Part shown: one piece after another, positions 1 through 64,000 of the stretch
How positions within the stretch are numbered: position 1 is the stretch's first letter
Layout: each line of letters begins with the position of its first letter
DNA from: Candidatus Sulfotelmatobacter sp.
Lineage (GTDB): Bacteria; Acidobacteriota; Terriglobia; Terriglobales; Acidobacteriaceae
Reading direction: 5' to 3'
Assembly (NCBI GenBank): GCA_025462865.1
Contig: JAOAPI010000160.1
Coordinates: 1 to 64,000, forward strand
DNA length: 64,000 nucleotides
Notes under the pieces: model-generated
What the model saw: only the letters and a program-made list of their open reading frames with translations
What the model was told of the DNA's origin: nothing
Database searches by the model: none
Translations under genes and position numbers: made by a program

Positions 1-43
1 TTGGCCGCGTGGTTACCGAGGTCTCTGCTAAGATGTGGCCCTC

Positions 44-871
44 ATGCCCCGCGGACGCACACCCCGCCAACCCGCCCGCACCGGTCGTCAAGACCGTGTG
101 GCACGGCCACTCCTGCCCGCGAAAGCCCCGAAGGGGCGGAAGAAAGCTCTGTCGCTATCGCCGACTGGGCGGACAAAAAACAAAAAGGAACGCTACAATC
201 CCCTCGCTCCCGACCGTATTTCCGAAATCCTGAAGCGCCTCGATCAACTTTATCCGGACGTCACGTGCGCTCTCACTCACACCAGCGCCTGGGAACTTTT
301 GGTGGCCACAATCCTCTCCGCTCAATCGACCGACGTAAACGTCAACCGCGTGACGCCCGAACTCTTCCGTAAATATCCCACGGTCGAAGCTTTCGCCGCG
401 CTCACCCCCGAACAACTCCAGCCTGATGTCCGTTCCACAGGCTTCTTTCGGAACAAATCGAAATCCGTTGTGGGAGCGGCGAAGAAAGTCGTCGCTGACT
501 TCGGGGGCCAGGTTCCCCTGAACATGGAGGATCTGCTTACACTGCCCGGCGTCGCCCGCAAGACCGCAAACGTAGTATTGGGCTCGTGGTTCAAAATAGC
601 CGAGGGCGTAGTCGTCGATACTCATGTGCACCGCATCTCGCGCCGCCTCGAACTCACCACGAACACCGACCCACAGAAGATTGAGCAGGATCTGATGCGC
701 ATCATCCCTCGCGAAAAATGGATACTCTTCGCCCACCAACTCATCTGGCACGGGCGCAAACTCTGTATCGCCCGAAGACCCAAATGCGTGGATTGCGCCC
801 TGGAAAACATCTGTCATGCCGCCGATAAGACCTGGAGCACGGTTGAGATACACAAGAACGCGAAAGTGTAG
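44..871 (+). CDS. nth: Endonuclease III (DNA glycosylase/AP lyase)
   Basis: Base-excision repair enzyme that removes oxidised pyrimidines and nicks abasic sites. The helix-hairpin-helix motif LPGVARKTANVVL (about residues 167-179) carries the catalytic Lys at about 173. The catalytic Asp lies in VVDTHVHR at about 192. The C-terminal [4Fe-4S] ligands have exact C-x6-C-x2-C-x5-C spacing. The ATG at 44 is chosen; a GTG at 35 is also in frame. The first roughly 50 residues are an Arg/Lys/Pro-rich extension absent from E. coli Nth, so the true start could lie further in. It is a single gene, with the toxin-antitoxin promoter immediately downstream. Confidence 0.95.
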   Translation: MPRGRTPRQPARTGRQDRVARPLLPAKAPKGRKKALSLSPTGRTKNKKERYNPLAPDRISEILKRLDQLYPDVTCALTHTSAWELLVATILSAQSTDVNVNRVTPELFRKYPTVEAFAALTPEQLQPDVRSTGFFRNKSKSVVGAAKKVVADFGGQVPLNMEDLLTLPGVARKTANVVLGSWFKIAEGVVVDTHVHRISRRLELTTNTDPQKIEQDLMRIIPREKWILFAHQLIWHGRKLCIARRPKCVDCALENICHAADKTWSTVEIHKNAKV

Positions 872-881
872 TGGGTTTTGT

Positions 882-903
882 TATAATGGTCACTGGAGTG
901 ACC
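882..903 (+). promoter_or_regulatory. Promoter and palindromic operator of the toxin-antitoxin pair
   Basis: A perfect -10 hexamer TATAAT (882-887) is followed at once by an inverted repeat GGTCACT-GG-AGTGACC (888-903), which ends two bases before the antitoxin ATG. No good -35 is visible. A palindrome at the transcription start is the usual arrangement for autorepression by a toxin-antitoxin complex. Binding is inferred, not shown. Confidence 0.55.
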
Positions 904-905
904 AC

Positions 906-1181
906 ATGAGAATCAGCAGTGTACGTGACTTTCGTGACCGCGCCACTACTCTGTTTCGCTCAGACGATCCGATCTTGGTTACGCGGCGGGGCAAGGTGGC
1001 GGGGGTTTTTCTTCCGTGGCGCGAAGCGACCCTACCGGTGGACTTCAAGCGTGAACTGTTTGCCATGCTCACCACTGAAATCGCCAGTCGACTGAAGAAA
1101 AAACGTATTTCCGAAAAGAAGGTCCTTCAGGATTTCGATCGTTGGAAGAAGGGACGCTGTGAACCTGGTCGCCGACGCTAA
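906..1181 (+). CDS. Phd/YefM-like antitoxin
   Basis: A 91-residue protein starting MRISSVRDFRDRATTLF. It is followed by a typical 'DPILVTRRGKVAGVFLP' block, the N-terminal DNA-binding fold of prevent-host-death antitoxins. The C-terminal half is helical and strongly basic (KKKRISEKKV, then DRWKKGR), consistent with a toxin-wrapping tail. The ATG at 906 lies just after the palindromic operator. Its 3' end overlaps the PIN gene by 23 bases, so the two are translationally coupled. The pairing with a PIN toxin supports the antitoxin role; the family match is by motif only. Confidence 0.75.
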   Translation: MRISSVRDFRDRATTLFRSDDPILVTRRGKVAGVFLPWREATLPVDFKRELFAMLTTEIASRLKKKRISEKKVLQDFDRWKKGRCEPGRRR

Positions 1182-1569
1182 TGTGCTCTTGTCGGCTGTA
1201 ATCGGTGGCCGCGCCAGGCTCGCTCTTAACCACCCTCAAGTTTCAGAAATATTCACTACGGAACACACCTTCGCCGAAGTGGAAGAATACACGATGGTTT
1301 TGGCCAGGAGGAAGCGGCTGCCTTCTGACATTCTGCTTTTGGCAGTCGCTGCACTGCCGGTGACTGTGGTCAGTCGCACACGTTATGCCAAGAGATTGCC
1401 CGAAGCCGTAAAGCGGATCGGGCGTCGCGATCCCGATGACGTCGATCTGCTCGCCTTAGCCCTGCAATTCGAAATTCCGATCTGGTCGAACGATAAAGAC
1501 TTCGAAGGCCTGCACGTTGATTTGTTCACCACTGAGCGTTTGTTGCGACAGCTGGGAATTATTCATTAA
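1159..1569 (+). CDS. PIN-domain toxin (VapC-like ribonuclease)
   Basis: A 136-residue PIN-domain protein with a GTG start inside the antitoxin gene. The acidic metal-binding residues expected for the fold are visible. Asp6 sits in NLVADANVLLSAV, acidic residues follow in AEVEEY (about 40), and a late cluster is RRDPDDVDLLAL (about 94-105) with SNDKDF. PIN toxins cleave RNA, often tRNA or rRNA, when freed from their antitoxin. The substrate here cannot be read from sequence. It belongs to the branch often labelled 'PIN domain of unknown specificity', so VapC is a class assignment, not an orthology call. Confidence 0.8.
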   Translation: MNLVADANVLLSAVIGGRARLALNHPQVSEIFTTEHTFAEVEEYTMVLARRKRLPSDILLLAVAALPVTVVSRTRYAKRLPEAVKRIGRRDPDDVDLLALALQFEIPIWSNDKDFEGLHVDLFTTERLLRQLGIIH

Positions 1570-1623
1570 CATGCCAGCGCTGGTTAACTGGTACTTCAGT
1601 CCAACTTTCGAGGCTTGCTTTCC

Positions 1624-3657
1624 ATGCGCACTTTTCGTCTGTTTGCTATCGTCATACTTATGAGTACCGTAGTCACCGAAACGATCGTCGCCCAGAGTCT
1701 GTCAGCCCCTCAGGCTGTCACTGATCCCAAGCAGATCGCCTCCAAGCCGAATGCCCAGGTCGAACCTCGCGGCCTAACCATTGAAAAGCTCTACATGACG
1801 CGCCAAGTGGGCCGCCCGACATGGTCGCCCGACGGCAAGAGCATCGCGTTCATCTCGAACATGAGTGGACGAAACAACCTGTGGCTCGTCCCCGCCGAAG
1901 GTGGATGGCCGGTGCAGCTCACGGTAAGCGATCAGCGACAAACCTCGCCCGCATGGTCGCCCGATGGAAAGTGGATTGCCTATCAGTCCGATTACGACGG
2001 AGACGAGCAGTGGGATATTTTTCTGGTCTCTCCCAAGACCGGCAAGGTCGTGAACCTCACCAGCACACGCGAAATCGCAGAAACCGATCCTACGTGGTCG
2101 CCCGACGGGCGCTATCTCGCATACTTGGTGAAACCAAAAACATCCGCGGCTCATGAGATCGATGTGTACGACATGGTGCTGCGAGAGGTGAAGCACATCA
2201 CTACTGGTACGCCGCAGGATAAGGGCAACTCGAATCCCATCTGGTCAGACGGCGGCTTGTATATCGTCTATACGCAGGAACAAGCCAAGGGGACTGATTC
2301 GAACATCTTCATTGCTGATGTGGCTACGGGAAAGAACACACTTCTGACGCCGCATAAAGGTGAACAGCGCTATTGGGCCAATGCCATTGATCCCTCGCCA
2401 TGGAAGGACGGGGGACAAATACTGATAACTTCCAACGCCGCCAATGGGTATGACAACATCGGCCTCCTCCAGTTCAGCGACAAGGGAACATCCCTCAGCG
2501 GAGTTCTTCATCCCGAGCCAATTAAGTGGCTCACGCACGATAAATGGGAAATCCGTGGCGGCGAATTTTCTCCCGATGGCAAGCAGATCACCTTCGACGC
2601 CAACGTCGACGGCAACGAAGACATCTATCTGCAAGATCTCGCGACTGGCAAGTCAACCATCCTTCCCATTCCCAAGGGAGTGAACGAGCCGGCGGGCGGG
2701 CACTCTGCCTTCACCAAAGATGGATCGCGCCTGCTCTACTACCACAACGGCCCAACCGCTCCCGGCGATCTCTGGGTATACACGCTGGCGAACGGCAAGT
2801 CGCATCAAGTCACGCATTCACTGGTCGCAGGCGTGCGCTCCGAAGACATGGTTGAGCCTTATCTGGTGCACTATCCCAGTCGCGACGGCAAGTGGACGAT
2901 CTCCGGGTTTCTTTACGTGCCATTTAACATGGCGCGCAACGGACAGAATGCCGCCATCGTTTACATCCACGGCGGCCCGACCTCGCAAACCATGAATTCG
3001 TTCAACCGTTTCGTACAGTACGCGGCCAATCAGGGATACATGGTGCTCGCTCCAAACTATCGCGGCTCGACCGGTTATGGCAAAGAATTTCAACAGGCGA
3101 ATTTGTTCGATATGGGCGGCGGAGATTTGCAGGACGTGCTCGCCGGCGTCGATTGGATCAAACAGACCGGCCACCTCGATCCCAAGAAGATTGCCGTCAT
3201 GGGCGGCAGCTACGGTGGATATCTCAGCATGATGTCAGTGACGAAAGCACCCGAGGTATGGGCCGCGGGCGTCCCTATCGTGCCGTTTGTGAATTGGTTT
3301 ACCGAGATCGAGAATGAAGATCCGGTGCTGCAGCAGTCCGATCTCGCCACTATGGGTGATGTGGTAAAGAACAAAGCGCTGTACGAAGATCGCTCGCCGA
3401 TCAACTTCATCGATCGGATCAAGGCGCCCTTGCTGTTGCTCGCTGGAGGCCACGATCCGCGCTGCCCGAAATCAGAGACGCAACAGGTGGTCGACGCCAT
3501 CAAGAAGCGCGGCGGCACCGTCGACTACAAGATTTACGAGAACGAAGGCCATGGATTCGCGCGCGTGGAAAATCAGATCGATGCCTATAAACGGGTCGCC
3601 GATTTCCTGATGGCGCGCGTTCCGCCGGCAGATTGCAGTTGCTCCCTAACAGAGTAG
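1624..3657 (+). CDS. Secreted S9-family peptidase (prolyl oligopeptidase/DPP type)
   Basis: A serine peptidase of 677 residues. It has an N-terminal signal peptide (about residues 1-25, ending VAQS), then a TolB/WD40-like beta-propeller with repeated 'WSPDGK' blades, then an alpha/beta-hydrolase domain. Catalytic residues are visible: Ser529 in GGSYGGY, Asp611 in GGHDPR and His643 in NEGHGF. It should trim oligopeptides in the periplasm. The ATG at 1624 gives the clean signal peptide; a TTG at 1615 is in frame. No partner gene is adjacent, and hemD converges on it. Confidence 0.92.
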   Translation: MRTFRLFAIVILMSTVVTETIVAQSLSAPQAVTDPKQIASKPNAQVEPRGLTIEKLYMTRQVGRPTWSPDGKSIAFISNMSGRNNLWLVPAEGGWPVQLTVSDQRQTSPAWSPDGKWIAYQSDYDGDEQWDIFLVSPKTGKVVNLTSTREIAETDPTWSPDGRYLAYLVKPKTSAAHEIDVYDMVLREVKHITTGTPQDKGNSNPIWSDGGLYIVYTQEQAKGTDSNIFIADVATGKNTLLTPHKGEQRYWANAIDPSPWKDGGQILITSNAANGYDNIGLLQFSDKGTSLSGVLHPEPIKWLTHDKWEIRGGEFSPDGKQITFDANVDGNEDIYLQDLATGKSTILPIPKGVNEPAGGHSAFTKDGSRLLYYHNGPTAPGDLWVYTLANGKSHQVTHSLVAGVRSEDMVEPYLVHYPSRDGKWTISGFLYVPFNMARNGQNAAIVYIHGGPTSQTMNSFNRFVQYAANQGYMVLAPNYRGSTGYGKEFQQANLFDMGGGDLQDVLAGVDWIKQTGHLDPKKIAVMGGSYGGYLSMMSVTKAPEVWAAGVPIVPFVNWFTEIENEDPVLQQSDLATMGDVVKNKALYEDRSPINFIDRIKAPLLLLAGGHDPRCPKSETQQVVDAIKKRGGTVDYKIYENEGHGFARVENQIDAYKRVADFLMARVPPADCSCSLTE

Positions 3658-3701
3658 GGGTCACTTCAAAACGAATTTTCTCGACGACCTGCTCGATACC
3701 T

Positions 3702-4523
3702 CTAACGCCTGTCCTCATATGACGCGGTCCGGACCATCGCCAACACGATCGCTTCGGCAAGCCCCGGAATTGTGAACTCTTTGGCTCTGATGTCAACCGT
3801 TAATCCCAACTCGCGTAGTGTCGACGAAGTGATCGGGCCAATCGATGCGAACTTTACCCCCACAAGGTTCACGTCCCTAGAGGCAATCAAATTCACAAAG
3901 TTGCGCACGGTGGATGAACTGGTGAACGTAACCACATGAGGACGCATTCCCGACGTTGCCAAAACGCTGCGCAGGCGACTTCGAGATGATCGCGGTACAA
4001 GCGTTTCGTAGGCTTCCACCACATCCACGTGCGCGCCCGCCTTTCGCAGTTCACGGGGGATCACATCACGCGCCACTTTGGCCCGCACCAGCAGCACTCG
4101 CTTTCCTTTCACCTTCCTGTTCAAACTGCGTACAACCGACTCGGCCACGTATTCTTTCGGAACGACGTTCACGTGGCTCCCACGATCCTCGATTGCTTTT
4201 TTCGTAGCCGGGCCGATGGCCGCGATGCGCAAATGCTTGAGATCGCTCTTTTTGAGGCGCAGTCTATCGAGGCGTTCCCACATGGCCTCAACTCCGTTCA
4301 CGCTCGTGAGAATGAGCCAATCGTAGCTTTTAATGTTCAGCAGCGCCGCATCCAGCGGCTCGAAACTACGTGGCCTCCGAATTTCGATGAATGGGATTTC
4401 AAGTATCGTCGCTCCGAGCTTGCGCAATGCACCCGAAAGCGCGCCAGCCTGATGTCGCGCCCGTCCTACCAGCACTCGGATGCCTCGCAACGGTAGCTCG
4501 GTAGATTTGGCTTTCATCTTCAT
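3702..4523 (-). CDS. hemD: Uroporphyrinogen-III synthase
   Basis: Cyclises hydroxymethylbilane to uroporphyrinogen III with inversion of ring D. The 273-residue protein has the two-lobed HemD pattern: GIRVLVGRARHQAG at the N-terminus, 'DWLILTSVNGVEAMWERL' in lobe one, and AIGPATKKAIEDRG and 'ASIGPITSSTLRELG' as the twin connecting motifs. It is the last gene of a minus-strand tetrapyrrole cluster after hemA, hemC and a DUF4442 gene, the order hemA-hemC-hemD being common. A second ATG lies two codons in. Confidence 0.93.
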   Translation of the reverse strand: MKMKAKSTELPLRGIRVLVGRARHQAGALSGALRKLGATILEIPFIEIRRPRSFEPLDAALLNIKSYDWLILTSVNGVEAMWERLDRLRLKKSDLKHLRIAAIGPATKKAIEDRGSHVNVVPKEYVAESVVRSLNRKVKGKRVLLVRAKVARDVIPRELRKAGAHVDVVEAYETLVPRSSRSRLRSVLATSGMRPHVVTFTSSSTVRNFVNLIASRDVNLVGVKFASIGPITSSTLRELGLTVDIRAKEFTIPGLAEAIVLAMVRTASYEDRR

Positions 4524-4548
4524 TGTGCGAGTTGGCGGCCAGAGCCTG

Positions 4549-4567
4549 CCCTGAGCTTGCTGAAGGG
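4549..4567. repeat. Short palindromic intergenic repeat
   Basis: CCCTGAGC-TTGC-TGAAGGG forms a small imperfect hairpin in the 60-base gap between the DUF4442 gene and hemD. This sequence resembles a dispersed intergenic element known from many environmental genomes. Only one copy was noticed here. Confidence 0.4.
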
Positions 4568-4583
4568 AGTGCTCGCCCCGGTA

Positions 4584-5078
4584 CTATATCCTTTCCGCCT
4601 TCTTTCGTACGTGCAGAAGCTTCTCTACTTCCGCAATCACCACTCCCGCTTCATCTTTTACTTCGATCACAAATACAGGCTCATATTTCGGCAACGTCCT
4701 CAGTTTCTCGCGAATGTCATCGACCTGCCCATCGGACATGCGAAATTCTGCGCGAACCGTTCCTCGTCCAGGTTTTCTGTAGCGGATCGTCGCCGCTTTG
4801 TCCCACACGATATACTCGCCGCCCAATTGATGCATCAGCATGAGCATATAGAAGGCGTCAGTCATCGCAAACAGAGATCCGCCGAAGTGCGTGCCCACAT
4901 AGTTGGCGTTCCAGAAGCGCAATTTGATCTCGACGTCGACGGCCTTCATGTCGGGCGCGATGCGCGTGACGCGTATGCCCGCGCCCAGAAATGGAGGCCA
5001 GAAGTTGATCCAGCGCCGGAGCGCATGTGATCTTTTGGTGCCGCCGAGAAGTTGCAGGAGAACGCTGCCGCTCTTCAT
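4584..5078 (-). CDS. DUF4442 hotdog-fold thioesterase-like protein
   Basis: A 164-residue hotdog-fold protein. The central 'FWNANYVGTHFGGSLFAMTDAF' segment is the helix of the fold, and the family is related to acyl-CoA thioesterases such as PaaI. It begins 4 bases after the hemC stop, so it is co-transcribed with hemC and hemD. No role in haem synthesis is known for the family; the position may be coincidental hitch-hiking in the operon. The substrate is unknown. Confidence 0.8.
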   Translation of the reverse strand: MKSGSVLLQLLGGTKRSHALRRWINFWPPFLGAGIRVTRIAPDMKAVDVEIKLRFWNANYVGTHFGGSLFAMTDAFYMLMLMHQLGGEYIVWDKAATIRYRKPGRGTVRAEFRMSDGQVDDIREKLRTLPKYEPVFVIEVKDEAGVVIAEVEKLLHVRKKAERI

Positions 5079-5082
5079 TGCA

Positions 5083-6024
5083 TCACGGTTGCGGCGGCAC
5101 GGCTAGTCCGCGGCCGTAAACGGCTTCGAGAATTTCGTCGCCACCACGCCTCAGTAGAGTTTCACCGACCGCTTCGCCTAGTTTCTGGGGATCGTGAAGG
5201 TCGCCGTCGCGTGATTCGCGCAGTACCTTCGAGCCGTCGGGATCGGCCACGATTGCATCGAGGTGCAGCTTGCCACCACGGATTTCCGCAAACGCTCCGA
5301 TGGGGACCTGGCAGCCTCCGCCAAGACTGTTCAGCAGAGCGCGTTCGCAAGTCGTGGCGGCGCGGGCGGATGGGTCGTTCAAAAATGCCACGTGCTGTTG
5401 GGTGGAAGAATCACCTTCGCGGATTTCAATGGCGAGAGCTCCCTGTCCGGCGGCGGGGCACATGATTTCAGCAGCGAGAATCTGCTTGATCAATTCCGTC
5501 TTTCCGAGGCGCTTCAGTCCGGCCGCAGCCAGAATGATCGCGTCGTATTCTCCTTGTTCGAGTTTGCGCATACGAGTGTCAACATTGCCACGTAAGGGAT
5601 GAATGTCGAGATCGCGACGGATGGCCTTGAGCTGCGCCTGCCGGCGCAAGCTGGACGTGCCCACGCGAGCCCCCAGTTGCAGATCTTCAATCTTCGAATA
5701 AGATCGCGAGCAGAAGGCATCGCGAGCGTCTTGTCTTTCCGTGATCGCAGCGATTTCGAATCCCCGAGGGAGTTCGGTCGGTAGATCTTTCAGCGAGTGG
5801 ACGGCGAGATCGACGCGTCCAGCGGCGAGCGCTTCCTCGATCTCCTTCGTGAACATTCCTTTTGTCCCGACCATGGCGAGGGCGACATCGGTGATCTTGT
5901 CGCCGGTTGTATGAATGATTTCAATTTGGACTTCGTGGCCGTGGGCGAGTAGAAGTGTCGAGATATGATTAGCCTGCCAGAGGGCGAGTTGGGAGCCTCG
6001 GGAGCCGATGCGGAGTTTAGGCAT
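5083..6024 (-). CDS. hemC: Porphobilinogen deaminase (hydroxymethylbilane synthase)
   Basis: Joins four porphobilinogen units into hydroxymethylbilane. The 313-residue protein starts [18 protein letters not shown], the conserved N-terminus. HSLKDLP (about 76-82) contains the catalytic Asp, and '[11 protein letters not shown]' provides substrate-binding arginines. Cys238 in GGGCQVPIG is the dipyrromethane cofactor attachment site. An upstream in-frame start would add eight residues (MSCPGSRT), but the ATG at 6024 matches the family start. The tRNA gene lies upstream and the DUF4442 gene directly downstream. Confidence 0.96.
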
Positions 6025-6195
6025 CGTGCGCGATCCCGGGCAGGACATTGGACAAAAACGAAAGGCGGCTGGTTAGGCCGCCCTGAGAAATCGGTACTGT
6101 ACCGCGCTTGAGAACCAGTTTCAAAATACCATCTGAAGAAGAGATCGTCAAGAACCCTTCGCGGGTTGTAACGTCCCGTGGATCGCGTAAGCGGG

Positions 6196-6289
6196 CGGAG
6201 AGTAAGGGATTCGAACCCCTCGCGGCTGCGAGCAGCCGCGACCCACGGTTCTCAAGCGCGGCCCAGTACCCACACTGGTAGTACTCTCC
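6196..6289 (-). tRNA. Class II tRNA with selenocysteine/allo-tRNA-like fold, anticodon ambiguous (GAG or UGA)
   Basis: A 94-nt tRNA between hemA and hemC; CCA is not encoded. Stems seen: acceptor GGAGAGTA/TACTCTCC (8 bp), discriminator G, D stem CCAGTG/TACTGG (6 bp, one G-U) with loop TGGG, anticodon stem CCGCG/CGTGG, variable stem TCGCGGCTG/CAGCCGCGA (9 bp, loop CTCG), and T arm GGGG-TTCGAAT-CCCT (4 bp). An alternative 7/5 acceptor/T-stem fold also pairs. The usual T at position 8 is absent, as in selenocysteine tRNAs. The anticodon region is C-TTGAGAA-C: a 7-nt loop (closed by a C-C mismatch) reads GAG, and a 9-nt loop could present UGA. GGAGAG, G73 and the long variable arm are seryl-tRNA synthetase identity features. 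An ordinary tRNA-Ser(UGA) is less likely because the D arm is not the serine type. Confidence 0.8.
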
Positions 6290-6480
6290 GAAGCCCCACT
6301 TGAGCACCACCAGCGTACTACGGCCTCCAGGCCAGATGCTCCGAATCCATTCGAAGTGTGAAGAATTCCGTTCCATTATGGTCTTAGCCCTTTACCATCA
6401 GGGCCGCAGACAAAAGCACATCTACGACAGCACCAACTCCGACCACTCGCATTCTTGATGTCATAGTGTTAGCGATCCGA

Positions 6481-7746
6481 CTATTGAGTCTTCTCCCGCA
6501 GGTTGAACAATCTCCTCACCACATCAATCACGGTCGTGGCCTCAGCCTCTTTCGCAGCCGTTTTCAGCGTAGTGATCGGCGTGTGCATCACTTTGTTGAT
6601 GATGCCACGGGTCAGGGCTTCAACCGCCATCTCCTGGTCCGGCGTGAGCGGGCCCATGCGGCTGCGCACCCGGTCAATTTCTGCCTGCCGGATCGTTTCT
6701 AAATGATCCTGTAACGACACAATCGTCGGCACCACATCCAGCGTTTGCAGTCTGGCCTCAAAGCGCTCGACTTCGCTGGTGATGATGGCTTCGGCGAGTT
6801 CCGCTTCCTTGCTCCGGTCGGCGACGTGGCTGCTGACGGCTTGTTGCAGGTCGTCAATGTCGTAAGCGAATATCCCGTCTAGCTTGGCCATCTCGAGCGA
6901 AACGTCACGAGGCACGGCGATATCGATAAAGAACATGGGCCGGTTCTTGCGGCGGGCCAGGAACTGCTCTCCATGTTCGCGGCGAAAAATGGCGTGGGGC
7001 GCACCGGTGGAGGTGATCACAATATCCGCCCGGTCGCAATTCTCGTACAAGTCGTCGAACTTGATGGCCTGACCGCTGAACTTCTGCGCCAGTCCGATAG
7101 CGCGGTCGTAAGTGCGGTTGGCGACAAAGATCGATGCGCAACCGTGGGCCATCAGGTGACGCGCCGCAAGCTCGCTCATCTTTCCAGCGCCCACAATAAA
7201 AACATTCTTGCCCTGCAGCGTGCCGAAAATCTTTTTCGCCAGCTCCACCGCAACCGAAGCAATGGAAACTGATGACGTACCCACAGCAGTTTCGCTGCGC
7301 ACACGTTTAGCAACGGCAAAGGCTCGAGTGAAAAGGCGATCAAGCTGTCCGCGCACCGAACCTACGGCGCGGGCAGTTGCATAAGCTTCTTTAACCTGCC
7401 CCAGGATCTGCGCTTCGCCAACTACCATTGAATCCAGGCTCGAAGCTACGCGGAAGAGGTGCCGCACCGCATCTTTCTCGCGAAACTCGTAGAGATGTGT
7501 GTCCAATTCTTCCGAAGTCAAATGAAAATGGTCATGCAGAAAACCGCGCAGGTCGGCAGACCCGTTCGTCGTATGCGTGATCATTTCGACCCGGTTGCAA
7601 GTAGAAATAACTATCCCCTCCTCGACGCCTGGATGGGCCGTGAGATCGCGGCAGCAATCCGGCAGGCGCGACTCCGGAATCGAAAGGCGCTCGCGCAGTT
7701 CAAGCGGCGCGCTCTTGTGATTCACTCCAATGAGCTGATATCTCAT
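6481..7746 (-). CDS. hemA: Glutamyl-tRNA reductase
   Basis: First committed step of C5-pathway tetrapyrrole synthesis: NADPH reduction of glutamyl-tRNA to glutamate-1-semialdehyde. The 421-residue protein starts MRYQLIGVNHKSAP. The catalytic nucleophile Cys50 lies in ISTCNRVEM, the NADPH-binding GAGKMSELAARHL is near residue 190, and a C-terminal dimerisation helix is present. The ATG at 7746 matches the family; a longer frame to 7896 reads through the end of the upstream gene. Start and upstream stop overlap as ATGA, so it is coupled to the HemX/CcsA-like gene. Confidence 0.96.
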   Translation of the reverse strand: MRYQLIGVNHKSAPLELRERLSIPESRLPDCCRDLTAHPGVEEGIVISTCNRVEMITHTTNGSADLRGFLHDHFHLTSEELDTHLYEFREKDAVRHLFRVASSLDSMVVGEAQILGQVKEAYATARAVGSVRGQLDRLFTRAFAVAKRVRSETAVGTSSVSIASVAVELAKKIFGTLQGKNVFIVGAGKMSELAARHLMAHGCASIFVANRTYDRAIGLAQKFSGQAIKFDDLYENCDRADIVITSTGAPHAIFRREHGEQFLARRKNRPMFFIDIAVPRDVSLEMAKLDGIFAYDIDDLQQAVSSHVADRSKEAELAEAIITSEVERFEARLQTLDVVPTIVSLQDHLETIRQAEIDRVRSRMGPLTPDQEMAVEALTRGIINKVMHTPITTLKTAAKEAEATTVIDVVRRLFNLREKTQ

Positions 7747-8555
7747 AAAGCCGCAAACCTGTGGATGGTCGAAAAATAGTTCGCGGCCCAGGCCACGATA
7801 GCGGCCACAAACGCAAAGGTCGCGAGCACGGCCGCTCGACGTCCACGCCATCCCGAGTTCCAGCGGGTAAAGACCATGATCATGTAGACGACCCACATCA
7901 GGATCGACAACAGAATTTTCGGATCGGCAAAATCCACGTGCCCGTAAGTTGACATCGCCACGATCGAGCCGGTGATCAGACCGAGCGTCATGAACGGAAA
8001 GCCCAGCAGCAACGAGCGGTAGCCGATCTGGTCAATGACTTCAAGCGCAGGCAGAAACGAAATCATTCTGCTTGGCTTCTTGGCTTTCAGCCGGCGCTCT
8101 TGTAGCAGGTAAATCAGGCTGGCGCCAAAGCTGAGCACCAGAGCCGCGTATCCGGTGAAAATCAGGATAATGTGCGCGACCAGCCATCCTTTATGCTGCA
8201 CAAACGCTGTCAACAGCACCGGTTGCTCGTCGACGGCGGCAACGAACGTTAGAAAAAATACAATGGGAAACACAACTACGCCGGGCGAAGTGGTCTTGTA
8301 AATGGCGCAGATGATCATGAAAAACGTCATTGAAAAAAACGCCAGCAGCGACTCTCCATTATGCAAGGATGCCCAGACGACGTGTCCGGATAGGAAGAGT
8401 TCAACCAGCGAGACAAAATGGAAAACCATTCCCAGGCTGGCGGCGCGTAGCGCGATGCGGCTGAACAGATCGCTGGTGCGGGTCAGGGCAAAGAAGGCGT
8501 AGACGAGCCCCACGAGGTAGCAACTCAACGCGAAGCGCAGCCAAAGCAATGACAT
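7743..8555 (-). CDS. HemX/CcsA-family cytochrome c assembly membrane protein
   Basis: A 270-residue polytopic protein with about eight hydrophobic segments. Conserved histidines lie in loops, for example VFHFVSL (near 45) and 'VAHIILIFTGYAALVLSFGASLIYLL' near 125-150 (CcsA core). The tryptophan-rich WWD haem-handling motif of true CcsA is not obvious; the matching loop reads YGHVDFADPK. This fits HemX, which sits before hemA in several phyla and affects GluTR level. It is the first gene of the tetrapyrrole operon. The 284-base gap upstream (8556-8839) holds no other gene; it should contain divergent promoters, none of which I can define well. Confidence 0.85.
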   Translation of the reverse strand: MSLLWLRFALSCYLVGLVYAFFALTRTSDLFSRIALRAASLGMVFHFVSLVELFLSGHVVWASLHNGESLLAFFSMTFFMIICAIYKTTSPGVVVFPIVFFLTFVAAVDEQPVLLTAFVQHKGWLVAHIILIFTGYAALVLSFGASLIYLLQERRLKAKKPSRMISFLPALEVIDQIGYRSLLLGFPFMTLGLITGSIVAMSTYGHVDFADPKILLSILMWVVYMIMVFTRWNSGWRGRRAAVLATFAFVAAIVAWAANYFSTIHRFAAL

Positions 8556-8839
8556 AAGTCAGGTAAGTATCAGAGTCGGCAGACCTTAATGCAAGCGTGA
8601 CAACTGATGCGATTGCTGGATCAGCCCTTGTTCCTTGAGTCCTTTGACCCAGAAACCTAATCACTCGCATACATTATATTCCGGACCGAGAAGGGTCAGT
8701 CGAACAAACCGCAAACCTTACTTTGGACGTAGCTAGATCACGTAGTGGAGTACCGGGTACGATCTGCCTTGGAAATCCTAGGAAAAACCATATCGGTCAT
8801 GGTATCGTGACGCGGAATTTTGATGGACGGGGGACACGC

Positions 8840-9880
8840 ATGCGATTTGCCGGCTTGCTTCTGATTTTGGCCTGCCTCTTGATGCCTTCGCTGGCTGCAG
8901 AAAAACCCGATGAGGGACCGACGAACGAAAAGGCACGAAAGACATACAAGGAAGGCTTCGAATATCTGCATCGGCGAATGACGGAGACGGCGCTTGAGAG
9001 CTTCAAGAAAGCGGACAAGCAGGACGGCGGCCACTGTCATGCGTGCCAGCAAATGATGATCAAGTATGGGGTTGAGCTGCGGGATTGGAAGACCGCCGAA
9101 GGCGCTGCCGTGGAGATGGTCGAACAGGCCGATGGCGCGAGAAACCTCGCCATAGCCCACTATCAATTTGGCCTGGTTCTAATCCAAGAAGGACTCAACA
9201 AGCGCAAGGATGAGCCGTTTGCCCAGGCCCACGAGGAAATGGGCAAGGCCCTGGCGGCCGAAGCAAAGTTTCCTCAAGCCATATTTGCCGATGGACGGGC
9301 TCTGGCGCACCTGAAGCAGGACGACGCAGCCAAGGCGAGGTTTGAGGAATATGCGAGGATGCGGCCGGAGGACGATCCAGATCGGCAGCGAGCCCTGCGT
9401 TACATCAGCCAGCCCGAACTGGCACGAGCCCGAATGGCGCCGGCATTCGCGGTTACCACCACTGGCGGAGAGCGGATTGCGATGGACGATCTTGCGGGAA
9501 AGGTCGTGCTGATCGATTTCTGGGCCACTTGGTGCGCGCCGTGCCGCGAGGCGCTACCTCATATGCGGGCGATTGCAAAGAAATTCCAGGGCCAGCCGCT
9601 TGTCGTGCTCAGCATCAGCCTCGACACCGATGAGCAGAAGTGGAAGGACTTCGTAACCAAAAATGAAATGACCTGGCTGCAATACCGCGACGGCGGCTTC
9701 ACCGGACAGATTGCGAAGATGTTCGGTGTAGAGGCGATTCCTCATACCTTCACCATCGATGCCGACGGTGTGCTTCAGGATGAACACATCGGCGATGCCT
9801 CAATCGAAGGGAAGCTAAAGAAGCTGGTCGCGCGAGCGCGCGACATACAACCACTGCAAAAGCAGGCGCAAGCTCCATAG
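8840..9880 (+). CDS. Exported TPR plus TlpA/ResA-like thioredoxin-fold protein
   Basis: A 346-residue protein with a signal peptide (MRFAGLLLILACLLMPSLAA). An alpha-helical TPR-like middle follows (about 35-195), for example 'TYKEGFEYLHRRMTETALESF' and an AKARFEEYARMRPEDDPD segment. The C-terminal AhpC/TSA-type thioredoxin domain carries WATWCAPCRE with Cys232 and Cys235. It should act as a periplasmic disulphide reductase; ResA and TlpA supply electrons to apocytochrome c. The nearby HemX/CcsA-like gene makes a cytochrome c role plausible but unproven. The ATG at 8840 with GGACGGGGGAC upstream is preferred over longer starts. Confidence 0.88.
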   Translation: MRFAGLLLILACLLMPSLAAEKPDEGPTNEKARKTYKEGFEYLHRRMTETALESFKKADKQDGGHCHACQQMMIKYGVELRDWKTAEGAAVEMVEQADGARNLAIAHYQFGLVLIQEGLNKRKDEPFAQAHEEMGKALAAEAKFPQAIFADGRALAHLKQDDAAKARFEEYARMRPEDDPDRQRALRYISQPELARARMAPAFAVTTTGGERIAMDDLAGKVVLIDFWATWCAPCREALPHMRAIAKKFQGQPLVVLSISLDTDEQKWKDFVTKNEMTWLQYRDGGFTGQIAKMFGVEAIPHTFTIDADGVLQDEHIGDASIEGKLKKLVARARDIQPLQKQAQAP

Positions 9881-9957
9881 AACAGGACAGCGGCATAGTC
9901 TTCATTTCCAGTTTCTGCTCGCAGGACTGCGTACTCCGTCCGTCACTGCCCAGAACT

Positions 9958-10332
9958 TTATTCCAATCCCAGACTGCTCAGCAGTTCGTTCAGCATCGCG
10001 GCGTCGATCAACAACCGGCGGCCATGTGTCTTTACGTCTTCGAGTTCATCGAATGCCCGAAAGAGGCGAAGTTTGGCGGCGGCGTACTTTTCTGTGTCGC
10101 TCAGTGACCGCCCGTGAGACTTCTCCCACGCAGCGATTGCCTCCCCTGGCAGGAACACACTGACAGCATAGGTCAGTTTGCGATCCGAGGTGACGTCAAA
10201 AACAAACTCCGTCGCTGGCGCCGCGGGATCATCTGGCAGCGCGTCGCGCTGGCCCACAAAGTAGTATTGATACACGTACCCCTGAGTGCCAGCATAGGTC
10301 TTCATGCGGCGGACGGCGTTATCTTCACTCAT
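9958..10332 (-). CDS. Conserved hypothetical protein
   Basis: A 124-residue soluble protein that I do not recognise. It begins 'MSEDNAVRRMKTYAGTQGYV', has a beta-rich centre (EFVFDVTSDRKLTYAVSVFL) and a helical C-terminus ending LLSSLGLE. There is no signal peptide or membrane segment. The codon pattern looks coding, and it is the only sizeable frame here. It lies between the thioredoxin-like gene and the PAS-GGDEF gene, on the opposite strand to both. Confidence 0.6.
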   Translation of the reverse strand: MSEDNAVRRMKTYAGTQGYVYQYYFVGQRDALPDDPAAPATEFVFDVTSDRKLTYAVSVFLPGEAIAAWEKSHGRSLSDTEKYAAAKLRLFRAFDELEDVKTHGRRLLIDAAMLNELLSSLGLE

Positions 10333-10452
10333 GCCAATCCTTATTCATCCCAACATTATGAACGGTTGCCGAAAGATTGTCGTTGCCCGGTGCTGCCAAC
10401 GTTCGGATTAGACAATTAAATTCCTGCCGAAAATCGCCGATATCTCCCTTAC

Positions 10453-11556
10453 ATGATGCCGCATTGGAATTGGATGGTACTGGGAGCCCTGCTCATTCTC
10501 CTGCTTTACCAGCAGCTCCGCGTTTATCGGATAGTCCGGGAATCGAAAGAACGCGAAGAGCTTTTCCAAATCGTAACTGAAAACGCGGCAGACATGATTG
10601 CCCTGGTGGATGTGAAGGGTCATCGCCTTTATAACAGCCCTGCGTACCGAAGAATTCTGGGCTATACCGCGGCGGAATTGGGCGAGACGTCCTCGTTTGA
10701 GCAGATCCATCCCGACGACAGATTCAAGGTGTTGGAGGCTTCGCGCGAGGCGCGAGCCACGGGAGTAGGCCGAAAGCTCGAGTACCGCATCCACCACAAA
10801 GATGGTACCTGGCGGGTTCTGGAATCAATCGCCAGCACCGTTCGCGACCAGAAGGGTGCGGTTTCGAAGATGGTCATTGTGAACCGTGACGTCACCGAGC
10901 GCAAACGCGCCGAAGAACAACTGGAACATAATTCTTTTCATGACGAGCTAACCGGACTTCCCAACCGTCGACTTTTCCTGGACCGGTTGCAACACATGTT
11001 TGCGCGCGCTCAACGAAGCCCCGAGCGTCAGTACGCTGTATTGTTCGTAGACTTGGACGGTTTCAAGATGATCAACGACACCATGAGCCCCAAAGTGGGG
11101 GATCAGGTGATTATCGAGATGGGCCGGCGTCTGTCGGCTTGTCTCAGGGACCAGGATACGGTTTCGCGACCGCAGGATCGCTTGCCTCTGAAGTCCGCGA
11201 TTCTTTCGCGTATGGGCGGAGACGAGTTCACCATACTGCTCGAAGGAGTGAGTGATCCCAGCGACACAATGCGGGCCGGCAGACGAATTCTCTCCGCTGT
11301 GGCCGAGCCTCTCTTGGTGGATGGACGCGAAGTGCGCACTTCAGCGAGTGTGGGCATTGCGATGGGTTCGACGTCTTACACGGAAGCCGATGAACTGCTG
11401 CAAGACGCCGACGTAGCCATGCGCCGCGCCAAGGCAATGGGTGGATCACGCTGTGAGGTTTTTGATGAGGCCATGCATACTCGCGCCGTCAACCGGCTGA
11501 AGCTCGAGGCCGAACTGCGGGAGGCCATGGAGAAACGTCAGTTCCGCATCTACTAA
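10453..11556 (+). CDS. Membrane PAS-GGDEF protein, 5' half of a PAS-GGDEF-EAL gene split by a stop
   Basis: 367 residues: one N-terminal membrane segment (about 7-22), a PAS domain (about 38-150, 'ENAADMIALVDVKGHRLYNS'), and a diguanylate cyclase domain with intact GGDEF at 255-259. The GGDEF domain is unusual in carrying about 16 extra residues (PQDRLPLKSAILS region) just before the signature. The frame stops at TAA (11554-11556) right after 'EKRQFRIY', where bifunctional homologues continue 'YQPI...GFEAL'. The EAL half follows in the same frame. It may still make c-di-GMP as a truncated cyclase. See the finding on the stop. Confidence 0.8.
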   Translation: MMPHWNWMVLGALLILLLYQQLRVYRIVRESKEREELFQIVTENAADMIALVDVKGHRLYNSPAYRRILGYTAAELGETSSFEQIHPDDRFKVLEASREARATGVGRKLEYRIHHKDGTWRVLESIASTVRDQKGAVSKMVIVNRDVTERKRAEEQLEHNSFHDELTGLPNRRLFLDRLQHMFARAQRSPERQYAVLFVDLDGFKMINDTMSPKVGDQVIIEMGRRLSACLRDQDTVSRPQDRLPLKSAILSRMGGDEFTILLEGVSDPSDTMRAGRRILSAVAEPLLVDGREVRTSASVGIAMGSTSYTEADELLQDADVAMRRAKAMGGSRCEVFDEAMHTRAVNRLKLEAELREAMEKRQFRIY

Positions 11557-11565
11557 CAACCTATT

Positions 11566-12300
11566 ATGTTGCTAGGCACGAAGCGGATACTGGGCTTTGA
11601 AGCCCTCTTGCGCTGGCAACATCCGCAGCAGGGCCTGATCTCTCCCTTTAAGTTCATTGAAGCTGCGGAAGATACAGGATTGCTTGTCTCCACCGGCCAA
11701 TGGTTGATTCTGGAGGCGTGCAAACAGTTAGCTGCATGGAAGAGAGTCTTAGCTACCACGGAACCGCTGAGCGTAAGCGCGAACATTTCCGCCAAGCAAT
11801 TGGCAGATTCCGGGTTCGTTAGTACCCTCGAAGCCATCCTTCGCCAGACTGGAACCGACCCGTCGCAATTCTTCGTAGAGATCACCGAGAACGTGGCAGC
11901 CGCCAATCCACAACTAACCGCAACCATTCTCTCCCAGCTCAGGCAACTGCGAGTGGGCGTGATCCTCGATGATTTTGGGTCTGGCACTTCGTCTTTGAGA
12001 GGACTATGCCAACTTCCGTTGGAAGCCCTTAAGATAGACCGCTCGCTGGTGGCTGCGATGCTGCTGGATCGTACCGCTTCTGACACGGTGGAACTCATCG
12101 TCCTGCTGGCGCAGAGATTGAAAATGAAAGCGATCGCGGAAGGCATTGAGTCCGCCAAACAGCTTGATCACCTGTACGCGCTGGGTTGCGAGGTCGGGCA
12201 AGGATACCTCCTGTCCCAGCCGGTTGAAGCGAAGGCGGCAGAACTGCTCTTACGCGCCAAAGGTTCGGTCCCGCAAGTAAAAGTGGCAGGCGCGCAATAG
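11566..12300 (+). CDS. EAL-domain c-di-GMP phosphodiesterase, 3' half of the split gene
   Basis: 244 residues comprising an EAL domain with GFEALLRW at about 10-17. The metal- and substrate-binding motifs downstream are also present: 'FVEITENVA' and 'GVILDDFGSGTSSLRGLCQL', with DDFG. It is in the same frame as the PAS-GGDEF gene, separated by a TAA and three sense codons. The ATG at 11566 has no ribosome-binding site, so independent translation would be poor. It is most simply the remnant C-terminal half of one bifunctional protein. Confidence 0.75.
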   Translation: MLLGTKRILGFEALLRWQHPQQGLISPFKFIEAAEDTGLLVSTGQWLILEACKQLAAWKRVLATTEPLSVSANISAKQLADSGFVSTLEAILRQTGTDPSQFFVEITENVAAANPQLTATILSQLRQLRVGVILDDFGSGTSSLRGLCQLPLEALKIDRSLVAAMLLDRTASDTVELIVLLAQRLKMKAIAEGIESAKQLDHLYALGCEVGQGYLLSQPVEAKAAELLLRAKGSVPQVKVAGAQ

Positions 12301-12457
12301 CGAGTCGACCGACTCCTCCCTCCGCTTGGGTGCTCTCGGGCCAAATCCTAAAGTCCGCGTCGGTTATGCCGATGAAATTGCTGATGGAGTGAAACCAATT
12401 GCTCAGAATCCAATTGGTTTATCAACCGGCCCATCCGAGAGGCAGGAGGAAAAGAAT

Positions 12458-14169
12458 ATGAACAAGCTCAGCCTGAGGATGAAGCTAAGCCTCGGTTTTG
12501 GCAGCCTTTCAGCCATTCTCGCGGCCATGGGTTGTCTGGCCTATACCTCAGTAGGCCAGCTCGCCGATACAGCTTCGCGCTCCGAACAAATTGCGACCAG
12601 GATATACCTGGCTTCCCAGATCGAGACCGCGGTGGAAAAGCGTCTACGGGGGTTCGCGGCTTCCTGCTGGAGGGAAAAGAAGACCTCCTGAAACACGACA
12701 CAGAGGGCAAGCAGCAATTCGCCGAAAGCATGGATAAGCTGAGCAAGCTTCTGCTTCTTGAGGAAGGAAAGAAGTTCCATGCTGAAATTCGGCGCACTTA
12801 TGATGAATACCGCGCCATAGTCGATCATGAGATTCAGTTGCGGCGCGCAAATAAGATCAAAGATGCCGCTGCCCTAGTCTTCAGTCCGCATACCGCGGAG
12901 GTTCGTAACCGGCTGCGTACGGCGGTCGCCGACATGATGGCTTTGCAAAACCGGCTGAAGGACGAAATCGGCAAAGAGCAAATCGCAACTGAATCACGCG
13001 TTCGCTCCATGGCGGTCGTCATTGCTGTTGCCGGCATTGTGATTGGCCTGGCCATAGGTTCGCTCATCGCACGCTCAGTTAGCGGGGCCGTCGCGCGAAT
13101 GCTCGCTGTGATTCAAGCAATCGCCGCCAATAATCTGGCCATGGAAGATATGAAGGTCGTTTCCGAAGACGATATTGGTAAGGCTGGCGAAGCTTTGAAC
13201 TGTATGAAGAATAACCTCCGGCACATTATTCATTCGATCGCCGGTACGGCCTCGCACGTGGCTAGCGCCAGCGAAGAGATTTCATCTTCCGCCACGCAGC
13301 AAGCTCAAAGTGCGGAGACGCAAAAAGACCAGACCGTTCAGGTCGCGACCGCCATGCAACAGATGTCTTCCACCGTGAGCTCAGTTTCAGATAGTTGCAA
13401 CAAAGCCGCAGAGGCTGCCCATCAGGCCGCGGAAACCGCCCGGCTCGGCGGTTCTATCGTGGACGGAACCCTGACCAAGATGCGCGTGATTGCGGAATCC
13501 GTTGGCGCCGCTGCCAGAAAGATGGAAGAGCTGGGCAAAAGTTCCGACCAGATCGGACGTATCATCGGCGTCATTGATGACATTGCCGATCAGACCAATC
13601 TGCTTGCCCTGAATGCCGCCATTGAAGCTGCCCGCGCTGGCGAGCAAGGCCGCGGCTTCGCCGTAGTTGCCGATGAGGTGCGCAAGCTTGCCGAACGCAC
13701 TACCATGGCCACCAAGGAAATTGCCCTGATGATCAAGAACATTCAGGACGAAACCAAGGTCACCGTGGCCGCCATGGAAAGCGGCACCAAACAAGTGGAA
13801 GAAGGAGTGAGCTCAACCGCCAAGGCCGGAGACTCTCTAAGATCGATTATTCAAATGTCGGAGCAGGTAGGGGGCATGATCACCGAGATTGCGACTGCGG
13901 CCACTCAACAATCCAGCACCACCGAGCAAGTCAATATGAACATCGAACAGATTGCCAAGCTGGTAAAAGAGTCCGCCATTGGCGCACAGCAATCCGCAAC
14001 AGCCTGTCAGGATTTATCCAGCCTCGCTCTCGACCTTCAGAGCATGGTGGGCAAGTTCAAGCTCGAGGGAGGCGCGCAAGGCTCCGGAGGAAGTCATCGC
14101 GCTGCTGGCCTGGGGTCGGCGGAGCCATTGTCGGCTCATCCCAAGGCTTTCGCCGCAACTGCGCACTAG
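12458..14169 (+). pseudogene. Methyl-accepting chemotaxis protein gene with a frameshift
   Basis: It starts with an excellent ribosome-binding site (GGCAGGAGG) and [15 protein letters not shown], a first membrane segment and a periplasmic four-helix sensor. The frame breaks near 12648-12652, a run of five G: the upstream frame reads AVEKRLRG, and the continuing protein reads [13 protein letters not shown] in the frame one base back. One missing G in that run would restore a single chemoreceptor of about 570 residues. Downstream are a second membrane segment ('[16 protein letters not shown]'), HAMP, and the MCP signalling hairpin with tip [20 protein letters not shown] homopolymer sequencing error is as likely as true decay. 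The three gene parts are otherwise intact. Confidence 0.8.
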
Positions 14170-14195
14170 CTCTCGCAGAAACTCCAGATCTTCCT

Positions 14196-15137
14196 CTATC
14201 GAGCGCCGTTGCCCGGGGATACCACTCGTCCATATTCGGAGGCGCGGCTGAGTCGATCGAACATCCGCCAGGCATCGAGAGAAATCTTGCTGATGGCCTG
14301 TTCTCCGTCACGTTCGTTAGTGAGAAACGCAGTCATCACGCAAATCACATAGGGACGCCCTTGGAGGAAGACAATGCCGGAATCATTACGCACGCCTTCA
14401 AGGGCGCCCGGTTTGTTGGCACTTTTCACATCGGCGGGCAGGTCGCGAGGAATCCACGAATCTTTGTTCGTGCTGAGCACCTTAAAAAAGTCGGCTCTCG
14501 ATTCCTTATTGAGCACTTTTTCGTGATAGATGGCCTCGAATAGCAGCATCATTTCGCGCGGGGTAGAAATATTCTCTCGTCCCTGTTTCGCAGCATCCAG
14601 GTCCATCATCTTGCGCCGAAGCCGTGTATGCGCGAGGCCAAGCGATTCGAGCATCGCATTGACGTTATCCATGCCGACGCGATCGATCAGCACGTTGGTG
14701 GCCGTGTTATCGCTGACCGCGACCATCATGGTTGCAAGATCGCGCAGGGTGATGCGGGTGACGCCGGGCGTGAGTCCACCCATAATGTCGCTGTCCGCAA
14801 CAAGGTCGGAGGACCGCACAGTGTAGAGGTCGGTCAGTTTGAGCTTGCCTTGCTCCGCCTGTAAATACAAATTCGCGAGCACTGCGACCTTGATCGAACT
14901 CGCTTGAGCGAAAACTTCATTTTCATGAAGAAAGAACTGATCGCCTGTTTCGAGATCCTTGATGGCCACGCCCATTACGCCATCGAGGTTCTGGTCCACA
15001 TCGTGAATGCTGGATTCGAGTTTTTGCCAGAGAGCCCTCTGTTTTTCGGTCGAGACAGCAGCCTGGGGTAATGCCGGGCGACCCTGCGCCATGGCGGCGG
15101 TGAGAAGCAGCAGACAGCAGAAGAAATGTTTCAACAA
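14196..15137 (-). CDS. Class A beta-lactamase-like serine hydrolase
   Basis: A 313-residue exported protein (signal peptide about 1-18). The SxxK motif is S80-S-I-K83 and the SDN motif is at 142-144. Where class A enzymes have KTG it reads K242-P-G. Where Glu166-x-x-L-Asn170 belongs, the omega loop reads KMMDLD, so Glu166 aligns with Met177. It is therefore a beta-lactamase2-family protein whose deacylation base is missing; it may act slowly or bind and process cell-wall peptides. It faces the chemoreceptor gene tail to tail. Confidence 0.85.
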   Translation of the reverse strand: MLKHFFCCLLLLTAAMAQGRPALPQAAVSTEKQRALWQKLESSIHDVDQNLDGVMGVAIKDLETGDQFFLHENEVFAQASSIKVAVLANLYLQAEQGKLKLTDLYTVRSSDLVADSDIMGGLTPGVTRITLRDLATMMVAVSDNTATNVLIDRVGMDNVNAMLESLGLAHTRLRRKMMDLDAAKQGRENISTPREMMLLFEAIYHEKVLNKESRADFFKVLSTNKDSWIPRDLPADVKSANKPGALEGVRNDSGIVFLQGRPYVICVMTAFLTNERDGEQAISKISLDAWRMFDRLSRASEYGRVVSPGNGAR

Positions 15138-15200
15138 GAATCCTCCGGCTTGGTTAGCGCAAACTAGTCAACTACAGACGACGGCGTTGCTCAAATGTCC

Positions 15201-16190
15201 CTATCCATCAATCTTAGCTTCGCGTAGTTGCTTGACCGCCGTCTCGGAACTTACCGGAGAATAATAAACTTCCTTAAACGTGTAAGACCGGGCCTTCGTG
15301 GCAATGACCGGCATGATTTCGATATGCCAGTGGTAATCGTCGTCAATCGTCTTCCAGAAACCAAGACTCTTGGAGGGATGCAGGCTGTTCGGCGAGGTAT
15401 GCAGCACGAGATGGAAACTTTCGGTCACCGTGCGAACCCGCTGCAGGGTGCGCCGTAGGAGCGCAGCCAGATTCGTCCGCAGTCCCGGTTTCGACAATCC
15501 CGTGCGCTCGAAAGACGCTTCGTGATTGCGCGGCAAAATCCACGTTTCGTAGGGTACGCGCGGGGCATAGGGTCCCAAAGCGACGTAGTCTCCACGAGCC
15601 TCGATTACGCGCGATGCTTGCCGCTCCTCCTGCGCGAGAATGTCGCAAAAGACGCAACGCTCTTTCTGGATAAAATACTCGCGCCCCGCCCGCAATTCGT
15701 AAAGCACCCGCCGCGGCACGAACGTGGTCGCCGTGACCTGTGACGACGGATGGCTGAATTCCTGGCCGGCATTCGTACCGTAATCTTTGTAGATGCTGAC
15801 GTATTTAATACGCGGGTCGCGCTTAAGATCCAGGATGCGTTCCGCGGCTAGACGCAGAAACTGTCCAATCTCATCATCACTGGCATTCCAAAGCTGGCGG
15901 TCGTGCCTGGGATTCTCCACCAGAACCTCGTGCGCCCCGACCGAACTCATGCGGTCATAAATCCCATCGCCGCGCCGGCCAGGCTCGCCTTCGATGTGGT
16001 AAAGCGGCGCAGGATGCACCATCGAACGCGCCGACCAGTTTGCCGTGGCCGGTACTGCAGAGATAACTTGCGTAGCGATAGAAGAATCAGGGCAGAAACG
16101 GCATGCGCCCTCAGGACGCGGCCCGCTGACGCTTGGCTCGTCTCCCGTCATAACCCAGGAGCGCGTGATGGGATCTTTGCGGAGTTCCAT
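15201..16190 (-). CDS. Galactose-1-phosphate uridylyltransferase-like HIT protein with altered active site
   Basis: A 329-residue GalT-family protein with two CxxC pairs (Cys30/33 and Cys179/182) typical of zinc sites and a C-terminal HWHIEIMP (His287, His289). The nucleotidyl-transfer motif, normally His-Pro-His-x-Gln, reads HPSSQ at 147-151, so the nucleophilic second His is Ser149. GalT moves UMP between UDP-glucose and galactose 1-phosphate. With this change standard ping-pong chemistry is doubtful, and it may be a phosphorylase-like or other HIT-fold enzyme. It is divergent from mutS. The ATG at 16190 gives MELRKDPITRSWV, the family start. Confidence 0.75.
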   Translation of the reverse strand: MELRKDPITRSWVMTGDEPSVSGPRPEGACRFCPDSSIATQVISAVPATANWSARSMVHPAPLYHIEGEPGRRGDGIYDRMSSVGAHEVLVENPRHDRQLWNASDDEIGQFLRLAAERILDLKRDPRIKYVSIYKDYGTNAGQEFSHPSSQVTATTFVPRRVLYELRAGREYFIQKERCVFCDILAQEERQASRVIEARGDYVALGPYAPRVPYETWILPRNHEASFERTGLSKPGLRTNLAALLRRTLQRVRTVTESFHLVLHTSPNSLHPSKSLGFWKTIDDDYHWHIEIMPVIATKARSYTFKEVYYSPVSSETAVKQLREAKIDG

Positions 16191-16282
16191 GTATTAGGTA
16201 AACACTGCGAGAGAAGCTGCGTCAACTACGATCTCTGAAACGGATGTGATAACCGTCACAAAAGAAGAGCGCGCGGCTTTGT

Positions 16283-16288
16283 TATAAT
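16283..16288 (+). promoter_or_regulatory. -10 promoter element before mutS
   Basis: A perfect TATAAT lies 27 bases before the mutS ATG in the 125-base gap between the GalT-like gene and mutS. No convincing -35 is seen at 16-18 bases upstream, so the call rests on the -10 and its position. Confidence 0.35.
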
Positions 16289-16315
16289 CCGCGCCAAGCC
16301 CACACTGACTGAGCA

Positions 16316-18973
16316 ATGACCGAGCCCTCCACTCCGCTGATGCGGCAGTATGCCGCCGTCAAAAAAGACCACCCAACCGCGCTGCTGTTCTTTCGCCTCG
16401 GCGACTTCTACGAACTCTTCTTTGACGACGCCATTGTGGCGTCCAAAGAATTGCAGATTACTCTGACGTCGCGCAATAAAGAAAAAGGACTGGCCGTACC
16501 CATGTGCGGCGTCCCCCACCATGCGGCGGAAGGCTACATCGGGAAGCTCATTCGTAAAGGCTTCAAGGTGGCCATCTGCGAACAAATGGAAGATGCGCAG
16601 CTGGCCAAAAAGCAGATCGGCACGAAACTGGTGCGACGCGAGGTGACGCGGGTCGTCACCCCTGGCACAGCCGCAGATTCCTCCCTAGGATCGGAAGAGA
16701 ATAACTTCCTGGCCGCTCTCGCGCAACTGGGAGATCGGGTTGGCTTTGCTGCGCTGGATCTTTCCACCGGTGAGTTTCGTGCCACCGAATTTTCTGGAGA
16801 GGGTGCGCTGCGACGCGTGCAGGAAGAACTCGAGCAGCTTCGGCCAAAAGAATTGCTGTATGGCTCGGCTGCGCCACTATTCGATGTCGCGAGCAAGCCA
16901 GGTCGGATTCCTCAGTCTCAAGCATCCGGCTCCGCGTGCACCGAGACTCCGCTGGATGACTGGATTTTCGCGCCCGACCACGCGATTCCCCTATTAGAGA
17001 ATCACTTCGGCGTGTTGTCGCTTGAAGGCTTCGGGTTGGCGGGGCGCACAGCGGCTGCGGCGGCAGCGGGAGCGATTTTGTACTACGTCCGCTCTACTCA
17101 GCGCGGATCGCTCGATCACGTCGATCGCATTGGCTGGTACGAGCGACAAAACTGTCTGGTGCTGGACGCGGTTACCGTTAGAAATTTGGAATTGATTGAA
17201 CCGATGTTCGCCGGAACAGACGCGGGCGTCACTTTGTTTCGCTCCATCGATGCCGCAGTAACTCCAATGGGTAAACGGCTCCTGCGAGCGTTGTTGCTGC
17301 GGCCGTCGCTCGACCTGGCGGAAATTAATGCGCGGCTGGATGCGGTTGAAGCCGGGGTGAAGAATACTATCGCGCGGGAAGAGTTGCGGTGCGCGCTCGA
17401 TGGAGTACTCGATCTTGAGCGGCTCCTAAGCCGCGTGACCCTCGAGACGGCCAATCCTCGGGATGTATTGGCTTTGGCTGCTTCGCTGGCAAAGATTCCG
17501 GCAATCAAGGCTGGGGTCGGCAGGCTAATGGCACACCGACTTGAGACTCTGCACAATTTGCTGGATGAACTTGCGGATCTGCGCGGCCGCATTGACGCAA
17601 CAATTGTGGCTGAGCCGCCGCTGAGCTTCGCCGATGGCGGTGTAATCAGCCCGGGAGTGGATCGTGATCTCGAGGAGTTACGGGAGCTCTCGCGCAACAG
17701 TAAACAGGTGCTGGCGCAGATCGAGCAGCGCGAGCGGGGACGAACCGGTATTGGGTCCCTCAAGATAAAGTTCAATTCCATCTTTGGCTATTATCTGGAG
17801 GTTTCCAAGTCGAACCTTCATCTGGTCCCGCAGGATTACGAACGCAAACAAACTCTGGTTGGCGCCGAACGCTTCACTACTCCTGAATTGAAAGAGTACG
17901 AGAACAAAATCCTTGACGCCCAGGAAAAGATTGTCGAGATCGAGCGCCGGCTGTTCACCGAGTTGCGAACTGCGATCGCTGCCCAAGCAAAGAGAATCCG
18001 GCAAACTGCTCTCGCGCTCGCCGAAGTGGATGTCCTGGCGTCCCTGGCTCACGTCGCTGCGCTGCGAAATTACTGTAGACCGCAATTCATTGCTTCGGCG
18101 GAAGGCGATGCAGGCGAGTTAGAAATCGTCGAGGGCCGCCATCCTGTGATCGAACAGCAGGCAATGGCCGGAGGCAGCGAGCGCTTTGTCCCTAACGATC
18201 TTTATCTGAATTCGACCACGCACACGATTCTGCTGATGACTGGACCAAACATGGGAGGCAAGTCTACCTACTTGCGGCAGACCGCGCTCATCGTCATTCT
18301 GGCGCAGATGGGCTCATTCGTTCCGGCACGTTCGGCGCGGCTCAGCGTGGTGGATCGCGTCTTCACCCGCATCGGCGCCAGCGACAACCTCGCCCGCGGC
18401 CGTTCGACTTTCATGGTCGAGATGACGGAAACGGGTGCAATTCTGCACACCGCGACAGCGCGATCGCTCATCCTATTGGATGAAGTTGGCCGCGGCACAT
18501 CAACTTATGATGGTTTGGCAATTGCCTGGGCCGCAATCGAATATCTGCACGCGCGGGTGCGGGCCAAGACTCTTTTCGCGACGCACTATTTCGAACTGAC
18601 AGAATTAGCTGAACAGCTCGCGGGAGTTAAGAACTATCACGTCTCGGTAAAAGAAACCGGCGGCGGCATAGTCTTCTTGCGGAAGGTAGAACCCGGTGCC
18701 GCCGACCGGAGTTATGGCATCGAAGTTGCCAAATTAGCTGGACTGCCGAATGAAGTAATCGTCCGCGCTCGCGAAGTGCTCGCCGAACATGAGTCTGCCG
18801 AGCATCAATTAACCGAACATCTCTCTTCCGGAGCGGCCCCTACTGCAACGCAATTGACGATCTTCACCCCGTTGTCAGAACCTGTGCTGGAGAAACTGCG
18901 CGCCGTAGACTTGAACCGACTCACGCCGCTGGAGGCATTGAATCTGCTAGCGGAGCTGAAAAGAGGAATCTGA
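16316..18973 (+). CDS. mutS: DNA mismatch repair protein MutS
   Basis: An 885-residue mismatch-recognition ATPase. The mismatch-reading Phe-Tyr-Glu lies at 31-33 in GDFYELF. Connector, lever and clamp domains follow, then an ABC-type ATPase with Walker [10 protein letters not shown] (about 643-651), '[16 protein letters not shown]' (Walker B and signature region) and '[10 protein letters not shown]'. Length is normal for MutS1. No mutL is seen nearby. The last stop lies 8 bases before the nagZ start, so nagZ and anmK are probably co-transcribed. Confidence 0.97.
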
Positions 18974-18980
18974 CCGTCTA

Positions 18981-20138
18981 GTGAAGAGCTCAACCAATCG
19001 GATGCCTTCTCAACAAAAGACTCATCAGGTCGGCAGCATCGGCCAACTCCTGATCATCGGCTTCGACGGCTCGAAAATGACTCCGAAGCTCAGTTCCCTG
19101 CTGACGCGTCTGCAGCCCTCCGGAGTGATTCTCTTCGCGCGCAACATCAAGACTGCGGAGCAGACGTGGCGCCTGCTGCGCGATTGCCAGAGTTGCGTTT
19201 CGACGCCGCTGTTTACCTGCGTCGATCTCGAGGGTGGCAACGTAGACCGCTTTCGCGACGCCCTCGGCCCAACTCCTTCGGCGGCGGAAGTCTTTGCCAC
19301 GGGCGAACGGAAGCTCTTCAGCAAGCACGGTGAAGTAATCGGAAAGAACTGCCGCGCTCTGGGATTCAACGTTGACTTTGCTCCTGTTCTGGATTTGGCA
19401 TTCGAAGCCTCGCGCGTCGTGATGAGTTCGCGGGTAGTTTCCGAGAATCCGCGCGAGACGATTGCCTACGCCCGTTCCTTCCTGAATGGCCTGCGGACGG
19501 CGGGTGTGCTGGGATGTGGCAAGCATTTTCCCGGACTTGGCGAGGGCAAGCTCGACAGCCATCACAAATTGCCGGTGATCCAGAAGCCGCTCCAGAAGCT
19601 TTGGTCGGAAGACTTGCTTCCCTACCGAACGCTTCGTACTCAGATGCCGATGGTGATGGTTTCGCATGCGGCGTATCCGCTGGTCACACAGGATCGAACC
19701 CCAGCGTCGCTCTCAACGATTTGGATCACAGATATTCTTCGCAAGCGGATTGGCTACCGCAACCTGATTGTGTCGGACGATCTCGAGATGGGCGGAGTTT
19801 TATCGGCTGCTCCGATTGGAAAGGCTGCGGTGGAGTTTATTCGGGCAGGTGGTGATCTGTGTCTCATCTGCCATCGTGAGGATCGCATCGTCGAAGCCTT
19901 CGACGAATTAACCGAGATGGCCCGGCGTGATCCCAAGTTTACCAAGCGCGCTGCGGAATCAGCCCGGCGCGTCCTCGCATTCAAGAAGAAGTGGGCAAAG
20001 ACCCTTCGCAAAACTAACTCGCCGCTTGCAGCGACAGTTGAAGGACTTTCGCGGCAGCTGTGGGAATTCGGCGAGCAAGTACGACTGGAAGGTTTGGTTC
20101 GAGCGGAAAAAGATCGAGTGCGGCGGCCGCGGGCATGA
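18981..20138 (+). CDS. nagZ: Beta-N-acetylhexosaminidase (GH3)
   Basis: Removes N-acetylglucosamine from anhydromuropeptides in cell-wall recycling. The 385-residue protein shows the GH3 NagZ signature: 'GCGKHFPGLGEGKLDSHHKLP' contains the Asp192-Ser-His194 acid/base dyad and KHFPG. The nucleophile is Asp266 in LIVSDDLEMGG. GTG at 18981 is used; an ATG seven codons in is possible. Its stop overlaps the anmK ATG (ATGA), tying it to the kinase of the next recycling step. Confidence 0.92.
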   Translation: MKSSTNRMPSQQKTHQVGSIGQLLIIGFDGSKMTPKLSSLLTRLQPSGVILFARNIKTAEQTWRLLRDCQSCVSTPLFTCVDLEGGNVDRFRDALGPTPSAAEVFATGERKLFSKHGEVIGKNCRALGFNVDFAPVLDLAFEASRVVMSSRVVSENPRETIAYARSFLNGLRTAGVLGCGKHFPGLGEGKLDSHHKLPVIQKPLQKLWSEDLLPYRTLRTQMPMVMVSHAAYPLVTQDRTPASLSTIWITDILRKRIGYRNLIVSDDLEMGGVLSAAPIGKAAVEFIRAGGDLCLICHREDRIVEAFDELTEMARRDPKFTKRAAESARRVLAFKKKWAKTLRKTNSPLAATVEGLSRQLWEFGEQVRLEGLVRAEKDRVRRPRA

Positions 20139-21346
20139 CGACGAAAGACATGATTGTGACCGGAGTGATGAGCGGTACATCCGCGGATGGTATCAACGTG
20201 GCAATAGTGCGAGTGCCTGCAGTTAAACGCGCTGCGTCCGCGCAACCAGCCCGCTCGAGCCGTTCTCATCCCCACTTCGAATTGCTGGGGCATGCCGAAT
20301 ACTCTTACCCGAAGAGGGTTCGTGCCGCTGTTCTGGCCGCGATGAATGCTTCGCAAATCAGCGTGGCGGATTTGGCTCGGCTGAATTTTCTTTTGGGCGA
20401 ACTTTATGCTGATGCCGTGCTGGCGACCGAGCGAAAGTTCCAGGTGAAGGCGGAACTCGTCGGATGCCACGGGCAAACGCTCTATCATCAGGGTGAGGCA
20501 CAGATTTTTCTTGGACGCAAGATCGCCGCCACCTGGCAAACGGGCGAAGCGGCAATTCTTGCAGCGAGAGTGGGCGCGCCCGTAGTTTCAGACTTTCGAC
20601 CAGCGGATATGGCGGCAGGCGGCCAAGGTGCGCCCCTGGTCCCGTTCCTCGACTATGTACTGTTTCGCGACCCGCGAATTGGAAGATTGATGCAAAATAT
20701 CGGCGGTATCGCAAATCTCACAGCGATCCCCGCGGACTCGACCGCAAACGATGTCATCGCGTTCGACACCGGACCGGGCAACATGGTCATCGACGCCGTC
20801 ACCGAAAAGCTGTTCGGGCAGCCGTTCGACCGCAACGGGAAAATAGCGGCCTCGGGGCGGGTGCTTGATAAAGTTGTCCAGAAAATATTGCAGCGCAGTT
20901 TTTTCCGGAGGACTCCTCCCAAGACCGCCGGCCGCGAGGAGTTTGGTCGCGAGTTCGTCCGCGAATTTCTGGGCCACTGCGGACCTTGCAAGAAACAAGA
21001 CGCGGTTGCAACCACAACAGCGCTCACCGTCAGGTCGATTGCCGATGCCATACGCAGGTACGCGATACCGCGGGGAGGATCCAACCGAAAACGTTCATTC
21101 CAGGAAATGATTCTTTCCGGCGGAGGAGCAAAGAACATCGCGCTCGTGGCGATGTTAACCGGCGAACTCGCGACACTGGGATTACGGCTGCGACTGTCCG
21201 ACGAGTTTGGTCTGCCATCGGCCGCGAAGGAGGCCGTTGCTTTCGCGATTATGGCGCATGAGACCTGGCACCGGCGCCCGTCCAATGTCCCATCGGCAAC
21301 AGGTGCAAAACGCGCGGCTGTGCTTGGCAAGATTTCGTATCCATAA
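20135..21346 (+). CDS. anmK: Anhydro-N-acetylmuramic acid kinase
   Basis: Phosphorylates 1,6-anhydro-MurNAc to MurNAc-6-phosphate in peptidoglycan recycling. The 403-residue protein has the ATP-site 'GVMSGTSADGINVAIV', the sugar-binding region HGQTLYH (about 120), and VIAFDTGPGNMVIDAV with its conserved Asp. The start at 20135 overlaps the nagZ stop; longer starts run through nagZ. No murQ etherase is seen in the window, so the pathway is completed elsewhere. Confidence 0.94.
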   Translation: MTTKDMIVTGVMSGTSADGINVAIVRVPAVKRAASAQPARSSRSHPHFELLGHAEYSYPKRVRAAVLAAMNASQISVADLARLNFLLGELYADAVLATERKFQVKAELVGCHGQTLYHQGEAQIFLGRKIAATWQTGEAAILAARVGAPVVSDFRPADMAAGGQGAPLVPFLDYVLFRDPRIGRLMQNIGGIANLTAIPADSTANDVIAFDTGPGNMVIDAVTEKLFGQPFDRNGKIAASGRVLDKVVQKILQRSFFRRTPPKTAGREEFGREFVREFLGHCGPCKKQDAVATTTALTVRSIADAIRRYAIPRGGSNRKRSFQEMILSGGGAKNIALVAMLTGELATLGLRLRLSDEFGLPSAAKEAVAFAIMAHETWHRRPSNVPSATGAKRAAVLGKISYP

Positions 21347-21423
21347 TTTCGTATCGAAGTTGCTTATCCGAAGTCCGTATCCAAAGTTCGTATCCAAAAC
21401 CTGAAGCCGAAGCTTCTCAACCT

Positions 21424-21972
21424 ATGCCGATTTACATTTCCCTTCTTCGCGGCATTAACGTAGGCGCGCACAAGCGCATTAAGATGGAACAGCTCCGAGC
21501 GTCGTTCGCAGCGCTGGGGTTTGAGCAGGTACAAACCTACATTCAAAGTGGCAATGTGATTTTCAAAACCACAAAGGTGTCTCCCTCGGTATTGTCAAAG
21601 CGAATCGAGGCACGAATCCTCAGCGACTTTGGGTTTCAAGTATCGGTTGTCTCCAGAACGGTTGACGAAATGGCGAAAACGGTCGAAAGCAATCCCTTTT
21701 TCCAGAAGCGCGGTTTCGACCAGGAAAAACTTCATGTCATGTTTCTTTCAAACGCCCCGGCAGCGGACGCGGTGAAGAGGTTAGCTGAATTGACTGTCGC
21801 GCCGGATCAGTCGCATTGTTTTGGCCAGGAAATTTATCTCTACCTTCCGAATGGAGTTTCGGGAAGCGACCTGATGAAGAGACCGCTGGACCGCATCCTG
21901 TCGGTGGTCACCACTACCCGCAACTGGAAAACCGTAAACACTCTCCATCAGATTTGCCAGGAATGCCGCTAA
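21424..21972 (+). CDS. DUF1697 family protein
   Basis: A 182-residue member of DUF1697, recognised by 'MPIYISLLRGINVGAHKRIKM' (family signature LLRGINVG) and 'VQTYIQSGNVIF', then 'NWKTVNTLHQI' near the end. Structures in the family are two ferredoxin-like lobes; function is unknown. Between anmK and this gene lies a short tandem stretch of TTCGTATC-like units (about 21336-21402). The next gene's ATG overlaps the stop by one base. Confidence 0.85.
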   Translation: MPIYISLLRGINVGAHKRIKMEQLRASFAALGFEQVQTYIQSGNVIFKTTKVSPSVLSKRIEARILSDFGFQVSVVSRTVDEMAKTVESNPFFQKRGFDQEKLHVMFLSNAPAADAVKRLAELTVAPDQSHCFGQEIYLYLPNGVSGSDLMKRPLDRILSVVTTTRNWKTVNTLHQICQECR

Positions 21973-23501
21973 TGGTACGAGCAGCTTGGCACTCCTTAGC
22001 CATTTTTTCGCTAATGGCGTCGTTTCTTTCGTGCTACACCAAAGCTAACCCTAATACGCTCGTAATGCTCATCGAATCGAGTCCCACGAATCTCGATCCA
22101 CGGATCGGTGTGGATGCGCAATCGGAGCGCATCGACAATCTCATCTTCGACGACCTGCTGTCGCGGGGCGACAACCTCGATGTGGCGCCCGGATTAGCCG
22201 AGCGCTGGGAAGTTCCCGACCCGCTCACTTATATCTTTCACCTGCACAACGGCGTGAAATTCCACGATGGTCGCCCACTGACGTCGCGAGATGTGAAATG
22301 GACATTTGACTCTTTGCTCCAGGGGAAAGTGCGCAGCACGAAGGCGGCAGTCTATCGCTTTGTCGATCACATTGATGCCCCGGACGACTTCACCGTCGTC
22401 TTTCACATGAAGGAGCCATCGGCTACTTTGCTTTGGAATCTATCGGACGGCTCGATCGGAGTCGTGCCCTACGGCAGCGCAAGTGAAATGACCACGCATC
22501 CTATCGGCTCCGGTCCGTTTAAATTCGTCGCATCGGAAACCGATAAGGACGTCGTTCTCGAACGCAATGATGATTACTGGGGCGACAAGCCAAAGTTAAA
22601 GGCTGTACGGTTCGCCGTAGTTCCTGATGCTACTACGCGCGCACTCGAACTAAGAAAGGGCAGCGCTGACGTAGCCATTAACGCCCTCACACCCGATACG
22701 GTACTCACCCTGGAGCGCAATCCCTCGCTGGCGGTCGAGCGCGCCCCCGGAACCGTGCTGGCTTATCTCGGATTCAATCTTCGCGATCCCATTCTGAAAG
22801 ATGTGCGCGTGCGCCAGGCGATCGCGTACGCGCTCGATCGGCGACCGATGATCGAATATTTGTGGCGAGGCGCGGCGCAACCGGCGCGCAGTATTCTTCC
22901 TCCGCAAAGCTGGGCGTACAACGGCAACGTGCCGCCCTACGAGCACGATCCCGGCAAATCACGCGAGTTGCTGGATGCAGCCGGCTATCCCGCCGTTAAC
23001 GGAGTGCGCTTTCACCTCGCGATGAAGACTTCTACCGACGAGAACACACGCCTGATGGTCGCCGTTATGCAGCAGCAGTTGCGTGAGGTGGGAATCGCGC
23101 TCGATATTCGTAGCTTCGAGTTCGCCACTTTTTTTGCCGACGTGACCCATGGCGCGTTTCAACTCTACGGCCTGCGCTGGATTGGAGGCAATGAAGACCC
23201 AGACATTTTCGAATACGCCTTTCACTCGGCCAAGTTTCCGCCCAACGGTGCTAACCGCGGCTACTATTCCAATCCAAAAGTCGATGCTCTAATCGATCGG
23301 GCGCGCCGCGAAGTGGACCCCAAAGTTCGCAAGCCAATCTATGCCGAAATCCAACGCATCCTTGCCGAAGAGCTACCCGCTATCAATCTCTGGTATCTCG
23401 ACAACGTTCTCGTCCACAACAAGCGTGTGCGCAATCTGCAACTAAATCCGGCGGGAAACTACGACTTCCTACGAACAGCAGAACTTGCGCCCAACAATTA
23501 A
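21972..23501 (+). CDS. ABC-type oligopeptide/nickel substrate-binding lipoprotein (SBP family 5)
   Basis: A 509-residue extracytoplasmic binding protein. It starts MVRAAWHSLAIFSLMASFLSCY with a weak lipobox (FLSC), followed by 'LTYIFHLHNGVKFHDGRPL' and 'HPIGSGPFKFV', the SBP_bac_5 hallmarks. The family binds peptides or nickel for DppBCDF-type transporters. No permease or ATPase gene is adjacent, so its transporter partner is elsewhere. The ATG at 21972 overlaps the DUF1697 stop. A longer frame to 21816 lies inside that gene and lacks a signal. Confidence 0.88.
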   Translation: MVRAAWHSLAIFSLMASFLSCYTKANPNTLVMLIESSPTNLDPRIGVDAQSERIDNLIFDDLLSRGDNLDVAPGLAERWEVPDPLTYIFHLHNGVKFHDGRPLTSRDVKWTFDSLLQGKVRSTKAAVYRFVDHIDAPDDFTVVFHMKEPSATLLWNLSDGSIGVVPYGSASEMTTHPIGSGPFKFVASETDKDVVLERNDDYWGDKPKLKAVRFAVVPDATTRALELRKGSADVAINALTPDTVLTLERNPSLAVERAPGTVLAYLGFNLRDPILKDVRVRQAIAYALDRRPMIEYLWRGAAQPARSILPPQSWAYNGNVPPYEHDPGKSRELLDAAGYPAVNGVRFHLAMKTSTDENTRLMVAVMQQQLREVGIALDIRSFEFATFFADVTHGAFQLYGLRWIGGNEDPDIFEYAFHSAKFPPNGANRGYYSNPKVDALIDRARREVDPKVRKPIYAEIQRILAEELPAINLWYLDNVLVHNKRVRNLQLNPAGNYDFLRTAELAPNN

Positions 23502-23508
23502 TCATCCC

Positions 23509-23572
23509 GTAGAGACGTAGCTTGCTACGTCTCCGCCGGCGGCGAAGAAGACGTTGCAAGCAACATCTCTAC
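23509..23572. repeat. Pair of inverted copies of a small palindromic repeat
   Basis: Copy 1 (23509-23534) contains a perfect 10-base inverted repeat GAGACGTAGC-TT-GCTACGTCTC. Copy 2 (23547-23572) is the same unit in reverse with several changes, AGACGTTGC-AA-GCAACATCTC in + direction. Both begin with GTAGAGA on opposite strands, so the whole block can fold back on itself. It lies between the binding-protein gene and ymdB, and a third copy is at 55402. It looks like a dispersed intergenic REP-like element. Confidence 0.6.
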
Positions 23573-23643
23573 CGCGAAAGTCGTAATACTTCGACGAAGT
23601 CTCCTACAAACTGCGCGTGTTACCATCGAAATTAGCGTAGCGT

Positions 23644-24435
23644 ATGCGAATTCTTTTCATCGGCGACATTTTCGGACGCCCGGGACGCACCATCGTCAAA
23701 GACCGCCTTCCGGGCATCATCCGCGAGCAGGCCATAGATCTGGTCATCGCCAACGGCGAAAATTCCGCCGCCGGATTCGGCATCACGCCTCAGTTAGCAG
23801 AAGAATTGTTCGAGCTCGATATCGACGTCATCACCACCGGCAACCATGTTTGGGACAAGCGCGAGATTGTGGATTACTTTCAGAGCGTCGAGGGCAATGG
23901 TCAGGGTCCGCAACGGCGACTGCTTCGTCCTGCAAACTATCCCGCGGACATGCCGGGCTGGGGCCTGTATCAGGGGCAGAAAGCGAAAATTCCTTACGCC
24001 GTAATCAACCTGCAGGGACGCGTTTTTATGGCGTCGAACGACGATCCATTTCGCGTCGCCGACCAGCTCTTGCAGAAGGTTGAGGCGAAGATTATTTTTG
24101 TGGATTTCCACGCCGAAGCAACCTCGGAAAAGATTTCACTCGGCTGGTATCTCGATGGTCGCGTGACTGCCGTAGTTGGCACGCACACCCACGTGCCCAC
24201 CGCGGACGAGCGCATTTTGCCTAAGGGAACGGCTTATGTAACGGATGTCGGCATGACCGGTCCGTACGATGGCGTAATCGGAGTAAAGAAAGAGCTGGTG
24301 GTCGGCAAGTTCTTGAATGGCATGCCGGTTCGCTTTGAGCCCGCCACCGGCGACGTTCGCCTGTGTGCCGTGGTGATCGACTGCGACGATACCACGGGCA
24401 AAGCCCGCGACATCGAGCGCCTGATGCTGAGTTAA
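23644..24435 (+). CDS. YmdB-type metallophosphoesterase
   Basis: A 263-residue calcineurin-like phosphoesterase of the TIGR00282/YmdB family. The metal-binding motifs are MRILFIGDIFGRPGR (Asp8), NGENSAAGFG, TTGNHVWDK, and the late 'VGTHTHVPTAD'. In Bacillus YmdB hydrolyses 2',3'-cAMP and affects motility and biofilm switching. The gene is often near rny, which is not seen here. It has an ATG start with no close upstream neighbour and is normal in length. Confidence 0.9.
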   Translation: MRILFIGDIFGRPGRTIVKDRLPGIIREQAIDLVIANGENSAAGFGITPQLAEELFELDIDVITTGNHVWDKREIVDYFQSVEGNGQGPQRRLLRPANYPADMPGWGLYQGQKAKIPYAVINLQGRVFMASNDDPFRVADQLLQKVEAKIIFVDFHAEATSEKISLGWYLDGRVTAVVGTHTHVPTADERILPKGTAYVTDVGMTGPYDGVIGVKKELVVGKFLNGMPVRFEPATGDVRLCAVVIDCDDTTGKARDIERLMLS

Positions 24436-24572
24436 ACTGATTCTTCTGCAAGAAGGCCTTCTTGCGACGTTCTCAAAAGCTGCCCCGTAAAATGAGTTCT
24501 AGTTAAACGCGAAGGTACCTTGCACTAATAGCCCTCTGCATTGATGCAGGCGACAGGTTAAAATCAGACCCA

Positions 24573-26432
24573 ATGCGTCGCACGTTGTCCATTCCTGTAA
24601 TTTGTCTTCTGTCAGCCGCGGTGGGCCTTCCGGCATTTGCGGCAAACAATTCGTCCGTCGACGCGCCGACAATTTCCTGCGGCAACGGCGTTCCTGGTGG
24701 AATCAATTGCATCGCGTCCAAGAAAGATTTAAAAGAGGCCCGAACAGCCTATGGCCACGGTCTCAAATTGCACGATCACGGACGCCTGGAAGAAGCCCTC
24801 GCTCAATTTAACGACGCTTCGCGTCTGGCTCCGCAAGACGTTTTGTTCCTGTCGGCGCGGGAAGTTACAAAGGCCCAATTAGTCTTTCAGCACACTGAGG
24901 GTGGCGATAAACTTCTTGCCGAAGCCAGGCGCGAGCAGGCCGTAGCCGAGTATCGCGCCGCCCTCATGCTCGATCCAGAGAATTCCTACACACAGCAGCG
25001 CCTCGAAGAAGCGATGCGCGATCCGGCAGCAACCGGTCTTGGCGGGATGACGCCATTGCTCGCCGACTCAGTCGAAATCCATCTTCAACCAAAAGGCGAA
25101 CGGGCTACGTTTCACTATCGCGGCGACGTGCGTGGACTATTCAGTGAATTAGGCTCAGCCTACGGCGTGCAGCCAGAATTTGATGATTCGGTTGCCGCCA
25201 AGACGGTGCGCTTTTACGTTGATGATGTCGACTTCCTCACCGCGCTCCACCTGGCGAGCCGGGCCACCAAGACCATGTGGACGCCGCTTGACGCCCATCA
25301 GTTCCTGGTTGCCGCAGACACCAACGAAAATCACAAACAGTTTGACCGCATGTCGTTCGGAACATTTGCAGTCCCGGGAGCCAATACGCCTCAGGAGGTC
25401 ACCGAGCTGGTCACGTCCCTGCGCAACATCTGCGACTTTCAGAAGATCAGCACCGGACAAGGCGGGACCTTGGACGTGCGCGCGCCGCAACCAATGTTAC
25501 GCGCGTGCGCGACGCTACTGCACCAGCTGACGAACGACCGTCCGCAAGTCATGATTGATGTCCAGGTGTTTCAGATCAATCACAACCTCACGCGAAATAT
25601 TGGCCTTCATATTCCAAATACCTTCAACTTATTCAACATCCCAGTGGCGGCCCTGGCTGCGCTAGGCGGACAGAACATTCAATCCCTGATCAACCAGCTC
25701 ATCGCTTCCGGCGGCATCAATCAGGCAGGCAGTTCCAGCTTGTCAGCCCTTCTGGCACAACTGCAAGGCCAGCAGAATTCCATTTTTAGCCAGCCCCTCG
25801 CCACCTTTGGTGGAGGGCTGACCTTCATGGGACTAAGCCTGGATCAGATCACGGCTGCCCTCTCTCTCAACGAGTCGTGGTCACGGACGCTCGATCACAT
25901 CACCATGCATACTGCACAGGGCAACGAAGCGACCTTTCACCTGGGTCAGCGCTTCCCCATCCTGAATGCTTCTTATGCTCCCATTTTTAATTCGCCGCAG
26001 ATTTCCGCCGTGCTTGGCAATCAAAGCTACGTTCCGCCGTTTCCATCAGTGAGCTATGAAGACTTGGGATTGAATCTCAAAGCGAAGCCCGTAATTCACG
26101 GCAACGGCGAAATGAGCATGAGCCTCGAACTGCAGGTGCGCTCGCTAACTGGACAGAGTGCGAACGGTGTGCCCGTGATTTCCAACAAGGAATACAAAGG
26201 CAGCATTCGTCTTCGTGATGGCGAGCCTGCAGTGGTTGCCGGAGAAATCTCCAGCAGCGATCAGCGCTCCTTGAGCGGTATTCCGGGGTTAGGATTTCTT
26301 CCCGGCCTCAATCAAGCTATGGTGAACAATACTGTCACCAAAGAGGACGATGAACTCCTCATCGTGATCACACCTCACATAATTGCCAACCACGACCGGG
26401 AGACCGATGAGATATGGGTGAGTGAGAAGTAG
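24573..26432 (+). CDS. Exported TPR-secretin protein (type II/III secretion-like)
   Basis: A 619-residue protein with a signal peptide (about 1-24, ending PAFA). Two TPR-like repeats follow (about 55-145, ARTAYGHGLKLHDHGRLEEAL; EQAVAEYRAALMLDPEN), then a short periplasmic domain and a C-terminal secretin-type region (about 330-610, 'LNLKAKPVIHGNGEMSMSLE', then VVAGEISSSDQ...LSGIPGLGFLP). Secretins form outer-membrane channels for type II secretion and type IV pili. No GspE/F-type partner genes are adjacent, so it is orphan here. It converges with the DsbA-like gene across a terminator hairpin. Confidence 0.8.
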   Translation: MRRTLSIPVICLLSAAVGLPAFAANNSSVDAPTISCGNGVPGGINCIASKKDLKEARTAYGHGLKLHDHGRLEEALAQFNDASRLAPQDVLFLSAREVTKAQLVFQHTEGGDKLLAEARREQAVAEYRAALMLDPENSYTQQRLEEAMRDPAATGLGGMTPLLADSVEIHLQPKGERATFHYRGDVRGLFSELGSAYGVQPEFDDSVAAKTVRFYVDDVDFLTALHLASRATKTMWTPLDAHQFLVAADTNENHKQFDRMSFGTFAVPGANTPQEVTELVTSLRNICDFQKISTGQGGTLDVRAPQPMLRACATLLHQLTNDRPQVMIDVQVFQINHNLTRNIGLHIPNTFNLFNIPVAALAALGGQNIQSLINQLIASGGINQAGSSSLSALLAQLQGQQNSIFSQPLATFGGGLTFMGLSLDQITAALSLNESWSRTLDHITMHTAQGNEATFHLGQRFPILNASYAPIFNSPQISAVLGNQSYVPPFPSVSYEDLGLNLKAKPVIHGNGEMSMSLELQVRSLTGQSANGVPVISNKEYKGSIRLRDGEPAVVAGEISSSDQRSLSGIPGLGFLPGLNQAMVNNTVTKEDDELLIVITPHIIANHDRETDEIWVSEK

Positions 26433-26447
26433 CGAAGCCGCTACTTC
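26426..26447. terminator. Shared hairpin between convergent genes
   Basis: A perfect 9-bp stem GAAGTAGCG/CGCTACTTC with a 4-base loop spans the stop codons of the secretin-like gene (26432) and the DsbA-like gene (26441). There is no long U run, so it may act as a bidirectional terminator or a transcript-end stabiliser. Confidence 0.5.
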
Positions 26448-27340
26448 CCCTGCTTAGCAGCAAAGTCCACAAGCCCCTTCAGGCTAGCCGCGGGAACCTG
26501 ACTCACATTTCCAACGCTTCGACCGTTGATAAACAAAGTTGGCGTGCCAGTCACGTTCACTGCCTTGCCCAAAGCCAGCGAAGCCTCTACATGAGCCTTG
26601 GCCACCGGAGTTGACGCGCAAGCCGCAACGTCCGCTCCCTTTACTCCTGCGCCATCGGCCAGTGCAGTCAGCTTCTCATCCGCGTTCTCGGCAGTAATGT
26701 CTGCCTGAGTTTCGTAGGTCTTGGCGAGAAACTTCCAAAACGCATCGTTGGAAGCCTGCGCAACACAGTCGGCGTAAGCGGCGCCCTTTGCGGCCCAGTT
26801 ATGCATCTCCAGCGGAAAATTCTGAAAAACAAAATGGGCGCCGGGTTCTGAAGCGACCAAACCCTCAATTGCCGGCTGGGCGGCCTTACAGGCGGGGCAC
26901 TGCAGATCACCAAACTCCACAATAGTCACCGGAGCGTCTTTCGGTCCACGCGATGGACCGGCAATACCTTTTTCCAACGTCTTTCTCGCCGCGTCGAACG
27001 GCTTGGCGCCAAACGGAATGATGTCGCCAATCACCGCGTGTGTTCCATCCTCGGTGACATAGAACCGGCTGAGTTGCTGGCCTTGAGGGGTCGCCAGAAC
27101 AACATCGACCTGTGCCAGTCCCGGCACCGGCGCCGGCTTGATGCTCGATATCTTCCAGCTCACCTGGGACTCATAGCCAAAGGTCTGTTGCATGAAGGAA
27201 TCCACCGTCGCTTCGGACGGCAGAGTGACGGCCGCGCCCGACGCCGATTTCTCCGCAGTTTTCGCAGTGGCGATATTTTGTGCTGCGCAAAAACTGGCGG
27301 TCACGAGAAAAATAACAATTAAGCTAAAAGAACTGCGCAT
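26441..27340 (-). CDS. Exported DsbA/thioredoxin-family oxidoreductase
   Basis: A 299-residue secreted protein. Signal peptide about 1-20 (ends SFCAAQ); a roughly 110-residue N-terminal domain with a DsbC/G-like look (PVPGLAQVDVVLATPQGQQ) precedes the thioredoxin fold. The active site is CPAC in FGDLQCPACKAAQ, and the conserved cis-Pro loop is VTGTPTLFINGR. It should catalyse disulphide formation or isomerisation in the periplasm. The adjacent secretin-like protein may be a substrate, but that is only a neighbour inference. Confidence 0.88.
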   Translation of the reverse strand: MRSSFSLIVIFLVTASFCAAQNIATAKTAEKSASGAAVTLPSEATVDSFMQQTFGYESQVSWKISSIKPAPVPGLAQVDVVLATPQGQQLSRFYVTEDGTHAVIGDIIPFGAKPFDAARKTLEKGIAGPSRGPKDAPVTIVEFGDLQCPACKAAQPAIEGLVASEPGAHFVFQNFPLEMHNWAAKGAAYADCVAQASNDAFWKFLAKTYETQADITAENADEKLTALADGAGVKGADVAACASTPVAKAHVEASLALGKAVNVTGTPTLFINGRSVGNVSQVPAASLKGLVDFAAKQGK

Positions 27341-27418
27341 AATTTCCTTTCAATTCTGCAAGCTGTGATGAAAAACGGGTGATACGGAGACTCACGACTG
27401 AGTTGCAACCCATCTCGT

Positions 27419-29059
27419 TCAGACGTCGCTCTTGGCGGCGATGGGAAAACGCCGGCCGTAGCCGAAAGCCTTGGGAGAAATCTTGATGCCCGGAGCCGCC
27501 TGCTGGCGCTTGTATTCAGCCCGATCCACCATTCGGACCACGCGCTTTACGACCTCGATGTCGAATCCATGGTCCTCTGCGATCCGTTCGGCGGAGTGCG
27601 CATCCTCCACGTAATCCTCCAGCACCACGTCGAGAATTTCGTACGGAGGAAGCGAGTCGCTATCTTTCTGGCCAGGCCGCAACTCCGCTGAGGGCGGCTT
27701 TTCCAGCGTGGCCTGCGGAATTACCGGACGGCGGGAATTCGCGTAATGACTCACTCGGTACACCAGCGTCTTTGGCACATCCGAGATAACCGCGAGGCCT
27801 CCGACCATGTCACCGTAAAGTGTACAGTAGCCCACGCCCAGTTCGCTCTTGTTGCCGGTGGATAGAACGATGGCGCCGAACTTGTTGGAGAGCGCCATCA
27901 GCAGCGTTCCACGAGCGCGAGACTGAATATTTTCTTCGGTCACGTCTTCCTTGCGGCCGGCGAAAACATCCTGCAACGTGTGCCGGTACGCTTCTACCGC
28001 CGAGTTGATCGGTAACAACTCGAAGCGTATGCCAAGATTCCTCGCCAACGCGCGGGCATCATCGATTGATCCCGGAGAAGAATACGGACCTGGCATACCA
28101 ACGCCAATCACGTTTTCCGGACCAATGGCGTCGGCGGCGATTACGGCGGTCAGCGCCGAATCAATTCCGCCGCTCAGGCCGATGATGGCCTGTTGAAATC
28201 CGCACTTGCGCATGTAGTCGCGCGTGCCCAGCACCAGCGCGGAGTACACGCTGGCTTCTTCGCCCTCGATCTGTTCGTGCAGATCTCCCGTGAGAGCCTT
28301 CGAATCGAAGTAAATCAGATCTTCCTCGAACGACCGCCCTTGAGCAATGATCTTCCCTTCCGCGTTGAGAACGATGCTTGATCCGTCAAACAGCAGGCTG
28401 TCATTCCCTCCAACCTGATTGACCATGGCGACCGGAACCTTGTGCTGGCGGGCAATAGATGCCAGCATGTCACGGCGCAGTTCGCGCTTGCCAATCCAGA
28501 AAGGCGAGGCCGAGATATTAAGGACGAAGTTTCCGCCAGCGCGGATCAACGTATCAATCGGATCGACCGTATACAGGCGCTTGGGCCAGAACAGCTTGTC
28601 ATTCCAGGCATCTTCGCAGATGGTAAGCGCGACCTGATTGCCGCAGAATGAGAACAGCTGTTGGCTCTTGGCTGGTGCGAAATTGCGCATCTCATCGAAA
28701 ACATCGTAAGTGGGCAGGAGCATCTTCGATTGCAGGAACGCGATTTTGCCGTCCTGCAAAAGCGCTGCGGAATTCATGACGGACTTGCCAGTTTCGGATT
28801 CGGCAGGAGTGACTAAACCACAGATAACGGAGATGCCGCGCGTGGCAGCGGCAATCTGTTCGGCGCTTTCGCGGTTCCGGGCGACGAACGTTGGCCGCTC
28901 GACCAGATCCCGGGGCGGGTATCCGCACACGGATAACTCCGGAAACAAGATCAATCCGGCGCCTTCCGACTGTGCGCGCCGGGAAAAATCGATCATCTTT
29001 GCTGCGTTGCCGGAAAAATCTCCGACCGTTGGATTAATTTGGCCGAGCGCGATCTTCAC
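27419..29059 (-). CDS. nadE: Glutamine-dependent NAD+ synthetase
   Basis: Makes NAD from deamido-NAD. The 546-residue protein joins an N-terminal nitrilase-type glutaminase to an ammonia-dependent synthetase. The glutaminase triad is visible: Glu in LFPELSVCGYPP, Lys in SKMLLPTYDVFDE, and Cys in TICEDAWND. The synthetase domain has the PP-loop IGLSGGIDSALTAV and LSTGNKSELGVGYCT. The length is the short bacterial form, not the roughly 650-residue form of actinobacteria. It has an ATG start (MKIALGQINPTVGDF). Confidence 0.96.
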   Translation of the reverse strand: MKIALGQINPTVGDFSGNAAKMIDFSRRAQSEGAGLILFPELSVCGYPPRDLVERPTFVARNRESAEQIAAATRGISVICGLVTPAESETGKSVMNSAALLQDGKIAFLQSKMLLPTYDVFDEMRNFAPAKSQQLFSFCGNQVALTICEDAWNDKLFWPKRLYTVDPIDTLIRAGGNFVLNISASPFWIGKRELRRDMLASIARQHKVPVAMVNQVGGNDSLLFDGSSIVLNAEGKIIAQGRSFEEDLIYFDSKALTGDLHEQIEGEEASVYSALVLGTRDYMRKCGFQQAIIGLSGGIDSALTAVIAADAIGPENVIGVGMPGPYSSPGSIDDARALARNLGIRFELLPINSAVEAYRHTLQDVFAGRKEDVTEENIQSRARGTLLMALSNKFGAIVLSTGNKSELGVGYCTLYGDMVGGLAVISDVPKTLVYRVSHYANSRRPVIPQATLEKPPSAELRPGQKDSDSLPPYEILDVVLEDYVEDAHSAERIAEDHGFDIEVVKRVVRMVDRAEYKRQQAAPGIKISPKAFGYGRRFPIAAKSDV

Positions 29060-29145
29060 TTAACTAGTGTAAGGCCGAGGTGCGCGCAGTCCAAAATCGA
29101 CCTTGGGCTTCCTAAGTTCCGCGGCGCAGGGAATTCCCGGTACTT

Positions 29146-31959
29146 CTAATCGCCTCCAGAGGGGATCACAGCGTGCTTCGCCGCTGGCACGGGGACGTTG
29201 CCTTTTTGATCTCGCCACAATACCTTATTCAGTCGCACAGCTCCCGCGGCATCTGGACGGGAGAAATCCATCTTTGCTGATTCGCTCGCGCCGCGGGCGT
29301 TGCGTTGGTTCGTCTCGTAGATCATCCTACTCTTGAGGTTGCGATCGTCCGCCTGGAAAGCCTGCTGGTTTCCTGCCCCGGAAAACATCGGGCCCATCGC
29401 AGGCGCATAGGCGTCATTCTGGTTCATGGGCGGAAGTCCAAGCAGCATCTCCATGGTGTGAATCATGTTGACCGTGGTGTAGAAGCGGTGATCGACATAA
29501 GGCTCCGCTGCTGTGCCGGGTGAATACTTGCTGATCACGAACGCGGTGGATCGGTGAGCATCGACATGGTCGGCTCCGTTTTGCGCATCGTCTTCGAGAA
29601 CGAAAATAGCCGTGTCATCCCAATAAGGACTATGCGAGACGGCGTCCACCACGCGGCCCAATGCGAGATCGTTGTCGGCAACCGACGCTTCCGGACGCGG
29701 GCGCGCCGGACGCGTGCCGCCCGTGTGATCGTCGGGAAGATAGAGCAGCACGAACGCGGGCAATTGGAATTCCGCTCCTTCGTTAGCCACTCGGGCGCGC
29801 GCGTAAGCGGCGAACTCGTTAAGAAATTCGTCGGCACGGAGTTGGTCAGGATAGTCGGTATTGAAGTCAGGATAGAGCGGGTCGAAGTGTCCGCGCAAAA
29901 CCGCTTTGGTAGGCTTGACCTCCTTGAAGAGCGGCACTCCCCAAGGCCAGGGACTAGACCCCGCATGAGGATCACCAACATTAGGCGCCAGCGGTTCACC
30001 CTTGCGAACTTCGGTGCGCGGACACACGACTTCCTGCGCTGAGGGCGTCCCATCCTTGGGCGAAGCAGCTTTACGGAGTTTATTGCACCAGGCGGCACTC
30101 ACGAATTCGCCATAGTCGCGATAGGTCAGTCCATGCCGCGCAACATTATCCCAAAGAAAGCCAGTGGAGGGATCGTCGATATCTGGCTGTTTGTGATCGA
30201 GCGGATATTCGTCGGCGACAGTGCCTCCAAAGTCGTAAGTGCGCTCGTGGCCGCGGTAGGTAATCTGCCAGGTTTTCTCGTTATAGTCGCTGGTGATGGC
30301 GGCGGTCGACCACAGATGGCCATCGCCGGAAACTTCTCCGCTGTCGTAAAAATTATCGAGCACGCCGAATTGCAGCGCGAGTTTGTGTTCATTGGGCGTG
30401 ATGTCAGCACCGTAGAGCGTGAGGGATGGGTCGCCGGCGCCGGGTTTCAGATCGCCGAGCACCTGATCATAGGTGCGATTTTCTTTTATGACGTAGATGA
30501 CGTGCTTAATGGGATTCTTGCCGCCAGCGAACTGGATCGTGCCGGGATTCTGGTGCAACAGATTGTCGTTCTCAACAGTGCGTGTGAGCTCTTCGAGGTT
30601 ACCCAGCGTCGATGCGATGTTTAGCCGCGCCATTGAACCCCGCAGCAGCGTGGGAATGTAGGGATGACCGTGGTGCTTAATCTCATGTGAGGTCTTGCCC
30701 AAACCCTTGTTTGGACCGGTGCTCTGCCCTTTGGCCGTGGCAATCAGAAGATCGTCGCCGGAAACTGCAAGCGCGCTGGGATACCAATCGGTGGGAATGA
30801 AACCGAGAGCCGAAACGACCTCGCTGGTATTGGAGCTCGTGTTTAGCTTCGATGTATCGAAAACTGCCACTGCGTTGCTGGAGGCGTCGGCAACGAAGAG
30901 GCGCTGGCCGTCCCGCGATTCAGCCAAAGCGCTGGGATACGTGCCGGCATACTCTTGATTGCGAACTGTAGTGTTCAACAGTGAAAGAACCTGGCCTCCT
31001 TCGGTTGAAACCACAGCTACTGCGTCTGCATTCGACAAAGCGACATAAAGAATTTTTTCGTCCGGACTCAAAAGAAGCGCAGTCGGATGAGACCCCGGCG
31101 CAACCGGATCTTCAGGTTCCTTCAATTTGATCCAGCGAACTACTTGGCCTGTGGTGAGATCCAATTCCGCGATGCGCGAAGCATTCCACAAGCTGCAAAA
31201 TGCGCGGCGGCCATCCCGCGTTGCTACAACCGTGTAGGGAAATGAAGATGGGATCAGATCATTGGTGCTAAGGTCGAAGCGCTGCAGAACTCTCCCGCTG
31301 GCCACGTCGAGCAGCACTACGTTATCGGAAAGATTGTTGGCAACCAGGAGCCGGTCGCTTCCTCCGGCGGAAATCAATGCCAGTCCCGCTGGATAAGGAA
31401 TCGCTGTACCTCGGGCAGTCTTCTGCAAGGCAATCGCAACTTCCTTACCTGCAGCGAGCGACTGCGGTGCAATGGCGATGAAACGCTCGGGCGCAACCTT
31501 GCCGTCCCCGAACGAATAGACAGCGATGCCGTTACCCGTGTCCCCCGGCTTCTGGCCAGTGGGATCAGTAATTGAGCCAACTGAAGCGTAAAGATGCTTG
31601 CCATCGGAGGAAAAGACGAGTCCAAGGAAGTAGCTTTGATGAGCTTCGTCTCCGAGGCGCTTGTCAGGATAATCAGAAAGTTGATTGCTTTTGAGATCCA
31701 GGATCGCAATCGATTGCGTGGCCAGAGTTTCCTGGGTACCGTACCCGTTATTCAATAACGCCGCGTAGTGGCCGTCGGGGCTTAGCGCAATTGTGGCAGG
31801 AAAGCTGTTAGTGCTACCGATGCGACCTGGAGCGGGGACACTCAAGACCTTGCTGGTGGGAAGAGAGATCGAGGCCCCATCCGGGCGGTGGTCCTGCGCC
31901 GCAAGTGAAATCTGCAAGGCAAGCAAGGCGATCGGGAAAATGCGTGAGAATGGGATCAC
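29146..31959 (-). CDS. YncE-like beta-propeller and phosphoesterase fusion protein
   Basis: A 937-residue exported protein with a GTG start, GGAGG five bases upstream, and a signal peptide about 1-21. Residues about 30-480 are a beta-propeller with repeated 'ALSPDGHYAALLNNG' and 'LLLSPDEKILYVALSNADAV' blades. The C-terminal half (about 490-900) resembles alkaline-phosphatase-like phosphoesterases: 'IKHVIYVIKENRTYDQVLGD', NFYDSGEVSGDGHLWS and 'AIFVLEDDAQNGADHVDAHR', the last an Asp/His metal-site segment. The substrate is unknown. Such fusions are common in Acidobacteriota. Its nearness to the Pst genes 150 bases away is suggestive of phosphate scavenging but no Pho box was found. Confidence 0.85.
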   Translation of the reverse strand: MIPFSRIFPIALLALQISLAAQDHRPDGASISLPTSKVLSVPAPGRIGSTNSFPATIALSPDGHYAALLNNGYGTQETLATQSIAILDLKSNQLSDYPDKRLGDEAHQSYFLGLVFSSDGKHLYASVGSITDPTGQKPGDTGNGIAVYSFGDGKVAPERFIAIAPQSLAAGKEVAIALQKTARGTAIPYPAGLALISAGGSDRLLVANNLSDNVVLLDVASGRVLQRFDLSTNDLIPSSFPYTVVATRDGRRAFCSLWNASRIAELDLTTGQVVRWIKLKEPEDPVAPGSHPTALLLSPDEKILYVALSNADAVAVVSTEGGQVLSLLNTTVRNQEYAGTYPSALAESRDGQRLFVADASSNAVAVFDTSKLNTSSNTSEVVSALGFIPTDWYPSALAVSGDDLLIATAKGQSTGPNKGLGKTSHEIKHHGHPYIPTLLRGSMARLNIASTLGNLEELTRTVENDNLLHQNPGTIQFAGGKNPIKHVIYVIKENRTYDQVLGDLKPGAGDPSLTLYGADITPNEHKLALQFGVLDNFYDSGEVSGDGHLWSTAAITSDYNEKTWQITYRGHERTYDFGGTVADEYPLDHKQPDIDDPSTGFLWDNVARHGLTYRDYGEFVSAAWCNKLRKAASPKDGTPSAQEVVCPRTEVRKGEPLAPNVGDPHAGSSPWPWGVPLFKEVKPTKAVLRGHFDPLYPDFNTDYPDQLRADEFLNEFAAYARARVANEGAEFQLPAFVLLYLPDDHTGGTRPARPRPEASVADNDLALGRVVDAVSHSPYWDDTAIFVLEDDAQNGADHVDAHRSTAFVISKYSPGTAAEPYVDHRFYTTVNMIHTMEMLLGLPPMNQNDAYAPAMGPMFSGAGNQQAFQADDRNLKSRMIYETNQRNARGASESAKMDFSRPDAAGAVRLNKVLWRDQKGNVPVPAAKHAVIPSGGD

Positions 31960-32112
31960 GGGCCTCCGTCCTTCTGTTTTGCTTTAGCAAGTAACGCGAG
32001 ATGAGCGTAATGCAACCGCGGGGCCGCGGTCAAAGAATCGACGAAATACCAAACTCTCACCGACAGAAAACTCTGTACGACCGATGGTGGGCGCACTCGG
32101 CAAAAGATTTTT

Positions 32113-32823
32113 CTAAACTCCCGAGGCGCGCGTAGGCGCATCGTGACCGGGCTCCGGATGCTCTTCGTTGCCTACATTGTGCCGGACGTCGGCGCCTTGC
32201 ACCCAGAAAATTACATCCTCGGCAATGTTGGTAGCGTGATCGGCGACGCGTTCCAGATTTCGCGCCACAAGTAGGGCGTCAAGCGCCTGCCGCACGACCT
32301 CCGGCCGCTGGTTCATTGTCTTGACCAGCTGGATGAAAGCATCATCCTTCATGCGATCGACTACGTTATCCATTTCGAGGACCGCTTGGGCCAGTTCCGC
32401 TTTGCCTTCGATGAAAGCCTCAAGGGCGCGGCGCACCATCGCGCTGACGGCGGCCCCCATCCGCGCAATGTCGACGGGTAAATCTGCCGTGGGCAGGTCA
32501 ACCATATCCATGACGCGCTCGGCGATGTTAACCGCCTGGTCGCCGACCCGTTCGAGATCTGAATTAATCTTGGTAACGGCGAGAATGAAGCGCAGGTCGA
32601 CCGCCATGGGCTGCTGCATGGCAAGAAGATCGAAAGCCGCTTCGTCGATTTCACGTTCCGAGTTGTTGATCAGGCTCTCGCCTTCGAGAACCATCTGGCA
32701 ACGAGTGAGATCGCGATCGATGTAGGCCTGACGGGCGCGATCAACCGCCTGCTCCGCCAGTCCTCCCATGCGGAGCAACTTCTGGCGCAGATCGTCGAGG
32801 CCCTGCTGAAAACGCGTGCGCAT
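32113..32823 (-). CDS. phoU: Phosphate transport regulator PhoU
   Basis: A 236-residue regulator with two repeated three-helix PhoU domains. The metal-ligand motif 'DLERVGDQAVNIAERV' occurs in the first domain (about 89-104), and 'NLERVADHATNIAEDVIFW' in the second. PhoU links PstSCAB to the PhoR/PhoB sensor system, damping the Pho response when phosphate is plentiful. It is the last gene of the pstC-pstA-pstB-phoU operon, 14 bases after pstB. No phoB or phoR is seen in the window. Confidence 0.95.
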   Translation of the reverse strand: MRTRFQQGLDDLRQKLLRMGGLAEQAVDRARQAYIDRDLTRCQMVLEGESLINNSEREIDEAAFDLLAMQQPMAVDLRFILAVTKINSDLERVGDQAVNIAERVMDMVDLPTADLPVDIARMGAAVSAMVRRALEAFIEGKAELAQAVLEMDNVVDRMKDDAFIQLVKTMNQRPEVVRQALDALLVARNLERVADHATNIAEDVIFWVQGADVRHNVGNEEHPEPGHDAPTRASGV

Positions 32824-32837
32824 TATCCGAACCTTTC

Positions 32838-33596
32838 TTATCCAAATCTGCCAGTAATGTAATCTTCCGTCTTCTTGTCCGACGGTTTGGTAAAGATCTT
32901 TTCCGTTCTGTCGAATTCGATCATCTTGCCCAGCAGGAAGAATCCAGTGAACTCGGCAACGCGCGCCGCCTGCTGCATGTTATGAGTCACGATCACTATC
33001 GTATACCGCTCTTTAAGCTGGAAAATCAACTCTTCAATCTTGCCGGTAGAAATTGGGTCGAGTGCCGAGCAGGGCTCATCCATCAGCAAAACTTCTGGCT
33101 CTACGGCAAGTGCGCGTGCGATGCAAAGGCGCTGCTGTTGGCCCCCAGAAAGACTGGCGCCAGATTTCTTGTGGATAAGATCTTTTACCTCATCCCATAG
33201 CGCGGCGGAATCGAGCGACTGGTGAACGATTTCGTCGAGTTTTCTTCGATCGCGGAAACCGTTCAGCTTCAAACCGGAGGCGACGTTGTCATAGATTGAC
33301 ATGCTTGGAAATGGGTTCGCTTTTTGAAAGACCATTCCAACCCGGCGGCGAAGCTGAGTGGGCGAGGTGCCGTTGTAAGCGTCAATGTCGCCGATGCGTA
33401 CGCTTCCCGTCACCCGCGCTTCCGGGATAGTTTCGTGCATGCGGTTCAGGCAACGGATGAATGTCGACTTACCGCACCCGGATGGGCCGATCAGCGCCGT
33501 GGCATGATTGGCTGCGACCGTCAGGCGAATATCGTGCAACGCCTGGGTTTTGCCGTACCACGCATTCAGATCTTCGACCTGGATTCCTACGCCCAT
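32838..33596 (-). CDS. pstB: Phosphate ABC transporter ATP-binding protein PstB
   Basis: The 252-residue ATPase of the high-affinity phosphate importer. Walker A is [16 protein letters not shown] (about 38-46), the signature [16 protein letters not shown], Walker [15 protein letters not shown], and the H-loop [11 protein letters not shown]. Residues '[32 protein letters not shown]' cover the Q-loop zone (broken here only for description). It starts at 33596, 3 bases before the pstA stop region. It is placed between pstA and phoU, as usual. Confidence 0.97.
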
Positions 33597-33599
33597 AAT

Positions 33600-34481
33600 C
33601 TATGCCGCTCCGAAGGTGCCGCGGCGCACCGCGAAGCGCACAGCCGCGACCGCGGTAACGATTAAAACGATCAGCACCAGCGCGCCTGCCCAAGCCTGGC
33701 GATGCCATTCGTCGTAGGGAGAAATAGCATAGTTGAAAATCTGCAGCGGGAGCGCGGCCGTAGGCTGATTGGCGCGCAGGTTCCAGAACTGATTTCCGAA
33801 CGCGGTGAAAAGCAAGGGAGCCGTCTCGCCGGCTACTCTGGCGAAAGCCAGCATAATTCCGGTAATCACTCCCGACGTCGCAGTGCGTAGCGTAATCGAA
33901 AGAGTTGTACGCCAGCGCGGAATTCCCAAGCCATACGCTGCCTCGCGCAAAGCTTGCGGCACCAGCAGCAGCATTTCTTCCGTCGTCCTCGTGATTGTCG
34001 GGATCATCATGATGGCCAGCGCCACCCCGCCAGCCAGGGCCGAAAAATGTTTCTGGGACAGGACAACGATAGAGTACGCCACAATGCCGATCACGATCGA
34101 AGGCACTCCGTTCAGCACGTCAGCCGTGAATCGAATTACATCGCCGAAGCGGTTGCGACCGAACTCCGCGAGATAGATGCCGGCGCCAACACCCAGCGGG
34201 ACTCCCAGAACACTGGCCAGAGCGAGGATGAAGCCCGATCCCACAATCGCGTTCGCCATTCCGCCGCCCGCTTCGCCCACCGGCTTAGGAGTCTGCGTCA
34301 AAAATGCCCAGTTAATCGAACCCACGCCGCGGTACACGAGATAGGCGAATATTGCGAACAGCGGTACCAACACAAGGATGACTGTGAGGACGGCCAATCC
34401 AGTCATGAAATGGTCGGTGATGCGGCGCCCCAATGCAATAGGGGTCATCGATTGTGTGCTGATGGCCACGTTATCAGGCAT
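33600..34481 (-). CDS. pstA: Phosphate ABC transporter permease PstA
   Basis: A 293-residue inner-membrane permease with six predicted helices. The cytoplasmic N-terminal tail is followed by 'LTVILVLVPLFAIFAYLV', and the EAA-type coupling loop is 'REAAYGLGIPRWRTTLSITL'. It partners PstC. The ATG at 34481 overlaps the end of pstC by 8 bases, showing translational coupling. The C-terminus (VRRGTFGAA) is 3 bases from the pstB start. Confidence 0.95.
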   Translation of the reverse strand: MPDNVAISTQSMTPIALGRRITDHFMTGLAVLTVILVLVPLFAIFAYLVYRGVGSINWAFLTQTPKPVGEAGGGMANAIVGSGFILALASVLGVPLGVGAGIYLAEFGRNRFGDVIRFTADVLNGVPSIVIGIVAYSIVVLSQKHFSALAGGVALAIMMIPTITRTTEEMLLLVPQALREAAYGLGIPRWRTTLSITLRTATSGVITGIMLAFARVAGETAPLLFTAFGNQFWNLRANQPTAALPLQIFNYAISPYDEWHRQAWAGALVLIVLIVTAVAAVRFAVRRGTFGAA

Positions 34482-35511
34482 TCGCCCTCGCAGGCTGGCC
34501 GCGCGTCACTGTCCACACCAGCAACCGCGCCAGGGCATTGACCACGATTGTTACCAGAAACAGGGCCAAGCCAATTTCAATCAGAGCCGACAGATAAACA
34601 TCGCCGGTGGCCTCGCTGAACTCATTAGCCAGCACACTGGCCATGGTATATCCCGGTGCGAACAGGGACTTCGAAATTTCCGGACGGTTTCCGATCACCA
34701 TGGTCACGGCCATGGTTTCCCCCAAAGCGCGACCTAACCCGAGAATAATGCCGCCCATGATCCCCGCTCGCGCGTTGCGCAGCACGCCGACACGAATCAT
34801 TTCCCAACGAGTTGCGCCCAGAGCGAGTGCGGCCTCACGCTGATGCTGAGGAACGACCATCAGTACTTCGCGGGTGATCGAAGAAATAATCGGGATGATC
34901 ATGATCGCCAGAATGATTCCCGCAGCAAGCATGCTGATCCCATAGGGCGGCCCGGTAAACAGTCCTGTCCAGCCCAGCGTCCGCGATAAAAATGGCTCGA
35001 CGTAATTGCTGAGAATCGGTACCAGCACAAAAATCGCCCAGAGTCCGTACACCACGCTCGGAATCGCAGCCAGCAATTCGACGAAAAACGAGAGCGGGCC
35101 ACGCAATCGCACGGGACACATCTCTGTTGTGAATACAGCCACTCCGATGGCCAAGGGCACGGCGATCAACAAGGCAAGGAACGAAGAAACCAGGGTGCCG
35201 TAAATGAATGGCATCGCGCCAAAACGTTCATTCACCGGATCCCAATCATGGCCGGCGAAAAACTTGAATCCGAAGGCGTGCCAGGAAAGTCCGGATCGCA
35301 ATACTAACTGGTAAACAATAAGGCCAAGGATGACCAGAACGGCCAAGCCACACAACATCACTATAAATTTGAAGATGCGGTCGCCGGTTTCGCCGGTTCG
35401 GCTCCGAAAAAGCTCACCCCTCCCAGCACTCGTCGGGATCTCTTTAACATTCGCAGATTCAAGGGGTTGCGGACCGCGCATGTTAGGCCGAGGTACTGAC
35501 GGAATGGCCAT
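34474..35511 (-). CDS. pstC: Phosphate ABC transporter permease PstC
   Basis: A 345-residue inner-membrane permease, the partner of PstA. The N-terminus is a longish soluble tail (about 45 residues), then six membrane segments. The coupling loop is 'REAALALGATRWEMIRVGVL'. The first gene of the operon, it starts at 35511. A weak Pho-box-like repeat lies 25-42 bases upstream. The substrate-binding gene pstS is not in this operon but about 5.4 kb away on the same strand. Confidence 0.95.
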   Translation of the reverse strand: MAIPSVPRPNMRGPQPLESANVKEIPTSAGRGELFRSRTGETGDRIFKFIVMLCGLAVLVILGLIVYQLVLRSGLSWHAFGFKFFAGHDWDPVNERFGAMPFIYGTLVSSFLALLIAVPLAIGVAVFTTEMCPVRLRGPLSFFVELLAAIPSVVYGLWAIFVLVPILSNYVEPFLSRTLGWTGLFTGPPYGISMLAAGIILAIMIIPIISSITREVLMVVPQHQREAALALGATRWEMIRVGVLRNARAGIMGGIILGLGRALGETMAVTMVIGNRPEISKSLFAPGYTMASVLANEFSEATGDVYLSALIEIGLALFLVTIVVNALARLLVWTVTRGQPARANA

Positions 35512-35535
35512 TCCCTTTCACCGTAGCAGACTCCT

Positions 35536-35553
35536 GTTAATAGGATGTTAAAA
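35536..35553 (-). promoter_or_regulatory. Weak Pho-box-like repeat before pstC
   Basis: On the minus strand TTTTAAC-ATCC-TATTAAC is a 7-4-7 direct repeat, 11 bases in period, of the type bound by PhoB. It shares TTAAC with the better repeat before pstS. It ends 25 bases from the pstC ATG. One box alone, AT-rich and degenerate, so the call is tentative. Confidence 0.4.
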
Positions 35554-35625
35554 TGACCAGTCTCCTCGCGGGATTGTCTTTTCGCCCGGAAACCTGTATT
35601 TTCGTCTCCCGATTCGATTCTCCCT

Positions 35626-36471
35626 ATGTCCATCTCACCCAAGCGCAGCCGCGCGGTTTTCCAAAAGCTTGAGCGGGATTTGGTCAAGCTTTCGTCCGAA
35701 CCTCGGGCGGAGAATGTGCATCGCCTGCGTACGGGCACACGGCGTCTGCAGATATTGCTCGGAGAGCTTTCTCCCGAACTGGATCGCAATCAGAAAAAAC
35801 TGCTGAAGTTGCTGGCCCGGCTCCGCAAGCGCGCGGGTAAGCTGCGAGATTTGGATGTACAGTTGGCCGCGCTGCGCAGTCTGAAGATTCCTCGGGAACC
35901 ACGGCGCAAGACTCAGCTGATTTCTGAACTGATTGAACTCCGCCGCCGACGCGAGCAAAAGCTGCAAAAGTCTGCGGACAAAGATACTGTCCGCGAGATT
36001 CGCAAGCGGCTGAAACGCGCCAGCGATAATTTCACCCAGGAATCAAGCCGTGATCCGCTAGCCGTTGCCCGCGAAATGCTGGCACGCATCCACCGCGAAG
36101 ATGGGCCGCTTACTGAAGCCTTGTTGCACCGGTACCGCATTGTGACTAAGCGGGCGCGTTATGCGGCGGAGTTCGCAAACGAGTCCGCCGCGGCCACAGA
36201 ATTCATCGCGGAACTCAAACGCATTCAGGACGCGCTGGGCGACTGGCACGACTGGCTCATTCTCACGCAGACGGCCGCCGAGCATCTTGGCGAAGTCCGC
36301 GAGTCCTCACTGGTCGCGGAGTTGCATAATGTGACCGGAGCGAAGTTCCGCCGCGCCGTTGCGGTGCTCTCGCCGATGCGGGCTAGACCAATCACCGATT
36401 CCAAACATCCCAGCCAGGCTTCGAGTCGAACCCCGGCGAAAGCGATCCAACCCACAGCCTCGGCGGCGTAA
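35626..36471 (+). CDS. CHAD-domain protein (polyphosphate-binding)
   Basis: A 281-residue protein with a helical CHAD domain from about residue 5 to 245: conserved 'ENVHRLRTGTRRLQILLGEL' near the N-terminus, and 'LHRYRIVTKRARYAAEFA' further on. Basic residues and histidines line the helices. Such domains bind polyphosphate granules. The C-terminal tail after about 250 is Pro/Ser/Lys-rich and disordered-looking. The neighbours are pstC, ppx, sixA and ppk, which fits well. The start is ATG at 35626. Confidence 0.88.
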   Translation: MSISPKRSRAVFQKLERDLVKLSSEPRAENVHRLRTGTRRLQILLGELSPELDRNQKKLLKLLARLRKRAGKLRDLDVQLAALRSLKIPREPRRKTQLISELIELRRRREQKLQKSADKDTVREIRKRLKRASDNFTQESSRDPLAVAREMLARIHREDGPLTEALLHRYRIVTKRARYAAEFANESAAATEFIAELKRIQDALGDWHDWLILTQTAAEHLGEVRESSLVAELHNVTGAKFRRAVAVLSPMRARPITDSKHPSQASSRTPAKAIQPTASAA

Positions 36472-36507
36472 GTACCATTTGGCATGTAAACTGTTGGCCT
36501 TGCCTCC

Positions 36508-38037
36508 ATGCCGACCTTTGCTGCGGTTGATATCGGTTCCAACTCCGTTCGCCTGAAGATTGCTCGGCTCACCGGCGGACGCCTTCACCCCATCCACGAA
36601 GATCGCGAAGTAACTCGCCTCGGAGAAGGCGTTTTCCGCTCCGGCTTTCTCACGCCGGAATCGATGGCCGAAACGGTCAAGGTGTTGCGCCGTTTCCATC
36701 GGGCTACGCAGCAAGTCGTCACCGATCCAGTCAGGGTTGTCGCTACCAGCGCCTTGCGAGACGCGCGCAATTCACAAGCATTTCTGGAATGGGTGCGTTC
36801 GGCCACAGGCTGGAAGGTCGAAATCATTTCCGGCCTCGAAGAAGCCCGCCTCATTCACCTCGGTCTCGTCTCCAATCTCCGCGGCGACAGCGGACCGACC
36901 CTGATGGTGGATCTTGGCGGCGGTAGCTGCGAACTTACCGTATCCGTGCGAGGCCAGATTCGTGACACAGTAAGCTTGCCGCTGGGCGCGGTCCGGCTGA
37001 CTGATGAATTTCTGCGGCACGATCCTCCACGCAAGGGCGAGCTTAAAAGGCTGCAGGGATTCGTCGCCCGTGAAGTGAACCGGGTTTCAGGACGCATCGT
37101 TGCTGCGAGAGTTAAAACCGTAATCGCGACGTCCGGAACCGCTGCTGCTTTGGCGGCTACAGCCAGCCATTTGCGGAAAAACGGAAGCCGCCAGAGATTG
37201 GTTGTCTCCCGCGCCGAGATGGCGCGAATTGCCAAGCGGCTGGCACGACTTCCGGTAGAGGAACGCCGCAAGATTCAAGGCATCGGCCTACGGCGTGCCG
37301 AAATCATTGCAGCCGGAGCCGTGGTATATCACGAACTTCTCGAGCGTTGCCATCTCAAAGGTTTTCGCTACTCGCCGTTAGGTTTGCGCGACGGGTTGCT
37401 GGCACAGATGGCGGCGGAATATGACCGCAGCACCCGGTCTGGAAAACAGATTGAATCGGAACGCTGGGAATCTATCACTCGAGCCGTCGCCCACTATCGC
37501 GTCGACATAAAACATTCGCTCGATGTGCGAGAGTCGGCAATGTTCCTGTTTTCCGGGTTGCGATCAATCCACCGGCTTCCCCCTGAATTTCGCGAGTGGC
37601 TGTCCGCGGCCGCCATGCTTTACGAGGTCGGAGACTACGTCAATCGCAACGGTCATCACCGTCACACGTATTACATCATTTCGAATTCGGAGATTCTTGG
37701 CTACACCCCGCAACAGCGGCGAATCATCGCGGCAATCGCGCGTTATCTCGGAAAATCGAGACCGGCCATGGAAGAAGCGCCCATGAAAGTGATTGATCCC
37801 GCCGATCGCGCCGGCGTCCAGAAAGCAATTTTGCTGCTGCGCCTGGCGCGCTCCCTGAATTTGGGCCGCAGCCGCGCCGTTGAAAAAGTGCGCGTCAGCC
37901 AGCGGGCGGGAGAAGTGAAACTTACGCTAGTGCCCCGTCGCAGGATGGGAGTCGACCTGGAACTCTGGGCGATTGAGAAGGATGCTGCTTACTTCCGCGA
38001 AGTTTTCGGGCGAGAACTTTCCACTGCCACGGTGTAG
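36508..38037 (+). CDS. ppx: Exopolyphosphatase/guanosine pentaphosphate phosphatase (Ppx/GppA)
   Basis: A 509-residue phosphatase that splits terminal phosphate from polyphosphate, and often pppGpp. The ASKHA fold is visible: AAVDIGSNSVRLKIAR (about 5-20, phosphate loop), 'MVDLGGGSCELT' (about 133-144). A C-terminal HD-type extension (about 320-500) contains 'RNGHHRHTYYIISNSEILGY', similar to the E. coli form. It lies next to the CHAD gene and overlaps sixA tail to tail by 49 bases. Confidence 0.92.
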   Translation: MPTFAAVDIGSNSVRLKIARLTGGRLHPIHEDREVTRLGEGVFRSGFLTPESMAETVKVLRRFHRATQQVVTDPVRVVATSALRDARNSQAFLEWVRSATGWKVEIISGLEEARLIHLGLVSNLRGDSGPTLMVDLGGGSCELTVSVRGQIRDTVSLPLGAVRLTDEFLRHDPPRKGELKRLQGFVAREVNRVSGRIVAARVKTVIATSGTAAALAATASHLRKNGSRQRLVVSRAEMARIAKRLARLPVEERRKIQGIGLRRAEIIAAGAVVYHELLERCHLKGFRYSPLGLRDGLLAQMAAEYDRSTRSGKQIESERWESITRAVAHYRVDIKHSLDVRESAMFLFSGLRSIHRLPPEFREWLSAAAMLYEVGDYVNRNGHHRHTYYIISNSEILGYTPQQRRIIAAIARYLGKSRPAMEEAPMKVIDPADRAGVQKAILLLRLARSLNLGRSRAVEKVRVSQRAGEVKLTLVPRRRMGVDLELWAIEKDAAYFREVFGRELSTATV

Positions 38038-38519
38038 AGCATGCGCAGGGCTTTCGGCGTCAGGCACCACTGCAGCGTGCCGGAACTGCGGCGCATATCG
38101 ACCCTAGCCACCGCTCCCTTCTTCAGTTCTATGGAAGCCTCGCAGCCGGACTCACTGATCACACTGCCCAGGAACTGGCTGAGATTGGGATTGTGCCCGA
38201 CGACCATAATCGATTCCTGCTTTGCATACTTTTCCAGCATGCGGCGAAAGTCAGCGAAGGTCGCCTGAGGACGAAGCCCAGCCTCGATTTGCAGCTTCCC
38301 TTCGTAACCCATCTCGTTGCCGACCAGGGAAGCGGTTTGAGTTGCGCGCTTCAACGGACTGGAAATAATTGTGTCCACCTGCGCCTCGATCGCTGCCAAT
38401 GCGCGGCCTACATACCCGCATTGTTCGATTCCCTCTTTGTCGAGCGCCCGCTTCTCATCTTTTTTGGGGTTCACCAGGTGTTCACCGGCACTCGCGTGAC
38501 GCAGAAAATAAATAATCAT
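37989..38519 (-). CDS. sixA: SixA-type phosphohistidine phosphatase
   Basis: A 176-residue histidine phosphatase. The catalytic RHG-type motif is RHASAGEH (His8), followed by SSPLKRATQTA and 'MVVGHNPNLSQFL' with the second catalytic His. SixA removes phosphate from histidine in phosphorelay or PTS proteins; in this setting the target is open. Its 5' end (ATGA) overlaps the ppk stop, so it is translated with ppk. Its 3' end overlaps the end of ppx by 49 bases on the opposite strand. Confidence 0.9.
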   Translation of the reverse strand: MIIYFLRHASAGEHLVNPKKDEKRALDKEGIEQCGYVGRALAAIEAQVDTIISSPLKRATQTASLVGNEMGYEGKLQIEAGLRPQATFADFRRMLEKYAKQESIMVVGHNPNLSQFLGSVISESGCEASIELKKGAVARVDMRRSSGTLQWCLTPKALRMLYTVAVESSRPKTSRK

Positions 38520-40678
38520 TGCGAATTATTCCTTCCAGCTGCGACTTTCCGTTTTCTAGCCGGCACCTGCGGCGGACCAAGCTCTGCAACCTGCTTGCCT
38601 TCCGCCACGCTGATCAAAAAATCCTGGGCGCTGAAGGCAGCGGCGCCGGTCGGCGGCTTCCGATTCCTCTTGCCCCGTTGGGTTTGCCAAGCACGGATGT
38701 AAGTGGCATCGCTGAGCAATATCCGCGCCTTGCGATTATCTGCCAAATAAGCATCGAGGATCTCGCGGCGCACCCGTTCCCGCAGGAATTCGTCGCGCAA
38801 CGGCACCAGCACTTCGACGCGTTCGTAGAGATTGCGCGCCATCCAATCGGCGCTGCCGATGTAAATTTCTTCCTCGCCGCCGTTCCCAAAATAATAGATG
38901 CGGCTGTGCTCCAGAAAGCGTCCCACAATGCTGCGAACCCGAATGCGATCACTTAGACCGCGGACACCCGGCCGCAGGGAACAGATGCCTCGGACGATAA
39001 GGTCAATCTCGACTCCGGCCTGCGAAGCCCGATACAAGGCCTGCACTACGTTCTTATCGAGCAAGGCGTTCATCTTCGCGATAATGCGGCCCTGCCTGCC
39101 CTGCCGCGCATGCTCGGCCTCGCGGTCGATGAGAGAAATCGTCTTTTCCGCCAGGTCCAGCGGCGCCACTAACAGCGGATCGTAGCTCGGGTTCTCGGCG
39201 TAAGCAGTTAGAAAACTGAACACGTCATGAACCGCTCGCGTAATTTCAGGATTCGCCGTGAACAAGCTGAGGTCGGTATAGATTTGCGCGGTGGTGGCGT
39301 TGTAATTTCCGGTTCCGATATGCGCGTAGCTGTGGACGCCATCGGCATCGCGGCGCACCAACAGCGACAGTTTGCAATGCGTCTTCAGCCCTACCAGGCC
39401 GTGGAAGACCTGGACCCCGGCATCTTCAAGATCACGAGCCCAGCGGATGTTGTGGGCTTCATCGAAACGCGCCTTCAACTCCACTACCGCGGTGACTTCC
39501 TTTCGCGAAGCCGCATCGATCAGCGAAGGAACGATCAGCGAGTGCTCGTTGGTCCGGTAAAGCGTTTGCTTGATCGAGAGGACGTTGTCATCTTCAGCCG
39601 CCGATTCGATAAACGACACCACTGCATCGTAGGAGTCATAGGGATGGTGCAACAGCACGTCGTGCCGCCGCAGTTCCTCGAATAGATTCTTCGATTTGGC
39701 GGTAAGCCGCAACTCGCGAGGAACAAATTTCCGGTACTTCAGGTCCGGACGCTTCGTCTGCTCATAGATATTGAACAGCCTGGAAAGATTTACCGGCCCG
39801 TTGACCGGAAAAACCTGCCACGGATCGAGTTCGAAGACGGTCCGCAATCGTTCGATAATTTCCGGATCAGCGTCAGCTTCAATCTCCATGCGAACCGCAT
39901 CGCCTTTGCGCCGGTTGTGCAACTCAGCACGCACCGATTCAAGCAGGTTGCGCGCCTCCTCCTCCTGCAAATAAAGATTGCTGTTCCGGGTAACGCGAAA
40001 CGGCGCGGACGAAACGATATCGTAACCCTGATACATATTCTGCGCGTGGTGCGCGACCAGATCGGCAAGGAAGATGAAGTCTGTAGTGCCCTTCGAAGGC
40101 AATGGCACCAACCGCGGCAGCCCGCGCGGCACGGAAACTACTCCCACATAAGTAAGCGCGGAGCGCCGCCGCCGCCGCAAAAGCAGCCCCAGGCAAAGCG
40201 CCTTGTTAATCACTCGGGGAAAAGGATGGGTAGGGTCGACCGTCACCGGAGTGAGCAGAGGGTCCAATTCTTTCTCGCAATACTCATCGACGAAGCGGCG
40301 AGCCTCCGCGTCCAACTCGTGCAGGGCCAACACACGAATGCCCTGCTCCGAAAGCGCCGGGCGCAGCGTGTTCCAGCACTCGTACTGGTCGTCGACAAAC
40401 TGGTGCGTAAGGCGCGCCAGAATGTCGCGCTTTTCAGCCAGGGTAAGCCCGTCGGGGCCGGCTTCGTTATAGCCATCTTCGATTTGCTGCACCATGGCCG
40501 CCACGCGAATCTCAAAAAACTCATCGAGATTACTGGCGGAAATGGCGAGAAACTTTAAACGCTCGAGAAGCGGATTGCCCTGGTCCTCGGCTTCCTCAAG
40601 TACACGACCATTGAAGGCTAGCCAGGACGTATCACGATTTAGATAATACTCAGAATTTTCCAGCGAAAGACGAGCCAT
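38516..40678 (-). CDS. ppk: Polyphosphate kinase 1
   Basis: A 720-residue enzyme that makes long-chain polyphosphate from ATP. It has the N-terminal PPK1 domain (YYLNRDTSWLAFNGRVLEEA), then the catalytic phospholipase-D-like domains. The autophosphorylated histidine is His453 in YAHIGTGNYNATTAQ. 'IVRGICSLRPGVRGLSDRIRVRSIVGRFLEHSR' region, about residues 570-600, is the second catalytic block. Full length. It forms a unit with sixA, with pstS about 200 bases upstream. Confidence 0.97.
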   Translation of the reverse strand: MARLSLENSEYYLNRDTSWLAFNGRVLEEAEDQGNPLLERLKFLAISASNLDEFFEIRVAAMVQQIEDGYNEAGPDGLTLAEKRDILARLTHQFVDDQYECWNTLRPALSEQGIRVLALHELDAEARRFVDEYCEKELDPLLTPVTVDPTHPFPRVINKALCLGLLLRRRRRSALTYVGVVSVPRGLPRLVPLPSKGTTDFIFLADLVAHHAQNMYQGYDIVSSAPFRVTRNSNLYLQEEEARNLLESVRAELHNRRKGDAVRMEIEADADPEIIERLRTVFELDPWQVFPVNGPVNLSRLFNIYEQTKRPDLKYRKFVPRELRLTAKSKNLFEELRRHDVLLHHPYDSYDAVVSFIESAAEDDNVLSIKQTLYRTNEHSLIVPSLIDAASRKEVTAVVELKARFDEAHNIRWARDLEDAGVQVFHGLVGLKTHCKLSLLVRRDADGVHSYAHIGTGNYNATTAQIYTDLSLFTANPEITRAVHDVFSFLTAYAENPSYDPLLVAPLDLAEKTISLIDREAEHARQGRQGRIIAKMNALLDKNVVQALYRASQAGVEIDLIVRGICSLRPGVRGLSDRIRVRSIVGRFLEHSRIYYFGNGGEEEIYIGSADWMARNLYERVEVLVPLRDEFLRERVRREILDAYLADNRKARILLSDATYIRAWQTQRGKRNRKPPTGAAAFSAQDFLISVAEGKQVAELGPPQVPARKRKVAAGRNNSQ

Positions 40679-40827
40679 GCGCGAGGGTAATACACTTTCT
40701 TTCGGACGATTTCAGATGCTGACGCAAATTTTCTCAGCCGTAATAAGTATAAAACATTCGCCTACGGATCACGGACGGGTGCCTCGGGGGAGATAATTGA
40801 GGAGATTGATAGGTTCCGGGATGGAAA

Positions 40828-40867
40828 TGGCGCATCGAACGGGCGGGGATTGCCGTCCGATGCGCCA
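40828..40867 (-). terminator. Hairpin after pstS
   Basis: A perfect 10-bp stem TGGCGCATCG/CGATGCGCCA encloses a 20-base GC-rich loop, 9 bases after the pstS stop on the minus strand. It has no clear U tract. It may terminate pstS or protect its transcript, setting it apart from the ppk-sixA unit. Confidence 0.55.
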
Positions 40868-40876
40868 TCGGGCACA

Positions 40877-41881
40877 CTAGCGAACTTGTTTGATCGCCTC
40901 TTTTTCTTTTTGCACCACGGCCTCCGGCAATGGCGCATAACTGAGCGCTGCCGTCATCTTCTGTCCGTCGGTCACCATCCAGTTTAAGAAATCATTGAGG
41001 ATCTTCCCTTTGGCTGCATCTTTCGACTGCTCCGGAATCAGCAGCCAGGTGAAGCTTGATACAGGGTAAGCGTCCTTGCCTGGAGCATTTGTGATCGACA
41101 CACGAAAATCCGGGGGCATTTTCGGCGACGAAGCTGCGGCCGCTGTAACGCTCTCCAGAGAGGCCTTCACAAAGTTTCCCGCGGCATTCTTTACGCTGCC
41201 GTAGGGAATATTGTTTTGCACGGCATAGATCAGCTCGACATACCCAATGGATCCCGGCAACTGGCGAACCATTCCAGCCACGCCCTCGTTCCCTTTTCCG
41301 CCCAGCCCAATCGGCCACTTTACTGAAGTGCCTTTTCCCGCGGTGCTCTGCCATTCTGAGCTGATTTTCGACAAATAATCCGTCCAGATATACGTCGTCC
41401 CGCTGCCATCGGAGCGGTGCACGACGATGATCTCCTTATCAGGAAGGGTTACGCCCTGATTGACGCCGGCAATGGCCTTATCGTTCCACTTTGTAATCTT
41501 TCCCATAAAAATTCCGGCCAAAGCCTCCGGCGTGAACTTCAACTCACCCGTCACCCCAGGAATGTTGTAAGCGGGAACGTCTGCTCCCAAAACGGTCGGG
41601 AGGTGAAGAATTTTCTGCTTGGCTTCCTTCAATTGATCGTCGGTCATGGGGCCATCACTGGCGCCGAAGTCGACTGTCCCAGCAATCACCTGGCGGATCC
41701 CTCCGCCGCTGCCGATGGATTGGTAGTTAATTTGAATATCCGGATGCAGCTTGTGGTATTCGCTAAACCACTTCGAATACATGGGATACGGAAACGTGGC
41801 GCCGGCGCCGTTCAGCGTGGTCTGTGCCGCCAGTGGCAGGGTTACAAGAGCGCACAATAAGAGCATTACGAGTCTGCGCAT
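40877..41881 (-). CDS. pstS: Phosphate-binding protein PstS
   Basis: A 334-residue periplasmic phosphate binder with a signal peptide (MRRLVMLLLCALVTLPLAAQ). The mature start is 'TLNGAGATFPYPMYSKWFSEY', typical of PstS. Phosphate-contact motifs follow: GSGGGIRQVIAGTVDFGASDGPM and VVHRSDGSGTTYIWTDYL. It is separate from pstCAB-phoU, with ppk-sixA, ppx and the CHAD gene in between. AGGAGG lies 9 bases before the ATG, and a Pho-box-like repeat lies further upstream. Confidence 0.95.
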   Translation of the reverse strand: MRRLVMLLLCALVTLPLAAQTTLNGAGATFPYPMYSKWFSEYHKLHPDIQINYQSIGSGGGIRQVIAGTVDFGASDGPMTDDQLKEAKQKILHLPTVLGADVPAYNIPGVTGELKFTPEALAGIFMGKITKWNDKAIAGVNQGVTLPDKEIIVVHRSDGSGTTYIWTDYLSKISSEWQSTAGKGTSVKWPIGLGGKGNEGVAGMVRQLPGSIGYVELIYAVQNNIPYGSVKNAAGNFVKASLESVTAAAASSPKMPPDFRVSITNAPGKDAYPVSSFTWLLIPEQSKDAAKGKILNDFLNWMVTDGQKMTAALSYAPLPEAVVQKEKEAIKQVR

Positions 41882-41934
41882 CGCTCGATGGTTCCTCCTG
41901 AGTATTGATGTCTCCCCTGTTCTATGGGCGCTAT

Positions 41935-41952
41935 GTTACAGGACCGTTACAG
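41935..41952 (-). promoter_or_regulatory. Pho box before pstS
   Basis: On the minus strand CTGTAAC-GGTC-CTGTAAC is an exact 7-base direct repeat with a 4-base spacer. This matches the PHO-box architecture CTGTCAT-N4-CTGTCAT bound by PhoB dimers. About 10 bases downstream a TAGAAC could serve as -10, the usual spacing for a PhoB-activated promoter without a -35. It ends 53 bases before the ATG. Confidence 0.7.
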
Positions 41953-41999
41953 ATCAGTGAATTTCCCATGAATGGCGGAACAGAAAGGAATCGTTAATC

Positions 42000-42875
42000 T
42001 CAACGCACAGCTTGCAAACGGGTAATCTCTCGCGGAAAAAGAGTATTCGCGGGAAACTGGGCACGCAGCGAAGTAAGCAGTTCGAGAGCCCGTTGCTTAT
42101 CCTTATCGCGCACGTAAGCAATCGCCAGCAATACTCGCGCAAATGGGGCCAGATAGCGGCCGTGTTGAGCGGTTATTTGCAGATCGGCGATTCCAGCCTG
42201 CTTGTCGCCCGGCACTCCGCCCATTTTCAGCAACCACCGGACTGGCGCCGACATGCTGCCGACAAGGTACTTGCTGAATCCGGTAGCCACCAGCACGTCG
42301 GAGCAGTCGTTGCAAACAGCCAAAAGCTGTTGAGCCCAAGCAGAAGCTTCTTTTGTGTAGTGTAGGGAGGCCAGATTGCGTTTCTCGATCAGCGCTGCAT
42401 AATCGGCCTGCAGGCCCGACGCGAGGGTTAGAGCAAACAACGCGTCCTGATCCTTGCCGTTTTTAGTCAGACGGGCACGAGCCAGCGCCTGCGAGCGGTC
42501 AAGTGCGGCCTGAAATCTGCTTCGCACCGCCGCATCGGGACTAGGTTTCGAGCGTGTGTTAAATGCCTGATCATTCTCGAAAAACTGCGCTTCCAGGACC
42601 CCCAGGCGGTTGAACTCGGAGAAAAGATAGCCCGCAGCCTCGCTCACCGGGCCCACGGGATCATCAGGATGTTGCAGTTGCCAGGCAGAGAAATCCTTCT
42701 GCGCCCCCAGGAAATCCAGGTTGTAGAGGCCGAGGTATCCGCGATCCAATGCGGTCCGCGCGGCAGTGTCGGGAATTGCCTCGATCCCTGTCTCGGCATT
42801 CGACGGCAAGACTGACCACAAGGCTGCTACCATACCGAGGATCAAGAGTTTGCGAAATTGGACTGGGATGTTCAT
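42000..42875 (-). CDS. Exported helical-repeat hypothetical protein
   Basis: A 291-residue protein with a signal peptide (MNIPVQFRKLLILGMVAALWSVLPSNA). TPR-like helical pairs follow: 'YLGLYNLDFLGAQKDFSAWQ' at about 45-65 and VLLAIAYVRDKDKQRALELL near the C-terminus. Most of the middle matches no family I can name. The start at 42875 with GGAAGG upstream is preferred; an ATG 7 codons upstream is in frame, as is a much longer frame. The gene lies between pstS and the divergent glucoamylase gene. Confidence 0.7.
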   Translation of the reverse strand: MNIPVQFRKLLILGMVAALWSVLPSNAETGIEAIPDTAARTALDRGYLGLYNLDFLGAQKDFSAWQLQHPDDPVGPVSEAAGYLFSEFNRLGVLEAQFFENDQAFNTRSKPSPDAAVRSRFQAALDRSQALARARLTKNGKDQDALFALTLASGLQADYAALIEKRNLASLHYTKEASAWAQQLLAVCNDCSDVLVATGFSKYLVGSMSAPVRWLLKMGGVPGDKQAGIADLQITAQHGRYLAPFARVLLAIAYVRDKDKQRALELLTSLRAQFPANTLFPREITRLQAVR

Positions 42876-43027
42876 GCGCCTTCCGAGTGGCTCCATTATC
42901 CTTGGTCTGCAGGGAAGCGCAACCATCTTTTCGCGCTTTATGGTTGGATGCGCCCTACATGCCAACCGGCAAGGCAATTCGAGTAATGTTTGATAGCCTG
43001 TTTCGGTCACCAAATTAAGATGGCTTC

Positions 43028-45436
43028 ATGAGCGATTCTCCCACGCGTTTCGCCCCCGGCTGGCCCGGGATTCCATCCCGCTGGACCTCAAGCGCCAAAA
43101 CCGGCGCAGGCACCGCATTGAATCAGCACAGCAAGGTCTGGTTCACCTTGAGTCACGGCATTTTGAACGAGGTCTACTTCCCCAGGGTGGATCAGGCCTG
43201 CACTCGCGACCTCGGCTTCCTCGTCACTGATGGACAGTCTTTTTTCTCGGAGGAGAAGCGCCATTGCACGTTTGAGAATCGGCCTTTCGAGCCCGGCGTC
43301 CCCGCCTTTGAACTAACCAATACCGAGATCAGTGGCCGCTATCGCATTCACAAAGAGGTTTTCACCGATCCCTACCGAAACGTCGTCCTGCAGAAGATTC
43401 GCTTCGAACCCCTGCAGGGAGGGCTCTCCGATTATCGCCTTTACGCCCTTCTCTCGCCGCACCTCGCAAATTGCGGCTCCGACAACACCGGTTGGGTTGG
43501 CGATTACAAAGGACTGCCGGCATTTTTCGCGGACCATGATGGTTCGTCTCTGGCGCTGGCTTCCTCGGCTCCATGGAAAAAGATGTCTGTCGGATTCGTC
43601 GGAACTTCTGATGGCTGGCAGGATCTCTCTCAACATTTCCAGATGGAGTGGGAGTATCAGCGCGCAGAAAACGGCAATATCGCCTGCACTGGAGAGATCG
43701 ATCTCAATGCCTGCAATGGAGAATTCGTCATCGCCCTGGGTTTCGGCGCCATCTGGACTGAGGCGGGCCAACAAGTGCGCTCAACCTTGTTCGAAGAATA
43801 CAGCGAACTCCACAAACATTATGTGATGCATTGGCAGCACTGGCAGCAGACCCTGCTCAAGATCGACGAACCGGAACGCGAGAACGATTTATACCGCGCT
43901 TCCATGGCCGTACTTCGGACCCACGAGTCAAAAGATTTTCTGGGCGGCATCATTGCCAGTCTTTCCATTCCGTGGGGCTTCAATAAAGGTGACGAAGACC
44001 TCGGCGGATACCACTTGGTGTGGCCTCGCGACCTGGTGGAAACCGCGGGAGCGCTCGTCGCCGCAGGCGCCACCAGCGACGCTGTCAGAGTGCTTCGCTA
44101 CCTTGAGGCTACACAGGAGGCCGCCGGCAACTGGGCGCAAAATCTCTGGCTCGACGGCCGGCCCTATTGGAGCGGCGTCCAGATGGATGAAACCGCTTTC
44201 CCGATTCTGTTGCTTGATCTGTTGCGCCGCGAATCGGCGCCTGGCCTCGGGAAACTGGAGCGCTGGTGGCCGATGGTGCGCGGTGCCGCAAGCTTTATTT
44301 TGCGCAATGGTCCCGTTACGCAGCAAGACCGGTGGGAAGAGGATGGAGGCTACTCTCCCTTTACTTTGGCCGCAGAAATCTCCGCGTTGCTGGCCGCCGC
44401 TGACATTGCCCAACTTACCGGTCACAGCGATGTCTGCTCAACGCTGCGCGATGCGGCCGACGCATGGAACGACAATATCGAACGTTGGGTTTATGCCACC
44501 GGCGGCGATCTCGCTCAGCAAATCGGCGTAGAAGGCTATTACGTGCGAATCGCTCCGCCGGATACGGATGACGCCGCAGCCTCACCCACCCAAGGCTTCG
44601 TTCCGATAAAAAATAAGCCGCCCGGCCAGAACATGGAGCGGGCTTTTCAGATTGTCAGTCCGGACTCACTGGCCTTGGTGCGATTCGGATTGCGGGCGCC
44701 CGATGATCCGCGAATTCTCAACACCATCCGCGTCATCGATGCATTGTTGCGAGTGCAACTCCCGCACGGACCCTGCTGGTACCGTTACAACGGCGATGGG
44801 TACGGCGAGCACAAAGATGGTTCGGCCTTCGACGGCAGCGGCATCGGCCGTCCCTGGCCTCTTCTCGCCGGCGAACGTGCTCATTATGAACTGGCCGCAG
44901 GCCGGCCTAAAGAAGCCGAAGCCTTGCTTTCAATGATGGAACAATGTCCCACCGGAGCCAGTCGCCTGCTGCCGGAGCAAGTCTGGGACGCCGACGATGT
45001 CCCCGCGCTTGAACTGTTCCGCGGCAAACCCACGGGGTCCGCATGTCCTCTGGTATGGGCACATTCCGAGTATGTAAAGCTGCGCCGATCGTTGCGCGAC
45101 GGCAAGATTTTCGACCAGCCTCCGCAAACAGTTCAAAGGTATCTTGTCGAGAAACCTGTGCGCCAAGTCTTCGGCTGGAGGTTTAACAACAAGGCGAGAT
45201 CCGTCCCGCGCCACAAGAAGCTGCGCATCGTGCTCCTCACTCCGGCGCTGGTCCACTGGAGCATCGATGGCTGGGAGAGCTCGCACGATACAAATACGCG
45301 AGACACCGGCCTTGGTATCTACACACTCGATCTTCCGACCGCGTCGCTCCCGGGAGGAAGCACAGTAATCTTCACTTTTTATTGGCCGCAAGATAATCGT
45401 TGGGAGGGCAAGGACTACAGCGTGGTTGTGGAATAG
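43028..45436 (+). CDS. GH15 glucoamylase-type glucan hydrolase
   Basis: An 802-residue enzyme of glycoside hydrolase family 15, releasing glucose from alpha-1,4- or related glucans. The N-terminal beta-sandwich (about 1-270, 'SHGILNEVYFPRVDQACTRD') precedes an (alpha/alpha)6 barrel. WPRDLVET and a 'GYHLVWPRD' substrate loop are visible, the probable general acid is Glu437/438 in RWEEDGGYSP, and the general base is Glu650 in LLPEQVWD. No signal peptide, so it probably acts on cytoplasmic glucans. A C-terminal extension of about 100 residues follows. Confidence 0.9.
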   Translation: MSDSPTRFAPGWPGIPSRWTSSAKTGAGTALNQHSKVWFTLSHGILNEVYFPRVDQACTRDLGFLVTDGQSFFSEEKRHCTFENRPFEPGVPAFELTNTEISGRYRIHKEVFTDPYRNVVLQKIRFEPLQGGLSDYRLYALLSPHLANCGSDNTGWVGDYKGLPAFFADHDGSSLALASSAPWKKMSVGFVGTSDGWQDLSQHFQMEWEYQRAENGNIACTGEIDLNACNGEFVIALGFGAIWTEAGQQVRSTLFEEYSELHKHYVMHWQHWQQTLLKIDEPERENDLYRASMAVLRTHESKDFLGGIIASLSIPWGFNKGDEDLGGYHLVWPRDLVETAGALVAAGATSDAVRVLRYLEATQEAAGNWAQNLWLDGRPYWSGVQMDETAFPILLLDLLRRESAPGLGKLERWWPMVRGAASFILRNGPVTQQDRWEEDGGYSPFTLAAEISALLAAADIAQLTGHSDVCSTLRDAADAWNDNIERWVYATGGDLAQQIGVEGYYVRIAPPDTDDAAASPTQGFVPIKNKPPGQNMERAFQIVSPDSLALVRFGLRAPDDPRILNTIRVIDALLRVQLPHGPCWYRYNGDGYGEHKDGSAFDGSGIGRPWPLLAGERAHYELAAGRPKEAEALLSMMEQCPTGASRLLPEQVWDADDVPALELFRGKPTGSACPLVWAHSEYVKLRRSLRDGKIFDQPPQTVQRYLVEKPVRQVFGWRFNNKARSVPRHKKLRIVLLTPALVHWSIDGWESSHDTNTRDTGLGIYTLDLPTASLPGGSTVIFTFYWPQDNRWEGKDYSVVVE

Positions 45437-45460
45437 GAAAGATTTATATTTGCGCGAACC

Positions 45461-47143
45461 TTACGCCTCGGCAGCGGTGGTGTAAACGATCTCCACAACC
45501 GTGCAATCGTCATTCAGCGGATTGCCTGCGCAGAACTCCGAAACCGCCGAGAAAATTCCTTCCAGGGTGGGGGTCTTCATCACCGCCGCCTCCAGTCTCG
45601 AATCTTCAAAAAAATCGCCCATGGCATTCTCCGCTTCGGTCACGCCATCCGTCACCAGAATGAAACGGTCGCCAGAATTGAGTTGGCAGCGGGCGCTCTC
45701 AAACGTCGCATCGGCCAGCAGACCAACCGGAACATTCCCATGCGGAGGACGCATCACCTCTCCCGCGCAGACCAGCAGAGGCTGCACGTGGCCGCAGTTA
45801 ACATATTCCAGATCACCATCACGGCGCAGGCGCGCTAACAGAACCGTCGCATATTTTTCTCCCACCAGCTTTTCGGTGAAGAAACGGTTCACCGCAGAAA
45901 CCACCTCAAGCAGCGGCGTTCCCGAAATCAGCTGCGAAACAATCATCCCCTGTAACGTCGACGCCAGTAGGGCCGCTGACACTCCTTTGCCGCTCACGTC
46001 CGCCAACACTACGGCAAGCCCTTCCTTTGTGATGACCGCATCGTAGAAGTCACCCCCGATTTCCTTGCAAGACAGATTCTTCCCGCGCAATTTGGCAAAT
46101 GGCACTTCCGGAATCTTCACTTGCATCAGCCGCTGCTGAATGCCCGCGGCAATCGTCAATTCCTGCTGGTAGCGCCGGGATTCTTCCTCCGCCTGGACCA
46201 GTCGTGCGTTCTCGATCAGCGACCCCGCTTCCGTCGCGATGGCCCGCAGCACATCGTGGCCAACCCCAGAGAACTCCCTCGACGCGAAGCGCGAGTCCAC
46301 GTAGAGCACTCCAGCCACCTCGGAGGATGGTGCGCCAGGGACAGGCATCTGCTGGTCACGCCCTGACTGCACTTGCCTCTTACGCAGCGGAATGCAAATC
46401 ACCGTGCGCAGATCATAGGCGACAATGCTTTGCCGGGCCGCAAGGTCCATCGAACTGCCCGTATCGGTAAGAAGAAATTCCGAATTCGAACGCAGAGACT
46501 CTTCCAGGGCGGAATGCGAAATGGTCTTGTCATCCAGTAGCGGCTCGCCCTTGCTGTTGCGTCCCGCGGCCAAACGCAGGTTCCCGTCGTCGTCCGTCAG
46601 AAAGACGTAGCCACGCTCTGCGCGAGTCAGTCTGAGCGTCACTTCCAGCATGGTCATCAGAATTTCATCGAGCACGCCGGCGGTATTCAATTTACGTGCG
46701 GCTTCAAGAAACAAAGTTAGTTTCTCAAGATCGTTCGACTCCTGCGAAATCTGTATTCCAGAAATCTGGCTCAGGAAGTCGCGTGCCGTGTTCGACGTGC
46801 CGTGCGCGGGATTGAAAATGGCATAGGTCGAATCGCGCGCGCCAAATTCTAGTCGGTCATTGCTCTCCAGCTTTTGCCGCTGAACGCGCTCCCCGTTGAC
46901 GAATGTGCCATGCTTGCTGCCCTGATCGACCAGAAAAAAGCCGTCAGTTTCCAGCACAATGAGCGCGTGATCCCGCGACACCCGCGGATCGGCGATCACA
47001 AGATCCTTATCAACCTTGCGGCCCACGCTAAAGGGCGTCCGATTGAGGACGATGTTCTTTTGCTCGTTGCCCTGCACCAGCACCAGCGCGGGAAATACTC
47101 CCGAGCTTGAGCTCTGCGAAGAACGAATGGAATTCAGAGACAT
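45461..47143 (-). CDS. FHA-GAF-SpoIIE/PP2C phosphatase
   Basis: A 560-residue cytoplasmic signalling protein. N-terminal FHA domain (about 30-105): FSVGRKVDKDLVIADPRVSRDHA. GAF domain about 135-320 ('AERGYVFLTDDDGNLRLAAG'). C-terminal PP2C/RsbU-like phosphatase about 345-555, with 'EIGGDFYDAVITKEGLAVVLADVSGKG', which holds metal-binding Asp residues (GGDFYD and ADVSGKG), and LVTDGVTEAEN. FHA binds phosphothreonine, so it should be recruited to a kinase substrate. Its target is unknown. It faces the GH15 gene tail to tail, with a 24-base gap. Confidence 0.9.
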   Translation of the reverse strand: MSLNSIRSSQSSSSGVFPALVLVQGNEQKNIVLNRTPFSVGRKVDKDLVIADPRVSRDHALIVLETDGFFLVDQGSKHGTFVNGERVQRQKLESNDRLEFGARDSTYAIFNPAHGTSNTARDFLSQISGIQISQESNDLEKLTLFLEAARKLNTAGVLDEILMTMLEVTLRLTRAERGYVFLTDDDGNLRLAAGRNSKGEPLLDDKTISHSALEESLRSNSEFLLTDTGSSMDLAARQSIVAYDLRTVICIPLRKRQVQSGRDQQMPVPGAPSSEVAGVLYVDSRFASREFSGVGHDVLRAIATEAGSLIENARLVQAEEESRRYQQELTIAAGIQQRLMQVKIPEVPFAKLRGKNLSCKEIGGDFYDAVITKEGLAVVLADVSGKGVSAALLASTLQGMIVSQLISGTPLLEVVSAVNRFFTEKLVGEKYATVLLARLRRDGDLEYVNCGHVQPLLVCAGEVMRPPHGNVPVGLLADATFESARCQLNSGDRFILVTDGVTEAENAMGDFFEDSRLEAAVMKTPTLEGIFSAVSEFCAGNPLNDDCTVVEIVYTTAAEA

Positions 47144-47273
47144 GGAAGGTCATGCGATTTCACTTTGAGGCTGTTTCTCAAAATCGCATCTTTAGAATAA
47201 TGACAGGAATCGTGTGCCGACGGGTAGATCCTTTTGTGGGTGCCGTTTTTTCTAATCGATAATTCCGCCACTT

Positions 47274-48602
47274 TTAGGTCGTTTTGGCCGTTTGTGCGCC
47301 TTCCACCATCTGTCGTTGGTCCGTTCTGCTCGCATCCAGATAGGTCAACGCGAAGGCAATCACAGGAATAGTGAAGGTGGCGAAGAAAGGCCATTTCCAC
47401 CCTTGCAGCGACCAGGCGGGAGAAGCGAGCCAGTAGGCTCCGAACAGGACAATGCTCGCAAGCCATTGCCAAGCAATGGAAAAAGCTCCAGCCAGGTAAA
47501 TGAAACGGGCCGCTCGCGACCGTGAAATAAAAAATTCTCGGTCCCGCACCAGCACGAGAATCGCGGGTACAAGAAGCACCTGGTTATAAGGCGCGTACAT
47601 CGGTACCACCAGCACGGTCAAAGCCATTGCCAGAGCGATAGCCCGGCCGAATTGCGGTCCCTCCGCTGGGTTGGCGCGCAATCGCCACAGGCACAATCCA
47701 CAGCCGAGAATGGCTATTCCCGCAACAATTTTTCCCGCATACGGCCACGGTATGAGCTGTTCCAGCACCGACTGGTTTTGAGTGTAGCGATGATATTGCC
47801 CCACGGTTTCGGCAAACATCCGCCACCACCCCGGCAGAATGATTTCTGCTCCGCCCAGCAACAAAGCCATAGTCAGGCCAAAACCCACAACCAACTTTCG
47901 TCGCCGGCGCAAATCGCTGACTGCCCATAAGAGTAGCCATGCCACCAAAGGCCATGCCAGTTGCGGCTTGATGGTAGCCAAAGCCAGCAGAATACCCCCG
48001 CAGAACAGGTAGCCGCCGGCCACGCAGGCCACGGCCCCCGCCATCAAGCCCGCCACAAGCAGGCTAATTTGCTGCAACTTGATGCCTTGTACGGCCGGAA
48101 CACTCCCGAGGGTCAAGGCAATGCAACCCGCGACCGCTAGGCACGGCAGTCTCCATTGCAACGCGCGCAGCCATAGACAAACGCTCGCGGCCGTCAGGCT
48201 CACTAGCATCCAGTGAAAGAAAATTTGAACATTGTGAAATGGAAAATTAATCAACGGTGCCAGCACAAAGACTAGATAGAGAGGATAAGCAAAGCCTTGG
48301 CGGTCTTTGGGATCGTTTGGCCGATTGTTATCGAGCACCCGACCGTAATATCCCTTTTGAATTTCTAGGGTGATTTCGTCACTGTAAGGATTCACGTGGT
48401 GAAGCAGTAGTTCGCGCGCTCCCAGCCAGCGCGGATAAAGATCTGACAAATTCCCGCGTGGACGCTCCTGCTGCGCCGCGTCCGCCACCTGATACGCCAC
48501 AAGGATTCGGTCAAAGTAAAACCACATGCTCGCCGCCGCCAGCACGGCGACCACAAAGAACGTACCGAGTCGTGAGTGCGAAGCAGGTAGGTCATTCGTC
48601 AT
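47274..48602 (-). CDS. GT87/DUF2029 polytopic glycosyltransferase-like protein
   Basis: A 442-residue membrane protein with about ten to twelve hydrophobic segments, of the DUF2029/GT87 family related to polyprenol-phosphate-mannose-dependent mannosyltransferases. The periplasmic loop after the first helix carries DLYPRWLGARELLLHHVNPYSDE, a family hallmark with acidic residues. It is the second of two tandem paralogues, 28 bases after the other. Acceptor and sugar are unknown. Confidence 0.82.
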   Translation of the reverse strand: MTNDLPASHSRLGTFFVVAVLAAASMWFYFDRILVAYQVADAAQQERPRGNLSDLYPRWLGARELLLHHVNPYSDEITLEIQKGYYGRVLDNNRPNDPKDRQGFAYPLYLVFVLAPLINFPFHNVQIFFHWMLVSLTAASVCLWLRALQWRLPCLAVAGCIALTLGSVPAVQGIKLQQISLLVAGLMAGAVACVAGGYLFCGGILLALATIKPQLAWPLVAWLLLWAVSDLRRRRKLVVGFGLTMALLLGGAEIILPGWWRMFAETVGQYHRYTQNQSVLEQLIPWPYAGKIVAGIAILGCGLCLWRLRANPAEGPQFGRAIALAMALTVLVVPMYAPYNQVLLVPAILVLVRDREFFISRSRAARFIYLAGAFSIAWQWLASIVLFGAYWLASPAWSLQGWKWPFFATFTIPVIAFALTYLDASRTDQRQMVEGAQTAKTT

Positions 48603-48629
48603 CTTTGTTCACCTGCCCACACTCCCGAG

Positions 48630-49871
48630 TTACGACGCATTGCATACGTCCACGGGATCACGGGGCAACTCATTCCCAATCTTCCACGCCCACCACAAAA
48701 GCGGAATCGCCATCAAATTAACTTTTCCAACTACCAGCCAGAGCACCATCCATAAGGGGCTGATTAAGAGCGGCAACACAGGAAGGAGCAGAGTCAATCT
48801 CTGGTTTCGTCGTTCCCCGATCAAATGTAGACAGTAATCCGAAATCAGCACCATCGGCAAAACCAGCAAGCTCAGGTCATGCGAATTCGTCTGCCAGGCG
48901 ATCAACACTGATATCAAAATCGCCAGAGAAAATTGCAGTTCCAATTTCTCCCCGTTCGCTCTCCCCTTCCAGACTGCGAATATAAATAAGATGACCGTAC
49001 ATACCGCTGCTAATGCCGTCCCGAAGGTTCCCGAAAGTGGCCCCCAACCCGTGACTAATCCATGCAGGTTCGGGAGGAGTTTCGACGGTACTCCACCTAA
49101 GCTGGGCGTCTTCGCTATCTGCAGCACATATCGGGGATATTGAAGCAAAGCTTCCTTACCTACCAACGCAATGGAAGCCAGCGCCAGCAATATGGCGATT
49201 GCTACGAATCCCAGGGCTACGCGGCCTCGTTTCCAAATGACCAAGAGCAGAACAAGCGGAACGATAAACTGAAACTTGAACGTAGCCAGCGCCAGCCAAC
49301 AGCCCGCGCGCAGATCCGCCTTTTGTTTCAGCGCATTGAACCCCAGGACGCACAACAGCAACATCAGGATAGAGTCCTGGCCTTCCAACAAGCAGGCGAG
49401 AACTGGAAAGAACGCGAGCGACGCAAGCACAAATTTCCAGGCCGGAACTAGGCGCAGCATCTCCACCGACCGGCGCAGCAATAAGGCAATCCCGAAAAGG
49501 GCACAGATATTGAGCAAGCCCCAAACAAGAAATGCCTGCGGATACGGCAACAGCGACAACGGCATGAAAATAGTCGCCTCAAAAGGCGGGTGTATGAACG
49601 GCAAAGCTCCCCTCCGAAATGCGATATGGCCGGTGAAGCTTTCTTGCACCGCATATTGGAGTTGTGGGTCGTAAAGATGATTACCCTGTCCCTGTCGTAA
49701 GATAGTCGCCGCCGTGTAAAAAACTGTGAAATCGGGATATCCGCGCTTAATGCCTTCCCAGAAATTGAGAGAAAACAGCAAATTCAGCCAAAGCATCCCG
49801 CCGACAAAAATCGTTGCAACGCGCCGCCATCTGGCGCCGCCAGTCAGCACAAATTGTTTCCAATCGGCCAC
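48630..49871 (-). CDS. GT87/DUF2029 polytopic glycosyltransferase-like protein (paralogue)
   Basis: About 413 residues if it starts at the GTG at 49871 (VADWKQFVLTGGARWRR). An in-frame ATG at 50030 would add 53 residues of low similarity, and the true start is unsettled. The first membrane helix is 'VATIFVGGMLWLNLLFSLNF', followed by the GT87-like loop GYPDFTVFYTAATILRQGQGNHLYDP. It is a paralogue of the next gene and of unknown sugar specificity. Both are on the opposite strand to the Tad operon, whose flp gene begins about 320 bases away. Confidence 0.78.
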   Translation of the reverse strand: MADWKQFVLTGGARWRRVATIFVGGMLWLNLLFSLNFWEGIKRGYPDFTVFYTAATILRQGQGNHLYDPQLQYAVQESFTGHIAFRRGALPFIHPPFEATIFMPLSLLPYPQAFLVWGLLNICALFGIALLLRRSVEMLRLVPAWKFVLASLAFFPVLACLLEGQDSILMLLLCVLGFNALKQKADLRAGCWLALATFKFQFIVPLVLLLVIWKRGRVALGFVAIAILLALASIALVGKEALLQYPRYVLQIAKTPSLGGVPSKLLPNLHGLVTGWGPLSGTFGTALAAVCTVILFIFAVWKGRANGEKLELQFSLAILISVLIAWQTNSHDLSLLVLPMVLISDYCLHLIGERRNQRLTLLLPVLPLLISPLWMVLWLVVGKVNLMAIPLLWWAWKIGNELPRDPVDVCNAS

Positions 49872-50188
49872 GGTGGACCGCGATTGTACCCTGTACTTCG
49901 CGCATCCGCTATGCTCCGAACTGGAGTATCCTTGCATTACTGGGGCAGTTCCTCGGCAGACTTGCCGGGCCGATTTTCCAAGACAAACCATTGTGTCGCA
50001 CAGAAGAGTGGCCGTTACCCTGGTGTGCAAGAAAATACAACTTCGGGAGCACCTTGCAGGTTATTATGTTTAGGAATAATTCCCTGCCGTTCCATTTCAC
50101 GAGCTATCAGTCCCCTGAGGATGCCGATCATTGGCCTTCTTCGGGAGGCTCCGGGGAATTTGATGTCGGTTTAGGAGGAGCGGCAACC
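49872..50188. other. Intergenic region before flp
   Basis: A 317-base gap between the GT87 gene and the flp ribosome-binding site. It carries divergent promoters by position. In-frame extensions of both neighbours run through it on opposite strands, neither convincing. No repeat, RNA gene or clear regulatory site was recognised. Confidence 0.4.
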
Positions 50189-50350
50189 ATGATGTACTTC
50201 TCGAGATTGTGGCGCGAGGAAGAAGGACAGGACATAGCGGAATATGCCGTGATGCTGGCGGTCATCCTCGTAATCGTCGTAGGCACGGTTCGACTGATCG
50301 GGTCTAATGCGAACAACACTTTCTCCAACGTCGCCAGCTCGATCCAATAG
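50189..50350 (+). CDS. flp: Flp/Fap-type prepilin
   Basis: A 53-residue pilin subunit of the Tad system. Leader MMYFSRLWREEEG ends at Gly13; the mature protein starts QDIAEYAVMLAVILVIVVG, with Glu at +5 and Tyr at +6, the Flp signature, then one hydrophobic helix. TAGGAGGAG lies 9-17 bases before ATG 50189. Longer in-frame starts reach 49814 but lack the clean leader. The short intact pilin heads the Tad operon. Confidence 0.9.
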   Translation: MMYFSRLWREEEGQDIAEYAVMLAVILVIVVGTVRLIGSNANNTFSNVASSIQ

Positions 50351-50448
50351 CTACTGAAGTCAGCAGGGTACTTGCGCGTGCGGCACCATAGGCAATCCTC
50401 GCCCTTTGAAAGCGCGAGATCAGCCATTATCCGCCCTGATGGAGTTTT

Positions 50449-51312
50449 ATGAACCGTACTCGTTTGTTGATGATCGGAGTTCTGGCTCTGGCCCTGGGTG
50501 CCTTTGTCAGCCTGCTCGTCTACAAGAATCTCCAAGGTAAAGGCCCCTCCAATAACGAGGGTGGGACCGATGTGATCGTGGCTGCCGATGATATTCAAGT
50601 AGGCGCCAGAATCGAAGAACACAACGTGCGAACCGCGAAGTTTCCCCCATCAGGCCTGCCGGCCGGGGCTTATAGCAAGAGGTCCCAGGTAATGGGCCGC
50701 GGCGTGATTATTCCTATCTCTAGAGGCGAATTCATTCTCCCCACCAAGCTGGCTCCTGAGAATGCAGGGTCCGGTTTGCCTTCCCTGATTCCTCCAGGGA
50801 TGCGTGCGGTTTCCGTTCGGGTAAATGAAGTAGTCTCCGTTGCTGGGTTCGTGGGTCCGGGAACGCGCGTCGATATACTTCTTACCGGAACTCCCAACGG
50901 CAGCTCGGAGAACCAAACCACCACGGTGTTGCAGAATGTCGCTGTGATCGCCTCGGGCCACACGCTGGAACGCAACGCAGCTGGCGAAGCTCAAAACACT
51001 CCGGTGATCACTCTTCTTACTTCTCCGGAAGATGCCGAACGCCTCACCCTTGCCAGTTCAGAAGGCAAGATTCAACTCGTTCTGCGGAACCCGCTCGATA
51101 CCCATCAGGATTCGGTTGACCCCGCAAACGCCAGAGGTCTTTATAAGGGTGGAACACCGGTGGCCGCTAAGCCGCACACACCCGTTCATGCCGCAAAGCA
51201 TAAGGCTGAACCCCTTGCTCCTCCTTCGGTCCTTAGTGTGGAGGTTTATCAAGGCGATAAGAAGCCGGACGTAGTCAAATTTCCGGAAGAGAGTAAGGAC
51301 GAACCAAAGTAG
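50449..51312 (+). CDS. cpaB: Tad pilus assembly protein CpaB
   Basis: A 287-residue periplasmic protein (also RcpC). One membrane anchor (LLMIGVLALALGAFVSLLVY), an SAF domain about 45-110 ('VIVAADDIQVGARIEEHNV'), and 'MRAVSVRVNEVVSVAGFVGPGTRVDILLTG' split as two beta domains at about 122-150. CpaB stabilises the CpaC secretin. The Lys/Pro-rich C-terminal tail is longer than usual. It lies between flp and cpaC. Confidence 0.93.
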   Translation: MNRTRLLMIGVLALALGAFVSLLVYKNLQGKGPSNNEGGTDVIVAADDIQVGARIEEHNVRTAKFPPSGLPAGAYSKRSQVMGRGVIIPISRGEFILPTKLAPENAGSGLPSLIPPGMRAVSVRVNEVVSVAGFVGPGTRVDILLTGTPNGSSENQTTTVLQNVAVIASGHTLERNAAGEAQNTPVITLLTSPEDAERLTLASSEGKIQLVLRNPLDTHQDSVDPANARGLYKGGTPVAAKPHTPVHAAKHKAEPLAPPSVLSVEVYQGDKKPDVVKFPEESKDEPK

Positions 51313-51376
51313 TGGCAGAGAAGTCCGCCTCGCGCGCTCGTTCGCAGGCTTCCTCAGGTAGGAGAGAGATCGAAAG

Positions 51377-52810
51377 ATGAAGGTTCGCACGAGACGTTTC
51401 ACTCTCGCATTGTCGTTGGCTCTGCCGCTTTCGGTGGTGCCATCCGGGCTTGCCGCCGCCACGGAATGGGCGCTGCCCCCGATGCAACAGGCCGCGTCAC
51501 CGGAACCCGCGGCCCCGGCCGCCACCCAGACGACACTGCCGCCGCAGTCCACTCAGCCCCAGGGTTCAGCCCCGTTGCGCGTCATGGTGGACAAGTCTCT
51601 GCTCATCAATACTACAGAGCGACTGAAGCGCATCTCCGTAACCGATCCCAGTGTGGCTTATGCCACGGTCATTACCCCCACCCAGATACTGGTCCATGGT
51701 CGTGCTCCCGGCGAAGTCTCACTGCTCATCTGGGACGAACTTGAACGGTCCCGCAGTTTTGACCTCCGCGTTGACGTTGATGTGAGCGCCGCCGCCGAAG
51801 AAGAACATCGCGTATTCCCTGAGGAACAGATTTCCGTCACCCCTTCCCGCGCCGCAATCGTTCTGTCCGGCCACGTAACCACCGAGGATGTTGCTAAGCG
51901 TGCCGGGGAACTCGCGGCGGCTTATTCCAAGAATGTTGTGAATGTGCTCACCTTTGGGCCCGTAGGTGCGCAAGAAGTATTGCTGGAAGTCAAATTCGCC
52001 GAGGTCGATCGTTCTGCCCTGACCCAATTAGGTTCGAATTTCTTTTCCACGGGAGCGGGCAATTTTCTCGGCACTACTAGCACTGGCCAATTTGGCGGCT
52101 TCGGCAGTCAGCAGATCAGCCAGACTCAGGGACAAAGCCCTCCGGTTCAGACCAATCAGACCATCAGCAACGTTCTGAACCTGTTCTTGTTTCGTCCCGA
52201 TATTCACTTTGGCGCTGTGATCGAAGCGCTGCAGAACAAGAATCTTCTGCAGATTCTGGCCGAACCGAATCTCATAGCGGTGAATGGTAAGAAAGCCAGC
52301 TTCCTGGCCGGCGGGCAGTTCCCCTTCCCCATCGTGCAACCCGGCGCTGGATTTACCGCCGTCACAATTTCGTTCAAAGAGTTTGGCGTAAAGCTTGAGT
52401 TCACTCCGGTCATCATGCCAAACGGCAATATTCACCTCATCGTCGCGCCCGAGGTCAGCACTCTGGATTTCGCAAACGCACTCACTATTTCCGGATTTAC
52501 TGTGCCTGCCTTGAGTACGCGGAAAGCCGAAACTGAATTCGAATTGCGGGATGGCCAAAGCTTCGTCATTGCCGGTCTGATCGATAACCGCGTTACCGAT
52601 ATCTGGAACAAGGTTCCGGGGCTGGGGGATATTCCAATCCTGGGTAATTTCTTCAAAAGCAAGAGCGCGCAAAAAAGTAATTCCGAGTTGATGGTCCTGT
52701 GCACGGTTCATCGTGTTTCGCCAAACACAGAAACGCCGCCGGGGCCCACGAATCCGCAACCTTTTATCGACAACGGAAAGTTCGATGGCAAAAAGCCTTC
52801 AGGAAAGTAA
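51377..52810 (+). CDS. cpaC: Tad pilus secretin CpaC
   Basis: A 477-residue outer-membrane secretin (RcpA). It has a signal peptide about 1-28, a Pro/Gln-rich linker (about 35-75), the N-terminal CpaC-type domain 'LLINTTERLKRISVTDPSVAYA' and a BON-like part. The C-terminal secretin core has ILAEPNLIAVNGKKASFLAGGQFPFP and 'FVIAGLIDNRVTDIWNKVPGLGDIP'. It should form the channel for the Flp pilus. AGGTAGGAGAG precedes the ATG. Confidence 0.95.
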   Translation: MKVRTRRFTLALSLALPLSVVPSGLAAATEWALPPMQQAASPEPAAPAATQTTLPPQSTQPQGSAPLRVMVDKSLLINTTERLKRISVTDPSVAYATVITPTQILVHGRAPGEVSLLIWDELERSRSFDLRVDVDVSAAAEEEHRVFPEEQISVTPSRAAIVLSGHVTTEDVAKRAGELAAAYSKNVVNVLTFGPVGAQEVLLEVKFAEVDRSALTQLGSNFFSTGAGNFLGTTSTGQFGGFGSQQISQTQGQSPPVQTNQTISNVLNLFLFRPDIHFGAVIEALQNKNLLQILAEPNLIAVNGKKASFLAGGQFPFPIVQPGAGFTAVTISFKEFGVKLEFTPVIMPNGNIHLIVAPEVSTLDFANALTISGFTVPALSTRKAETEFELRDGQSFVIAGLIDNRVTDIWNKVPGLGDIPILGNFFKSKSAQKSNSELMVLCTVHRVSPNTETPPGPTNPQPFIDNGKFDGKKPSGK

Positions 52811-52820
52811 TCCGTTGATA

Positions 52821-52865
52821 GGATCGGCGGAATCAGGATCGGCCGAATCAGGATCGGCGGAACAA
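52821..52865. repeat. Triple 15-base tandem repeat between cpaC and cpaE
   Basis: Three head-to-tail copies of GGATCGGCGGAATCA (52821-52835, 52836-52850 with one change, and 52851-52865 with two or three changes) fill the 102-base gap. This lies 50 bases before the cpaE ATG. It is probably a slippage tract; a regulatory role is possible. Confidence 0.8.
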
Positions 52866-52912
52866 AGTGCGGCAAGGCGACAGCGTTAGGAGAGTTGGAA
52901 AAGGCGTAGAGT

Positions 52913-54085
52913 ATGGCCGAGCTTTCGGTAGTGATTGTGGCCACGGATAATGAACAGCGCAGTGTGCTTCAAGTGCTGGTGGATGGTACCAGCGTAGCCC
53001 GCACTGTCCATACCTGCGCCAACTTCCCGGTGGCGGCGTCCGATCCGGTCACCCGCCGAGTACAGGCGGCAAAGCCGGACGTGCTCTTAGTCGACATCCC
53101 CGCAGATAACCTCGTAGCAGCCATGCGCGCTGTTGAACTTCTGCATCAGGAACTACCGGATTCTGCTGTGTTCGCCATCGGAAATCTGAATCAACCGCAA
53201 GTCATCGTGAATGCCATGCGCGCGGGAGCCCGCGAGTTTATCGAGCGTCCCACCACCACCACCGATCTTCTCGAGGCATTTGTTCGCCTCACCACAGCCC
53301 AGCGCCGGGTTCAGAAAGAGGGTCCACGCGGTAAAGTATTTTCGATCGTGAACGCAAAGGGTGGGAGCGGTGCCACCACTGTGGCCGTCAACCTTGCCCT
53401 GGCGCTCCAGGCTGCTCACGGTCACACAGCACTCGTGGATCTCGCGCCGCTCGGACACACTGCCTTACACCTGAATCTCAAGCCGTTATTTACTCTGGCC
53501 GATGCTACCCGCAACCTGCACCGCATGGACAGTTCCCTGCTCGAAAGTTTCATGTCCCGGCATAGTGGTGGGTTGCATTTGCTTGCGGGTACAAATGCCC
53601 CCGCCGCCATCGAGCCTTCCAACGCGGAGTTCGTGCGCCTCTTCGACATGCTGGTAACTCACTACCGCTACGTGGTCGTGGATAATTCCTCGCGTCTCGA
53701 TCCTGCTAGCCGCCTGGTCGCCAACTTGTCTGAGTGCGTGCTACTGGTGGCGTGCGCCGACGTGGCCTCTCTCTGGGGAGCGGCGCGTGTGCAACAGTAT
53801 CTGGGAGAAACCGGCAACCATGAACGCGTGCGTCTGATCATTAACCGTTTTCGCAAAGTGCCGGGATTCAGCGAGTCGGATGCGGAAAACGCAGCAGGCG
53901 TAAAATTACTGTGGAAGGTTCCCAATCAATACTTCGCCATTTCTTCCGCCATCGACCGCGGCATCCCGGTGATGGAGCAAAGTCACACTGAGATTGCCCG
54001 TTGTTTTTCCGGGCTGGCGAATGAATTGACCCGTAACGACGCTGATGTTAAACGTGCGGCGTGGTCGCTGTTCAAGACCGTATAA
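52913..54085 (+). CDS. cpaE: Tad pilus localisation ATPase CpaE/TadZ
   Basis: A 390-residue MinD/ParA-like protein. An N-terminal atypical receiver-like domain (about 5-125, 'AKPDVLLVDIPADNLVAAMRA') precedes a deviant Walker A 'NAKGGSGATTVAVNLALALQ' with K149-GGSGATT. CpaE/TadZ positions the pilus machine at the pole or its site of assembly. It lacks phosphorylatable receiver Asp in an obvious place, like other TadZ proteins. It comes just before cpaF. Confidence 0.93.
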   Translation: MAELSVVIVATDNEQRSVLQVLVDGTSVARTVHTCANFPVAASDPVTRRVQAAKPDVLLVDIPADNLVAAMRAVELLHQELPDSAVFAIGNLNQPQVIVNAMRAGAREFIERPTTTTDLLEAFVRLTTAQRRVQKEGPRGKVFSIVNAKGGSGATTVAVNLALALQAAHGHTALVDLAPLGHTALHLNLKPLFTLADATRNLHRMDSSLLESFMSRHSGGLHLLAGTNAPAAIEPSNAEFVRLFDMLVTHYRYVVVDNSSRLDPASRLVANLSECVLLVACADVASLWGAARVQQYLGETGNHERVRLIINRFRKVPGFSESDAENAAGVKLLWKVPNQYFAISSAIDRGIPVMEQSHTEIARCFSGLANELTRNDADVKRAAWSLFKTV

Positions 54086-54091
54086 GATTTT

Positions 54092-55387
54092 ATGGCTAAT
54101 CTTCAGACCTTCGAGCGCAGCGAGTATCAGCAGGTAAAGGCGGACCTGCATCGCAAGATCCTCGACCGCCTTGACCTGGAGAAACTGGGACGCAAAACCG
54201 GCGACACCGCGCGCGAAGAGGTTCTGGTTCTCATTCGCAACTCGGTCAACGCTGAGGTTGTCCCCCTCAGTTTCGCCGAGCGCGAAAGACTCTCGCGCGA
54301 AATCCTCGACGAGATCTTCGGCCTCGGTCCGTTAGAACCTCTGCTTAAAGACCACAGCATTTCCGACATTCTGGTAAATCGCTTCGATAAGGTCTACATC
54401 GAACGCGCGGGCAAACTGGAACTCACAGGCTTGTCCTTCAAAGATAACCAGCATCTCATGCAGATTATCGAGCGCATCGTGTCCCGTGTGGGCCGCCGCG
54501 TCGATGAATCTTCTCCAATGGTCGACGCCCGGTTGGCCGATGGATCGCGCGTGAACGCGATTATTCCTCCTCTCGCTCTCGATGGCGCTTGCCTTTCCAT
54601 CCGCCGTTTCGGACGTGATCCGGTCACAGCCCGCAACATGATCGAAAACCATACCCTCACCGAAGCCATGCTCGAACTACTCTCTACCATGGTGAAGGGA
54701 CGGCTGAATCTGCTGATTTCCGGCGGCACCGGCGCTGGCAAAACTACATTGCTCAATGTGCTATCCGGATACATCCCCAACGTCGAGCGCATCGTCACCA
54801 TCGAAGATGCGGCAGAATTGCAGCTTAAGCAGGAACATGTAGTGCGGCTTGAGACCCGCGCGCCCAATATCGAAGGAAAGGGCGCGGTTCGCCAGCGCCA
54901 GTTGGTCATCAACAGCTTGCGTATGCGGCCCGACCGTATCGTCGTCGGCGAGGTCCGTGGCGAGGAAGCTTTCGATATGTTGCAGGCGATGAATACCGGC
55001 CACGAAGGTTCGCTTACCACGGTCCACGCCAACTCCGTGCGCGACGCTCTGGCTCGCGTGGAGAACATGGTTTCCATGGCGAATCTCAATATCCCCGAGC
55101 GCGCCGTGCGCCACCAGATTGCTTCCGCCATTCATGCCGTTGTGCAGGTTGCCCGATTGTCGGACGGCACTCGCAAGGTGATCGCAGTTTCCGAGGTCAC
55201 TGGCCTCGACGGCGAAGGCATTGCCATGCAGGATATTTTCGTTTTTGAACGTCGCGCCACGGACGAGGACGGCAAAGTACGGGGGACTTTTCGCGCTACC
55301 GGAATTCGGCCGCTATTTGCCGACCGGTTAGCTACCGCGGGCGCACGAATACGCCCATCACTATTCGAATCAAAGACCGAAATCTAA
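54092..55387 (+). CDS. cpaF: Tad pilus assembly ATPase CpaF/TadA
   Basis: A 431-residue hexameric secretion ATPase that powers pilin polymerisation. N-terminal domain about 20-170, then Walker [12 protein letters not shown] (Lys217), the Asp box '[16 protein letters not shown]', Walker B '[19 protein letters not shown]' and the His box THHA-type segment '[13 protein letters not shown]'. It starts 6 bases after cpaE, so the operon is tight. Full length. Confidence 0.96.
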
Positions 55388-55401
55388 GGAAAGAAGCCGT
55401 C

Positions 55402-55428
55402 GTAGAGACTTAGCTTGCTACAACTCTC
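55402..55428. repeat. Dispersed palindromic repeat copy before tadB
   Basis: GTAGAGACTTAGCTTGCTAC followed by AACTCTC matches the GTAGAGACGTAGC unit at 23509 with a few changes, so the inverted repeat is partly broken. It occupies the cpaF-tadB gap, 43 bases before tadB. Confidence 0.55.
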
Positions 55429-55470
55429 TGGACGGCCAGCCAAACACTTGGGATTAGCGAGTCACTGATT

Positions 55471-56442
55471 ATGTCCGCACTCGTAATTGCTCTGCTCGTG
55501 TTCGTGGTAGTTGCGCTGGCAACTTTTGTCGGCGTGTCTCTCGTCGATCAACGCCGTGCCCAGTCGCGCCTCATCAAAGATCGTCTGGCCACGGCGCAGA
55601 AGGCCCCGGAACGGGATCCAAATGAAGAACTCGCGTTACTGCGCGACGAACAACTCAGCAAGATCCCCGCCCTCGATACTCTGTTGCGACGCTCGGCCCG
55701 TGTTTCGGCCATTCAAGATTCACTGCTCCAGGCTGGAATGAAATTTCGAGCCGGCAATTTTCTGGTCCTGTGCTTGCTTTGCGGTGGTGTGGCGGGACTT
55801 GCAACGCTGCTCTGGAGCAGAAATCCCGCCGTCGGCTGGGCTGGCCTCATCATCGGCGCATTCCTTCCCTATTCATTTGTGTCCTATCGCCGCCAGAAGC
55901 GTTTCGAAAAAATCGAAGAGCAATTTCCGGAGGCCATCGACACCCTGGCTCGCGCCGTTCGCGCCGGGCACGCCTTCACTACCGCGCTGGAAATGATTTC
56001 CAGTGAAGTCGCCGAGCCTTTGGCCAGCGAATTCCGCCAACTCTATGAAGAGCAAAAATTCGGCATGCCCGTCCGCGACGCCCTCATGAATCTCACTGAG
56101 CGTGTGCCTCTGGTCGATGTCAAGTTCTTCGTCACAGCCGTTATGCTCCAGCGTGAAACCGGAGGCAACCTGGCGGAAATCCTCGACAATCTTTCCTACG
56201 TGATCCGTGAACGATTCAAGATTCAGCGCCAGGTCAAAGTTCATACTGCCCAGGGCCGTCTCACGATGGCCTTGCTGATGGCTATGCCGCCCGCGGTGGT
56301 GGCGATTCTTTTGATGTTCAGTCCGGATTTCGTCCGGCCTCTTTTTTATGATCCGATTGGACATACTCTTCTCGTTTCGAGTATCGCCTTGCAAACGATT
56401 GGCTATTTCGTAATCCGGAAAATTATCAAGATCCAGGTTTGA
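55471..56442 (+). CDS. tadB: Tad pilus inner-membrane protein TadB
   Basis: A 323-residue type II secretion system F-domain protein. N-terminal membrane helix (LVIALLVFVVVALATFVGVS), a second pair about 95-135, then the cytoplasmic F domain 'EEQFPEAIDTLARAVRAGHAFTTALEM' (about 150-180), and C-terminal helices. It forms the inner-membrane platform with TadC. It is coupled to tadC, which starts 2 bases after its stop. Confidence 0.94.
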   Translation: MSALVIALLVFVVVALATFVGVSLVDQRRAQSRLIKDRLATAQKAPERDPNEELALLRDEQLSKIPALDTLLRRSARVSAIQDSLLQAGMKFRAGNFLVLCLLCGGVAGLATLLWSRNPAVGWAGLIIGAFLPYSFVSYRRQKRFEKIEEQFPEAIDTLARAVRAGHAFTTALEMISSEVAEPLASEFRQLYEEQKFGMPVRDALMNLTERVPLVDVKFFVTAVMLQRETGGNLAEILDNLSYVIRERFKIQRQVKVHTAQGRLTMALLMAMPPAVVAILLMFSPDFVRPLFYDPIGHTLLVSSIALQTIGYFVIRKIIKIQV

Positions 56443-56443
56443 A

Positions 56444-57346
56444 ATGCCGGTAATGATTCTGACCATCGTCGTCTTCGTGACCGTTGTGCTGGTGGTGTTT
56501 GCATTCGGCGCGGCTGCCGCCACTCCCACTTCGGTGCTTGGCGCCCGTTTGCGAGCGCTCGGTGGACAGCCCGCTCAAGCTCCAGAGAAGTCTGCGGTGA
56601 AAGTCAGAGAGCGCATCGAGCAGGCTCTCGATCCCATCAGCAAGGCAATTCCGCTTTCGCCCTCCGACGTTACCCGCACCCGCGCCTGGTTAATCCAGGC
56701 CGGACTCCGCGAGCCACGCCACGTCAGCTACTATTTCGGATCGCGTCTCTTGCTGGCATTCCTGGGACTGGCCGGCGTTGTCGCCTTTTCTGGCTTCTCC
56801 AGCCTGTCTTTGCTCGTCTGCGTGCCCGCGCTCGGGTTCTTCATTCCACGCTTCTTCTTGAAGCGCATGATCAAAGACCGCCAACAGCGCATTCGCATCG
56901 CGCTCCCGGATGCTCTCGATCTCACGGTAATCTGCGTCGAAGCCGGATTGGCGCTGGATCAGGCGTTGATGCGTGTAGGTAAAGATCTACACCATACCCA
57001 TCCCGACTTAAGCGACGAGTTTCATCTTGTAAACCTTGGGATGCGCGCAGGTAAGCCTCGTGCCGAGGCCCTTCGCAATCTGGTGGATCGCACCGGCGTC
57101 GACGACATTAAATCTCTGGTGGGCACTCTCATTCAGACGGATCGCTTCGGCACCAGCGTTGCTCAGGCATTGCGCGTTCACTCGGATTCTTTACGCACCG
57201 CGCGTCGCCAGCGTGCCGAGGAGCAGGCTGCCAAGACGACTATCAAAATGGTTCCTCCTCTGGTCTTGTTTATTCTCGTGCCGTTTCTTTTCGTCACGGT
57301 CGGTCCGGCGCTTATCCAGGCCTATCACTCTCTCGTTAACAAGTGA
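56444..57346 (+). CDS. tadC: Tad pilus inner-membrane protein TadC
   Basis: A 300-residue paralogue of TadB, with T2SS F domain 'IRIALPDALDLTVICVEAGLALDQALMRV' (about 145-175), an N-terminal helix, and C-terminal helices ('VPPLVLFILVPFLFVTVGPAL'). It completes the inner-membrane platform. Typical Tad loci continue with tadD and the minor pilins tadE/F/G; none is seen after this gene in the window. Confidence 0.93.
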   Translation: MPVMILTIVVFVTVVLVVFAFGAAAATPTSVLGARLRALGGQPAQAPEKSAVKVRERIEQALDPISKAIPLSPSDVTRTRAWLIQAGLREPRHVSYYFGSRLLLAFLGLAGVVAFSGFSSLSLLVCVPALGFFIPRFFLKRMIKDRQQRIRIALPDALDLTVICVEAGLALDQALMRVGKDLHHTHPDLSDEFHLVNLGMRAGKPRAEALRNLVDRTGVDDIKSLVGTLIQTDRFGTSVAQALRVHSDSLRTARRQRAEEQAAKTTIKMVPPLVLFILVPFLFVTVGPALIQAYHSLVNK

Positions 57347-57386
57347 AAAGATCTGAAGCGCAACCCTCAAAGAATGCGGGAATTTC

Positions 57387-57770
57387 ATGCCGGGATTAGT
57401 CCCATGCGGTCAGGCATTCAATCAGACCCGCCAAGTCTTTGTTGCCACTGAACTTGCTGTCGCGCAGACTCACTGGTCCCGGTTGCGCGGCCTTCTGGCA
57501 ACCTCCCCAGATGACTTCAGTAACGGCCGCGGACTCTGGATTCGGCCCTGCCGGGGCGTCCACACTCTTGCCATGCGATTCCCCATTGACGTAGTCTATT
57601 TAGACCGCGCGGGGACGGTGGTGCACGTCGAGCACAACCTCCAGCCCTGGCGCTTCTCTCCCGTCCGCATGCAGGCAGCTTCAGTTCTGGAGTTACCCAG
57701 CCACACCGTGGCCAGAACCGGAACCGCATTGGGCGATAGGATTGAAATCAAAATGAAGGAGACGGGCTAG
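57387..57770 (+). CDS. DUF192 family protein
   Basis: A 127-residue DUF192 protein: 'TRGLWIRPCRGVHTLAMRFPIDVVYLDRAG' region (about 50-75) with the conserved LWIRPC-HT-MRF-IDVVYLD pattern, and 'VHVEHNLQPWRFSP'. Family members are small beta-barrel proteins, often exported, of unknown function; no signal peptide is evident here. It follows tadC with a 40-base gap, and the TonB-like gene comes next, so it may be part of the same transcript. Confidence 0.85.
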   Translation: MPGLVPCGQAFNQTRQVFVATELAVAQTHWSRLRGLLATSPDDFSNGRGLWIRPCRGVHTLAMRFPIDVVYLDRAGTVVHVEHNLQPWRFSPVRMQAASVLELPSHTVARTGTALGDRIEIKMKETG

Positions 57771-57822
57771 CTGCCGTTTCTCTTCGACGATTAACCCCCA
57801 CGACCGAATCACAAACTCTCGC

Positions 57823-60342
57823 TTGGCCGAAACACTCCAACTCGGAGAAATCAAGATTATTCAGCTTGACCATGCGCCCAGGCTGCAGGTCGAATGGTCC
57901 TCCCGTTGGGACGATTTTGTCACCTCGATCGGTCCTGCTCTCGCGCGCTCCGGTCCACGTCTTGCCGGAGAAGCTCCGTTCGGCATTTTGCCTTACCGCG
58001 GATTAGTCGCTTCGTTTTTGCTGGAATGTTTTTTGCTCTTCGTCATCGCCGTCGTCCCTCGTCAAATTGAGCGGCTGCGCCCCTATGCCCCACCCAGGCT
58101 GACTCCCGATGAAGTCATCTACTATTCGGCTGACGAATTGCCGCGCACTGAAGATCTCGGCGGCGCTCAATCCGGTGCGGCCGGCCGAGCCGGCGGCCAG
58201 CAAGCACATCACCGCACTCAAACCATTCGGGTGGCGCGCGGAACTTCCCTCGCTTCACAAGTTGTCGACGCTCCCAATCTCAAACTTCCTTCTTCCATCG
58301 CAGCCGTGGCCAACCTGCTCGCCTTCAAGTCCAACCCCGGTCCGCCTCCTGCCGAAGGACTTCACTCTTCCATCATTGCGCCAAGACTTTCCGCAAACGT
58401 AATCGCTCCGGCTCCGGTCGACGTAACCCGCGATCACTCACGCACAGGAATCTCTCTGGATTCCATCGTGCCACCCGCTCCCAACGTTTCGGCTGCCAGG
58501 CATCGCAGCGCTCCTGACTTGAACGCAGCAGTAGTCGCGCCGGCACCCAGCGTCCGCTCCGAGCACACGCTGGTCGCGCCGTCTCTGAGCACCAGCATCA
58601 TTGCGCCGGCGCCTAACGTGTCGCGAGAACGCACGGTGACCGCGCCCTCTTTGACAGCAAATGTAATTAGTCCGGCACCCACACAGATCTCGCGTGACCA
58701 GGCCCGTTCAAGTCCGACGCTCACCACAAGGGTGATTCTTCCCGCTTCAATGTCCGTTAGTCGCGAGGTAGCGCCCTCACGAGTGCAGATGAATAACTTC
58801 GCGGTCGTGCCTCCGCCCGTTTCCTCGCCTGAGCGCGAAAGTGCGCGCGTTTCGAAACTCAATCTCCCCGCACCCTCAGTTGTTGCTCCGCCACCATCCG
58901 CCGATTCGGGACGCTCATTGCGCCGGCTCGAAAGCGGAAGCGCAAGTGCCGCCGTGGTTCCTCCGCCGCCCACGCAAAGCGCGAATGGATCATTTGTCAG
59001 CAGCGTCATTGGCAAATTATTCGGCACGCAGGATGTTGTTCCGCCGCCGCCGACGTTATCTACGGGCGCTCGCACTTCCTCTGGCGGTGGGCTCGCTGCC
59101 AACGTCGTGCCGCCGCCACCGTCAGCTTCCAGTTCTGCCGCTGGTGCAGGCTCGGGGATCTCACGTCGCGCTTCACTGGCGGCAAATATCGTTCCGCCAC
59201 CACCATCCATGAGCGGATCATACGCAACCGGCACAGCGGGATCGGGAACATCGCGTCGTACTTCGCCGAACGCCAGTATTGTTCCGCCTCCGCCGTCCCT
59301 CACAGGTTCAGGCTCGGGCAGCGCCGCCGGAAATCGAACCGCTGGGGGGACGGGCTTGGGGAACAGCCTGGCCAGTAATGTCATTCCGCCACCTCCAGTT
59401 ATCGGCGCGGGATCCGGCGTATCGGGCTCCGGCAGAAAGGGCGTCGGCCTCGGTGCTTCCGGCGACGGCTCAGCTCTCGCTCCACCTGTGGGTGCTGGCG
59501 GAAACAACGACAATTCCGGAGTTGTTGTGTCGGCGCAGCCTGGCTCGGCGGTAGGCATACCAGGCACCGGTGGCAAAGGCTCGCTCGCAATGTCACCGTC
59601 CGGTAGCGACAAACCGGGCCTCGGCGGCTCTGGTGGCGGTACCGGACTCGTTCACGGCGAAGGGCCGGGTAGCACCCTGACCGGAGAAGCTACTGGCGCG
59701 GGCAAGTCAGGAGCTGGCCACGCTGCCGACCTGAACTCCCGCGGAGGCATTTCTCCTACCCCCGGGCCCGGCGGTGCCGGCAGCGCTCCCACAGGCTCTC
59801 CCGCGGTCCGCGGAGTCGATGTCCGCGGCGGCAGCACAATCGTCACATTACCCAGCTTCGGGTCCGATAGCGGCTCTGACCCCAATCTTCCCGGGCGCTC
59901 CTCGGTAAAAGCGCAGCAGGGTCCGGCCATCACCATTGTTGCAACCTCGCGGTCCGGCGGAGCTTTTGATTTCTACGGAAAACTTCCCGGTGACAATTAC
60001 ACAGTTTATGTGGACACACCCATCGGCACAGTGGTCATGCAATTTGCCGAAGCCAATCCCGCCGGCGCTCCCGCGCACGCCGGAGCTCTGACCGGCCCTC
60101 AGGGCCTTCGCACCAATTTGCCCACAGACCTCCCGCACGCGCGCATCGTGATCAAAGGCAAACTCGATGCCTCCGGCAACCTGAGAAATTTGCTCGTCCT
60201 CGAACCCGGACCAGCCAACATGACGGCCACGATCATGGCTGCGCTGCCCACCTGGAAGTTCCGTCCTGCCATGCGCGGCGCGCAGCCAGTTGAAGTAAAC
60301 GCCATCCTCGGCTTCAACATCGACACCAGCGATCGCTACTGA
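57823..60342 (+). CDS. TonB-like protein with long Pro/Gly/Ser repeat region
   Basis: An 839-residue protein that starts at a TTG (57823), with no better start nearby. One membrane segment (about 66-83, SFLLECFLLFVIAVV) gives an N-in topology. From about 185 to 535 come degenerate repeats of about 24 residues with cores VIAPAP, SLxxxIIAPAP or IVPPPP; a Gly/Ser-rich stretch follows to about 660. The C-terminal about 100 residues end 'LPTWKFRPAMRGAQPVEVN', the TonB C-terminal style (Trp-x-Phe-x-Pro-Ala). It probably spans the periplasm to couple energy or contact an outer-membrane partner. No ExbBD or TonB receptor is adjacent. Confidence 0.7.
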   Translation: MAETLQLGEIKIIQLDHAPRLQVEWSSRWDDFVTSIGPALARSGPRLAGEAPFGILPYRGLVASFLLECFLLFVIAVVPRQIERLRPYAPPRLTPDEVIYYSADELPRTEDLGGAQSGAAGRAGGQQAHHRTQTIRVARGTSLASQVVDAPNLKLPSSIAAVANLLAFKSNPGPPPAEGLHSSIIAPRLSANVIAPAPVDVTRDHSRTGISLDSIVPPAPNVSAARHRSAPDLNAAVVAPAPSVRSEHTLVAPSLSTSIIAPAPNVSRERTVTAPSLTANVISPAPTQISRDQARSSPTLTTRVILPASMSVSREVAPSRVQMNNFAVVPPPVSSPERESARVSKLNLPAPSVVAPPPSADSGRSLRRLESGSASAAVVPPPPTQSANGSFVSSVIGKLFGTQDVVPPPPTLSTGARTSSGGGLAANVVPPPPSASSSAAGAGSGISRRASLAANIVPPPPSMSGSYATGTAGSGTSRRTSPNASIVPPPPSLTGSGSGSAAGNRTAGGTGLGNSLASNVIPPPPVIGAGSGVSGSGRKGVGLGASGDGSALAPPVGAGGNNDNSGVVVSAQPGSAVGIPGTGGKGSLAMSPSGSDKPGLGGSGGGTGLVHGEGPGSTLTGEATGAGKSGAGHAADLNSRGGISPTPGPGGAGSAPTGSPAVRGVDVRGGSTIVTLPSFGSDSGSDPNLPGRSSVKAQQGPAITIVATSRSGGAFDFYGKLPGDNYTVYVDTPIGTVVMQFAEANPAGAPAHAGALTGPQGLRTNLPTDLPHARIVIKGKLDASGNLRNLLVLEPGPANMTATIMAALPTWKFRPAMRGAQPVEVNAILGFNIDTSDRY

Positions 60343-60478
60343 ACGATCGTTACTGAACGATGGAGACTGCGCGATTCCTGCTGAGTGTTTCCACCAATCG
60401 TCACGAGCCAGCATTTCAGTTGTTCCGTACGAGTAGAGTACCTGGAAGAATACTGTGGGATACCGTGGAAGAGTCCCG

Positions 60479-60540
60479 TGGAAGAGCGGCGCTTCAGCGC
60501 CGCGTAAAGCCTCTAAAATAAAATCGGGCTTCAGCCCTAG
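60479..60540. repeat. Dispersed REP-like repeat, copy 1
   Basis: Begins GTGGAAGAGCGG; a perfect 8-bp hairpin GCGGCGCT-TC-AGCGCCGC lies at 60487-60504, followed by GTAAAG and a GGGCTTCAGCCC hairpin. It shares its frame with the element at 62926. It lies in the 194-base gap after the TonB-like gene. Confidence 0.6.
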
Positions 60541-61280
60541 CTTTGCAACCGCAGCCGCGCCAACAGCGCATACGCCTTCCTGAACCACGGACGCTCCCGC
60601 CGCCGCTGGTAAGCCGGCATCGCTGGCCTTTTATCCAGAATTTTCTGCACCCACGCACGCGCCTCTTCGTTACGATCCTGGCCATGCAGAAATAACGCGT
60701 AGTTGTAGTAAGTTTCGGAGCTGGTGGAAATCTTCGTCGTCTCCCGAAAGAGAGTGTCGGCTTTTTCCACTTGCCGCGTTTGTGCGTAGGCATGGGCGAG
60801 CAGCCCTCTGGCACGATGAAAATCGTAAGTGGGATCCGCCGCAACAGCATGCTCAAGATCGGGAACCGCCGCTGCGAAATCTTCGAGTTCGACCTCCGCT
60901 ACGCCCCGGCGATAGAACGGATCCACGGAATCGGTTCGTGACGAAATGGCCTTATCGTAGCAGGCGCGGGCACGCGAGAACTCGCCGTCGTCGAGGTACA
61001 GTAAGCCAAGTTCTTCGTAGTTGCCGGCGGAAGGATTATCCAGAATCGCGGCTTCAAGTTCGCGAATGCGCCGGCGGCGCGGAAAAACCTGAAAAGAAGT
61101 TCGAAGCAGTCCCGCATCGGGAATAACTTCGGCAACAATGTAGACCAGCGCTCCGACCCATCCCAGAAACAGGATGATAAATATCCAGTAGGTATCCGGC
61201 CGCCGGCGGATGAAATGTACAATCGCCACCGCCTGCAGGACAAATCCCCACCCACCCAGAAAAAATAGAAGTGATCCCAT
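60537..61280 (-). CDS. Membrane-anchored TPR protein
   Basis: A 247-residue protein. Two N-terminal hydrophobic segments ('LLFFLGGWGFVLQAVAIVHFI', 'WIFIILFLGWVGALVYIVAEV') resemble the phospholipase-D-like N-terminal membrane module. From about 70 on, TPR repeats: 'NYEELGLLYLDDGEFSRARA', 'FYRRGVAEVELEDFAAAVPDL', and 'GLLAHAYAQTRQVEKADTLF'. It ends in a basic tail. A scaffold role is likely; partners are unknown. It is a lone gene. Confidence 0.8.
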   Translation of the reverse strand: MGSLLFFLGGWGFVLQAVAIVHFIRRRPDTYWIFIILFLGWVGALVYIVAEVIPDAGLLRTSFQVFPRRRRIRELEAAILDNPSAGNYEELGLLYLDDGEFSRARACYDKAISSRTDSVDPFYRRGVAEVELEDFAAAVPDLEHAVAADPTYDFHRARGLLAHAYAQTRQVEKADTLFRETTKISTSSETYYNYALFLHGQDRNEEARAWVQKILDKRPAMPAYQRRRERPWFRKAYALLARLRLQS

Positions 61281-61394
61281 GGAATGCGAAATATAACATG
61301 GGACCGATTACCCGCTTCAGAAGCCGTCCCAAGCAGGCGAATGCGACACACACTCAACCATGATTAAGGCGTCTAGAGGAATTCCCTGGAAACC

Positions 61395-61814
61395 TTACGG
61401 GCAAGTGAGGCTTGCGGTGCCCCTAACCATAGTGCCAGTCGCCGCGGTTCCGGTGGCGGCATTCGTGGACGCGGCAGCGGTTATCGTTACCGCACCGGAA
61501 GCCCCGCCCACGCATTGAAAGGTTGCGGTTCCAGTACCAGTCCCCACAAGGGTCGCGATCATGGGATCAGAAACCGCCCAGCTTCCCGAGTAAGGCGCGG
61601 CAAACGTCACCGGTGAAGGAGACGGGGATTTGCTGAATGTGCCCGTCGCTGTGAATTGCACCTGAGCGTTTGGATTACTCTGAGCATCCGCCGTTGCAGG
61701 GACAACTGCAATCGACTGCAGCACGCGGTTTGAGCTCGACGATCCACATCCCAAGGCTTGAACAACTAACATAGACATGAACAAAATCATCGTCATGTTC
61801 TTGCGGTTCGGCAT
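61395..61814 (-). CDS. Small Ig-like (Big_2-type) lipoprotein
   Basis: A 139-residue exported lipoprotein: signal MPNRKNMTMILFMSMLVVQALGC with lipobox QALGC. The mature part is a single Big_2/Ig-like beta-sandwich ('LQSIAVVPATADAQSNPNAQVQFTATGTF', then 'GSWAVSDPMIATLVGTGTGT'). Such domains often sit in surface or adhesion proteins. Two Cys near the C-terminus may form a disulphide. No operon partner is seen, and no known regulatory element was recognised in the 180-base gap upstream. Confidence 0.75.
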   Translation of the reverse strand: MPNRKNMTMILFMSMLVVQALGCGSSSSNRVLQSIAVVPATADAQSNPNAQVQFTATGTFSKSPSPSPVTFAAPYSGSWAVSDPMIATLVGTGTGTATFQCVGGASGAVTITAAASTNAATGTAATGTMVRGTASLTCP

Positions 61815-61994
61815 GGCAACCTCCCCTTAGCTTCCCAGGCATAAACCCTTAAACCCCTGGGAATGCACTGCCTCCCAGAACCCCGGCATCGGCGACAAGT
61901 TGTCTCCATTACCGGCTTTATTTCTACCCACGGGTCACGCGGAGTAAACCAATCGACAGCATGCTTTAGGAAAACTCGGATGGTAAACTTATGA

Positions 61995-62846
61995 GTGGTC
62001 AAGCCCTTCACGCGTTCCGTTCGTCTCCTGGCGTCTGATATCGACGGCACGTTACTCAATCCGCAGTTCCAGATTTCCGAGGGCGACCTCACCGCGCTTC
62101 GTCGGGCCCATGCAGCCGGCATCGAGATCGTGCTGGTCACCGGACGCCGGCACACCTTCGCCATGCCCATTGCTAAACAGTTGGGTTTTGATTTGTGGCT
62201 GATTAGTTCAAACGGTGCGGTCACACGATCGCTGGCGGGTGAAACTTTCCATCGCGACCTGATGCCACGCGAAGTCTGCCGCGAGCTATGCGGAGCGATG
62301 CAAGAATTTCGCGGAAACACCGTTCTCACATTTGATAATGAAACCAAAGGCGCCATCGTGTTGGAGCACCTTGACGATTTGAATGCCAGCATCCGCCGCT
62401 GGCTGGAAAAAAACATGGACTACATCGAATTTGTTGTGCCCATCGAGAAGTCCCTTGTGAACGATCCGGTGCAAGCCATGTTTTGCGGATCGACAGCGCG
62501 TATGCTCGACGCCTTGCGGGCGCTGGAAGCGAGCGGCATGGGCAAGCGTGTTACCGTCCTTCGCACCGAATATCCCGAACGGGATCTCTCCATGATCGAC
62601 GTTCTCAATACGGGATGTTCCAAGGGTCATGCGCTGGAGCGATGGGCCGCGCATCGGGGTTACCGCCGCGAGCAGGTCATGGCCATCGGTGACAACCACA
62701 ATGACGTCGAAATGCTTGAGTTCGCCGGCCATCCGGTTATCATGGGGAATGCCTGCGCGGAATTGCGCGACCGGGGCTGGAACATCACCCTCGGTAACGA
62801 CGCGTGCGGCGTAGCAGCCGCGCTCGCAAATGTAGTGTGCGACTAG
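61995..62846 (+). CDS. Cof-type HAD phosphatase
   Basis: A 283-residue HAD hydrolase with a GTG start: ASDIDGTLLNPQFQISEGD (catalytic Asp14 and Asp16), VLVTGRRHTFAMP (motif II), Lys region near SKGHALERWA, and 'VMAIGDNHNDVEMLEFAG' (motif IV). The cap between motifs II and III is type C2, as in Cof/YidA sugar-phosphate phosphatases. Substrate unknown. An ATG four bases upstream is out of frame, so GTG is used. Confidence 0.88.
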   Translation: MVKPFTRSVRLLASDIDGTLLNPQFQISEGDLTALRRAHAAGIEIVLVTGRRHTFAMPIAKQLGFDLWLISSNGAVTRSLAGETFHRDLMPREVCRELCGAMQEFRGNTVLTFDNETKGAIVLEHLDDLNASIRRWLEKNMDYIEFVVPIEKSLVNDPVQAMFCGSTARMLDALRALEASGMGKRVTVLRTEYPERDLSMIDVLNTGCSKGHALERWAAHRGYRREQVMAIGDNHNDVEMLEFAGHPVIMGNACAELRDRGWNITLGNDACGVAAALANVVCD

Positions 62847-62925
62847 ACGCTTCTGGCAACTCGGCGAATGATCCGACGCTTTGCGGAAGCTCGTCACGCG
62901 AACTATTCGGACAGCCCGCAGTGAC

Positions 62926-62990
62926 GTGGAAGAGCAGCGCTTTAGCGCCGCGTAAAGCGCCCCGAACCAAGCCGGCTTTAGCCTCCGAGG
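62926..62990. repeat. Dispersed REP-like repeat, copy 2
   Basis: Second copy of the element at 60479: GTGGAAGAGCAGCGC-TTT-AGCGCCGC, GTAAAGC, and a GGCTTTAGCC hairpin. It lies between the HAD phosphatase and lytic transglycosylase genes. Confidence 0.6.
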
Positions 62991-63009
62991 GACGCGTTAA
63001 ATATTGGCA

Positions 63010-63858
63010 ATGAGAATGAAGAAGACGCTCAACATCGCCGGCTGGACAACACTCCTCGCCTTACTCGCGATGACAGCTCTTCCCTGCCCCGCAGCCGATT
63101 CCGCCGTCCTCCGCAACGGATTCTCCATCCGCCACGAACGCCGCCAAATCATCGGCACAATCACCCGCCTTTTCGTCGACGGCGACGATTCGAGTTTCGT
63201 GGATATCCCTACCGCTGAGATTGACCACTTCGAAGCGGCGCCGGATTTCCCCGGTACGCCGCTGAAGACACAAGCTTCGCACCAGCAGCCTGGTCAAGCG
63301 CAGCCTGGTCAACCGCAGCCTCTTCAACCAATTGATCTGAACGAGGTTGTCAGAACCGCCAGTGGAACTTACCGGCTCGATCCCGACCTGGTCAATAGCG
63401 TCATTCGCGCCGAGAGCGGCTTCAACGTTCGCGCCGTTTCGCCGAAAGGCGCGCAGGGATTGATGCAGTTAATGCCCAAGACCGCGTCGCACCTCGGGAT
63501 TCAGAATGCCTTCGATCCGCAGGCCAACATCGATGGTGGGACGCGCTATCTGCGCGAATTGCTGGAACGCTATAACTTCGACTTGATCAAGGCCCTCGCC
63601 GCCTACAACGCCGGCCCGCAACGCGTGGAGCAATACGGAGGCGTGCCTCCCTACTACGAAACCAAAGCCTACGTGGCGCGCATCGTCCGCGACTTCAACA
63701 AGAAGAAGCTGGCCGCTCAAGCCGCATCACCGTCAACTCCCAAGAAAAATCCGGCGAAAAAATCAGCCACAAAGCCGGTTCCCCGAACCAAGCCGCATAA
63801 GTCCACCGCGCAAACCGAAGCGAAGGTAGCTCCCAGCTCGGCCAGCGAAACAAACTAG
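63010..63858 (+). CDS. Lytic transglycosylase (SLT domain)
   Basis: About 282 residues with a signal peptide (MRMKKTLNIAGWTTLLALLAMTALPCPA). After a short N-terminal domain and a Gln/Pro-rich linker, the goose-lysozyme-like SLT domain has the catalytic Glu135 in VIRAESGFNVRAVSPKGAQ, 'GLMQLMPKTASHLG', and ALAAYNAGPQRVEQYGGVPPY. It cleaves peptidoglycan with anhydromuropeptide release. A disordered Lys/Pro tail follows. A TTG at 63004 is in frame, but the ATG at 63010 is preferred. Its products feed nagZ and anmK. Confidence 0.93.
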   Translation: MRMKKTLNIAGWTTLLALLAMTALPCPAADSAVLRNGFSIRHERRQIIGTITRLFVDGDDSSFVDIPTAEIDHFEAAPDFPGTPLKTQASHQQPGQAQPGQPQPLQPIDLNEVVRTASGTYRLDPDLVNSVIRAESGFNVRAVSPKGAQGLMQLMPKTASHLGIQNAFDPQANIDGGTRYLRELLERYNFDLIKALAAYNAGPQRVEQYGGVPPYYETKAYVARIVRDFNKKKLAAQAASPSTPKKNPAKKSATKPVPRTKPHKSTAQTEAKVAPSSASETN

Positions 63859-63883
63859 ACTTACCTCAATTTCAAATCTGCTC

Positions 63884-64000
63884 TCATAAGATCGAGCGCA
63901 CCACGCCGCCATCCGCGCGCAGTGCCGCCCCATTAATGGCCGATGCCATCGGGCTACAGAGAAACGCCACGAATGCACCAATCTCTTTCGGCTCGATAAA
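63884..64000 (-). CDS. 3' end of a short-chain dehydrogenase/reductase (partial)
   Basis: The window edge cuts this gene. The visible 38 residues read to a stop at 63884: '[20 protein letters not shown]', then [14 protein letters not shown]. This is the classic C-terminal SDR end (EIxxxVxFLxSPxAxxINGxxLxxDGG). The catalytic domain lies outside the window, so the substrate cannot be judged. Confidence 0.8.

What the first reader, a model, noticed from the sequence alone, without database searches (positions are those of the whole stretch)
6196..6289. Selenocysteine/allo-tRNA-like fold without a UCA anticodon
Seen: a 94-nt tRNA pairs as an 8-bp acceptor, 4-bp T stem, 6-bp D stem with a 4-nt loop, and a 9-bp variable stem, with no T at position 8. 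These are selenocysteine-tRNA features, yet the anticodon loop TTGAGAA (flanked by a C-C mismatch) reads GAG, or UGA if the loop is 9 nt. Established: allo-tRNAs with 8/4 branches and odd anticodons have been described from Acidobacteria and others, and the seryl-tRNA synthetase recognises the acceptor and long variable arm. Inference: if charged with Ser and reading CUC/CUU, it would be a missense suppressor; it could instead be a regulatory RNA.
Basis: partly seen in the sequence, partly recalled or inferred. Interest (0 to 1): 0.85.

Follow-up and report, generated by a model that had tools for sequence, protein, structure and literature searches.

The report
Missense tRNA with antisense-RNA partner
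This odd tRNA gene, which looks built to put the wrong amino acid into proteins, comes with its own small antisense RNA that covers its anticodon; the two change together across relatives, which suggests an all-RNA on/off switch or poison-antidote pair that this search did not find described.

Summary
At 6196-6289 (minus strand) lies an 8/4 allo-tRNA with loop TTGAGAA (GAG anticodon), between hemA and hemC. It is an extra tRNA: the genome also has normal Leu(GAG), Ser(UGA) and Sec(UCA) tRNAs.

Downstream come a sigma70-like promoter, 24 nt complementary (22 of 24) to the tRNA's D/anticodon arm, and a terminator: a predicted antisense RNA of about 60 nt. Among 76 group-A loci (68 distinct tRNAs; window and five duplicates included), 69 hold such an antisense above their own shuffles. 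It tracks the anticodon: loop columns pair in 96.6% of cells in 58 loci, against at most 78.8% in 1000 permutations. At fixed genomic sites the anticodon switches (GCG/GCC/GUC) and the antisense with it. No confidently read anticodon is a Ser one. A second, unrelated tRNA type (Ala-type G3:U70 body, Asp anticodon) shows the same arrangement in all 10 loci examined.

Best reading: a Ser-charged missense tRNA held silent by a dedicated antisense RNA, acting as an all-RNA toxin-antitoxin or conditional mistranslation device. The pairing is strongly supported by sequence; expression, charging and toxicity are inferred.

The parts
6196..6289 (-). allo-tRNA: 8/4 branch, 6-bp D stem with 4-nt loop, loop TTGAGAA (GAG anticodon), long variable arm, discriminator G, no encoded CCA
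   Evidence: fold z -3.2; tRNA-Sec model 41.4 bits; family covariation 25 of 31 pairs; coordinates checked
6093..6116 (-). antisense segment GGTTCTCAAGCGCGGTACAGTACC, complementary (22 of 24) to tRNA residues 20-43 (D stem 3' strand and anticodon arm)
   Evidence: covariation
6146..6151 (-). -35 box TTGACG of the predicted antisense-RNA promoter
   Evidence: read; across the family promoter score >=8 in 56 of 63 vs 3 of 63 shuffled
6123..6128 (-). -10 box TATTTT of the same promoter, 17-nt spacer
6064..6082 (-). intrinsic terminator stem-loop of the antisense RNA (GGCGGC CTAACCA GCCGCC)
   Evidence: terminator-like hairpin plus T-run in 62 of 63 family members vs 12 of 63 shuffled
6054..6063 (-). 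T-run of the terminator
6176..6187 (-). tRNA trailer, complementary to tRNA residues 42-53 (anticodon 3' strand / variable arm)
   Evidence: 11.2; 0 of 50 shuffles as good; coordinates
6291..6304 (-). tRNA leader CTCAAGTGGGGCTT, complementary to residues 26-39 in sister loci of the hemA-hemC group; weak
   Evidence: 8.6-9.4 in sisters, 4-12% of shuffles as good; the window's own best leader match is another segment, -28..-13, with residues 4-19
5083..6024 (-). hemC, downstream neighbour
   Evidence: ORF; start ATG 6022-6024; gene name from my reading of the sequence, not from a family search
6481..7896 (-). hemA, upstream neighbour (ORF as listed; the start used for the homologue search was 7746)
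   Evidence: ORF; 37 loci with a relative; gene name from my reading

Best explanation
The locus encodes a serine-accepting missense tRNA (anticodon GAG, Leu codons CUC/CUU). A separate small antisense RNA, made just downstream from its own sigma70-type promoter and ended by an intrinsic terminator, base-pairs with the D/anticodon arm and covers the anticodon. With the antisense RNA in excess, the tRNA is kept out of the ribosome or destroyed. When the antisense RNA is lost, or the tRNA is induced, the tRNA puts Ser at Leu codons. Leader and trailer sequences that can pair with the tRNA's interior suggest that the primary transcript is also partly inert until processed, like hok mRNA. I think the module works as an all-RNA toxin-antitoxin, or a conditional mistranslation switch. 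Shown by sequence: tRNA fold, antisense complementarity, promoter and terminator signals, co-change of anticodon and antisense, anticodon switching at fixed sites. Inferred: expression, serylation, duplex formation in cells, toxicity.
For: (1) Antisense in 69 of 76 loci above the best of 10 shuffles of their own downstream DNA.
(2) 58 of 68 distinct loci counted for covariation: columns 32-38 paired 96.6% vs permuted mean 74.2%, max 78.8% of 1000; 94% in register vs 35-42% slid by 1-3; 33 divergent representatives give 96.5% vs max 81.0%.
(3) Promoter 56 of 63 vs 3 shuffled, the -10 ending a median 5 nt before the antisense; terminator 62 of 63 vs 12 shuffled.
(4) Anticodon switches at shared sites: below rpoD (10 loci, GCG/GCC/GUC) and a second site (11 loci, GCG/GUC/GCC).
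(5) No confidently assigned anticodon of 68 is a Ser one, while the window's body is closest to own tRNA-Ser.
(6) A second scaffold with Ala identity (G3:U70, A73 in 10 of 10) and Asp anticodons has the antisense above 20 own shuffles in 10 of 10 loci examined, of 12 fetched.
(7) Of the ARAGORN tRNA genes scanned in three genomes (50, 46, 48), only 1, 3 and 2 have an antisense >=13; a seventh was a partial Rfam hit that ARAGORN missed. Six of these seven have the Ala-type scaffold.
(8) L171, with no antisense in the 193 nt available, has an acceptor mismatch, while L111 keeps the antisense without a tRNA in the gap.
(9) Published: two S. bohemicum allo-tRNAs put Ser at Leu codons CUC and UUA in E. 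coli (PMC7609411, passages read).
Against: No RNA data: transcription, charging and toxicity are untested. 18 of the 68 distinct tRNAs have U (16) or A (2), not G, at the discriminator, which is not classical Ser identity. In the window's own group a C-C mismatch closes the loop, so the GAG register is less sure there; a UGA reading would make it a cognate Ser tRNA. Seven of 76 loci do not beat their shuffles; L202, L204 and L214 still show a visible imperfect antisense, L208 is cut by an assembly gap, and L171, L190 and L192 look lost or decayed. The leader/trailer pairing is weaker, and the precursor fold test is only suggestive: acceptor stem formed in 36 of 68 vs 54 of 68 with shuffled flanks. 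Duplex energies alone do not always single out the cognate partner (31 of 49 tRNAs find at least one better small RNA, mostly expected from related loci). Nothing here separates toxin-antitoxin from benign regulated mistranslation.
Confidence: 0.7

Rival explanations
1. Conditional (adaptive) mistranslation: the tRNA is a stress- or nutrient-controlled missense tRNA and the antisense RNA only sets a threshold; it is not an addiction module.
For: 9 of 66 upstream regions have a CRP-like TGTGA-N6-TCACA with at most 1 mismatch (0.16 expected). Of the 15 with at most 2 mismatches (2.0 expected), 12 are centred -41.5 to -43.5 from the predicted start, the usual place for an activator (place recalled). 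The tRNA promoters show a -10 (TANAAT in 29 of 66, 0.7 expected) but no clear -35, whereas the antisense has a full sigma70-type promoter.
Against: Only a minority of loci have the site and the five distinct hemA-hemC tRNAs have none. No conserved partner gene seen beside 20 loci read by eye; anticodons change freely.
Confidence: 0.3
2. Plain allo-tRNA suppressor as described by Mukai et al.; the downstream complementarity is incidental or an inverted repeat of DNA (integration site, transposon end).
For: Allo-tRNAs are known from Acidobacteria and are active in E. coli (PMC7609411 passages). The 39 group-B matches, many of them UAU-type allo-tRNAs, have no clear antisense.
Against: Promoter, terminator and co-varying complementarity in nearly all group-A members; 94% paired in register vs 35-42% slid; same layout on a second, unrelated tRNA scaffold.
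Confidence: 0.05
3. The small RNA is the real regulator of other mRNAs, and the tRNA-like RNA is its sponge.
For: Near-perfect pairing fits a sponge as well. Some allo-tRNAs could not be charged by E. coli enzymes in vitro (PMC7609411 passages), so not all need be translated.
Against: A sponge needs no covarying 12-bp cloverleaf, Ser- or Ala-type acceptor ends, or kept anticodon loop. The changing anticodon segment would change the small RNA's targets each time.
Confidence: 0.08
4. Degenerate tRNA-Sec or tRNA-Ser pseudogene.
For: Below the tRNA-Sec cut-off; C-C mismatch at the base of the loop in the hemA-hemC group.
Against: 97-99% identical over the tRNA in six other loci, five of them named, while the flanking gap DNA differs; family-wide covariation; true tRNA-Sec present elsewhere.
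Confidence: 0.02

Closest known systems
Allo-tRNAs (Mukai et al. 2017, not held; read through passages of the review PMC7609411)
   Same: 8/4 branch, long variable arm, Ser-type body with non-Ser anticodon (GCG and GUC are among the commonest listed, CUC-reading was tested), Acidobacteria; Ser insertion at Leu codons shown in E. coli for S. bohemicum allo-tRNAs
   Different: A dedicated antisense RNA with its own promoter and terminator, co-varying with the anticodon; leader and trailer complementary to the tRNA interior. The review passages I read mention no antisense RNA.
All-RNA toxin-antitoxin modules: CreTA (PMC8501985, abstract read), SdsR/RyeA (recalled)
   Same: Toxin and antitoxin are both RNA, and translation is the target; CreT acts through tRNA
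   Different: CreT sequesters a rare tRNA and is repressed at transcription by CreA with the CRISPR effector. Here the presumed toxin is itself a tRNA, and the antisense pairs with it directly.
Type I toxin-antitoxin hok/Sok (recalled)
   Same: Inert precursor by internal pairing, antisense RNA from its own promoter, mature form is the target
   Different: hok is an mRNA for a toxic peptide; here there is no toxic peptide, and the small RNA is encoded downstream on the same strand rather than opposite its target
tRNA-Sec (Rfam RF01852)
   Same: Fold and D arm; 41.4 bits to the model
   Different: Below the gathering score of 47; anticodon GAG not UCA; a better tRNA-Sec (65.6 bits, UCA) exists in the genome

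Membership tests
Allo-tRNA (8/4 class) | 12-bp branch split 8/4 | tested here: met
   8th acceptor pair formed in 48 of 49 distinct rows, both sides changed in 19; the competing 7/5 pair formed in 15 of 34
Allo-tRNA (8/4 class) | Ser-type body with non-Ser anticodon | tested here: met
   best five alignments are own tRNA-Ser; GAG anticodon. Discriminator G in the window; in the family G 50, U 16, A 2 of 68
Allo-tRNA (8/4 class) | Charged with Ser and active in translation | not testable with these tools
   shown for S. bohemicum allo-tRNAs in E. coli according to PMC7609411 passages, not for this gene
tRNA-Sec | Score over the Rfam cut-off and UCA anticodon | tested here: not met
   41.4 vs 47 bits; GAG; true Sec tRNA elsewhere
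Toxin-antitoxin, RNA/RNA (type VIII-like; type name recalled) | Antitoxin RNA specifically neutralises toxin RNA | tested here: inconclusive
   specific pairing and co-variation; no expression or toxicity data
Toxin-antitoxin, RNA/RNA (type VIII-like; type name recalled) | Toxin kills or arrests the cell without the antitoxin | not testable with these tools
   indirect only: L171, with no antisense in the 193 nt available, is mutated in its acceptor stem; antisense alone is tolerated in L111
Toxin-antitoxin, RNA/RNA (type VIII-like; type name recalled) | Patchy, multi-copy, strain-variable module | tested here: met
   5 of 32 named hemA-hemC gaps hold it; at least 33 of 298 order genomes by my own count of the list, several with 2-5 copies
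CreTA | CRISPR-like CreA RNA acting with the CRISPR effector | not tested
   no search for cas genes was made

The most novel reading that the evidence does not exclude
A new kind of all-RNA toxin-antitoxin (or abortive-infection) module in which the toxin is a missense tRNA charged by a synthetase that ignores the anticodon (SerRS for the 8/4 class, AlaRS for a convergent 7/5 class), and the antitoxin is a short-lived antisense RNA that masks the anticodon. Anticodons drift freely because any wrong codon is toxic, and the antisense must follow each change.
Probability: 0.45. Interest if true: 0.95.

Novelty: categorically new. Interest (0 to 1): 0.9.

Why it matters
Natural missense tRNAs (allo-tRNAs) have had no agreed role. 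A dedicated anticodon-covering antisense RNA makes their function directly testable: it explains how a cell could carry a tRNA that would corrupt its proteome, and turns an oddity into a switch. If the toxin-antitoxin reading holds, it is a poison-antidote pair without any protein, and mistranslation becomes a natural toxin mechanism. It also means that some genes that ARAGORN calls ordinary tRNA-Asp or tRNA-Arg (the Ala-type class) are probably hidden missense tRNAs, which matters for genome annotation and codon-usage work. The pairs may also be useful as ready-made regulated suppressor tRNAs.

Tried and rejected
Heme link: the tRNA sits between hemA and hemC, so I asked whether it was tied to glutamyl-tRNA and heme synthesis. 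Relatives sit at other sites (below rpoD, beside what I read as xseA and glutamate dehydrogenase, and others), so the hemA-hemC site looks like chance.

Mobile element: one 201-nt query (from L158) found nothing in the plasmid and phage collections, and one exact viral-contig pattern found nothing. Flanking ORFs of 20 of 76 loci, named by eye without a family search, show no shared partner gene apart from the repeated rpoD site. That script picked the longest frame, which was sometimes the antisense of the real gene.

Other acidobacteria: R2 at E<=1e-8 over 396 phylum genomes hit 4 genomes. Three are in the window's family. The fourth (G487, L252) reads as a tRNA-Sec (loop CTTCAAA) without antisense. 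In the order sample no genome of the second family (14 genomes) has a match over 43.3 bits.

CRP-like sites with up to 3 mismatches are not very informative (24 observed vs 16 expected); at most 1-2 mismatches are.

Other odd tRNAs of the genome (L070, L071, L074, L075) have no antisense.

Cognate versus non-cognate duplex energies (-42.8 vs -26.3 kcal/mol, 49 loci) support specificity, but 31 of 49 tRNAs find at least one small RNA that binds better, mostly expected from related loci. I rely on the covariation test instead.

A mistake mended: my first test of the 7/5 alternative paired an insertion column and says nothing; one search is the right test.

Literature: searches list no paper that I recognised as describing an antisense RNA against a tRNA gene of this kind (listings only; I opened three papers: passages of PMC7609411 and PMC9976931, the abstract of PMC8501985; a term search in PMC7590224 found nothing). 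The primary paper (Mukai 2017) is not held, so 'not in print' is limited to those searches.

Group split: groups A (76) and B (39) were split by me by eye, on the D-arm motif and on the UAU anticodon or tandem arrays with encoded CCA, after seeing the antisense results. It is not a clean bit-score cut: L188 in B scores 66.0 bits with R2, while L162 and L248 in A score 56.5 and 46.9. Five of the 76 are the same locus met in two collections.

Full report
What is there. On the minus strand at 6289-6196 lies a 94-nt RNA gene between hemA (6481-7896) and hemC (5083-6024), same strand; these gene names are my reading. It folds as an 8/4 cloverleaf with a Sec-like D arm (MFE -47.5 kcal/mol, 0 of 200 shuffles as good). 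It matches tRNA-Sec at 41.4 bits, below the cut-off of 47, and is missed by ARAGORN in bacterial mode and by Rfam at gathering scores. The anticodon loop is TTGAGAA, hence GAG, with a C-C mismatch below it. The discriminator is G and CCA is not encoded.

It is an extra tRNA. The genome (6.08 Mb, 98.45% complete) has Leu UAA, CAA, UAG, GAG and CAG; Ser UGA, GCU (three hits), CGA and GGA; and a true tRNA-Sec (UCA, 65.6 bits). One SerRS passes the cut-off. The body aligns best with own tRNA-Ser genes, the top five all Ser.

Relatives. HemA as a query brought 37 loci from named records, mostly Candidatus Sulfotelmatobacter and other acidobacterial MAGs. Of the 32 with both hemA and hemC, 5 (L109, L113, L115, L122, L130) hold the tRNA at 97-99% identity; in 15 of 32 the gap is under 90 nt and the tRNA is absent. 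L078 (G006) carries it too, but it equals L115 and is probably the same genome.

The antisense. Reading the gaps side by side showed a constant block after the tRNA: a TTGAC-type -35 and a TAnnnT-type -10, 24 nt complementary to the tRNA's D/anticodon arm, and a GC hairpin with a T-run. In G077, a different genus, at a different site, the tRNA has anticodon GCC and the downstream segment is perfectly complementary to that tRNA over 21 nt. A second G077 locus has GCG and its own matching antisense. This co-change was the turning point.

A family survey. Model R1 (8 sequences) gave matches in 38 of 398 family genomes at E<=3e-4; all 51 listed matches were read. Model R2, from the resulting 56-row alignment, was run over 298 order genomes and 396 phylum genomes. 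Of one search's list, which is capped and also holds many ordinary tRNAs near 40 bits, I read most matches above about 43 bits. In all I read 115 matches: 56 and 59. I divided them by eye into group A (76 loci, 68 distinct tRNAs, D arm CCAGTGGGTACTGG or similar; five loci are met twice) and group B (39: many UAU allo-tRNAs, tandem arrays, some tRNA-Sec- or tRNA-Ser-like). In group A the downstream 250 nt hold a complementary segment above the best of 10 shuffles in 69 of 76. The seven exceptions are L171, L190, L192, L202, L204, L208 and L214; of these, L202, L204 and L214 have a visible imperfect antisense and L208 is cut by an assembly gap. Group B scores (6.6-12.6) lie around shuffle level. 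In group A the segment begins a median 60 nt after the tRNA and covers about residues 18-42. By my count of the list, at least 33 of 298 genomes carry group A, all in the window's family.

Is it a transcript, and does it co-vary? Of the 63 distinct loci with a score of 11 or more (5 of 68 left out), 56 have a promoter score of 8 or more (3 when shuffled), with the -10 ending a median 5 nt before the antisense. A terminator-like hairpin follows in 62 of 63 (12 shuffled). For covariation I counted 58 of 68 distinct loci: L171, L190, L192, L208 and L212 were left out beforehand, and L163, L201, L204, L207 and L214 were skipped for gapped or weak matches. Positions 32-38 pair in 96.6% of cells; permuting the antisense among loci gives 74.2% on average and 78.8% at most in 1000. 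Sliding by 1-3 nt drops the paired fraction from 94% to 35-42%. With 33 divergent representatives the numbers are 96.5% vs at most 81.0%. At position 35, C-G, T-A, A-T and T-G pairs all occur.

Anticodon turnover. As counted by script on 68 distinct tRNAs, anticodons are GCG 18, GCC 15, GUC 13, GAG 7, UUC 3, GAU 3, AUC 2 and a few single ones. The script misplaced the loop in some (L168, L173, L185, L186, L190, L212), four of which I corrected by eye to GAG, GCG, CUC and GAC. None of the confidently assigned anticodons is a Ser one. Loci group by flanking DNA (single linkage): hemA-hemC (11, all GAG), below rpoD (10: GCG, GCC, GUC), a second site (11: GCG, GUC, GCC), two of five, one of four and two pairs; the rest are single. 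In the rpoD group the tRNA begins 158-305 nt after the rpoD match in 8 of 10, but 462 nt (L179) and 1138 nt (L160) in two, so those may be separate insertions. The anticodon therefore changes at shared sites and the antisense changes with it. The codon read is not what is conserved; the mismatch between body and anticodon, and the cover over it, are.

A second scaffold. As a control I scanned ordinary tRNA genes: of 62 distinct ones, 61 score at most 12.5, and one in the window's own genome scores 19 (L024, called tRNA-Asp GTC). Its relatives form a second class: canonical 7/5 tRNAs with G3:U70 and A73 in 10 of 10, alanine identity elements listed for bacteria in PMC9976931 (passages), and an acceptor end that in L263-L265 equals that of the genome's own tRNA-Ala(GGC). 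Their anticodons are called GUC or AUC (Asp), and 10 of 10 have an antisense above 20 own shuffles. These 10 include L024 itself; two more fetched loci (L261, L266), where ARAGORN found no tRNA, were not examined. The search query contained the antisense, but for L262-L265 only the tRNA part matched, so for those four the antisense was not selected for. A wider scan of the ARAGORN tRNA genes at all Rfam tRNA hits of three genomes (50, 46 and 48 genes; 8 and 1 with under 100 nt of flank in the first two) found only 1, 3 and 2 with antisense of 13 or more. A seventh (L362) was a partial Rfam hit that ARAGORN missed. ARAGORN also misses the group-A tRNAs, which are not in these numbers. Six of the seven (L024, L337, L338, L350, L359, L362) have this Ala-type scaffold with G3:U70 and A73, two of them with Arg anticodon GCG. 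The other, L329, has an Arg-like body and an unusual loop. In PMC9976931 the tRNA-Ser anticodon is said to play no role in charging, and the bacterial Ala set lists no anticodon element (passages), so the anticodon is free to be 'wrong'.

Precursor. In the 56 loci, the trailer (+2..+14) pairs with residues about 42-53 and the leader (-15..-1) with about 24-38 in many: mean 9.5 and 8.1 vs 6.3 for shuffles in both cases. Mature tRNAs fold with an intact acceptor in 66 of 68; with native flanks 36 of 68; with shuffled flanks 54 of 68. This fits a partly inert precursor, but it is a weak test. The tRNA promoters carry TANAAT near -27 in 29 of 66 (0.7 expected) without a clear -35. Nine of 66 have a CRP-like site with at most 1 mismatch (0.16 expected); 12 of the 15 with at most 2 mismatches are centred -41.5 to -43.5 from the predicted start.

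Mechanism. I read this as a missense tRNA that would put Ser (or Ala, in class 2) at wrong codons, kept silent by an antisense RNA on its anticodon arm. Patchy presence, several copies per genome, no protein partner seen, free anticodon drift, one orphan antisense (L111), and decay of the clearest orphan tRNA (L171) fit a toxin-antitoxin. CRP-like control in a subset fits regulated mistranslation. Both share the same core, which is what I score at 0.7. The split between them is open.

Known or not. Allo-tRNAs are known; two from S. bohemicum insert Ser at Leu codons in E. coli, and a UAU group was guessed to belong to transposons or toxin-antitoxins (PMC7609411 passages). RNA/RNA toxin-antitoxins exist: CreTA (PMC8501985 abstract); SdsR/RyeA recalled. 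A tRNA with its own anticodon-masking antisense gene appeared in none of my search listings. The primary 2017 paper could not be read.

Noticed in passing
L024:1501-1574 (own genome, C91:18509), L255-L260, L262-L265, L338, L350, L362: Second, canonical-looking tRNA class with Ala identity (G3:U70, A73) but Asp (or, in L338 and L350, Arg) anticodon, each with its own antisense; called tRNA-Asp/Arg by ARAGORN where it finds them.
   Followed up: yes
L329 (G077:C276:47923-47996): tRNA with an Arg-like body (acceptor as in that genome's Arg-CCT) and an odd anticodon loop called Ala-CGC, followed by a 23-nt perfect antisense with promoter- and terminator-like signals: a possible third scaffold.
   Followed up: partly
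L170 (G123), downstream of the module: A second copy of the last 44 codons of rpoD lies downstream of the allo-tRNA module (97.7% identical in protein), as if the module or its carrier had inserted at the 3' end of rpoD.
   Followed up: no
L071 (own genome C35:22838-22944), L075 (C119:4462-4569), L352 (G006:C14:15545-15638): tRNA-like genes with a strongly enlarged anticodon arm; the two own-genome ones are missed by ARAGORN and have no antisense. Introns or giant arms.
   Followed up: no
L194, L219, L220, L222-L226, L228-L232, L234-L236: Mostly UAU-anticodon allo-tRNAs (group B) without antisense; several (L194, L228, L232, L234, L235) have a CCRTGGTGA motif shortly upstream of the tRNA.
   Followed up: no
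L238, L239, L242, L243, L244, L246: Tandem pairs of 8/4-like tRNAs with encoded CCA, next to further tRNA-like sequence.
   Followed up: no
window 6017-6376 (-): A 119-aa open frame runs through the tRNA; in the sister loci I looked at by eye the frame stays open upstream of the tRNA. Possibly chance.
   Followed up: no
L111, L112, L113, L119 (hemA-hemC gap): The hemA-hemC gap is an insertion hot spot: ORFs with a uracil-DNA-glycosylase-like GQDPYH motif and, in some, a toxin-antitoxin-like small gene pair (both recalled, not searched).
   Followed up: no
L111, end of the hemA-hemC gap: Antisense block kept just before hemC with no allo-tRNA found in the locus: an orphan antisense.
   Followed up: partly
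upstream of L144, L157, L162, L163, L201, L207, L218, L221: CRP/FNR-like palindrome at about -63..-67 from the allo-tRNA, i.e. near -42 of the predicted start.
   Followed up: partly
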